From: Caloramator sp.
GTDB taxonomy: Bacteria; Bacillota; Clostridia; Clostridiales; Caloramatoraceae
Direction of reading: 5' to 3'
DNA: 33,222 nucleotides
Assembly (NCBI GenBank): GCA_026416875.1
Contig: JAOAEI010000011.1
Location: 1 to 33,222, forward strand
This document shows, piece after piece, positions 1-33,222 of this stretch. The notes beneath the pieces are model-generated. The model was not told the DNA's origin and made no database searches. It saw only the letters and a list, made by a program, of their open reading frames with translations. Numbering within the stretch: the first letter of the stretch is position 1; each line of letters opens with the position of its first letter. Both the position numbers and the translations under genes were made by a program.

Positions 1-1037
1 CATTAGCGATGAGCATAATTGGTTATATAGTATCCATCCCTGTTTTCTGCGATAGCGGATTTGTAATTCTCTCATCTTTGAATAAAGCTCTTGCAAAGAA
101 AACTAAAACATCCCTTGTTGCAATGTCTATAGCACTTTCAACTGGACTCTACGCAACCCATGTTTTGGTTCCGCCAACTCCAGGTCCTATCGCTGCTGCT
201 TCAAATTTAAAGCTTGATAATCTATTGGTTGTAATACTTATTGGTATGCTTGTTGCAATTCCCGCAATGATAGCCGGAAATATATTTGCTAATAGAGTTG
301 CAGCTAAATATCAGTCCAATATAGATGAGAATATAAGTTATGAAGAGGTTCTTAAAAAATACGGAACATTACCAAGCGCTTGGAAATCATTTGCTCCAAT
401 TGTTGTTCCAATAGTTTTAATGGCTCTTGGTTCAATTGCCAAATTCCCTGGTGAACCATTTGGACAAGGTTTAATCTTTAAGTTTTTCGTATTTTTAGGA
501 ACACCTGTTAATGCACTCTTGATAGGTATGTTCTTTGCATTTTTACTTTTACCAAACTTAAATTCCGAAACATTAAATTCATGGATAGGAGAGGCTATGA
601 AAGATTCAGCTATAATACTTATTATAACTGCAGCTGGCGGCTCATTAGGAAATGTAATTAAGGAAATAAAAGTTGGAGATTACTTAGGGCAAGCACTATC
701 AAGTCTAAATCTTGGTATTTTCCTACCATTCATCATCGCAGCAGCAATTAAAACCGCACAGGGTTCTTCAACTGTTTCATTATTAACCACCTCAGCTCTT
801 ATGCTTCCTCTATTGCCATCTTTAGGTTTTACTTCTGATATAGCTAAAGCCTTAGTAGTTATGGCAATAGGTGCAGGCGCTATGACTGTAAGCCATGCAA
901 ATGACAGCTACTTCTGGGTAGTATCACAATTTGGTGGCATGGATGTTAAAACAGCATATAAAACACAAACTATTGCAACGCTTTTAATGGGTATTGTTAC
1001 AATAATTACAGTTTTCATATTATCACTTTTAATATAA
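1..1037 (+). CDS. GntP-family gluconate/organic-acid permease, 5' truncated by window edge
   Basis: This is a membrane permease of the GntP family (gluconate or related hydroxy-acid : H+ symport). The frame is open to the window edge upstream of the ATG listed in the ORF track, so the true start lies outside; about 345 residues of a family usually near 440-450 are visible. Many hydrophobic segments are present, with a PPTPGPIAAA loop and a late SHANDSYFWVVSQF segment that are typical of GntP permeases. It ends in a hydrophobic tail (FILSLLI), as expected for an inner-membrane protein. The substrate (gluconate, glycerate or another acid) cannot be told without the upstream neighbour, which is often a sugar-acid kinase. 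It converges on asnB with about 190 bp between them. The family call is strong and the substrate is open. Confidence 0.88.
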   Translation, partial: LAMSIIGYIVSIPVFCDSGFVILSSLNKALAKKTKTSLVAMSIALSTGLYATHVLVPPTPGPIAAASNLKLDNLLVVILIGMLVAIPAMIAGNIFANRVAAKYQSNIDENISYEEVLKKYGTLPSAWKSFAPIVVPIVLMALGSIAKFPGEPFGQGLIFKFFVFLGTPVNALLIGMFFAFLLLPNLNSETLNSWIGEAMKDSAIILIITAAGGSLGNVIKEIKVGDYLGQALSSLNLGIFLPFIIAAAIKTAQGSSTVSLLTTSALMLPLLPSLGFTSDIAKALVVMAIGAGAMTVSHANDSYFWVVSQFGGMDVKTAYKTQTIATLLMGIVTIITVFILSLLI

Positions 1038-1193
1038 TCAAATTAAACCCATTTGTTCATTTCACTACTTTTTGTATTTGAGAATTTCTTATCATCAAAT
1101 AATACAATAAAAGGCATACGCATAATTCTTATTACTAAGGTAGCTATTTGAACCAGATCTAAAAAATCTATCAAAGCAATTTCATAAAATCTT
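1038..1193. other. Intergenic region between gntP-like gene and asnB
   Basis: AT-rich spacer between two convergent genes. I see no ORF, promoter or repeat in it apart from the asnB terminator hairpin at its right edge. Confidence 0.5.
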
Positions 1194-1223
1194 TTAGGCT
1201 GCCTCAAAATATAGGCAGCCTAA
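1194..1223 (-). terminator. Intrinsic terminator of asnB
   Basis: Perfect 11-bp inverted repeat TTAGGCTGCCT / AGGCAGCCTAA with an 8-nt loop, directly after the asnB stop codon. On the minus strand it is followed by AAGATTTTATG, a weak U tract. It may also slow transcripts from the convergent permease gene, but there is no U tract on that side. Confidence 0.75.
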
Positions 1224-1224
1224 A

Positions 1225-3069
1225 TTATAGCTCAAACTCCACATTATATATTTTTATCCACTCATTTATTTGTATTAAATAAGCTGCAACTTGTGGACCT
1301 GTCATTAACTGTCCAAACCATGTTTTGTTATAATTTTCATTCCTGTTGTCTAAAAAGTTTAATACGTTTTCTTTGTCAATAATTAAGTTTATAGGTTCAT
1401 TGGGACTATATAATATTTGTTTTAATCTTTCTATCACTATCTTTTCATATAATGGATTATGAATCTTTGGATATGGTGATTTTTTTCTATAAATTATTTC
1501 ATTAGGCAAAATCCCTTCAAAGGCTTTTCTTAAAAGTCCCTTTTCCCTTCCTCCTAAAAATTTTAGTTTAGATGGAACATTATATAAATATTCTACTATT
1601 CTATAATCCGCAAAGGGCACTCTAACTTCAAGACTATTATACATACTCATTCTGTCTTTTCTATTTAAAAGAGTTACCATAAACCACTTAATATTTAAAT
1701 AAAATAGCTCCCTCATTCTCTTTTCAAGGTCTGTATCTTCCTCAAGCTTTTCCGCATCATTTATAGTTTTAAGATAATTCATTTTAACAATTTCATCTAA
1801 ATTTAATTTATTTTTTAATTTTTTGCCAATAAAATATTTTCTAAGTTCTAACGACTTAATCCATGGGAATGAATCAAACCAAATATCTTCACTTTTTACA
1901 TACCACGGATAACCGCCAAATATCTCATCTGCACACTCACCAGACAACGCAACCGTTGCATCCTTTTTAATTTCCTTGGTAAAAATCTGTAAAGATGAAT
2001 CAATATCAGCCATACCAGGAAGATCATTTGCCACAACAGAATCATCTAAATAATCAGCCAATTCTTTATTATCAATAACAATATTCTTATGTTTACTTTT
2101 AACAAAGTCACTCATTAAATTTACATATGGCATATCTGAAGAAGGAATAAATTCATTTTTTCTAAAATATTTTTCATTATCAACATAGTCAATTGAATAG
2201 GTATTAAGTTGTTTCCCTAAATCATTATATTCCTTAGCAGCAACAGCTACAATTGCACTTGAATCAAGTCCACCCGATAAAAAAGAACAAACAGGAACAT
2301 CAGAAACAAGCTGTCTTTTTATCGCATCCTGAACTAAAAATCTTACATTTTCAACGGTCTCATCTAAAGACTGTAAATGAACCTTAGCCCTAGGCTTCCA
2401 ATATTCAACCATTCTTACCCCATTTTTATTAAATACTAAATAATTGGCTGGTGGGATTTCTTTTATATCTTTAAATATTGCACTTCCCGGCGGCCTTGAA
2501 GGTCCTAATGCAAAAAGTTCTCCCAAACCATTTAAATCAACAATTGGATTGACTTTAGGGTGTTTTAAAACGGTTTTAATTTCCGAACCAAAAATTAAAG
2601 AACTTCCTTTAATTGAATAAAATAGCGGTTTTACACCTAAATGGTCCCTGCATAAAAAAACCGATTTTTCATCTTCATCCCAAACAGCAAAAGCAAAAAT
2701 TCCATTTAGATATTTTACACATTCTTCTTTCCAATGAATATAACTCATCAGCAAAACTTCAGTATCTGAATAAGATTGAAACCCATATCCATTAGATTTA
2801 AGAATTTTTCTCAAATCCTCTGTGTTATATAGTTCTCCATTGTAAACAATAACATATTTTTTCCCATTCATTTGTCTAATCATTGGCTGTTTTCCGCCTG
2901 ATGGGTCAACTACAACTAGCCTTCTATGGCCCAAAAGCGCGTTCTGATTAAAATAAAATCCTTCATCATCAGGACCTCTGCGGCTTAAAGTTTTAGTCAT
3001 CCGTTTAATAACATCTACATCCTCCAACAAATCCTTATTAAAATCAATCCAACCTGCAATTCCACACAT
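1225..3069 (-). CDS. asnB: Asparagine synthase (glutamine-hydrolysing)
   Basis: AsnB makes asparagine from aspartate, glutamine and ATP in the cytoplasm. The ORF track starts 17 codons too early. The real start is the ATG at 3069, because the protein must begin MCGIAGW so that Cys2 becomes the N-terminal glutaminase nucleophile; a GAGGT ribosome site lies just upstream. The product is 614 aa, the normal class-II amidotransferase plus synthetase layout. The glutaminase half shows RRGPDDEGF and YNGELYN; the synthetase half shows the ATP PP-loop SFLSGGLDSS and later SGECADEIFGGY and LEVRVPFAD. It lies 77 bp downstream of the HAD phosphatase on the same strand and ends in a clear terminator, so it is probably the last gene of that unit. 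No clean promoter is visible in the 77-bp gap. An asparagine synthase-like role in peptide or envelope modification cannot be excluded. Confidence 0.93.
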   Translation of the reverse strand: MCGIAGWIDFNKDLLEDVDVIKRMTKTLSRRGPDDEGFYFNQNALLGHRRLVVVDPSGGKQPMIRQMNGKKYVIVYNGELYNTEDLRKILKSNGYGFQSYSDTEVLLMSYIHWKEECVKYLNGIFAFAVWDEDEKSVFLCRDHLGVKPLFYSIKGSSLIFGSEIKTVLKHPKVNPIVDLNGLGELFALGPSRPPGSAIFKDIKEIPPANYLVFNKNGVRMVEYWKPRAKVHLQSLDETVENVRFLVQDAIKRQLVSDVPVCSFLSGGLDSSAIVAVAAKEYNDLGKQLNTYSIDYVDNEKYFRKNEFIPSSDMPYVNLMSDFVKSKHKNIVIDNKELADYLDDSVVANDLPGMADIDSSLQIFTKEIKKDATVALSGECADEIFGGYPWYVKSEDIWFDSFPWIKSLELRKYFIGKKLKNKLNLDEIVKMNYLKTINDAEKLEEDTDLEKRMRELFYLNIKWFMVTLLNRKDRMSMYNSLEVRVPFADYRIVEYLYNVPSKLKFLGGREKGLLRKAFEGILPNEIIYRKKSPYPKIHNPLYEKIVIERLKQILYSPNEPINLIIDKENVLNFLDNRNENYNKTWFGQLMTGPQVAAYLIQINEWIKIYNVEFEL

Positions 3070-3146
3070 ATTTAACCTCAAAAAATTAATAGCTATATTT
3101 ATATAATATATAAACATCAAAAAATTGTTACTTTAAAACTATTAAA

Positions 3147-3776
3147 TTACTGTAAACTCAAAATTGCCTTCAAATCTTCCACGACATAATCAGGTTCATA
3201 TTTTAACAGTTCTTCTAGATCTAGCACAGTATATTTTACAAGGCATGTTTTTGCACCGGCATTTTTTCCACAAAGAATATCAAAGTGAGAATCACCGACG
3301 AATAATGCATCCTTAGGCTCAAGTTTTAACTTTTCACAGGCCTTTAAAATAGGTTCGGGATTTGGTTTGTGCTTTTCAGTATCCTCTGGAGTTATTAAAA
3401 CATCTAAATAATCCAAAAGATTAAAGAGTTTTAGACCCCTTTCTGCCATTATTCTTCTTTTCGATGTTACAACACCAAGGAGTATTCCTCTTGTTTTTAG
3501 CTCCTCTAATGTTTCCCTTGCATAGTCCATCTCTTTAACCATGCTGTCGTGATTTAATTCATTGTATTCTACATATGTCCTATACATTTCCTCAAATCTT
3601 TCACTATCAAATCTTGATAAGGTAATCTTTAAAGGCTCTCCAAAATATTTAACTATTTCCTTATCATCTGGAATATAATCTAAATGTTTTTTGAAAGTAT
3701 ACTTATAGGACTCTAAAATCAGATTGTTTGTATCGATTAAAGTTCCATCGAGATCAAATAAAACTGCCTTAAACAA
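3147..3776 (-). CDS. HAD-superfamily phosphatase, PpaX/phosphoglycolate phosphatase type
   Basis: A 209-aa cytoplasmic haloacid-dehalogenase phosphatase. All four motifs are present: I, DLDGTLIDT (nucleophile and acid Asp); II, VVTSKRR; III, the Lys in HKPNPEP; IV, FVGDSHFDI. A helical cap sits between motifs I and II, as in subfamily IA. Length and motif spacing match pyrophosphatase PpaX and phosphoglycolate phosphatase Gph, which cannot be separated by eye. The start codon is TTG: AGGAGG lies 8 nt before it and no in-frame ATG is placed as well. The gene follows the glucosidase terminator and precedes asnB on the same strand. Confidence 0.85.
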   Translation of the reverse strand: MFKAVLFDLDGTLIDTNNLILESYKYTFKKHLDYIPDDKEIVKYFGEPLKITLSRFDSERFEEMYRTYVEYNELNHDSMVKEMDYARETLEELKTRGILLGVVTSKRRIMAERGLKLFNLLDYLDVLITPEDTEKHKPNPEPILKACEKLKLEPKDALFVGDSHFDILCGKNAGAKTCLVKYTVLDLEELLKYEPDYVVEDLKAILSLQ

Positions 3777-3824
3777 TTCTTTTTCCTCCTATTAAAGTTT
3801 TTCATATTAAACATAATAAAATAA

Positions 3825-3846
3825 AGAGGTTGAAACTTCAACCTCT
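3825..3846 (-). terminator. Terminator downstream of the GH13 glucosidase
   Basis: Inverted repeat AGAGGTTGAA / TTCAACCTCT overlapping the glucosidase stop codon, followed on the minus strand by TTATTTTATTATG. It separates the glucosidase unit from the HAD phosphatase gene. Confidence 0.7.
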
Positions 3847-5503
3847 AAAAAAGATACACTCTTGCTTCGTAAGGTTTAAAGAGCATGTTTCTCTTTAATT
3901 CTTCTTCAGAATAGTTGCTAATTAAAAGCTTCATATCCTTTTCTAAAAGTTCCCTTGGAAGATTTATTTCTACTTCATCTTTTGAGAAATTCATTAAAAC
4001 TAAAAGATTTTGACCTTCAAAATGCCTTGTATAGGCAAAGATTTTTTCATCATCTTCAAATAAAAGATTTATGTCGCCGTAGACTATTACAGGATATTTC
4101 TTCCTAAGTTCAATTAATTTTTTATAGTAATAAAAAACGGAATTTTTATCCTCAAGGGCTTTTTTGACGTTTATCTCCTTGTAGTTTGGGTTAACCTTAA
4201 TCCAGGGCTTTCCAGTTGTAAACCCAGCGTTTTCACTGTCATCCCACTGCATTGGAGTCCTTGCGTTGTCCCTTCCCTTTTTATAGATTGCCTCTAAAAG
4301 CTTTTGAGGATCATGCCCCTTTTGAATCATTTCATTATACCAGTTTAATGTTTCAATGTCCCTATAGTCCTCTATTGAAGGGAATCTTACATTTGTCATT
4401 CCTATTTCTTCCCCTTGATAAATATAAGGCGTCCCCTGCCAAGTATGGACAAACGTTGCAAGAAGCTTTGCAGACTCTACCCTATACTCTTTATCATCCC
4501 CAAACCTTGAAACCATCCTCGGCTGATCGTGATTATTTAAGTAAACTGAATTCCATCCCTTTTCCTTTAACCCTTCATACCACTTTAGCATTATCCTTTT
4601 AAAATCCGTAAGCTTCCACGGCTTTACATCCCATTTATTCTTTCCTGAGTCTATATCCATTAGTTCAAACTGAAATATCATATTCAGCTCATTTCTGTCA
4701 TAATTCACATAAAGCCTTCCATCCTCAGGTGTAACCCCTGGAGTTTCACCGACAGTCATTATATCGTATTTTGATAGAACTTCCCTATTCATCTCCTGCA
4801 GATATTCATGAACCTTAGGTCCATTAGCGTAGTATTTAAACCCAATTAATCCCTCTTCATTCTCATCATCAGGGAGTCCTTCAACCTTTGAAATAAAGTT
4901 TATAACATCCATCCTAAATCCATCTATTCCCTTATCAAGCCACCACTTCATCATTTTGAATACTTCTTTTCTTACGTTTTCATTATCCCAATTAAGATCC
5001 GGTTGCTTTACTGCAAATAGATGAAGGTAGTATTCATCGGTTGTTTCATCATACTGCCATGCAGAACCTGAAAAGAAGGATGTCCAGTTGTTGGGAGGGT
5101 TATTACCTTTTCCTTTTCTCCATATGTAAAAATCCCTGTAGGGATTATCCTTTGATTTTCTTGATTCTATGAACCATATATGTTCATCGGAGGTATGATT
5201 TACAACAAGGTCCATGATAATTTTGATACCCCTTTTATGGGCCTCATCAAGGAGTCTATGAAAATCCTCCATAGTGCCAAACTCATCCATAATATCATAA
5301 TAATCGCTTATATCGTATCCATTATCGGCGTTTGGGGATTTGTATATTGGATTAAGCCATATAACATCCACACCAAGCTCCTTAAGGTAATCAAGTTTTT
5401 CAATTATCCCCTTTAAATCTCCAATTCCATCCCCATTTGAATCATAAAAACTCCTTGGATAAATTTGATAAACAACAGCTTCCTTCCACCATTTTCTTTC
5501 CAT
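3845..5503 (-). CDS. GH13 alpha-glucosidase, oligo-1,6-glucosidase type
   Basis: A 552-aa cytoplasmic glycoside hydrolase of family 13, by resemblance subfamily 31, releasing glucose from isomalto- or malto-oligosaccharides. There is no signal peptide. The conserved regions are DLVVNHTSD (98-106), GFRMDVINF with nucleophile Asp199, VGETPG with acid/base Glu253, and NNHDQPR with Asp326. The residue after the nucleophile is Val200; in characterised oligo-1,6-glucosidases Val here favours alpha-1,6 bonds, while Thr favours maltase activity, so isomaltase-type activity is inferred. The start ATG follows AAGGGGG. It lies 12 bp after the small membrane-protein gene and is probably cotranscribed with it. 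It could finish the degradation of branched products released by the secreted amylopullulanase encoded at the other end of the window. Confidence 0.92.
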   Translation of the reverse strand: MERKWWKEAVVYQIYPRSFYDSNGDGIGDLKGIIEKLDYLKELGVDVIWLNPIYKSPNADNGYDISDYYDIMDEFGTMEDFHRLLDEAHKRGIKIIMDLVVNHTSDEHIWFIESRKSKDNPYRDFYIWRKGKGNNPPNNWTSFFSGSAWQYDETTDEYYLHLFAVKQPDLNWDNENVRKEVFKMMKWWLDKGIDGFRMDVINFISKVEGLPDDENEEGLIGFKYYANGPKVHEYLQEMNREVLSKYDIMTVGETPGVTPEDGRLYVNYDRNELNMIFQFELMDIDSGKNKWDVKPWKLTDFKRIMLKWYEGLKEKGWNSVYLNNHDQPRMVSRFGDDKEYRVESAKLLATFVHTWQGTPYIYQGEEIGMTNVRFPSIEDYRDIETLNWYNEMIQKGHDPQKLLEAIYKKGRDNARTPMQWDDSENAGFTTGKPWIKVNPNYKEINVKKALEDKNSVFYYYKKLIELRKKYPVIVYGDINLLFEDDEKIFAYTRHFEGQNLLVLMNFSKDEVEINLPRELLEKDMKLLISNYSEEELKRNMLFKPYEARVYLF

Positions 5504-5515
5504 ATTAAGCCCCCT

Positions 5516-5698
5516 TTAATTGTCATTATTTTTATATTCCTTTTCACTTAAAACATCCCTTACAGCCCTTTTTATGCTCTCCTCCATGTTTATTAAGTTT
5601 TTTTCAATAGCACGTTTAACTGCTTGATAGATTACAAAATATAGGATTGCGATATTAATAAGAAAAATTATTAAAGATACTACTGGATTTAAAAACAT
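5516..5698 (-). CDS. Small single-span membrane protein, unknown function
   Basis: A 60-aa ORF not recognised as a known family. Residues 5-27 form one hydrophobic helix (VVSLIIFLINIAILYFVIYQ), followed by a charged amphipathic tail, AIEKNLINMEESIKRAVRDVL. An AAGGGG ribosome site lies about 9 nt before the ATG, and the gene ends 12 bp before the glucosidase start, so both probably share the promoter upstream. It may be a small regulator or scaffold at the membrane, but nothing in the sequence shows this. That it is a real gene is supported by the ribosome site, the tight spacing and the sensible topology. Confidence 0.6.
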   Translation of the reverse strand: MFLNPVVSLIIFLINIAILYFVIYQAVKRAIEKNLINMEESIKRAVRDVLSEKEYKNNDN

Positions 5699-5732
5699 TT
5701 AAATCATCCCCTTATTACAAACTTTTATTCAA

Positions 5733-5762
5733 ATTATCTCATAGATAACAATATTTTGTAAA
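5733..5762 (-). promoter_or_regulatory. Promoter with palindromic operator for the 60-aa ORF / glucosidase unit
   Basis: On the minus strand TTTACA (5762-5757), an 18-bp spacer and GATAAT (5738-5733) form a plausible sigma-A promoter. A perfect palindrome, TTATCT-CAT-AGATAA on the plus strand (5734-5748), overlaps the -10 box, a good position for a repressor. The regulator is unknown. Confidence 0.5.
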
Positions 5763-5807
5763 TATTATAAATAACCAAACTTTTATGGCAAAATATCTTA
5801 AGCCAAG

Positions 5808-5836
5808 TTGCTATTGCAGTTTTGCTTATATATAAT
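5808..5836 (+). promoter_or_regulatory. Sigma-A promoter of nadABC
   Basis: TTGCTA (-35, 5808-5813), a 17-bp spacer and a consensus TATAAT (5831-5836). The predicted start near 5843 leaves a leader of about 25 nt before nadA. I found no riboswitch here and no convincing NiaR box. Confidence 0.7.
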
Positions 5837-5866
5837 ATTGTATATACAGATGTAAAGGATGGTGTA

Positions 5867-6769
5867 ATGATGATAGAGGAAATCAAAAAACTTAAGGAAG
5901 AAAAGGATGCTCTAATCCTTGCCCATAACTATCAAAGGCCTGAAGTTATAGATATTGCCGATTTTGTTGGCGATTCCTTTTACCTTAGCCAGGTAGCAAA
6001 GGATTCAGATAAAAGCACAATAGTATTTTGCGGCGTTGACTTTATGGCTGAAAGTGCTAAAATTTTATCTCCCGAAAAGAAGATTTTACTTCCTGTAAAG
6101 GACGCAGGATGCCCTTTGGCTGAAATGGTGGATATCGATAAGTTAGAAAAATTTAAAAAGGAGCATTCAGATGCAACCTTTGTATGCTATATCAATACAA
6201 GTGCAGAGGTTAAGGCCCTTTGCGATGTTGTTGTAACATCATCAAATGCTGTAAAGATTATAAAAAGGATAGAAAATAAAAAGATAGTCTTTCTTCCCGA
6301 TAAAAACCTCGGTGAATTTGTAAAGGAACAGGTTCCAGAAAAGGATATAGTGCTTTGGACTGGTTTTTGTCCAACCCACCGAAAGATTTCTAAAGAGTAT
6401 ATACTATCGCTTAAGGAAGAAATTAAAGATTTAGTCATTTTAACCCATCCAGAATGCGAAAGGGATGTTAGGGAAATATCCGATTTTATAGGCAGCACCA
6501 AGGAGATAATAGACTATGCAACAAAGACCAACTTTAAAAACTACCTAATTGCAACTGAAGAAGGGGTAATTCATACTTTGAAAAAACTAAATCCAGATAA
6601 AAACTTCTATATCGCAGGCCTTACAGCAACCTGCCCTAACATGAAAAAAACAAAACTTATAGACGTATATGAAAGCCTTTTATATTCAAAATATGAAATC
6701 CATGTTGATAAAGAAATTGCAAAGGCAGCTAAAAGAGCCCTTGAAAATATGCTAATGCTTGCAGGGTGA
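5867..6769 (+). CDS. nadA: Quinolinate synthase A
   Basis: NadA condenses iminoaspartate (from NadB) with dihydroxyacetone phosphate to give quinolinate, using a [4Fe-4S] cluster. The ORF-track start (TTG at 5822) overlaps the -10 box; the real start is ATG 5867 (or 5870) behind AAAGGATGGTG. The product is about 300 aa, the usual length. Family signatures are LAHNYQRPEV near the N-terminus, GDSFYLSQVA, VFCGVDFMAESAK, the cysteine in FVCYINTSAEVKA, LPDKNLG, WTGFCPTH, and TATCPNMKK near the C-terminus. Cysteines for the cluster are therefore present. It is the first gene of nadA-nadB-nadC; its TGA is followed one base later by the nadB ATG pair, so the two are translationally linked. Confidence 0.96.
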   Translation: MMIEEIKKLKEEKDALILAHNYQRPEVIDIADFVGDSFYLSQVAKDSDKSTIVFCGVDFMAESAKILSPEKKILLPVKDAGCPLAEMVDIDKLEKFKKEHSDATFVCYINTSAEVKALCDVVVTSSNAVKIIKRIENKKIVFLPDKNLGEFVKEQVPEKDIVLWTGFCPTHRKISKEYILSLKEEIKDLVILTHPECERDVREISDFIGSTKEIIDYATKTNFKNYLIATEEGVIHTLKKLNPDKNFYIAGLTATCPNMKKTKLIDVYESLLYSKYEIHVDKEIAKAAKRALENMLMLAG

Positions 6770-6770
6770 T

Positions 6771-8066
6771 ATGATGATAAATTGTGATGTTTTAATAGTC
6801 GGAAGCGGTGTCGCTGGACTTTATGCAGCGTTAAATTTAAGAAGGGACCTTAATGTAATATTGGTTTCTAAAACTACTCTAAAGGAAACCAACACCTACC
6901 TTGCCCAGGGTGGTATTTCAACGGCAAAGGATGAGGAGGATATTGAAGCTTTCATCGAAGACACCCTAAGGGCTGGAAATTACAAGAATAATTTAGAGGC
7001 AGTGAGGGTTTTTGCAAAAGAGTCGATGGAAAATATAAAAAGGCTTATCGATTTTGGCGTGGAATTTGACAATATCGATGGAAGGCTTTTGTTTACAAAG
7101 GAGGGTGCCCACAGCACTAATAGGATAGTTCATGTTAAGGATTGGACCGGCAAAGCCGTTGCAAAAACCCTTATCAAAAATATATTAAAAAGAAAAAATA
7201 TAAAAGTTTATGAAAATACAAAGCTAATTGACATTTTATCTAAAGATAATAGGTGCCTTGGCGGGATATTTATTAGAAACGGAAAAAGAATAGATATCCA
7301 TTCAAAGGTTACAATCCTTGCAACCGGAGGAATTGGAGGCCTTTTTAAAAATTCAACAAATCAAAGGGTTTTAACTGGAGATGGACTTGCAATTGCCGTA
7401 AGACATGGTGTTAAAATAAAAGATATAGAGTTTATCCAGTTTCATCCCACTGCCTTTTATGAAGAAAAGGATGAAAGAAGGTTTTTGATATCGGAAAGCC
7501 TAAGGGGAGAAGGTGCAATCCTTTTAAACTACAAAGGTGAAAGATTTGTTGACGAACTTCTGCCAAGGGATGAGGTTTCTTTAAAAATATTAGAAGAAAT
7601 AAGAAGGTCAAATAAGCCCTATGTATTTTTAAGTGCAAGACACCTTAACAGCTCCTACTTAAGGGATAGATTTCCTAATATATACAACGAATGTTTGAAA
7701 AGGGGAGTAGATATAACTAAAGATTTAGTGCCTGTTGCACCTGCCCAGCATTATTTTATGGGTGGAATAGAGGTTGACCTTTTTTCAAAAACTTCAATGG
7801 AAAACCTTTATGCAGTAGGAGAAGTATCCTGCACAGGAGTCCACGGTGAAAACAGGCTTGCCAGCAACTCCCTTCTTGAGGGGCTTGTTTTTTCAAGGAG
7901 GGCTGCGGAGGATATAAATAAAAATATAGATAGCATTAGTCCTGCAAAGACGTATAAAAATGATTTAAATAATATTGAAGAATTGGAAAGGGAAAATAAA
8001 AGGCTTGTTATAAAAGAATTAAAAAAGAAAAGGTGGGATCTTAAGGATGAATTTATTGATTATTGA
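6771..8066 (+). CDS. nadB: L-aspartate oxidase, short form
   Basis: NadB is a cytoplasmic FAD enzyme oxidising L-aspartate to iminoaspartate for NadA; under anaerobic conditions fumarate can be the electron acceptor. The FAD-binding start CDVLIVGSGVAGLYAAL is clear, followed by TYLAQGGIST, ILATGGIGGLF, IQFHPTAFY, SLRGEGAIL and the C-terminal flavin motif VHGENRLASNSLLEG. The ATG at 6771 or 6774 is preferred over the ORF-track start, which lies inside nadA. At about 431 aa it is roughly 100 aa shorter than the Bacillus and E. coli enzymes; the missing part is the C-terminal helical region, while the catalytic core is complete. nadC starts inside its 3' end (20-bp overlap). Confidence 0.95.
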   Translation: MMINCDVLIVGSGVAGLYAALNLRRDLNVILVSKTTLKETNTYLAQGGISTAKDEEDIEAFIEDTLRAGNYKNNLEAVRVFAKESMENIKRLIDFGVEFDNIDGRLLFTKEGAHSTNRIVHVKDWTGKAVAKTLIKNILKRKNIKVYENTKLIDILSKDNRCLGGIFIRNGKRIDIHSKVTILATGGIGGLFKNSTNQRVLTGDGLAIAVRHGVKIKDIEFIQFHPTAFYEEKDERRFLISESLRGEGAILLNYKGERFVDELLPRDEVSLKILEEIRRSNKPYVFLSARHLNSSYLRDRFPNIYNECLKRGVDITKDLVPVAPAQHYFMGGIEVDLFSKTSMENLYAVGEVSCTGVHGENRLASNSLLEGLVFSRRAAEDINKNIDSISPAKTYKNDLNNIEELERENKRLVIKELKKKRWDLKDEFIDY

Positions 8067-8874
8067 TAGGCTTATTCAGGATGCCTTAAATGAAGATGTT
8101 ACCTACGAGGATATAACAACAGAGGCGATAATCCCTGATGATTTAGTATCCACAGCAAATCTTATTGCAAAGGAAAATGGAGTGTTAGCTGGGCTATTCA
8201 TCTTTAAAAGGGTTTTTGAACTTTTAGGAGAAGTTGAAATTAAAAGTTTTAAAAATGACGGAGATGAAGTTAAAAAGGGAGATATAATATGCACCCTCAA
8301 AGGGAAAGCAAAAAATATTTTAATAGGCGAAAGAACTGCCCTTAATTTTATCCAAAGGATGTCGGGAATTGCAACCCTTACACGGGAATTTGTTAAAAGG
8401 CTTGAAGGGACAAAGGCAGTTTTGCTTGATACAAGAAAGACAACGCCAAACCTTAGGATATTAGAAAAATACGCAACCAGAATGGGCGGTGCTGTAAACC
8501 ACAGATTTAACCTTTCCGATGGAATTTTAATTAAGGATAACCACATTAAAGCTGCAGGAAATATAACAAGGGCTGTTGAGCTTGTTAGAAAAAGATACTC
8601 TAATTTAAAAAAGATCGAAGTTGAAACGGAAAATTTAGATATGGTAAGGGAAGCCCTTGAGTGCAATGTTGATATAATAATGCTTGACAATATGAATCTT
8701 GAGCTTATTAAAGAAGCGGTAAATATTATAAATGGCAAAGCTTTAATAGAGGTTTCCGGAAATGTTAACCTTAACACAATAGGCGACATCGCAAAATTAG
8801 GCGTTGACTTTATTTCAACTGGTGCAATAACCCATTCATATAAGTCGCTTGATTTGAGTTTGAGGATTATATAA
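8047..8874 (+). CDS. nadC: Nicotinate-nucleotide pyrophosphorylase (quinolinate phosphoribosyltransferase)
   Basis: NadC converts quinolinate and PRPP to nicotinate mononucleotide, the last step of this de novo branch. The 275-aa length is typical. Motifs are GERTALNFIQRMSGIAT, the PRPP/quinolinate-binding LLDTRKTTPNLR, GGAVNHRFNLSDGILIKDNH, and the TIM-barrel ends VDIIMLDNM and SGNVNLNTI. Its ATG lies inside nadB, with AAAGGTGGGAT in nadB serving as ribosome site, so translation is coupled. The operon ends just after it in a hairpin shared with the convergent sspH gene. Confidence 0.96.
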   Translation: MNLLIIDRLIQDALNEDVTYEDITTEAIIPDDLVSTANLIAKENGVLAGLFIFKRVFELLGEVEIKSFKNDGDEVKKGDIICTLKGKAKNILIGERTALNFIQRMSGIATLTREFVKRLEGTKAVLLDTRKTTPNLRILEKYATRMGGAVNHRFNLSDGILIKDNHIKAAGNITRAVELVRKRYSNLKKIEVETENLDMVREALECNVDIIMLDNMNLELIKEAVNIINGKALIEVSGNVNLNTIGDIAKLGVDFISTGAITHSYKSLDLSLRII

Positions 8875-8878
8875 TAAA

Positions 8879-8912
8879 AAGGGACGGACAAAAACTAATG
8901 AACCGTCCCTGT
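8879..8912. terminator. Bidirectional hairpin between nadC and sspH, REP-like
   Basis: AGGGACGG and CCGTCCCT form an 8-bp GC-rich stem around a loop of about 15 nt. Transcription from nadC runs through it before CTGTTTC, and on the other strand it is followed by CTTTTTATTATATAA, a better U tract. It overlaps the last codons and stop of sspH. The GGGACGG-type arms resemble the short REP-like palindromes scattered in many clostridial genomes. Confidence 0.65.
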
Positions 8913-9083
8913 TTCATGAAGATCCTTTACCGATACAGTAAGGTGCATTCCGTTGTCTAACCTTCTTACTTTTGCTACGTTTCTTGTATCGTCAACTTCT
9001 TCAATCCATACAGGCTTGTTTTCATATTGAACTTCAATGCTTTTAGTTGAATTTAAAATTTCCCTTGCCCTGTTTTTATCCAT
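8895..9083 (-). CDS. sspH: H-type small acid-soluble spore protein
   Basis: A 62-aa protein matching the SspH family of minor small acid-soluble spore proteins, packed in the spore core. The family pattern is visible as MDKNRAREIL at the N-terminus, a beta-rich middle with NKPVWIEEVD and the late VSVKDLHE. The second ATG (9083) is preferred to the first (9086) because GAGGTGAG directly abuts the first and lies about 7 nt from the second. It lies downstream of thiD on the same strand with no obvious terminator, but its own forespore promoter is expected; I could not identify one. The last residues (TGTVH) are encoded by the REP-like hairpin, so the C-terminus may have been altered by that element. 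It indicates a spore former. Confidence 0.85.
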   Translation of the reverse strand: MDKNRAREILNSTKSIEVQYENKPVWIEEVDDTRNVAKVRRLDNGMHLTVSVKDLHETGTVH

Positions 9084-9122
9084 CATCTCACCTCAAGGTT
9101 AGTATGCAACCTTTTTATATAA

Positions 9123-9917
9123 TTATTCATTTGCTCCTCTAAATCTGTAAAAATGGTCAAGAGGTCCAACACCACATCCAATGCTGAAGGAATTTTCGAT
9201 TGCCCCTTGAATATACTCTTTACTCCTCTTAACTGAATCAGCTATCGAATAGCCTAACGCCAAATTAGAAGCTATAGCCGATGATAAGGTGCAGCCTGTT
9301 CCGTGGGTATTTTGGCTTTTAATTCTTTTACCTTTAAAATATGTAAACTCCCTTCCATCATATAAAACATCAATGGGTTCACCATCAAGATGCCCACCCT
9401 TTACTAGGACGTTTTCTGCTCCAAATTCATATATTATTTTACAAGCCTTTTCCATATCTTCGATATTTTTTATTCGAATCCCCGCCATTAAACTTGCCTC
9501 ATCTATGTTGGGAGTGATTATGGTGCATATTGGGAGTAAATCCTCAATTAGTGTGGTTATTGCTTCATCCTTTAAAAGCTTAAATCCACTTTTAGAAATC
9601 ATAACGGGGTCTAAAACTATGTTTTTTGCTTTATAATATTTTAATGTATTCGCAACTGTTTTTATGTTTTCCCTTGATGATAGCATGCCTATTTTAACAG
9701 CATCCACATCTATGTCTTCATATATTGCTCTTATTTGCATTTCTATAATTTCCTTTGGTAAATCAAAGGCTGTTAAAATCCCTTTTGTATTTTGTGCAGT
9801 AATTGATGTTATAACGCTCATGCCGTAAACAAAATGAGCTGAAAAGGTCTTTAGGTCAGCTTGAATTCCTGCACCTCCTGAGCTATCTGAACCTGCAATC
9901 GTCAATACCTTTTTCAT
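9123..9917 (-). CDS. thiD: Hydroxymethylpyrimidine(-phosphate) kinase
   Basis: ThiD phosphorylates HMP and HMP-P to HMP-PP for thiamine synthesis or salvage. The start is ATG 9917 with a perfect GGAGGTG ribosome site; the extra 23 N-terminal codons of the ORF track are leader RNA. The product is 264 aa, normal for the ribokinase-like family. Visible motifs are TIAGSDSSGGAGIQADLKTF at the N-terminus, VLDPVMISKSG, ITPNIDEA, VLVKGGHLDGEPIDVLY, and the ATP/anion-hole motif NTHGTGCTLSSAIAS. It stands alone: no other thi gene is in the window. Control by the TPP riboswitch immediately upstream argues for thiamine rather than pyridoxal metabolism. Confidence 0.95.
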   Translation of the reverse strand: MKKVLTIAGSDSSGGAGIQADLKTFSAHFVYGMSVITSITAQNTKGILTAFDLPKEIIEMQIRAIYEDIDVDAVKIGMLSSRENIKTVANTLKYYKAKNIVLDPVMISKSGFKLLKDEAITTLIEDLLPICTIITPNIDEASLMAGIRIKNIEDMEKACKIIYEFGAENVLVKGGHLDGEPIDVLYDGREFTYFKGKRIKSQNTHGTGCTLSSAIASNLALGYSIADSVKRSKEYIQGAIENSFSIGCGVGPLDHFYRFRGANE

Positions 9918-9929
9918 TTCAGCACCTCC

Positions 9930-9959
9930 AAAAAAATTAACCACCCAGATAGGGTGGTT
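9930..9959 (-). terminator. Riboswitch-controlled intrinsic terminator before thiD
   Basis: On the RNA strand AACCACCC and GGGTGGTT form a perfect 8-bp stem with a 5-nt loop, followed at once by AAUUUUUUU, which runs directly into the thiD ribosome site GGAGGTG. This is a classic attenuator: with the TPP aptamer folded, transcription should stop one base before the ribosome site. Confidence 0.88.
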
Positions 9960-9981
9960 TACAATGATCCTTTTTAGGCTT

Positions 9982-10080
9982 TCCACATCCCTACGCTGGT
10001 ATCATCCAGATCAGGTTCAAAGGGTCTAAGGTTTCATTGGACCTTACTCTCAGATGGCCTTTTCCATCTCCCCTTGTGGA
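9982..10080 (-). ncRNA. TPP riboswitch (THI element)
   Basis: Read on the minus strand, the aptamer has the P1 arms TCCACA / TGTGGA, the conserved CTGAGA of the pyrimidine-sensing arm, and the conserved GAACCTGATCTGGATGATAC plus CAGCGTAGGGA pyrophosphate-sensing arm. It lies between the promoter at about 10103-10131 and the terminator just before thiD. Binding of thiamine pyrophosphate should switch thiD off by termination. Confidence 0.96.
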
Positions 10081-10102
10081 TTAATATTTAGTTTATATTT
10101 TT

Positions 10103-10131
10103 ATACTACAAAAAATAACATTTATATTCAA
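10103..10131 (-). promoter_or_regulatory. Promoter of the TPP riboswitch-thiD transcript
   Basis: Minus strand TTGAAT (10131-10126), 17-bp spacer, TAGTAT (10108-10103). It sits in the gap right after the S41 peptidase stop codon, and its predicted start is just upstream of the aptamer. Confidence 0.6.
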
Positions 10132-10137
10132 GTTAAA

Positions 10138-11739
10138 TCATTTATCATCTATCATTTCAATCACATAATTTAATACCGTATCATAAGGGTTTGTCACATC
10201 TAAATTTTTTTCTTTATATTCAACATACTTAATAAAATCATCAAAGCTCTGTTCAACATAAACATCCGGCTGAGTATGATACTCCTCATTTGAAGTCCCA
10301 TCGGGATTTAATCCCATATCAAGTGGGAACCTAATTAAAAGGCCTGAATTAGGCAAAGCAACAACTGCAGGATCCATTCCTATTCCATCTCCTCCTGTTG
10401 TTGTCCCAACAAGGGTTGCAAATTTTGTTGCCTTACAAAATGCTGCAAAGGCCTCAGCAGAAGAATAAACATAATCATCCACCAGCAAAAATATTTTTCC
10501 CTTAAACCCAACAGGATTCTTGGGTTTTATTTCTTCCCTTGAATCTAAAAAACTTGTAAATAATTTTTTAGTTTCTTCTGGATATTTTAATCCATTTGGG
10601 AGTTTTTCTATGGGCCTTGTCTTTATTTTCCTTGACTTTAAGAATTTTTTAATATAGTCTCCCCTATAAAGGCAATAAAATTGAGTAGATAAAGGCTCTT
10701 TTATTAACGGTGGAACGATATTTTCCATATAATAACCTTCGCTTCCTCCGCCATTTCCCCTTATGTCTATGATGAGGAATGGGTAATCCTTTATGCTTTT
10801 AAAAAAGGAATATATGCCCTCTTTATCCCTTTCAACATAATTATGAGCAAATGACCAAACCTTTAAATATGCGATTTTATCCTTTTTTATTATTTTTGTT
10901 TCATAAACTCTATCAGTATTTATGTTGTATTTATTTGTATTTTCATCCTTTGTCCCTTCTAAATTTCTTTTAACAACCCTACCATCTAAAGTTTTAAATT
11001 TTAATTCTGTCATTTGATTGTCGTTACATGAGATAAAAAAATCATTAGTTTTAAGCTTGTTTCTTTTAAAATCATAGGTTAGATACATTTTGTTCATATT
11101 ATCTTTTATGTATTGATCTACTTCAATGCCGTTTATGCTAAGCAAAGTTGAAAACCTTGGAATATCATGTTGCTTTAAATAATCTTTATCACCTAAACTT
11201 GAATATACTACATATTTGCCTTCCACATATCTAAATTCAATAGGGATAGTCTTTTTACTTTTAGGCAATATCTCCATCCATCTTCTGTTTTTAGCTTGGA
11301 CGCTTTTATTGTTTATCACATCTCTCCAGGCAGAATTCCCTGATCCCTTATAAGCATCTCTATACAAGTCGTATCTTTCAGGACTTATTATATTTGTATG
11401 GGCATTTTGTAAAAGGTGCAATATCTCATCTATAGCATAATAAAATTCAACATTGTTTTTTGTTTTTAAAATTTTCCCTTTAAATTCCTCCTTTTTTTCA
11501 ATCCAATCAAAGCCAGTTTTTCGTTTTGCAACCTCCAAATAAGGATAGTTATCCTTTAAAACATTAAACAAATAATCAAAATCCTCCAATTTCTCCTTCG
11601 TGCTGAGCTCTTGTAAATCAAGATTATTTCCCACAGTAAAAACATCTGAAACATTTTCGTTTAATAAAATCCCAATAAATAAAACAAAAAATAAAAGTCC
11701 GACAATAAAAAAACTAAATTTAACTTTTGTTTTTCTCAT
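10138..11739 (-). CDS. S41-family peptidase, membrane-anchored or secreted
   Basis: A 533-aa protein of the S41 (C-terminal processing/tricorn-like) peptidase family. Residues 8-27 are a hydrophobic segment (FSFFIVGLLFFVLFIGILL) after KTKVK, a signal peptide or N-terminal anchor with no lipobox, so the rest faces outside. The peptidase core is in the C-terminal half: FLIIDIRGNGGGSEGYY, then FLLVDDYVYSSAEAFAAF with the likely catalytic Ser, then LVGTTTGGDGIGMDP. The Lys of classical CtpA enzymes (in a TFGKG-like position) is replaced by TTGGDG, so this is not a Ser-Lys CtpA; a tricorn/IRBP-like active site is more likely. No PDZ domain is obvious. It diverges from the DUF2325 gene. The substrate is unknown. 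Confidence 0.82.
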   Translation of the reverse strand: MRKTKVKFSFFIVGLLFFVLFIGILLNENVSDVFTVGNNLDLQELSTKEKLEDFDYLFNVLKDNYPYLEVAKRKTGFDWIEKKEEFKGKILKTKNNVEFYYAIDEILHLLQNAHTNIISPERYDLYRDAYKGSGNSAWRDVINNKSVQAKNRRWMEILPKSKKTIPIEFRYVEGKYVVYSSLGDKDYLKQHDIPRFSTLLSINGIEVDQYIKDNMNKMYLTYDFKRNKLKTNDFFISCNDNQMTELKFKTLDGRVVKRNLEGTKDENTNKYNINTDRVYETKIIKKDKIAYLKVWSFAHNYVERDKEGIYSFFKSIKDYPFLIIDIRGNGGGSEGYYMENIVPPLIKEPLSTQFYCLYRGDYIKKFLKSRKIKTRPIEKLPNGLKYPEETKKLFTSFLDSREEIKPKNPVGFKGKIFLLVDDYVYSSAEAFAAFCKATKFATLVGTTTGGDGIGMDPAVVALPNSGLLIRFPLDMGLNPDGTSNEEYHTQPDVYVEQSFDDFIKYVEYKEKNLDVTNPYDTVLNYVIEMIDDK

Positions 11740-11781
11740 AATCCCACCTCATAAAAGCTTTATATAAACTATTTTTGTAAT

Positions 11782-11790
11782 ATTATACCA
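11782..11790 (-). promoter_or_regulatory. Extended -10 promoter of the S41 peptidase gene
   Basis: Minus strand TGGTATAAT is a consensus extended -10 (TGn-TATAAT). The -35 region is poor, as is usual for this class. It predicts a leader of about 35 nt. Confidence 0.5.
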
Positions 11791-11817
11791 AATGCAAAGG
11801 AATAAAAATAGTCGCTG

Positions 11818-11846
11818 TTGACAAAAGCTATAATAATTAATAAAAT
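11818..11846 (+). promoter_or_regulatory. Sigma-A promoter of the DUF2325-DUF3793 operon
   Basis: Consensus TTGACA (11818-11823), a 17-bp spacer and TAAAAT (11841-11846). The predicted start near 11853 falls within the Fur-like palindrome. Confidence 0.75.
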
Positions 11847-11851
11847 TATAT

Positions 11852-11866
11852 TGATATTAATTATCA
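11852..11866 (+). promoter_or_regulatory. Candidate Fur operator (7-1-7)
   Basis: TGATATTAATTATCA matches the 7-1-7 Fur consensus TGATAAT-N-ATTATCA at 13 of 14 defined positions (T for A at position 6). It covers the predicted transcription start, where repressor binding would block initiation. The match to PerR (TTATAAT) and Zur (TCGTAAT) half-sites is worse. Confidence 0.6.
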
Positions 11867-11890
11867 GTTTCATTTGTGAGGAGGAGTTCT

Positions 11891-12193
11891 ATGTCAGCGC
11901 TTATAATAGGTGGGGATAAAGTGCAGACTATAATTAAGGGTTTAAAAAATAAAGGATTTAATTTGATTGAGCATGTTAGCGGTAGAAAAGCTAAAGATAA
12001 AATAAAGGGCTGCATTTTAAAAAACAACAAATATGATTTAGTAATAGTTCTAACAGATTATATAAATCATTGCTTAGTAGCAAATTTTAAAAATAATCTT
12101 TATCACTGCAAAGTAATTTACTGTAGACGATCATGGCCGATAATCGAAGGAAAATTAGCAAATTATATGGAGGGAAAAAATGATAGTATTTAA
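11891..12193 (+). CDS. DUF2325-family protein
   Basis: A 100-aa cytoplasmic protein. The start is ATG 11891, with AGGAGGAG directly upstream; the GTG start of the ORF track would translate the ribosome site. The sequence reads as a small Rossmann-like fold: MSALIIGGDK at the N-terminus, a central VIVLTDYINH and the near C-terminal CRRSWP, which is the conserved signature of DUF2325. The biochemical function of the family is not established to my knowledge. Three cysteines and a histidine (CILK, HCLV, HCKVIYC) could bind metal, but this is speculation. The 3' end overlaps the DUF3793 gene by 14 bp, so the two are translationally coupled and probably work together. Confidence 0.8.
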   Translation: MSALIIGGDKVQTIIKGLKNKGFNLIEHVSGRKAKDKIKGCILKNNKYDLVIVLTDYINHCLVANFKNNLYHCKVIYCRRSWPIIEGKLANYMEGKNDSI

Positions 12194-12770
12194 TTTGTTT
12201 CATCAGATGAAGAATTATGATTATAGAACCTACATTATCAGCCAAATAGTATATTATGCTTCACCAACTATATTTTCATCAAAACCATCTACTATAATCA
12301 ATTTTAATAATATTGACTCATCCTTTTACAAAATGCTCCCTTCAATAAAGGCAGAGTTGCAGAAAAATTTTCGACTTTACACTTATGAACTTTTCAAAGA
12401 GAGCAACAGATGTTTAGTTCTATTCTACAAAAAAGAACTCTTATTAAATGTTTTTAGAGAAAATATTTCTTTTCTCTCCTCCTTTGGATATAAATACGAT
12501 ATGACTTTGAATCAGATTTTAAATCTTTTAAAGGAAAAATATGCCCTCTCCTGTCCCCATGAAATAGGAATCTTTTTAGGTATTCCAAAGGAAGATGTAG
12601 TTGCCTTTATGACTAATAACAAGAATTTTAAGCTTTGCGGGTATTGGAAGGTTTATAGCGATGAAGAAAAAGCTAAAAGAATTTTTGCTGAATATGATAG
12701 AGCGAAAAATTTGGCATTAAATTTTATTTATAATGAATACATGCACCTTAAAAAAACATTTAATAATTAA
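12180..12770 (+). CDS. DUF3793-family protein
   Basis: A 196-aa cytoplasmic protein. The C-terminal half carries what I recognise as the DUF3793 signature: CPHEIGIFLGIPKEDVVAFM followed by CGYWKVYSDEEKAKRIF and YDRAKN. The N-terminal half is less conserved and rich in Phe, Tyr and Leu. The family has no assigned reaction that I know of. The ATG is preceded by GGAGGG inside the end of the DUF2325 gene, with a 14-bp overlap. The conserved Cys/His motif (CPHE) next to a Fur-like operator suggests a link to iron, but this is inference. Confidence 0.78.
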   Translation: MIVFNLFHQMKNYDYRTYIISQIVYYASPTIFSSKPSTIINFNNIDSSFYKMLPSIKAELQKNFRLYTYELFKESNRCLVLFYKKELLLNVFRENISFLSSFGYKYDMTLNQILNLLKEKYALSCPHEIGIFLGIPKEDVVAFMTNNKNFKLCGYWKVYSDEEKAKRIFAEYDRAKNLALNFIYNEYMHLKKTFNN

Positions 12771-12771
12771 C

Positions 12772-12800
12772 TTTACATAAACATTTGAATAATTTAATAT
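12772..12800 (+). promoter_or_regulatory. Promoter of the hemerythrin gene
   Basis: TTTACA (12772-12777), 17-bp spacer, TAATAT (12795-12800), starting immediately after the DUF3793 stop. It implies that hemerythrin can be transcribed on its own, with a leader of about 30 nt, in addition to any read-through. Confidence 0.5.
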
Positions 12801-12835
12801 TAGAGTATGCTTATCAATTTCATGGGGGTGCCTTT

Positions 12836-13225
12836 ATGATCAAATGGAGGGAAGATTATTCTTTAGGAGTAGAAAATATCGACCAGCAGCACAAACATTT
12901 AATTGAAATCGCCAATAGGGTCTATGATGCCCATAAAAATCAATTTTATGTGGACAAGTATGACAAAATAGTTGAAATTTTAAAGGAGCTTAAGGATTAT
13001 ACCATTTATCATTTCGATGAAGAAGAAAAATTTATGAAGGAAATAGGATATGAAGGATATTTTATGCACAAAATAGAACATCAAAAATTCATCGAAAAGA
13101 TTCAAGCAATAGACCTTGAAAAAATAGATGAGGATCAGGATAAGTATCTTCTTGATATATTCAATTTCATTGCCGACTGGCTTGTAAACCATATATTAGA
13201 GGAAGATAAGGCAATAACAAAATAA
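12836..13225 (+). CDS. Bacteriohemerythrin
   Basis: A 129-aa di-iron oxygen-binding protein. The ORF-track start is 17 codons too early; ATG 12836 follows GGGGGTG and gives the usual MIKWREDYSLGV start. All seven di-iron ligands are in place: His19 (DQQHKHLIE), His59 and Glu63 (HFDEEE), His78 and His82 (HKIEH), His119 and Asp124 (HILEED). It is a single-domain, soluble protein expected to bind or scavenge O2, or perhaps NO or iron, in an anaerobe. It follows the DUF2325-DUF3793 pair on the same strand after 65 bp, with its own promoter and a strong hairpin behind it. Confidence 0.93.
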   Translation: MIKWREDYSLGVENIDQQHKHLIEIANRVYDAHKNQFYVDKYDKIVEILKELKDYTIYHFDEEEKFMKEIGYEGYFMHKIEHQKFIEKIQAIDLEKIDEDQDKYLLDIFNFIADWLVNHILEEDKAITK

Positions 13226-13247
13226 AGTGCAGCGATGCTGCACTTTA
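13223..13247 (+). terminator. Hairpin terminator of the hemerythrin gene
   Basis: TAAAGTGCAGC and GCTGCACTTTA form a perfect 11-bp stem with a GAT loop, starting in the stop codon. The U tract is weak (TTTACTTC), but the stem is strong. Confidence 0.7.
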
Positions 13248-13399
13248 CTTCAACTCTGTTATTACGTCTTTTTTCTGTATTTTCTGATGTTGATTTTACT
13301 ACATTTCAAACCATTATTATTTTTTCCATTAAAAATTAAAGCCTTATAAATTTTGCGTATCATTTTCGCATTCCACGTTTAATTTTTTACTTATTTATA

Positions 13400-13705
13400 T
13401 CATTTTATGATTTGGCTTAAATCCATTTTAGCATATATAATTCTGTGAATTTCAACAACCTGGTCTTTAACGACATAAAACACTAAGTAATTTTTTACAG
13501 GTAACACTCTATATTCATTTTCAAGGGATTTTTTAGGATAATATACCCTGCATGAATACGGGAACCGTGCAAGCCTTGATATAGAAGTATCCAATGCATC
13601 AATTAAATCCATTGCTGCCTTTGGTGCTTTTAACTCATCTGTAATGTAAGATACAATATTAGATAAATCTTTACTTGCTAATGGTAAATATCTAATTTCA
13701 TACAT
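13400..13705 (-). CDS. RelE/ParE-family toxin
   Basis: A 101-aa protein with the RelE/ParE toxin fold. It starts MYEIRYLPLASKDL, has the helical pair with ISYI-like and ALDTSISRLARFPY segments, and ends with the typical beta-strand pair YRVLPVKNYLVFYVV and VEIHRIIYAKMD. RelE members cleave mRNA at the ribosome and ParE members target gyrase; the two cannot be told apart here. The start is ATG 13705, 8 codons inside the ORF-track frame, behind AAGGTGG; it overlaps the antitoxin end by 8 bp (ATGTATGA). About 150 bp separate its stop from the hemerythrin hairpin, with nothing recognisable between. Confidence 0.88.
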   Translation of the reverse strand: MYEIRYLPLASKDLSNIVSYITDELKAPKAAMDLIDALDTSISRLARFPYSCRVYYPKKSLENEYRVLPVKNYLVFYVVKDQVVEIHRIIYAKMDLSQIIK

Positions 13706-13985
13706 TATGAGATTCCACCTTATCTTCAAGCCTTGCTCTTAATTCATTAAATATTTCTTCATGCGAAAAACGTTTGTCAGTAGACTTTGCTTCCAATTCA
13801 GCTTCTTTCAGCTTAAAGTAAATTTCACTTTCAAACAGTTTGCGTTCATAAGCTTCCATGCTCATTACAACCATATCACCATAACCATTCTTGGTCAAAA
13901 AAACTGGTTCCCCTGTTTCATGAACAATCCTTGATATATCCGCAAAATTATTTCTCAAATCCGATACTGGTCTAATATGTGGCAT
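13698..13985 (-). CDS. Phd/YefM-family antitoxin
   Basis: A 95-aa antitoxin. The N-terminal DNA-binding Phd/YefM domain is plain: RPVSDLRNNFADI, ETGEPVFLTKNGYGDMVVMSMEAYER. The C-terminal third is charged and helical, the usual toxin-wrapping tail. The gene precedes the toxin and overlaps it by 8 bp, the standard order for coupled translation. A GGGGTGA ribosome site precedes the ATG. Antitoxin, alone or with toxin, is expected to bind the large palindrome upstream and repress the operon. Confidence 0.9.
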   Translation of the reverse strand: MPHIRPVSDLRNNFADISRIVHETGEPVFLTKNGYGDMVVMSMEAYERKLFESEIYFKLKEAELEAKSTDKRFSHEEIFNELRARLEDKVESHNV

Positions 13986-14007
13986 ACAATTATCACCCCT
14001 TTATTAG

Positions 14008-14038
14008 TTTAGCACAATTTTATCATAATTATGCTAAA
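14008..14038 (-). promoter_or_regulatory. Toxin-antitoxin operator palindrome overlapping the promoter
   Basis: TTTAGCACAATT (14008-14019) and AATTATGCTAAA (14027-14038) are 12-bp inverted arms with one mismatch and a 7-bp spacer. On the minus strand a promoter TTGATG (14045-14040), 17-bp spacer, TAAAAT (14022-14017) lies across it. Binding of the Phd-type antitoxin here would give the usual autorepression. Confidence 0.65.
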
Positions 14039-14077
14039 ACATCAATAAATCTACCAAAGTTATGTGATTATTTTATG

Positions 14078-14100
14078 CCCTCTTTTAAAACTCAAGAGGG
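14078..14100. repeat. Small inverted repeat between the TA module and guaA
   Basis: CCCTCTT and AAGAGGG, 7-bp arms with a 9-nt spacer. It lies next to the larger 17-bp palindrome. No gene ends here, so it is not an obvious terminator. Confidence 0.4.
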
Positions 14101-14106
14101 AGCTAA

Positions 14107-14146
14107 AGCATTTTAAAGGAAATTTACATATTTCCTTTAAAATGCT
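14107..14146. repeat. Perfect 17-bp inverted repeat with 6-nt loop
   Basis: AGCATTTTAAAGGAAAT and ATTTCCTTTAAAATGCT pair without mismatch around TTACAT. It sits between the TA promoter and the guaA terminator, belongs to no gene, and has no U tract that suits a terminator. It could be an orphan hairpin, the remnant of a small mobile element, or a protein-binding site. Confidence 0.6.
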
Positions 14147-14235
14147 AATAAATTACAAAATTGATGTAAAAAGATGCAAAATATACAAATGATACTAGTT
14201 AAAATTGGAAATTATAATTATATCACAAACAAATT

Positions 14236-14277
14236 AAAACCCTATAAACCTTTTAATATCAAGGCTTATAGGGTTTT
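14236..14277 (-). terminator. Terminator of the guaB-guaA operon
   Basis: On the RNA strand AAAACCCTATAAGCC pairs with GGTTTATAGGGTTTT around a 12-nt loop, followed by AATTTGTTTG. It lies 6 bp after the guaA stop codon. Confidence 0.85.
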
Positions 14278-14283
14278 TATTAA

Positions 14284-15816
14284 CTATTCCCATTCAATAG
14301 TTGCTGGAGGCTTTGAGGTTATATCATAAACAACTCTATTTACTCCCTTGACTTCGTTTACTATCCTTGAGGATACCCTTGCAAGTACCTCATAGGGTAT
14401 CCTAAACCAGTCGGAGGTCATTCCATCTACGCTTTCAACTGCCCTTAGGGCTATCGTGTAGGCATAGGTTCTTTCATCCCCCATTACGCCAACGCTTTTT
14501 ATATCAGGCAAAACAGCAAAATACTGCCAGATATCCCTGTGAAGCCCTGCCTTTCTTATTTCCTCCCTAAATATAAAGTCTGCTTGCCTTAAAATATTTA
14601 ATTTATCCTCCGTAACTTCACCTAAAACCCTTATTGCAAGGCCTGGACCTGGGAAGGGCTGCCTTGATATTAAATCCTCTGGAATTCCAAGCTGCCTTCC
14701 AACTTCCCTAACTTCATCCTTAAAAAGCTCCCTTAATGGTTCAACAAGTTCAAATTTAATATCCTCCGGAAGCCCTCCAACATTGTGGTGGCTCTTTATT
14801 GTAGCTGAAGTTTTTGTTCCACTTTCAACGACATCGGGATAAATCGTCCCCTGAACTAAAAATTCAGCCCCCTTAATTTTATTTGCCTCCTCCTCAAATA
14901 CCCTTATAAATTCCTCACCTATTATCTTTCTTTTTCTTTCTGGGTCTGAAACTCCCTTTAGCTTTTCTAAAAATCTATCCTTTGCATTTACCATTATAAG
15001 GTTCATGTTAAACTTTTCCTTAAATGTTCTATAAACTTCCTCAGCCTCATTAAGCCTTAAAAGGCCGTGGTCTACAAAAATACAGGTTAAATTATTCCCT
15101 ATCGCCCTGTGGACTAAAACAGCTGCAACTGAAGAGTCAACTCCTCCTGATAGGGCACAGATTGCCCTTTTATCCCCTATTCTTTCTTTTATCTCTTTAA
15201 TCTTATCATCTAGAAAGGAGGACATTGTCCAGCTTCCACTTAAATTGCAGATATTAAAAAGAAAATTGTTTATTATTTCCCTTCCAAATTGAGTATGGTG
15301 AACCTCTGGATGAAATTGAAGGCCAAATATATTTCTTTTTTCATCCTCCATAGCAGCAATAGGGCAGTTTTCGCTTGAGGCTGTTACCCTAAACCCTTCA
15401 GGAAGTTTTACTATCTGATCTGTGTGGCTCATCCAGCATATAGCCTTCTCCTCTAATCCTTTAAAAAGCTTAGAAGATAAATCAAATTTTATTAATGTAT
15501 TTCCATATTCCCTAACCTCTGCTCTATCAACTTTACCACCAAGGCTCTCTGCTATAAGCTGATCCCCGTAGCATATACCTAAAATAGGGATGTTAAGCTC
15601 AAATATTTCTTTATCTATTTTAGGCGCCTTTTCATCGTAAACGCTGTTTGGTCCTCCAGAAAATATTATTCCCTTTGGATTAGACTTTTTTATCCTATCA
15701 AGAGCTTCATCATAGGGAACTATTTCGCAGTAAACCCTGCTCTCCCTAACCCTTCTTGCAATAAGCTGGGCGTATTGCCCTCCAAAATCTACTATAATAA
15801 CAAGTTCCTTTTCCAT
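14284..15816 (-). CDS. guaA: GMP synthase (glutamine-hydrolysing)
   Basis: GuaA converts XMP, glutamine and ATP to GMP, the step after GuaB. It is 510 aa, the full two-domain length. The N-terminal class-I amidotransferase has nucleophile Cys82 (GICYGDQ) and the His169/Glu171 pair (QFHPEVHH); the ATP pyrophosphatase has SGGVDSS near residue 223; the C-terminal dimerisation domain ends KPPATIEWE. The residue three after the Cys is Asp85, where most GuaA proteins have Met or His, an unusual but possibly harmless change. AGGAGG precedes the ATG. It is 66 bp downstream of guaB with no terminator between, so both depend on the guanine riboswitch. Confidence 0.97.
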
Positions 15817-15861
15817 AATCTCCTCCTAATAAATTGGTAATTTGTAGAAATGTCAAAAAGT

Positions 15862-17373
<1,512 letters not shown>

Positions 17374-17375
17374 TT

Positions 17376-17414
17376 AAAACAAAAAGGCATACTACGAGTA
17401 AAGCGTAGTATGCC
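17376..17414 (-). terminator. Riboswitch-controlled terminator before guaB
   Basis: On the RNA strand GGCATACTACG and CGTAGTATGCC form a perfect 11-bp stem with a 7-nt loop, followed by TTTTTGTTTT. Part of the loop and stem (TTACTC) is complementary to GAGTAA in the 3' strand of the aptamer P1, which gives a simple antiterminator alternative. Confidence 0.92.
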
Positions 17415-17432
17415 AAAAAAAGCATATTTAGC

Positions 17433-17507
17433 CTTACTCATAGTCGGGTAGTTTACGGCCACCCGGTAGAGACTCCAAGGCCATATTCCTTGGATTATAT
17501 GAGTAGG
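17433..17507 (-). ncRNA. Guanine riboswitch (purine class)
   Basis: Read on the minus strand, the aptamer shows P1 (ACTCATA / TATGAGT), the conserved TATAATCC... junction, the two loop motifs that kiss, and the J3/1 segment GACTATG. The discriminating base in GACTATG is C, the guanine/hypoxanthine-specific form (adenine riboswitches have T there). It precedes guaB-guaA, so excess guanine shuts down GMP synthesis. Confidence 0.96.
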
Positions 17508-17534
17508 TTGTGTCTAAATTTATCGTTTTTTAGT

Positions 17535-17563
17535 ATTATATTATTTTAAAAAAACTCCGTCAA
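17535..17563 (-). promoter_or_regulatory. Sigma-A promoter of the guanine riboswitch-guaBA transcript
   Basis: Minus strand TTGACG (17563-17558), a 17-bp spacer and consensus TATAAT (17540-17535). The predicted start is about 20 nt upstream of the aptamer. Confidence 0.8.
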
Positions 17564-17579
17564 TAGAATAACAAAAATT

Positions 17580-17996
17580 TTATTCAGTTTTTTTATTTTT
17601 AAAGCTTGAAAAGAAATCCCTATTAAATGAATCAATAAAATACTTTGCATCCCTGTATTTTTTATATACTAATTCTATAAAGTCACTAAGTTTTATAAAA
17701 TCCGCAACATAAATTTCTCTTCCTTCATTTATAGCTTTTACCTGCAGTGTTACAGGGGCTTTATTTAAGTTTACAATATCTACATTATCAAAATTTAATA
17801 TTTCTGTAATTTTACAAACAATTTTTGTTTCTTCAATAAAATCTATATTCCCATCAAATAAAACTGCAAAGTCTATATCGCTATCCTCCCTTTAGTATTC
17901 CGTCCCATAGGAACCTATTATATAAACAGCAATAATTCTTTTGTCCCCATTAAAATAATCAACTAAAGCAGGAATTTTATTTTCTATCGATATCAT
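17580..17996 (-). pseudogene. MNT-type nucleotidyltransferase gene interrupted by one stop codon
   Basis: This is missing from the ORF track because a TAA at 17894-17892 splits it. Read through, it gives 137 residues that start MISIENKIPALVDYF and contain the minimal nucleotidyltransferase motif GSYGTEY-stop-REDSDIDFAVLF, i.e. GS-x-G...SDID as in MntA antitoxins and kanamycin-nucleotidyltransferase-like proteins. After the stop the frame stays open for 103 residues to KNKKTE. The stop is exactly between the GS and DxD motifs, where Gln (CAA) is a common residue, so one C-to-T change explains it. AGGAG precedes the ATG, 11 bp after larC on the same strand. No partner HEPN toxin gene is beside it. 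Either a decayed solitary antitoxin-like gene or a sequencing error. Confidence 0.8.
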
Positions 17997-18007
17997 TAAA
18001 CCAACTC

Positions 18008-19162
18008 CTAAAGGTTTGTTTTTCTTACTAAATTATAAACATCCTTTAAAGGGACTCCTTTTTCCCTTGCAATCCTTTTTAAATCCTCATATTCAGGAGA
18101 TACGTTTACTATCACGCCATCGTATTTTGAAATTTTGAAATTAACATCGCCAAGTTCCGTCTCTACCCTTTTGATTTCCCTTTGAAGTTCATATCTTTTT
18201 ATTTTAAATTTTCTAATTCCTATTGTCGTTGTTTCTTTAAAAAGCACCTCAACTATGGATTTTTCCTTATTTTCATGAACAAGAACTGATATTACGATTC
18301 CGGGCCTATTTTTTTTCATATAAACAGGAGTAAGATAAACATCAAGGGCCCCCTTTTCAAACAGTTTATCCATAACATATCCGTAAAACTGAGGATTCAT
18401 ATCATCTATTGTGGTTTCAATTAAAACAACTTCTTCTTTATCTTCCTCACCAAGCACAACCCTTAATACATTTGGCTTTTCAGTATTTTTCTTGCCGCAG
18501 CCGTAGCCAACTGCCTTCACCTTCATGTTAATTCCTTCAACAAATTCTGTGCATAGTCCCTTTAATATAGCTGCACCTGTTGGGGTTGTAAGCTCAAACT
18601 TTCTTTCGTCAGAATAAATTGGAACATCCTTTAAAATATTTATGGTCGCTGGAGCTGGAACTGGTAAAATGCCGTGCTGGCATTTTACAAATCCGCTTCC
18701 TGTATTTACATAAGAGGAAACTATTTTGTCCGGCTTTAAATAGTCTATGCATACTGCAACACTGACTATATCGATTATTGAATCCACCGCTCCAACCTCA
18801 TGGAAATGGACCTCATCTATACTCTTTCCGTGGACCTTTGCCTCAGCCTCTGCAATTATATTGAAGATCCTCTTTGCAATATTCTTTGCTCCTTCTGAAA
18901 TTGCACTTTTATCTATAATGTTTATAATATCCTTTAAATTCCTTTCATGACGATGAATATTTTCCTCCTTTAAAAAAACATAAAAGTCTGTTCCCTCAAT
19001 GCCGTTTTTATTACTCTTTTTTATTTCTATCTCATATTCTTCATCTATGTTTAAACTTTTTAAATTTTCAATTAAATAATCCTTAGGAACTCCAATATCT
19101 AAAAGGGCGCCTACTGCCATATCACCACTAATCCCTGAAAAACAGTCAAAATAAAGTATCAT
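18008..19162 (-). CDS. larC: Nickel-pincer cofactor insertion protein LarC (fused form)
   Basis: LarC is the CTP-dependent cyclometallase that inserts nickel into the pyridinium dithiocarboxylate made by LarB and LarE. The 384-aa protein starts MILYFDCFSGISGDMAVGALL, typical of the family, and carries DEVHFHEVGAVDSIIDIV, NTGSGFVKCQHGILPVP, ELTTPTGAAIL, and in the C-terminal part VVLIETTIDDMNPQFYGY and KKNRPGIVISVL. In Lactobacillus plantarum the two halves, larC1 and larC2, are joined by frameshifting; here they are one uninterrupted frame. The ATG overlaps the larB stop (ATGA), so translation is coupled. A His-rich stretch (HRHERN) could bind nickel. Confidence 0.94.
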   Translation of the reverse strand: MILYFDCFSGISGDMAVGALLDIGVPKDYLIENLKSLNIDEEYEIEIKKSNKNGIEGTDFYVFLKEENIHRHERNLKDIINIIDKSAISEGAKNIAKRIFNIIAEAEAKVHGKSIDEVHFHEVGAVDSIIDIVSVAVCIDYLKPDKIVSSYVNTGSGFVKCQHGILPVPAPATINILKDVPIYSDERKFELTTPTGAAILKGLCTEFVEGINMKVKAVGYGCGKKNTEKPNVLRVVLGEEDKEEVVLIETTIDDMNPQFYGYVMDKLFEKGALDVYLTPVYMKKNRPGIVISVLVHENKEKSIVEVLFKETTTIGIRKFKIKRYELQREIKRVETELGDVNFKISKYDGVIVNVSPEYEDLKRIAREKGVPLKDVYNLVRKTNL

Positions 19163-19926
19163 TTTACCACTCCGTTTCTGAAAAATCCTTTGTTTATCAT
19201 AGAAGCGATATATCCAGCACCAAATCCGTTGTCGATATTAACCACTGAAATCCCTGCGGCACAGGAGTTTAGCATAGTTAAAAGAGCCGAAAGGCCTTTA
19301 AAATTTGCCCCATATCCTACGCTTGTTGGAACTGCAATGACAGGAACATCAACAAGTCCGGCAAGGACAGAAGGAAGGGCCCCCTCCATTCCTGCAACTG
19401 CTACAATACAGCTAGAACCCTTAATTTTATCCATATTTGAAAATAACCTATGTATTCCTGCAACCCCAACATCAAAAATCCTTTCAACATTATTTCCAAA
19501 GGCCTCAAGGGTTACTGCTGCCTCCTCTGCAACGGGGATATCAGCCGTTCCCCCTGTAACAACAGCAACCTTTCCAACCTTTTCAACTTCTTTAGGGTTC
19601 ACTATAAGTATCCTTGCAAGTTCATGATATACCATGTTTTCTGAAATATCCTTTACCTTCTCATAAACCTCCCTTGACATCCTTGTTGCAAGGACATTGG
19701 CATTTCTGTTTTTCATGTCTAAAAGTATTGCCCTTAAATGATTTATATCCTTACCTTCGGTAAAAACAACCTCTGGATAGCCAACCCTCAAGGCTCTGTG
19801 GTAATCAAGCTTTGCAAAGTTTAAATCCTTAAAGGGAACATCCTTGAATGCATCAAGGGCCTTATCAATATCAAGCTCACCTTCTTTAACTTTAGTTAAT
19901 ATTTCTTTTAATGTGCTCCTATCCAT
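19159..19926 (-). CDS. larB: Nickel-pincer cofactor biosynthesis carboxylase LarB
   Basis: LarB carboxylates and hydrolyses nicotinic acid adenine dinucleotide to pyridinium-3,5-biscarboxylic acid mononucleotide, the first step of the cofactor route. The 255-aa protein has an N-terminal helical part (LKEILTKVKEGELDIDKAL) and a C-terminal PurE-like domain with VVTGGTADIPVAEEAA, GVAGIHRLF, VAGMEGALPSVLAGL, VIAVPTSVGYG and NIDNGFGAG. The ATG at 19926 is chosen over the GTG one codon upstream because GGGGGT lies 6 nt before it; it shares one base with the larE TGA stop (TGATG). The substrate NaAD comes from the NAD pathway, of which nadABC is in this window. Confidence 0.95.
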   Translation of the reverse strand: MDRSTLKEILTKVKEGELDIDKALDAFKDVPFKDLNFAKLDYHRALRVGYPEVVFTEGKDINHLRAILLDMKNRNANVLATRMSREVYEKVKDISENMVYHELARILIVNPKEVEKVGKVAVVTGGTADIPVAEEAAVTLEAFGNNVERIFDVGVAGIHRLFSNMDKIKGSSCIVAVAGMEGALPSVLAGLVDVPVIAVPTSVGYGANFKGLSALLTMLNSCAAGISVVNIDNGFGAGYIASMINKGFFRNGVVK

Positions 19927-20735
19927 CACTTTACCCCCATATTTAAGCTTCCTGTTTTATAGCCGGTAAGGTCTAAGGAGACAAATTTAAAACCTATCTC
20001 CTTAAGCCTTTTTTCAGCCTCATCTATAAGCTCCATATTAAAAAACTTTTCAAAATCATCCCTTGGAATCTCTATCCTTGCAATATCCCCATGACATCTT
20101 ACCCTTACATTTTTAAATCCTTTGTTTATAAGAAAAATTTCGGCATCGTCGATCATCTTTAGTTTTATTTTGTTTATCTCATCCCCATAGGGAATCCTTG
20201 TTGCAAGGCAGGCAAAGGAAGGCTTATCATAAAATTTTAGGCCCATTTCCTTTGCTAAAAATCTTATATCCTCCTTTGTAAGGCCTGCCATAAGTAATGG
20301 ACTTTTAATTTTTAGCTCTTCTATTGCCCTAAGCCCTGGTCTATAATCCTTTAAATCATCGGCATTGGTTCCATCAACTACATAGTTTATTCCAACTTCG
20401 TTAGCAAAGGATATTAGCTTTGAAAAAACTGTCTTTTTACAGATATAGCATCTATCTATTGGGTTATTTTTAAAACCTACAACATCCCTTAAAGGGTCAA
20501 ACTCAATCTGTCCATGTTCAACGCCTAATTCCTTAGCAAACTCCCTTGCCTCATTAATCTCCCATGAAGGGTATATGTAGGATACTGCTGTTGCTGCTAC
20601 AGCTCTATTTCCTAAAACATCCTTTGAAACCTTTAATAAAAAGGAACTATCTATTCCCCCAGATAAAGCAACCAAGACGCTTTCCATATCTGCTAATATA
20701 TTTTTAAGTTCATCAAGTTTTTTAAAGCTATCCAT
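19926..20735 (-). CDS. larE: Sulfur transferase LarE for nickel-pincer cofactor
   Basis: LarE adenylates the biscarboxylate and adds sulfur to give the dithio-pincer precursor. The start is ATG 20735 behind AAAAGGAGG; the ORF-track extension overlaps a terminator. The 269-aa protein has the PP-loop ALSGGIDSS (23-31), DGTNADDL, RPGLRAI and the C-terminal domain. Cysteines 96 and 99 (DRCYICKK) and Cys176 (SFACLATR) are present. In L. plantarum LarE only Cys176 serves, as a sacrificial sulfur donor; the three-Cys arrangement is that of the [4Fe-4S]-type LarE that can be catalytic, which is the inferred type here. It is the first gene of larE-larB-larC; no larA is in the window. Confidence 0.95.
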   Translation of the reverse strand: MDSFKKLDELKNILADMESVLVALSGGIDSSFLLKVSKDVLGNRAVAATAVSYIYPSWEINEAREFAKELGVEHGQIEFDPLRDVVGFKNNPIDRCYICKKTVFSKLISFANEVGINYVVDGTNADDLKDYRPGLRAIEELKIKSPLLMAGLTKEDIRFLAKEMGLKFYDKPSFACLATRIPYGDEINKIKLKMIDDAEIFLINKGFKNVRVRCHGDIARIEIPRDDFEKFFNMELIDEAEKRLKEIGFKFVSLDLTGYKTGSLNMGVK

Positions 20736-20758
20736 AAGTAACCTCCTTTTATAATAAA

Positions 20759-20774
20759 AAGCCCTATTGGGCTT
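20759..20774 (-). terminator. Terminator between the Uma2 gene and larE
   Basis: On the RNA strand AAGCCC-AATA-GGGCTT followed by TTTATTAT, beginning in the Uma2 stop codon. It makes the Uma2 gene a separate unit or attenuates into the lar genes, whose ribosome site follows within 20 bp. Confidence 0.75.
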
Positions 20775-21324
20775 AAACAAATATTTCTGTCAGGTTAATC
20801 TTTAAATCGCTAAAGATGGCTGATTCTACAAAATCATCCTTAGAATATGTTCCATATTCTATATATACCCCATCCTTTAAAACAAAAACTTGGATAGTCT
20901 TGCCCTTTGAACTTGCAATCCAATATTCTTCAACGCCAAACCTTGAGTATAAATCCATCTTTTTTATATAATCATAGGATGCATTTGATGGGGATAAAAC
21001 TTCAACGATAAGCTTTGGAATTCCTTTATAATTTTCTTCTGTTATTTTGCTTTTGTCACAAATCACCGTAATATCGGGTTGAACAACGTGTTTTTCTCCT
21101 GAATTTTCATTTTCAAATATAACATCATAAGGAGCAACAAAGGGTTCGCACTCTTTTTCTTTAAAATACTCTAAAAACTTTGCAAAAATCTTTCCGAGCA
21201 CTCTTTGATGTTCGGTAGATGGTGATGCCCAAAGATATATTTGTCCATCTATAAATTCAGCCCATTTATCCTTAGTAATCTCTAAAAATTCCTCATAAGA
21301 ATATCTTCTTAGCTCTGGTAGCAT
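20773..21324 (-). CDS. Uma2-family (PD-(D/E)XK-like) protein
   Basis: A 183-aa protein of the Uma2/DUF820 family, with a restriction-endonuclease-like fold. The pattern is clear: SYEEFLEI at the start, EFIDGQIYLWASPSTEHQRV, VVQPDITVICD, the core IPKLIVEVLSPSN, DLYSRFGVEEYWI and a short beta tail. The Asp of QPDITV and the Glu of IVEVLSPS fit the PD-ExK active-site positions. Biological function in bacteria is largely unknown; members spread as scattered paralogs. The start ATG follows GGGGAT. It is separated from larE by a terminator, so a role in cofactor synthesis is not implied. Confidence 0.85.
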   Translation of the reverse strand: MLPELRRYSYEEFLEITKDKWAEFIDGQIYLWASPSTEHQRVLGKIFAKFLEYFKEKECEPFVAPYDVIFENENSGEKHVVQPDITVICDKSKITEENYKGIPKLIVEVLSPSNASYDYIKKMDLYSRFGVEEYWIASSKGKTIQVFVLKDGVYIEYGTYSKDDFVESAIFSDLKINLTEIFV

Positions 21325-21438
21325 ATAACCATCCCCTAAAACATATTCATACTTTTATTATAATTTAATTGATAATTTTTACAACTAAAAAGAAAAAGTA
21401 TATTTTGTGAAGTATGTTAAAAATTTATCAATAATATA

Positions 21439-21467
21439 TTGATTTCTTAATCACAAAGATATATAAT
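21439..21467 (+). promoter_or_regulatory. Sigma-A promoter of adhE
   Basis: TTGATT (21439-21444), a 17-bp spacer and consensus TATAAT (21462-21467). The predicted start is near 21474 and leaves a leader of about 150 nt. The rest of the 300-bp gap 21325-21625 is AT-rich with no ORF; it holds this promoter and two Rex-like sites. Confidence 0.75.
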
Positions 21468-21471
21468 TATA

Positions 21472-21489
21472 TTGTGAAATAAATAACAA
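21472..21489 (+). promoter_or_regulatory. Candidate Rex operator 1 at the adhE transcription start
   Basis: TTGTGAAATAAATAACAA matches 12 of 14 defined bases of the Rex palindrome TTGTTAA-N4-TTAACAA. It covers the predicted start site. Rex releases DNA at high NADH/NAD+, which fits an alcohol-forming, NADH-consuming enzyme. Confidence 0.65.
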
Positions 21490-21592
21490 ACAGCAAAAAT
21501 ATTAGCAAAAGAGTGTTCCCAAACATCATGTAAGCTTGTCATAACAGCAAAGTTTTATTAATTTAATAGAATGTTATTTTTTATAATGTTAT

Positions 21593-21610
21593 TTGTTAAA
21601 TTATTGTCAA
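21593..21610 (+). promoter_or_regulatory. Candidate Rex operator 2 in the adhE leader
   Basis: TTGTTAAATTATTGTCAA has a perfect left half-site and 5 of 7 in the right half-site. It ends 15 bp before the adhE ATG and could act with operator 1, about 120 bp upstream, by looping or as a roadblock. Confidence 0.5.
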
Positions 21611-21625
21611 AGTGAGGTGTTTTGT

Positions 21626-24211
21626 ATGTTAATTACCAACAACGACGAATTGCTGCAAAAGATTAGTCAAGTAAGAAGGGCTCAAGAAATATATTCAACC
21701 TTCCCACAGGAAAAGGTTGACGAGATTTTTAGAGCAGCAGCAATGGCAGCAAATGAAGCTAGAATTTATCTTGCAAAAATGGCAGTTGAAGAAACTGGAA
21801 TGGGAATTGTAGAAGATAAAGTTATTAAAAATCATTTTGCATCGGAGTATATATATAACAAATACAAGGATGAAAAGACCTGCGGAGTTATCGAAAGGGA
21901 TGAATCCTCTGGCATCGTTAAAATAGCAGAACCAATTGGAGTTATCGCTGCAATCGTTCCTACCACAAATCCAACGTCAACAGCAATATTTAAAGCCCTA
22001 CTTGCCCTTAAAACAAGAAACGGTATAATATTCTCACCCCACCCAAGGGCTAAAAATTCAACTATAGAGGCTGCAAAAATTATTCTAAAGGCTGCAGTAA
22101 AGGCAGGAGCCCCTGAAAATATTATAGCTTGGATAGATGAACCTTCTGTTGAACTTTCACAGCTTCTTATGAGCCAGTGCGACTTTATCCTTGCAACTGG
22201 TGGTCCTGGAATGGTAAAGGCAGCTTATTCATCAGGAAAGCCAGCAATAGGCGTTGGTTCTGGAAATACACCTGCAATTATAGATGAAACAGCCCATATA
22301 AAGATGGCTGTAAACTCAATTATCCTATCAAAAAGCTTTGATAATGGAGTTATATGTGCATCTGAACAGGCTGTTATAGTTTTGGATGAGGTTTATGATG
22401 AGGTTAAAAGGGAATTTATAGAAAGAGGCTCCTACTTCCTAAAGGAGGATGAAATAGATAAAGTTAGAAAAATAATACTTGTAAACGGCTCAATAAACGC
22501 AAAAATAGTTGGACAAAGTCCCCAAAGGATTGCTGAGATGGCAGGAATTACAATCCCTGAAAATACAAGAATAATAATTGGAGAAGTTGATAAGGTTGGA
22601 ATTTCCGAACCCTTCTCCTTTGAAAAGCTATCACCAATCCTTGCAATGTATAGGGCAAAATCCTTTGACGATGCCGTAAACCTTGCCGTTGAACTTGTAA
22701 AGCATGGAGGATTTGGCCACACATCCGTTCTTTACACAGATACAATAAAATGCAAAGATAGAGTAGAAAAATTCAGCGCTGCAATGAAAACAGGAAGAAT
22801 AATAATAAACATGCCATCCTCCCAAGGTGCAATAGGAGATATATACAACTTCAGATTAGAGCCTTCTCTAACTCTTGGCTGCGGTTCCTGGGGTGGAAAC
22901 TCAGTTTCTGAAAACGTAGGAGTTAAACATCTTTTAAACATAAAAAACGTAGCTGAGAGGAGAGAAAATATGCTCTGGTTTAGGGTTCCTGAAAAGATTT
23001 ACTTTAAATACGGCAGCCTTTCAACAGCCCTTAAGGAATTAAGGGATATGGGAAAGAAAAAGGCCTTCATAGTTACAGATAAGGTGCTATTTGACCTTGG
23101 ATTTACAAACAAAGTCACTGATATATTAGATGAGCTCGGAATTCAGCACAGCGTATTCTTTGAGGTTGAACCAGACCCAACATTACATTGTGCTAAAAAG
23201 GGTGCTGAGCTTATGAAATCCTTCTCCCCTGATGTAATAATAGCCCTTGGTGGAGGCTCACCAATGGATGCTGCAAAGATTATGTGGGTTATGTATGAAC
23301 ATCCAGAGGTTAGATTTGAGGACCTTGCCTTAAGATTTATGGACATTAGAAAAAGAATATATAGATTCCCTGAATTAGGCAAAAAAGCGATGATGGTTGC
23401 TATCCCAACAACAGCAGGAACAGGTTCTGAAGTTACTCCATTTGCCGTTATTACAGATGAAAAAACAGGAATTAAATATCCTCTTGCAGACTATGAATTA
23501 ACTCCTGATATGGCCATAGTCGATCCTGAGCTTATGATGAATATGCCAAAGGGACTTACTGCTGCATCAGGAATAGATGCTCTAACCCATGCAATTGAAG
23601 CCTATGTTTCCGTCCTTGCATCTGAATTTACTAATGGACTTGCCCTTGAGGCGATAAGATTAATATTTAAGTATTTACCATCAGCATATAACGAAGGTGC
23701 TAAAAATCAAAAGGCAAGGGAAAAGATGGCTTATGCTTCTACAATAGCAGGAATGGCCTTTGCTAATGCCTTCCTTGGAATATGCCATTCAATGGCCCAT
23801 AAGCTTGGTGCTGCCTTCAACATCCCCCATGGCGTTGCAAATGGACTTTTAATTAGCGAGGTTATAAGATTTAATGCAGTGGATAATCCAAGAAAACAAA
23901 CTGCCTTCCCGCAATACAAATACCCAAATATAAAATGGAGATATGCACAGATTGCCGACTATCTAAGACTTGGCGGAAATAATGAAGATGATAAGGTTGA
24001 ACTCTTGATAAAGGCAATTGAAGATTTAAAAGAAAAGGTAGGTATTCCAAAATCCATTAAAGAAGCTGGGGTATCAGAAAAGAAATTCTATGCAAAGCTT
24101 GACGAGCTTGCAGAACAGGCCTTTGATGACCAGTGCACTGGAACTAACCCAAGATATCCACTAATCAGCGAGATAAAGGAAATTTATATAAGGGCATTTG
24201 AAGGAAGATAA
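21626..24211 (+). CDS. adhE: Bifunctional aldehyde-alcohol dehydrogenase
   Basis: AdhE reduces acetyl-CoA to acetaldehyde and then to ethanol, oxidising two NADH. The start ATG 21626 follows GTGAGGTG; the TTG of the ORF track lies inside a Rex-like site. The 861-aa protein has both halves: the CoA-acylating aldehyde dehydrogenase (VPTTNPTST near 112, catalytic Cys244 in NGVICASEQ) and, after a linker near 440-460, the iron alcohol dehydrogenase (GGGSPMDAAK, TTAGTGSEVTPFAV, DALTHAIEAY, CHSMAHKLGAAFNIPHG with metal-binding His). The linker SVSENVGVKHLLNIK and the order of domains are as in filament-forming spirosome AdhE. It is monocistronic, closed by a shared hairpin with mntH. Confidence 0.97.
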   Translation: MLITNNDELLQKISQVRRAQEIYSTFPQEKVDEIFRAAAMAANEARIYLAKMAVEETGMGIVEDKVIKNHFASEYIYNKYKDEKTCGVIERDESSGIVKIAEPIGVIAAIVPTTNPTSTAIFKALLALKTRNGIIFSPHPRAKNSTIEAAKIILKAAVKAGAPENIIAWIDEPSVELSQLLMSQCDFILATGGPGMVKAAYSSGKPAIGVGSGNTPAIIDETAHIKMAVNSIILSKSFDNGVICASEQAVIVLDEVYDEVKREFIERGSYFLKEDEIDKVRKIILVNGSINAKIVGQSPQRIAEMAGITIPENTRIIIGEVDKVGISEPFSFEKLSPILAMYRAKSFDDAVNLAVELVKHGGFGHTSVLYTDTIKCKDRVEKFSAAMKTGRIIINMPSSQGAIGDIYNFRLEPSLTLGCGSWGGNSVSENVGVKHLLNIKNVAERRENMLWFRVPEKIYFKYGSLSTALKELRDMGKKKAFIVTDKVLFDLGFTNKVTDILDELGIQHSVFFEVEPDPTLHCAKKGAELMKSFSPDVIIALGGGSPMDAAKIMWVMYEHPEVRFEDLALRFMDIRKRIYRFPELGKKAMMVAIPTTAGTGSEVTPFAVITDEKTGIKYPLADYELTPDMAIVDPELMMNMPKGLTAASGIDALTHAIEAYVSVLASEFTNGLALEAIRLIFKYLPSAYNEGAKNQKAREKMAYASTIAGMAFANAFLGICHSMAHKLGAAFNIPHGVANGLLISEVIRFNAVDNPRKQTAFPQYKYPNIKWRYAQIADYLRLGGNNEDDKVELLIKAIEDLKEKVGIPKSIKEAGVSEKKFYAKLDELAEQAFDDQCTGTNPRYPLISEIKEIYIRAFEGR

Positions 24212-24216
24212 TTTTA

Positions 24217-24243
24217 AGGGCTATCTCCTTTTGAGGTAGCCCT
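24217..24243. terminator. Bidirectional terminator between adhE and mntH
   Basis: AGGGCTATCTC and GAGGTAGCCCT form an 11-bp stem (one G-T pair) with a 5-nt loop. On the plus strand ATTGTTTTATT follows; on the minus strand TTAAAATTATCTT follows. Confidence 0.8.
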
Positions 24244-25447
24244 ATTGTTTTATTAATAAAAGAACATTAAGAACAGTAACAACGATCCCTATAATCCAAA
24301 GTAAAACATTTGTTATTAAATCATTTTTGAATTCACCCATTACATATTGAGAGCTTGTTAAAAATATTAAAAGGAAGATCGTAAAGGGAAGTTGAATGCT
24401 TAAAACTATCTGTGATATCAATAGGCCCTTAAAGGTATCGCTAATTAACATAATTATTAAAAGTGCACAGATTAAAGTCATAGCTATGCCTATTTTTGTT
24501 TCTTTATCTTTGATATCATAGGTTTTGTTGTAGATTCCTGAATATATTACACCTCCAGAAATTCCTGCTGTAATGCTTGATGAAATTCCTGAAAATAAAA
24601 GGGCAAGGGCAAAAACCAAGGATGCTAAACCTCCAAGGATTGGTTTTAATAGGATTTGTGCCTGTTGAAGTTCTTTGACTAATATTCCGTTTTTATAAAA
24701 GGTAGCTGCTGCAACTATTATCATCGCACTATTTATTCCCCAGCCTATAATCATTGAAAATAACGTGTCTAAAAATTCAAACCTGATTTGCCTTATCAAG
24801 TTAGTTTCATTAGTCCTATCAAAATGTTTGTTTTGAATAATCTCTGAATGCAAAAAAAGATTATGGGGCATTACAACAGCACCTAAAACGCTCATTATTA
24901 CAGGCATCGATCCCTTAGGAATCGAAGGAATCGTCCAGCTGAAAAGAGCCTTTCCCCATTCTACATCAACAAGGGCAAGTTCAAAGATAAAGCAAAAGCC
25001 AATAATCGATACAAAACATATTATCCATTTTTCTATTTTATTGTAGGAGTTAGTCCATATCATAAATAGAGAAAAAGTTGCTATTAAAACTGCTGCCAGT
25101 TTAATTGGAATAGCAAAGAGCATATTTAAAGCTATTGCTCCACCTAAGATTTCTGCAAGGGCCGTTGAAATGGATGCAATATATGCACTTATCAAAATCA
25201 ATTTACTTATTAAAGGTTTAGTATAAGAAGTTGCAGCTTCAGAAAGGCTCTTTCCAGTAATAATTCCAAGCCTTGCAGCTGTATGCTGCAAAACTATAAG
25301 CATCAAAGTAGATATAGTAACCATCCATAAAAGCCTATAACCGTATTCAGAACCTGCTGCAACATTTGATGCCCAATTGCCGGGATCTATAAATCCTACA
25401 GTTATTAAAAGCCCTGGCCCAATATATTTAATAAATTCCCTAACCAT
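24242..25447 (-). CDS. mntH: Nramp-family divalent metal transporter (Mn2+/Fe2+)
   Basis: A 401-aa integral membrane protein with about 11 hydrophobic helices, importing Mn2+ or Fe2+ with protons. The two metal-binding signatures are intact: DPGN (residues 21-24) in the first helix and MPHN (193-196) in the sixth; the Met of MPHN marks true transition-metal Nramps rather than Mg2+-type relatives. AAGGGGG precedes the ATG. It converges with adhE. The region upstream (25448-25513) holds a hairpin but no MntR- or Fur-like box that I can recognise. Confidence 0.92.
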   Translation of the reverse strand: MVREFIKYIGPGLLITVGFIDPGNWASNVAAGSEYGYRLLWMVTISTLMLIVLQHTAARLGIITGKSLSEAATSYTKPLISKLILISAYIASISTALAEILGGAIALNMLFAIPIKLAAVLIATFSLFMIWTNSYNKIEKWIICFVSIIGFCFIFELALVDVEWGKALFSWTIPSIPKGSMPVIMSVLGAVVMPHNLFLHSEIIQNKHFDRTNETNLIRQIRFEFLDTLFSMIIGWGINSAMIIVAAATFYKNGILVKELQQAQILLKPILGGLASLVFALALLFSGISSSITAGISGGVIYSGIYNKTYDIKDKETKIGIAMTLICALLIIMLISDTFKGLLISQIVLSIQLPFTIFLLIFLTSSQYVMGEFKNDLITNVLLWIIGIVVTVLNVLLLIKQ

Positions 25448-25478
25448 TATGTTTCCCCCTTAAGGCTTAAACATCAAT

Positions 25479-25504
25479 CTTGTAGGAGCACATGCCCCCA
25501 CAAG
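25479..25504 (-). terminator. Hairpin after the lectin gene, in front of mntH
   Basis: CTTGTAGGAG and CCCCCACAAG (10 bp, two G-T pairs) with a 6-nt loop. On the minus strand it follows the lectin stop by 10 bp. The U tract is poor (ATTGATGTTT), so termination is uncertain and it may instead regulate mntH. Confidence 0.45.
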
Positions 25505-25513
25505 ATTTTATAT

Positions 25514-26761
25514 TTAACCCCTATATATATGCCAAAGGGCATTATCAGTTCCTCTTGCAAATACGTCTATTCTGTTTGGTCCCCAGGATACTGCTGCCGG
25601 TTCTGATGTTAATTGTCCACCAAGGTCCATCCAGTCGCTCCATCTTGAACCATTCCACCATTTGTGCCATAGAGCATTATTTGTCCCCCTTGCAAACACA
25701 TCTATTCTATTAGGACCCCAAGAAGAAGCTGCTGGATCTGAAGTTAAAACTCCTCCAAGGTCCTCCCATTCACTCCACCTTGAACCATCCCACCATTTAT
25801 GCCAAAGAGCATTATTTGTTCCCCTTGCAAAGACATCTATTCTGTTTGGTCCCCAAGACACTGCCGCCGGTGCCGATGTTAAAACTCCTCCGAGGTTTTC
25901 CCAATCATTCCATCTAGAACCGTCCCACCATTTATGGTAAAGGGCATTATCTGTCCCCCTTACAAATACATCTATCCTATTTCTTCCCCAGGATGCTGCA
26001 GCTGGCGCTGATGTTAACACTCCACCAAGGCTCTCCCAATCGCTCCATCTTCTTCCGTCCCACCACTTATGATAAAGGGCATTATCTGTTCCCCTTACAA
26101 ATACATCTATCCTATTTCTTCCCCAGGATACTGCATCAGGACTTGATGTTAAAATTCCTCCAAGGTTTTCCCAATCGCTCCATCTTCTTCCGTCCCACCA
26201 TTTATAATAAAGGGCATTATCTGTTCCCCTTACAAATACATCTATCCTATTTCTTCCCCAGGATGCAGCACCAGGCCCAGAGGTTAAAATCCCGCCAAGG
26301 CTTTCCCAACGGCTCCATCCTGATGATGTTTCTTCCTTAATATTCTCCAAAGTAAATTTTATTAAATCTCTAATTATTTCATTTGTCCTGCGTGGTGGAA
26401 CCCTAAAACCTAAAAATGTTGCAAAAATCCAAGGCATATCTCTTCTTAGGCTAGTAAATAGTGCATCAGTCTTTTGATTAATACTTCCTGTATAGTTTTC
26501 AGCGTTCCTTACAACGTAAGTTACAATTGCCCTGAATATCATTCTGGTGATATTCCTTGACATTCCATATCTTCTAAGCTCGGCATATACATTTACAAAT
26601 TCTGTATCAACAAGCCTCATTATTCTGTTTACCTCTTGAGTAATTTGCCTTACTAATTCATCCTCTCCGTATTCCAATTCTAAATCATCATCCCTGTAGT
26701 TTTCCTCATAGTCTTCATAATCTCTCCAATACTGCCACATCCAAAAGTATGGACAATACAA
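25514..26761 (-). CDS. Six-repeat PLL/DUF346-type beta-propeller lectin-like protein
   Basis: A 415-aa protein not matched to a named gene. Residues 149-415 are six tandem 45-aa repeats (the last 42), each reading W-S-D-W-E[38 protein letters not shown]. This is the pattern of DUF346/PLL-type fucose-lectin propellers; sugar binding is inferred. The N-terminal 148 residues are different: an aromatic start ([11 protein letters not shown]), an acidic stretch, then helices with no recognised domain. There is no signal peptide. The best start is TTG at 26761, 7 nt after GGAGGG; the GTG at 26788 has no ribosome site. A protein with no export signal in a spore former could be a spore-surface or coat component, but this is a guess. 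Confidence 0.75.
25517..26317 (-). repeat. Six tandem 135-bp coding repeats
   Basis: The units share long identical stretches at the DNA level. Units 1-3 encode the [17 protein letters not shown] version and units 4-6 the [17 protein letters not shown] version, so the array grew as two groups by recent duplication or gene conversion. Copy number may vary between strains. Confidence 0.9.
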
Positions 26762-26788
26762 AACAAGTCCCTCCAATAAAATTCTCAC

Positions 26789-26803
26789 AGTATATAATAT
26801 ACT
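26789..26803 (-). promoter_or_regulatory. Perfect 15-bp palindrome upstream of the lectin gene
   Basis: AGTATAT-A-ATATACT is a perfect 7-1-7 palindrome, 28-42 bp upstream of the TTG start. It can contain the -10 region (TATTAT on the minus strand). It looks like a repressor site, but the regulator is not recognisable. Confidence 0.45.
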
Positions 26804-27026
26804 TTTAAGTTATTAAGTGTTACCTTCGTTTATGATGGAAAATTGTAACCTCTGAGGGGAATAGAACCTTTGAAAAGTATACCATCGATAATTGAAATGG
26901 ATGAATAAGATAAAATAGCTGAAGTGCCAAAGGTCGAAGATTTGTTTAATAAAATCAAAAAATAGTTCAAAAATTTTGTAATCTAAAGGGACACGAAATG
27001 CCAATATCAATAACCTTTAAAGCATT
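26804..27026. other. Intergenic region between amylopullulanase and lectin genes
   Basis: About 220 bp with no supported gene. The 65-aa minus ORF of the track lacks a ribosome site and family features. On the plus strand one frame reads GIEPLKSIPSIIEMDE-stop-DKIAEVPKVEDLFNKIKK-stop, which looks protein-like and may be the remnant of a decayed gene. Confidence 0.4.
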
Positions 27027-27058
27027 TAAAATAAGCCAGGCAAAAGCCTGGCTATTTT
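27027..27058 (-). terminator. Terminator of the amylopullulanase gene
   Basis: AAAATAGCCAGGC-TTTT-GCCTGGCTTATTTT on the RNA strand: a GC-rich 8-bp core stem extended by A-T pairs with one bulge, spanning the stop codon. Confidence 0.85.
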
Positions 27059-30000
27059 ACATCAAATTCTAAAACATTTGATAATGGTTTCATATTGTCT
27101 AAATCATCCCATACAAATGCTCTTAGCTTATAGCTTCCCTTTTCGGGCAGTTTAATTCTTGCAATTAACTCAACAGTTTTATTAGGTTCTAAAGTATTTG
27201 TCACTGCAACAAGGCTTACCAAAGTATTCTTGTCATCAAACAAACCAACAATTAAACTTGCTTTTTGAGCTACATTAGAGATATTTTGTGCTTTGACTTT
27301 TATAACAGCATCTGAACCTAATTTAAAACTAATATTAGGAGTAATGTTTTCAACTATCACTGTTTCTTCAATTGTTTTATCAGTTAAAATAAAGCTTCCA
27401 AATCTATCCGTTTCAAATTCTAAAGCGCCACTTTCGAAAATAGAAGGTAATTTAATAAATTTATTGTTTTCTTTATCAAAATAATATACAAATACATTAT
27501 TAAACTTTTTAGTATCAAGCATTGTTTTTAACTTTAGCTTTGCATTAACTAATTTGTCTACATTTGATATGAGTTTAAATGTAAATATTTTCTTTCCAAT
27601 ATCATTTAATTTCACGTCACTTGAATGTTCAATATCAACTTCAAAAGAATTTTCAACGTTTCTTAATATGTCTTTTGCATTATAGCTTATTTCAAAATCC
27701 TTAATTTTACTTGTTATAATTATATTCTTAAGTGTAGCAGCATATAATGCTTCTCTTGAAATACTACTTGGAGCTTCAAAAACTGAACCTTCATTTGCTT
27801 TAAGCATCGCTTTTATTAATTCCTGTTCATCCTTGTCTTCCTTATCCATTGCTCTATTTTCTACTATAAAGCTTGAATCATAAGCAGGTTTTAAGCTTTC
27901 TACATCAATCGCTATTTCCTTTATTTCATTTACCAATATTGCTCCTGATTTTTCATTTAAATTTAAGTTAACCCTCCCATTTGAAATTACAGCTTCTTGC
28001 CCTGAAATTAAATCTATGAATTTTGTTCCATTTTCATATGGAAGGTTTAAGCTTATATTCTTTGACGCCCCCCTGTTTATGATTATGATTGCTTTATCTG
28101 ATCCCTTTTCTCTCATATATGCTAAAACATCTTCATTGACTGATATTGGTCTAATTTCACCAGTTCTTAATACTTCATAACTATTTCTTATGTTAATGAG
28201 TTTTGCATACCATTCAACAAGCTCCCTATCGCCCTTACCCCATGGGAAGGTTCTTCTGTTATCAGGGTCATCTGCACCAAATTGTCCTGCCTCATCTCCA
28301 TAATATATAACCGGTGCTCCAGGATATGTCATCTGCATCAATGCTGCAAGCTTTAGAAGTTTCTTTGCATTTTCGCTTGGAGGATTAGCTATATCCTTTA
28401 CGCTCTTTTGATATCCATCAAAGGCAGATATTGCCCTTTGGGTATCGTGGGAATCGATTAAGTTAAACATCGCATAAAAAGCTTCCCTTGGATATTGTTC
28501 CCTTATAAGCTCTAGCATTTCCATAGTCTTTTTAGCATCCTTTTGTCCTGTTAAGAAATCCAACAGAGCTCCTCTAAATCTATAATTCATAACAGAATCA
28601 TACATATCTCCTAAAAGATATCTTGTAGCATCATCCCAAATCTCACCTATTATTACATTATCCCCTTCTTCCTTTACAGCTCTTCTGAAATTAACCCATG
28701 TTTCATCTGAAACCTCATTTGCAACATCGAGTCTCCAGCCGCTAGCACCTTTTCTTAACCAATACCTTGTATGCGAATCTTCGCCATCAACAACTTCTTC
28801 AGCCCAAGATTTAACTTGATATTCTGAACCATTTAGTGCCTGTATCACAGGCATAGAGTCAAATCCCCACCATCCTTCATAGTAATAGCGCTCGGTTGCT
28901 TTCCCAACATTTACCTTCCTGTTTTCAATCTTAAACCAATCCTTATAATGGAAATCAGTAATTCCAATGCTTCTAAAGTATTCATGAACTCTATTTTCAG
29001 CCTCCTGCTGACTTAATCCTTCAAGGTTCATCAAATCGTAAACCCTTGACCAATATTGATAAGCTCCAAGGGGTTTCCCCTTTGTCATGTATTTGCCATA
29101 TCTATCAAAATAAATTGAGTCATCAGAAACATGATTTAATACTCCATCAAGTATTATTTTCATTCCTCTCTTTTTAGCTTCATTAGCAAGTCTTACAAAA
29201 TCATCCATAGAGCCAAGTAGTGGATCAAGTTCCTTGTAATCAGTTGCATCATATCTATGGTTTGATATGGATTTAGAAATAGGATTAAAGTAGATTACAT
29301 TTACTCCAAGGGCCTTTAGATAATCTAGCCTCTTTATAACTCCTTCTATATCTCCACCATACATTTCGTTACACCATTCTTTATCTCCCCTTGTTCCTTT
29401 ATAGTCTTCTCTATCCTCCAAAGATGGAACTTCAGGGATTGCATACCAATCATCATAAAATTCGTAAAGAACACTTCCCCTTGCAAATTTTTGTGAATAG
29501 TCGTTTTTCTTATCTCCGTTGTAAAATCTATCTGGGAATATGTGATATATCACAGCGTTTTTCATCCAATCAGGAGTTTTAAAATCAGGAAGATATACGT
29601 TAAGCCCATAGGACAAAACCTTTCCTAAATCATCGGCTTTACCCTTTCCATATAGTCCATCGTCGTCGCCATAGGCCTTTACTTCAGAACCATTTGAGAT
29701 TATAAAATAATATTGATACATTCCCTTTTCACTTGGTGTATAGGTAGTGTTCCAAATAAAGTTATCTTCTACAATAGTTTTTGTCATATCTATGCTTTCT
29801 TTACCATTTGGAGTTAATACAACAAGTTTTACTTGTGAAACATCCTGTCCCGTTCTTATGTTGAATTTTACATTTTCTCCAACTTTAACAGCACCAAAGG
29901 GCTCCTTGAAGCTTAAATCTCTTGAATCATAATAAATTTTACTTATATCTATATTCCTTTGGGAAGCGTTGTTGAATATCAGACCTGTTACATAATCATA

Positions 30001-32400
30001 GCTAAATGTAACTTGTTTGTCTTCATTTAATACAATCTCCGGATACTCGTATTCTTGATCTCCTATAACTACCTTTACTCCTTTATATGTTCCAGCTTTT
30101 AGATTTACAGAAGCTGAATATATTCCCGTAAGGGTTAGATCTTTCATAACATATTCCTTATCAAGTCCTATTAACTTAGGCCTATCCTCCCCAAACAGAG
30201 GAGCATATTTTGTAGAATCAGTTATTATATGGCTTATATCTGAATAATAGAAGGTTATATCCTGCTGCTTTATAACCTGCATCTGAATGTTAGCCCCATC
30301 CCTTGCTCCATCTTTACCATAGTTTTCATTCCAGGAACCCATAGCAACTTTATATTCATATATTCCAGGTGGAACATTTTTTATTGTAAATTTATAAATG
30401 CCATCTCCTATATGCTTCATTCTTGTAATCTGTGATGATGGATCCCAATCCTTTGCACCGACAAGATGCTGAATTGTTCCAACTAAAACTACTAACCTTC
30501 CCCCAGGAACTTCTGAAAGTTCCCTTACAACTTGGACTTCCTTTAAAACCTCAACATTTGAAGTTTTATCCTTTGCAGATATCTTGATCTTTATTGAATC
30601 TACTCCCTCAGGAAGTTGTCCTAATGTTAAAATTCCATCTCCACCTATTGAAGCTATTTGGTTTGGATTTTCTACTAAGAACCATTCTACATTTTGATAA
30701 TCCTCTAATAAACCGTCCCCTTTAATAGCCTTTGCAAGAAGCTTTATTGATGTGTTTTGTTCCACCTCAAAGGGCACATCAATATCAACAAGCCCTGGAA
30801 CGTATAAAACAGAATTATCAAAGGGTGGGTTGCCTTCCTTTCTTGAGTTTAATGGATCCGTCATCCAATTTCCATCAACGATAAATTTATAAAGATACTT
30901 ACCAGGTTTTAATTGTAGGCTAATGGACCAAATATTGCCTTCTCCTTTAGTCATTAAAATTTTTCCGTCTCCCCAGTTGGTCATAGAACCAGCAAGATAG
31001 ACTTCCTTTGCTTTTCCAGTTAAATCCAAATAATTGAATGTAACCTTATTACCCTCTATTACCGGACTACTTACCTTTGCAGGAACAATAAGTTTAGAAT
31101 TTTTTCCGCCGTATCCATCATCAACCACATTAGGATTTGAAGGGTCACTTACCCAAGATTCACTTCCATTTTCGGTTACAACATATTTATATTGATATTC
31201 ACCAGGATTTAGGCTTAATGCTAATGTCCAAATTCCATTTTCATTTATCATAGGATTTGCATTTTTATCCCAATTATTAAAGCTTCCTGCAACTGAAACC
31301 TTCTCTGCCCTATCGTTTTTATATCTAAATATAACCTTTCCATCTAATGTAATTTCTGGACTAACTATTGGATTTTCAAATCCTAAAATTTCAGCAACTT
31401 TATTGTAATCATTTAAGCTGTCATAAAGAATTGCATTCTTAACATCTGCAATAAATATGACATATTTACCCCCGCTTGGGATGTTTAAAATTTTATTTCC
31501 GCTTCTTGGTATTCCACCGCTATTCCATGAATAGTTTTCACATGCCTTGTATTCATATCTTCCTTCATTTAAAAAACTTCTATAAATAAATTTCCCATCA
31601 CCATCTAAATAGTCAAATTCATACCCCTTTGCCGACGCATCCCAAGTATTATTTCCTCTTACTTCTCCTATAATCGAAACAACTATATTTATCCACGGAT
31701 TATTAATTGAGTCAATACAAATATCAAGATAAGGATTTGCAAGAAAAGTTACATCTAACTCAGACGGAATTTGAACTTCTCTATTTTGTCCTACTTCACC
31801 ATTAGACCACTTATGATCATAAGCTACTTTATATTCAAGCTTAGTGTTTTGAGGCTTTGGGGAAAGTTTAAAGGTGCCCTTAAAAAATCCACCACCAATA
31901 TAAATTAAATCAAAATTAGCATCACCTGGATTCCAAAATTGACCGTTTTCAGTAAAATTATTAAGATTTCCAACTAAAGTTGCTGAAAGTTTAAACTCCT
32001 GTGGTTCATTTACTGAATCGATAATCCTCTTGTTTTTATTATCAAATCTAAATAAAACCCTTTTAGGTTCAGTTAAATTAAGCTGTCTATTTTGTGAAGG
32101 ATAGTTTTCATTCCAGCTTCTGTTAAGGGCTACTTTGTATTCATAGATTCCAGCTTCTTTAAAATCCACAACCGCCTCATAAATTCCATTCCCAAAGGGT
32201 TTCATAAAGTTATTCTTGTCATCTGGCTTCCAATTGTTTTCTACTTTAGTTCCATCTAAAGTAAAGTTTCCAACCAGTGCAACTACATCATCTGCCCTTG
32301 ATGAAGCCTTTACCAAGGAAGTTAAATTAAATTTAGGAAAGAAATTAATTAAGAATAAGAAGATAAGGATTATGCTTATCCTTTGTTTAAATCTTTTCAT
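27052..32400 (-). CDS. Secreted multidomain amylopullulanase (GH13)
   Basis: A 1782-aa extracellular enzyme degrading starch and pullulan (alpha-1,4 and alpha-1,6 bonds). ATG 32400 follows AAAAGGGGGG; a signal peptide (KRFKQR plus IILIFLFLINFF, cut probably after LVKA) starts the protein. Approximate order: three X25-type starch-binding modules (40-335, each with YEYK and a late DS-N), two CBM48-like modules (347-535, AGSFNNWD and AGSMTNWG), an Ig-like module (536-625), a fourth X25 module (630-725), an N-domain, the GH13 barrel (940-1410), then C-terminal beta modules. Catalytic motifs are DGVLNH, GWRLDVANE (nucleophile Asp near 1225), IIGEIWDD (Glu near 1253) and DSHDTQR (Asp near 1319). 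No SLH, LPxTG or CBM20 part is seen, so it is released rather than anchored. Whether it cleaves both bond types needs assay. Confidence 0.93.
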   Translation of the reverse strand: MKRFKQRISIILIFLFLINFFPKFNLTSLVKASSRADDVVALVGNFTLDGTKVENNWKPDDKNNFMKPFGNGIYEAVVDFKEAGIYEYKVALNRSWNENYPSQNRQLNLTEPKRVLFRFDNKNKRIIDSVNEPQEFKLSATLVGNLNNFTENGQFWNPGDANFDLIYIGGGFFKGTFKLSPKPQNTKLEYKVAYDHKWSNGEVGQNREVQIPSELDVTFLANPYLDICIDSINNPWINIVVSIIGEVRGNNTWDASAKGYEFDYLDGDGKFIYRSFLNEGRYEYKACENYSWNSGGIPRSGNKILNIPSGGKYVIFIADVKNAILYDSLNDYNKVAEILGFENPIVSPEITLDGKVIFRYKNDRAEKVSVAGSFNNWDKNANPMINENGIWTLALSLNPGEYQYKYVVTENGSESWVSDPSNPNVVDDGYGGKNSKLIVPAKVSSPVIEGNKVTFNYLDLTGKAKEVYLAGSMTNWGDGKILMTKGEGNIWSISLQLKPGKYLYKFIVDGNWMTDPLNSRKEGNPPFDNSVLYVPGLVDIDVPFEVEQNTSIKLLAKAIKGDGLLEDYQNVEWFLVENPNQIASIGGDGILTLGQLPEGVDSIKIKISAKDKTSNVEVLKEVQVVRELSEVPGGRLVVLVGTIQHLVGAKDWDPSSQITRMKHIGDGIYKFTIKNVPPGIYEYKVAMGSWNENYGKDGARDGANIQMQVIKQQDITFYYSDISHIITDSTKYAPLFGEDRPKLIGLDKEYVMKDLTLTGIYSASVNLKAGTYKGVKVVIGDQEYEYPEIVLNEDKQVTFSYDYVTGLIFNNASQRNIDISKIYYDSRDLSFKEPFGAVKVGENVKFNIRTGQDVSQVKLVVLTPNGKESIDMTKTIVEDNFIWNTTYTPSEKGMYQYYFIISNGSEVKAYGDDDGLYGKGKADDLGKVLSYGLNVYLPDFKTPDWMKNAVIYHIFPDRFYNGDKKNDYSQKFARGSVLYEFYDDWYAIPEVPSLEDREDYKGTRGDKEWCNEMYGGDIEGVIKRLDYLKALGVNVIYFNPISKSISNHRYDATDYKELDPLLGSMDDFVRLANEAKKRGMKIILDGVLNHVSDDSIYFDRYGKYMTKGKPLGAYQYWSRVYDLMNLEGLSQQEAENRVHEYFRSIGITDFHYKDWFKIENRKVNVGKATERYYYEGWWGFDSMPVIQALNGSEYQVKSWAEEVVDGEDSHTRYWLRKGASGWRLDVANEVSDETWVNFRRAVKEEGDNVIIGEIWDDATRYLLGDMYDSVMNYRFRGALLDFLTGQKDAKKTMEMLELIREQYPREAFYAMFNLIDSHDTQRAISAFDGYQKSVKDIANPPSENAKKLLKLAALMQMTYPGAPVIYYGDEAGQFGADDPDNRRTFPWGKGDRELVEWYAKLINIRNSYEVLRTGEIRPISVNEDVLAYMREKGSDKAIIIINRGASKNISLNLPYENGTKFIDLISGQEAVISNGRVNLNLNEKSGAILVNEIKEIAIDVESLKPAYDSSFIVENRAMDKEDKDEQELIKAMLKANEGSVFEAPSSISREALYAATLKNIIITSKIKDFEISYNAKDILRNVENSFEVDIEHSSDVKLNDIGKKIFTFKLISNVDKLVNAKLKLKTMLDTKKFNNVFVYYFDKENNKFIKLPSIFESGALEFETDRFGSFILTDKTIEETVIVENITPNISFKLGSDAVIKVKAQNISNVAQKASLIVGLFDDKNTLVSLVAVTNTLEPNKTVELIARIKLPEKGSYKLRAFVWDDLDNMKPLSNVLEFDVK

Positions 32401-32422
32401 ATAATCCCCCCCTTTTAAATTT

Positions 32423-32438
32423 ATGCAAACGTATGCAT
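32423..32438 (-). promoter_or_regulatory. LacI/MalR-like operator of the amylopullulanase gene
   Basis: ATGCAAACGTATGCAT is a 16-bp palindrome with a central CG and one mismatched pair, close to the GCAAACGTTTGC core used by MalR-type LacI-family repressors of maltose/starch genes. It lies just after the predicted transcription start. It fits the CcpA cre consensus less well (three mismatches). Confidence 0.65.
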
Positions 32439-32446
32439 CTAACATG

Positions 32447-32475
32447 ATTTTACTATATTTTAAACATTTTTACAA
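32447..32475 (-). promoter_or_regulatory. Promoter of the amylopullulanase gene
   Basis: Minus strand TTGTAA (32475-32470), 17-bp spacer, TAAAAT (32452-32447). The predicted start near 32440 abuts the operator. Confidence 0.7.
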
Positions 32476-32553
32476 TATTAGTAAATCAAAAATATAAAAC
32501 ATAATTCCATGTTAAAAACTGTTTAAATTTAAAGTAATAGATATGCCATAAAA

Positions 32554-32741
32554 ATGCTTAGAGAACTTTTATATAATATTTATGCTCAATTTTCAAAACT
32601 AACAATATATACCCATGCTTTAAAAATAAATAGCAGTAAAGATGATATCTTAAACAGAAAATTGCAAAAGTCTCAATAATTCTTAAAGAAATGTCTGATG
32701 AAATGGTAAAAGAAATTAATAAATTTAAGCTTGAAGAATAA
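32554..32741 (+). pseudogene. Small ORF with apparent one-base frameshift
   Basis: Not in the ORF track. From ATG 32554 the frame reads MLRELLYNIYAQFSKL then TIYTHALKINSSKDDILNRK and soon stops (KLQKSQ). If one A is added to the AAAA run at 32658-32661, the frame continues KIAKVSIILKEMSDEM then VKEINKFKLEE and ends at the TAA just before the terminator, giving 62 residues of coherent, helical, charged sequence. This suggests a real small gene with a one-base deletion or a homopolymer sequencing error. No strong ribosome site precedes the ATG. Function unknown. Confidence 0.5.
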
Positions 32742-32776
32742 AAAATTCCCCTCAACTAAGCTTGAGGGGAATTTTT
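32741..32776. terminator. Strong bidirectional terminator before groEL
   Basis: AAAAATTCCCCTCAA and TTGAGGGGAATTTTT pair perfectly (15 bp) around CTAAGC, with A and T tracts on both sides. It serves groEL on the minus strand and the small plus-strand ORF. Confidence 0.92.
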
Positions 32777-32778
32777 TA

Positions 32779-33222
32779 TTAATACATATCTGGCATTCCG
32801 CCTGGCATTGGATTATCCTTCTTTTCTGGAATGTCTGCAACAACAGCTTCAGTTGTTAAGAATGTAGCAGCAACTGATGCAGCGTTTTGAAGTGCTGATC
32901 TTGTAACCTTAGTTGGGTCAACTATACCAGCTTCAATCATGTTGATATACTTTTCATGTAGAGCATCGAAGCCAATTCCTCTTTCGCTTGCCTTAACCTT
33001 TTCAACAACTACAGCTCCGTCGTATCCAGCATTTTCTGCTATTTGTCTTAGTGGTTCTTCAAGAGCTCTCTTAACTATGCTGATACCAACCTTAACATCA
33101 GCTTCAGTTTCCTTTGCTTCAAGCTCAGCAACAGCAGGAATTACGTTGATGTATGCAGTTCCACCACCTGGAACTATACCTTCTTCTACTGCTGCCTTTG
33201 TAGCATTTAATGCATCTTCTAT
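32779..33222 (-). CDS. groL: Chaperonin GroEL, C-terminal part
   Basis: This gene is absent from the ORF track because its start is outside the window. The last 147 residues are visible: [65 protein letters not shown] and the end [11 protein letters not shown]. These are the equatorial-domain and Gly/Met-rich tail signatures of the 60-kDa chaperonin, which folds proteins with GroES; groES is expected upstream, beyond the right edge. The Met/Gly tail is shorter than the GGM repeats of many bacteria. It ends 3 bp before a strong terminator. Confidence 0.97.

Follow-up and report, generated by a model that had tools for sequence, protein, structure and literature searches.

A putative Fur-repressed DUF2325–DUF3793 operon of Caloramator sp. 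related to a proposed clostridial iron-starvation module

The gene pair and its promoter

The DNA analysed here (the window) is a 33,222-nucleotide stretch of a Caloramator sp. genome. It contains two forward-strand genes, identified as open reading frames with Pfam matches, that encode a DUF2325 protein (PF10087; 100 aa, positions 11891–12193) and a DUF3793 protein (PF12672; 196 aa, 12180–12770). The DUF2325 match is true but modest, lying just above its gathering cut-off (36.5 bits vs 33.6); the DUF3793 match is strong (135.3 bits vs 25.1). A ribosome-binding site, AGGAGGAG, at 11879–11886 (forward strand) places AGGAGG ahead of the DUF2325 start codon (ATG, 11891). The DUF3793 start codon (ATG, 12180) lies inside the DUF2325 frame, giving an overlap of 14 nt, and is served by a GGAGG ribosome-binding site that is also within DUF2325 (12169–12173, forward strand); this overlap and the internal site make translational coupling of the two genes plausible. 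A bacteriohemerythrin gene (12836–13225, forward strand) follows 65 bp 3′ of DUF3793, and a search for a terminator-like site between the two found none; bacteriohemerythrin is possibly a third gene on the same transcript. It adjoins the pair in one related genome (G001) too, and is absent beside the pair in two others (G003 and G014). The reverse strand carries, divergent from the pair, a gene for an S41 peptidase with an N-terminal Tricorn_C1-like stretch (10138–11739), which is retained beside the pair in G001 and G003. Also on the reverse strand, at 13400–13985, is a type II toxin–antitoxin pair with overlapping frames, encoding a ParE-like toxin (55 bits) and a Phd/YefM antitoxin (45 bits).

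Upstream of the pair is a sigma-70-type promoter, TTGACA-17-TAAAAT (11818–11846, forward strand), which matches the consensus at 11 of 12 positions and is the top-scoring of 17 promoter-like sites in 2.5 kb. A palindrome, TGATATTAATTATCA, at 11852–11866 lies over the predicted transcription start – a position in which a bound repressor would block initiation – and differs from the Fur box TGATAATNATTATCA at one of 14 positions. This arrangement, a consensus promoter overlapped at its start by a Fur palindrome, had been described in the original prediction and is borne out. The site has G2 and C14 as in Fur boxes, not the T2 and A14 of PerR boxes, and by its sequence is of the Fur type. The rest of the window contains no second Fur-box site with fewer than three mismatches, and three-mismatch sites are no more frequent than chance predicts in this AT-rich region.

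Fur boxes with no more than one mismatch are rare in the genome as a whole, with only two found in 2.03 Mb of an assembly that is 78% complete. The second is about 60 bp upstream of feoA-feoB. At that locus (L095, G000:C243, approximately 3650–6450) a Fur-like gene is located just past feoB on the same strand, and the feoA-feoB-fur arrangement behind a near-perfect Fur box is a probable autoregulated iron operon. The best NCBIfam model for the Fur-like protein (L093, on the feoAB contig) is Fur, with a score of 162.7 bits that falls under the model cut-off of 220 and was computed on the matched domain only. The only other Fur-family paralogue in the genome passes the PerR cut-off.

Conservation of the operon and of iron boxes

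The Caloramatoraceae family was sampled with 17 genomes, including that of the window (G000). DUF2325 is present in five of these (G000, G001, G003, G014, and G015), and DUF3793 lies directly downstream in every case; the DUF3793 frame is interrupted in G015 and intact in the other four. All five loci have an identical TTGACA –35 hexamer and, 22–38 bp ahead of the DUF2325 start codon, a Fur box with one mismatch. The stretch separating hexamer and box varies in both sequence and length. That the two elements are kept across a diverged spacer argues that the box is a selected operator. The original prediction had asked for the same palindrome upstream of orthologs, and it is there in all five.

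In a broader sample of 291 genomes of the class, DUF3793 is present in 80 (about a quarter) and DUF2325 scores above its cut-off in 56. The two occur together in 38 genomes, more than expected (p=1e-12, a value that, like the p-value given below, overstates independence and is not literal because the species are related, the direction of enrichment not being in doubt). In 20 of the 38 they are no more than 4 kb apart, usually as neighbours and never on opposite strands. Taken with the five family genomes, this runs against the refuting expectation that genomes with both would mostly keep them apart. Each also occurs without the other: DUF3793 in 42 of its 80 genomes, DUF2325 in 18 of those sampled. 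We also took 91 DUF3793 loci from the class sample with 5.5-kb flanks. Of these 91 DUF3793 operons, 30 have an upstream Fur box with up to two mismatches, whereas the other genes of these loci have one in 4 of 371 cases (p=2e-19, to be read with the same caution); shuffled controls give 1.1 and the reversed pattern none.

The neighbours of DUF3793 point in the same direction. A short flavodoxin (PF00258) is the commonest, being found in 46 of the 91 loci and in both gene orders, followed by DUF2325 (22 loci), FeoB (12), and a DtxR-type regulator (10); in a set of named genomes, flavodoxin is beside DUF3793 at 49 of 80 loci. Some loci combine most of these genes. Clostridium ganghwense and C. 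brassicae have DUF3793-flavodoxin-DUF3793 followed on one strand by Feo genes that end in feoB-DUF2325 (feoA-feoA-feoB-DUF2325 in C. ganghwense), Clostridium sp. K13 has feoA-feoA-feoB and then flavodoxin-DUF3793-DUF2325, and G238 has fur-DUF2325-flavodoxin-DUF3793, in which DUF2325 is preceded by a perfect Fur box. One locus (L048) has a gene for a small Cys-rich FeoB-associated membrane protein, weakly matching PF12669, between feoB and DUF3793 (1192–1356, forward strand). Where DUF3793 is lacking, DUF2325 adjoins feoB in four genomes (G270, G131, G067, and G291) and lies behind a Fur box with no more than one mismatch in two (G132 and G215). G185 has DUF2325 at a site distant from its DUF3793 locus, with a separate and perfect Fur box. 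Because DUF2325 alone adjoins feoB or has its own Fur box, both families are tied to iron independently. The proposal that the two proteins act together is weaker than in the original prediction: 42 genomes have DUF3793 alone, and its most frequent partner is short flavodoxin.

An unbiased k-mer test was run on the class DUF3793 loci that have no Fur box. CTAACTA is present at 26 of 61 such loci and at 9 of 380 controls, and CTAACTA/GTTAGC is strongly enriched. These sites resemble DtxR/IdeR boxes and can be written TTAGN5RCTAACTAA, a pattern which precedes 13 of 32 FeoA genes, 5 of 13 DtxR-family genes, and approximately 6% of other genes; L127, L141, and L240 are examples of loci with this pattern in place of a Fur box upstream of DUF3793. 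The DtxR-like site is present at roughly half of the class loci that lack a Fur box, and one or other iron box is present in 67 of 92 DUF3793 leaders compared with 14 of 381 control genes, and neither in 25 of 92. In a second set, of named genomes, Fur boxes are found at 20 of 71 loci and DtxR-like boxes at 26 of 71 (controls, 7 and 11 of 191), with either box at 44 of 71; this set is only partly independent, a few species being common to both. The DtxR-like pattern was derived from loci of the first set and then tried on the second. The distribution suggests that in many Clostridia a DtxR-like box replaces the Fur box at DUF3793 and feoA, a switch of regulator with the same targets, and DUF3793 appears to keep its iron control while the regulator differs between lineages. 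The putative box, common to DUF3793, feoA, and DtxR-family genes, recalls DtxR/IdeR regulons, whereas the window operon has a Fur box instead.

Predicted folds, conserved residues, and a distant relative

Sequence searches found no significant solved relative of either protein. The structure model of DUF3793 is of high confidence (pLDDT 94.5) and matches no solved structure in the PDB at E <0.001; it is predicted to be a new fold. Near-invariant residues in the family are P29, K35, G103-Y104, P126-H127-E128, G130, D139, and W156-K157-V158-Y159, and the window protein retains the core residues K35, H127, E128, G130, D139, and W156. DUF2325 is modelled with moderate confidence (pLDDT 80, from a 12-sequence alignment) as a four-strand Rossmann-like alpha/beta protein, which resembles Rossmann and receiver-like folds weakly (TM up to about 0.6) with no significant fold relative. 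For neither model did the fold comparisons return a relative that hints at a reaction. The invariant residues of DUF2325 are S2, G7-G8, T55, and H60. The window protein is of a divergent subtype, with 15–24% identity to most clostridial members and 39–40% to the C. ganghwense and C. brassicae proteins. A DUF2325-like domain is also found at the C-terminus of a 584-aa protein (L290, 642–2396, forward strand), an architecture unlike the stand-alone 100-aa form, and the long proteins with DUF2325 domains that were examined gave no hint of function.

The Cys/His motifs HCKVIYC and CPHE, to which importance had been attached in the original prediction, are present in the window proteins and are not conserved. 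HCKVIYC is lost even within the family and is missing in L029, L191, and L192, and the Cys of CPHE is usually Phe. The alignments conserve only His-Glu in DUF3793 and a single His in DUF2325, and on them we reject a conserved metal site. The argument from metal motifs is thus weaker, and the comparative support stronger, than could be known from the window alone.

The description of the pair as uncharacterised does not fully hold for DUF2325. In Campylobacter jejuni, cj1384c codes for a DUF2325 protein (PMC9426514); the gene is repressed by iron, up-regulated in a delta-fur strain, and preceded by a Fur motif (PMC3815106, PMC4491227). It thus has the Pfam family and an upstream Fur motif in common with the window gene, but it lies ahead of katA and is under PerR control too. 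Cj1384c contains 7 Cys in 104 aa, whereas its clostridial relatives do not conserve Cys, and it is a distant relative of the window protein. An open-literature search for DUF3793 gave a sole mention, in a study of a fungal plant pathogen, and one for the accessions PF10087 and PF12672 gave none.

A probable role in iron starvation

Gene order, the Fur box, conservation of the promoter, box enrichment, and neighbours are established at the level of sequence. We estimate a probability of roughly 0.8 that the window operon is a Fur-repressed iron-starvation operon and a reduced form of a clostridial module; regulation by Fur and iron, and assignment to the module, are each highly likely. Fur control is favoured by a rare box common to this operon and feoAB-fur, by the promoter and box kept throughout the family loci, and by the class-wide enrichment. 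The earlier assignment of the pair to the low-iron response is likewise supported: with relatives across the class behind iron-regulator sites and beside Feo and flavodoxin genes, DUF2325 and DUF3793 very probably function under iron shortage. With ample Fe2+, Fe-Fur would occupy 11852–11866 over the start site and block transcription; when iron is scarce, Fur would leave the box and the two proteins would be made together from their overlapping frames. The pair would represent a reduced form of a module found widely among Clostridia, comprising DUF2325, DUF3793, short flavodoxin, and FeoA/FeoB and most often linked to either Fur or a DtxR-type iron repressor, depending on the lineage.

Known low-iron operons of Clostridium resemble this module in part. 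Passages of two studies describe feo and flavodoxin as Fur targets, with induction when iron is low or fur is missing (PMC5050335, PMC6311696). As described there, the operons of C. acetobutylicum (feo CA_C1029-1032, fld1 CA_C0587) and C. difficile (fldX, feo) have a promoter Fur box as in the window, and their products belong to the families that adjoin DUF3793 class-wide; these passages on Fur operons do not name DUF3793 or DUF2325. The window operon itself differs in having neither feo nor flavodoxin. A literature search with the locus tags at and beside C. acetobutylicum fld1 found a paper on the Cap0037 regulator only, the passages of which leave the DUFs unnamed.

The frequency of flavodoxin beside DUF3793, in either order, would also be expected if DUF3793 were a flavodoxin accessory, acting in FMN loading or oxidoreductase coupling, with the window pair a remnant of that system. 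We regard this as unlikely, since no short flavodoxin was found in any of the five pair genomes, either with PF00258 or with the cluster's own profile (G000 being 78% complete), and DUF3793 is intact downstream of the conserved Fur box in all but one of these. Flavodoxin-like domains in these genomes are found only in longer frames, mainly of flavoproteins of about 400 aa. Because the pair genomes lack the short form, a role confined to flavodoxin is unlikely in the window lineage. Control by PerR, with the operon serving peroxide or oxygen defence and not iron starvation, is more improbable still. The genome does encode PerR, a bacteriohemerythrin lies downstream of DUF3793, and cj1384c is reported to be PerR-controlled and to show the strongest induction of any gene under violet-blue light (PMC9426514). 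But the window site has three mismatches to the PerR box TTATAATNATTATAA and the G2 and C14 of a Fur box, PerR-type boxes are not enriched (1 of 71 DUF3793 loci vs 6 of 191 controls in the second set), the neighbours are Feo and flavodoxin genes and not peroxidases, and the hemerythrin is missing beside the pair in G003 and G014; we reject PerR control on the box counts and the mismatches. That the box is a chance palindrome before an ordinary housekeeping or orphan operon, as the AT-rich region and its chance-level three-mismatch sites might suggest, is scarcely credible and is rejected given that the only other comparable site in 2 Mb is at feoAB, that five species retain the box beside a diverged spacer, and that boxes are enriched class-wide.

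Within the iron-starvation reading, the likely job of the two proteins would be as cytosolic accessory factors for the uptake, re-allocation, or sparing of scarce Fe2+. DUF2325 may be a small Rossmann-type ligand-binding protein and DUF3793 its new-fold partner, in which K35, H127-E128, and W156-K157-V158-Y159 are conserved. Joint action of the two has about an even chance, and their physical partnership is presumed; any specific biochemical step for the pair is doubtful. Bacillus subtilis offers a possible parallel in its Fur-FsrA/FbpABC iron-sparing system, in which small proteins whose biochemistry is unclear are made only when Fur is derepressed.

Fur-controlled operons are already known; a conserved module centred on DUF3793, under either of two iron repressors, seems not to have been described in the literature searched. 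We tentatively propose that DUF3793, with or without DUF2325, could lie at the heart of an iron-prioritising system of Clostridia not described before. In this view it would be a protein of new fold, produced solely during iron starvation under Fur or a DtxR-type repressor, that would free, route, or spare Fe2+ even where the usual flavodoxin is missing. With two different iron repressors apparently converging on DUF3793, the link to iron starvation offers a first testable function for a widespread family that has no structural relative. It would add a component to the ways in which strict anaerobes, dependent on Fe-S proteins for their metabolism, survive iron starvation.

Follow-up and report, generated by a model that had tools for sequence, protein, structure and literature searches.

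Conserved Rex-like sites at the adhE promoter of a Caloramator species

The 33,222-nucleotide (33-kb) stretch of Caloramator sp. DNA analyzed here (the window) carries an adhE gene, and the region upstream of it raises the question of whether ethanol formation in this organism is controlled by the regulator Rex and, if so, through how many sites. A first-pass annotation had placed two Rex-like operators before adhE, one of near-consensus form over the predicted transcription start and a second about 120 bp downstream, 15 bp before the ATG, and had suggested that the pair would allow tight, NADH-dependent control. Both operators were borne out, and their coordinates and distances were right. 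The sites, a promoter-like sequence, a rex gene in the genome, and conservation of the arrangement are all present. The pair is probably a trio, with one further site that had been overlooked.

Rex-like sites and promoter upstream of adhE

The adhE gene (21626 to 24211, forward strand, as are all features in this section) encodes a bifunctional acetaldehyde/alcohol dehydrogenase of 861 amino acids with 85 to 88% identity to its closest full-length family orthologues. Its Pfam domains (Aldedh, Fe-ADH, and ADH_Fe_C) make it an NADH-linked fermentation and redox gene, as expected of a Rex target. Within the 301-bp intergenic region 5′ of the gene, promoter prediction and family alignment place a −35 box, TTGATT, at 21439 to 21444 and, after a 17-bp spacer, a −10 box, TATAAT, at 21462 to 21467; these assignments were automatic, and in G012, G013, and G014 the program picked hexamers other than the aligned ones. 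The main candidate operator, O1 (TTGTGAAATAAATAACAA, 21472 to 21489), has a single mismatch to the consensus TTGTKAANNNNTTMACAA, begins 4 bp past the TATAAT, and covers the predicted +1 at about 21474. The second site, O2 (TTGTTAAATTATTGTCAA, 21593 to 21610), has two mismatches and lies in the leader, 121 bp downstream of O1 and at about +120 to +137 from the predicted start; its last base is separated from the ATG (21626) by 15 bp. Relative to that ATG, O1 is at −154 and O2 at −33. Between O2 and the start codon is a Shine-Dalgarno sequence read from the DNA, GAGGTG (21614 to 21619), which is invariant in the family alignment. The third candidate, OU (ATGTTAAAAATTTATCAA, 21414 to 21431), stands directly 5′ of the −35 box. 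Compared with the 18-bp inverted repeat TTGTKAA-N4-TTMACAA, O1 deviates at one position and O2 and OU at two each. A sigma-54/AdhR-type adh promoter was also considered for this region and rejected, since neither strand of 21325 to 21625 contains GG-N10-GC.

We scanned the whole window for TTGTKAANNNNTTMACAA, counting mismatches. O1 was the best match, and three of the four sites with at most two mismatches lie upstream of adhE, the other being at 7342. In 20,000 dinucleotide shuffles of the adhE intergenic region, a site with at most one mismatch arose in 0.6% of cases and at least three sites with at most two mismatches in 0.005% (about 5e-5), and the two occurred jointly in none. O2 alone would be expected in the leader about once in thirty shuffles (P about 0.03). 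In a genome-wide motif scan, of the kind that the first-pass annotation had proposed, a loose pattern (at most one mismatch) gave 22 strand hits versus 22 for the reversed control, with no enrichment. Many further single-genome matches to the loose pattern were intragenic and were put down to chance. Because the loose motif is not enriched across the genome, the argument for Rex is drawn from position, clustering, and conservation, and not from the motif by itself.

Conservation in the family and comparison with known systems

Sequences 5′ of adhE from ten genomes of the same family were aligned with O1 as the anchor; O1 was conserved in all ten. The only long invariant blocks near the promoter were TATTG of the −35 region, at a fixed distance from O1, TA-AAT of the −10 region, with its end exactly 4 bp from O1, and O1 itself (invariant letters TTGT-AA...TAACA); most remaining positions drift. 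The exact form TTGTGAAATAAATAACAA, off-consensus position included, is shared by G000, G002, G003, G014, and G015, and a search of 17 family genomes with the pattern TTGTGAAWWWAATAACAA returned six matches, all 5′ of adhE, with none for the control. In every one of the ten aligned genomes, another TGTTA/TAACA-type palindrome lies shortly 5′ of the ribosome binding site; it is located at −31 to −33 in seven, and the three genus-g7 genomes have it at −45 to −50. This palindrome has three mismatches in the Caloramator group and is not significant there on its own (P 0.13 to 0.20). Its right half is degenerate in the present species (TGTCAA) and in G003 (TATCAA); judged by its letters, O2 is the weaker site in the present species. 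The position of the third site varies by genus: G000 and G003 have it 5′ of the −35 box, and four genomes of genus g3 have it within the leader, at about −95. The counterpart of OU in the congener G003 (TTGTTAAAATTTTATCAA, one mismatch) occupies the same place, at −211, and none was found upstream of adhE in the congener G002.

A wider collection extends the pattern. A Rex site with at most two mismatches lies within 350 bp at 46 of the 77 named adhE loci drawn from it, versus 6 for the reversed control; at least two such sites occur in 24 of the 77 and at least three in 7, and two control patterns gave zero in both cases. It is this conservation, rather than the motif alone, that carries the claim of Rex sites.

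The closest published layout is that of Thermoanaerobacterium saccharolyticum adhE, where Rex sites are predicted at −150 (TTGTTAAATGAATAACAA) and −31 (TTGTTAATAAATTAACAC) from the start codon, where deletion of rex raises adhE expression, and whose authors tie the two sites to stronger control (PMC5886521). The positions found here (−154 and −33) and the spacing (121 versus 119 bp) are alike, whereas the left half of O1 is TTGTGA, O2 is more degenerate, and a third candidate lies 5′ of the −35 box. The present case is a further, well-conserved example of that layout with an extra candidate site, and since two sites have already been published for T. saccharolyticum, the arrangement is real but ordinary. 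In Staphylococcus aureus, the Rex sites of ldh1 and adhE are 18-bp inverted repeats (TTGTGAAW4TTCACAA) that overlap promoters and transcription starts (PMC2883068, PMC3544828), and ldh1 has two of them, with its start inside the proximal one (PMC3544828). The Caloramator promoter resembles ldh1 in having two sites with one over the (here predicted) start; however, the second ldh1 site is further upstream, while here it is in the leader beside the ribosome binding site.

The rex gene, other candidate targets, and the surrounding DNA

The first-pass annotation had named the lack of a rex gene as a ground against its reading. The genome encodes a single intact rex (contig C261), so this objection falls. 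The predicted protein of 218 amino acids has a Rex DNA-binding domain (E = 1.6e-22), and the solved structures closest to it, matching along its whole length, are Rex proteins, headed by 3wg9 (E = 9.6e-100), which we take to be the Rex protein of Thermoanaerobacter ethanolicus. The half-sites and spacing upstream of adhE are the same as in the T. ethanolicus Rex (RSP) motif, ATTGTTANNNNNNTAACAAT, as quoted in PMC5886521. A rex gene is found in 59 of 60 relatives, every checked family member among them, and rex and adhE are direct neighbors on a Ruminococcus albus plasmid and in G054.

Two further genes are likely Rex targets, as judged from their upstream sequences. A candidate site with two mismatches is located shortly 5′ of rex itself, in the same place in three congeners, and reads TTGTTTATAATTTAACAC in G000 and G003. 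The ferredoxin gene has a Rex-like site with one mismatch just after a TATAAT in G000, G001, and G003 and a weaker one with three mismatches in G002 (four genomes of the genus compared); the site of this operon is approximately 36 to 50 bp before the gene (L166 to L169). The gene after ferredoxin in G000, judged by eye, looks like an aldehyde:ferredoxin oxidoreductase. Separately, a perfect Rex consensus, TTGTTAATGTTTTCACAA, occurs in the same genome as the adhE locus at 4373 to 4390 of contig C201 (L003, 1501 to 1518), about 50 bp 5′ of an apparent nucleotide-sugar dehydrogenase gene. That enzyme is NAD-linked; to our knowledge, it is not usually among the listed Rex targets.

The rest of the window holds several other features. 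A purine riboswitch (17421 to 17522, reverse strand; Rfam RF00167, 94 bits) precedes guaB (IMP dehydrogenase) and guaA, and a TPP riboswitch is present at 9971 to 10084 (reverse strand; RF00059, 81 bits). Adjacent larE-like (PP-loop), larB-like (AIR-carboxylase-like), and larC-like (nickel insertion) genes occupy 18008 to 20780 (reverse strand) and adjoin a Uma2-family gene, divergent from adhE; larE, larB, and larC form the nickel-pincer cofactor pathway of lactate racemase. At 5822 to 8874 (forward strand), nadA precedes a probable nadB (encoding an FAD protein) and one more gene, in what is probably an NAD synthesis operon, and the consensus scan found upstream of nadA only a noise-level Rex-like match at 5590 (three mismatches). 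A multidomain pullulanase/alpha-amylase of 1,797 amino acids, containing three X25 stretches and modules of the CBM48 type, is encoded at 27052 to 32445 (reverse strand).

Alternative readings and proposed mechanism

The sites could instead serve a regulator of the CRP/FNR family, given that TGTGA-N6-TCACA has the same spacing as a Rex site, that O1 carries TGTGA as its left half, and that one clear CRP-family protein is encoded in the genome (L150, about 222 amino acids); the S. aureus sites were themselves first described with a similar consensus, TGTGA-N6-TCACA (PMC2883068). However, O1 has TAACA on its right side, and the left halves of O2 and OU are of the TGTTA type, so that both halves of TGTGA-N6-TCACA or TTGAT-N4-ATCAA are found in none of them. 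The TGTTA/TAACA type, to which O2, OU, and the extra sites of the relatives belong, is accepted by Rex and would not be expected for a TGTGA-specific protein. A CRP-only pattern, moreover, finds 12 of the 77 named adhE loci versus 27 by the Rex pattern (at most one mismatch). We therefore consider a CRP/FNR-type regulator very unlikely.

With two mismatches, one degenerate half, and a P of about 0.03 in the present leader, O2 (and OU with it) may be a chance AT-rich look-alike that leaves O1 as the sole working Rex operator, but a palindrome at the O2 position recurs in 10 of 10 family members, several of them cleaner, as in G002 (TAGTTAAAATATTAACAA, P 0.0007), and prediction also puts a site at −31 before T. 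saccharolyticum adhE (PMC5886521). A single operator is accordingly unlikely in our estimate, with some weight left to it. The place of O2 in the transcribed leader, adjoining the ribosome binding site, would also suit an mRNA hairpin that controls translation, yet the leader folds no better than its shuffles (z = +1.15), no Rfam family matches it, and the half-sites keep the letters TGTTA/TAACA across species, as for protein-DNA binding; such a hairpin is most improbable.

The adhE promoter is thus very probably controlled by Rex, with O1 blocking the start, O2 and OU as auxiliary sites, and NADH as the releasing signal. Rex binding, the response to NADH, and the role of each site are inferred from the arrangement and from the known systems; S. 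aureus Rex binding is favored by NAD+ and weakened by NADH (PMC2883068). When NAD+ dominates, a Rex dimer would sit on O1, and because O1 covers the predicted start, like the proximal site of S. aureus ldh1, bound Rex should prevent initiation by RNA polymerase. Rex bound at O2, which lies in the leader immediately 5′ of the ribosome binding site, would strengthen repression, with O2 serving as a weaker, secondary operator or as a downstream roadblock, and could hinder elongation or raise the local occupancy of Rex; OU, 5′ of the −35 box, would probably add to repression as well. A rise in NADH would then cause Rex to leave, AdhE to be made, and NADH to be re-oxidized through ethanol formation. 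The tight control and NADH dependence that the first-pass annotation attached to O1 and O2 are likewise predictions.

A more elaborate possibility is that OU, O1, and O2 form a three-operator promoter whose adhE output is graded across NADH/NAD+ ratios rather than set by a single switch, with the weaker O2 as a roadblock to elongating polymerase or as a site bound cooperatively with O1; we regard this graded version as doubtful. DNA looping between O1 and O2 was rejected, as the helical phase is not conserved. Across the family the two sites are between 118 and 142 bp apart, or 11.2 to 13.5 helical turns, which makes a fixed rigid loop unlikely.

The Rex-site layout described for Thermoanaerobacterium adhE extends to the Clostridiales family that includes Caloramator, in which one operator is locked to the −10 box and another lies just 5′ of the ribosome binding site. 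No established idea is altered by this extension, and the layout helps in predicting and engineering ethanol formation.
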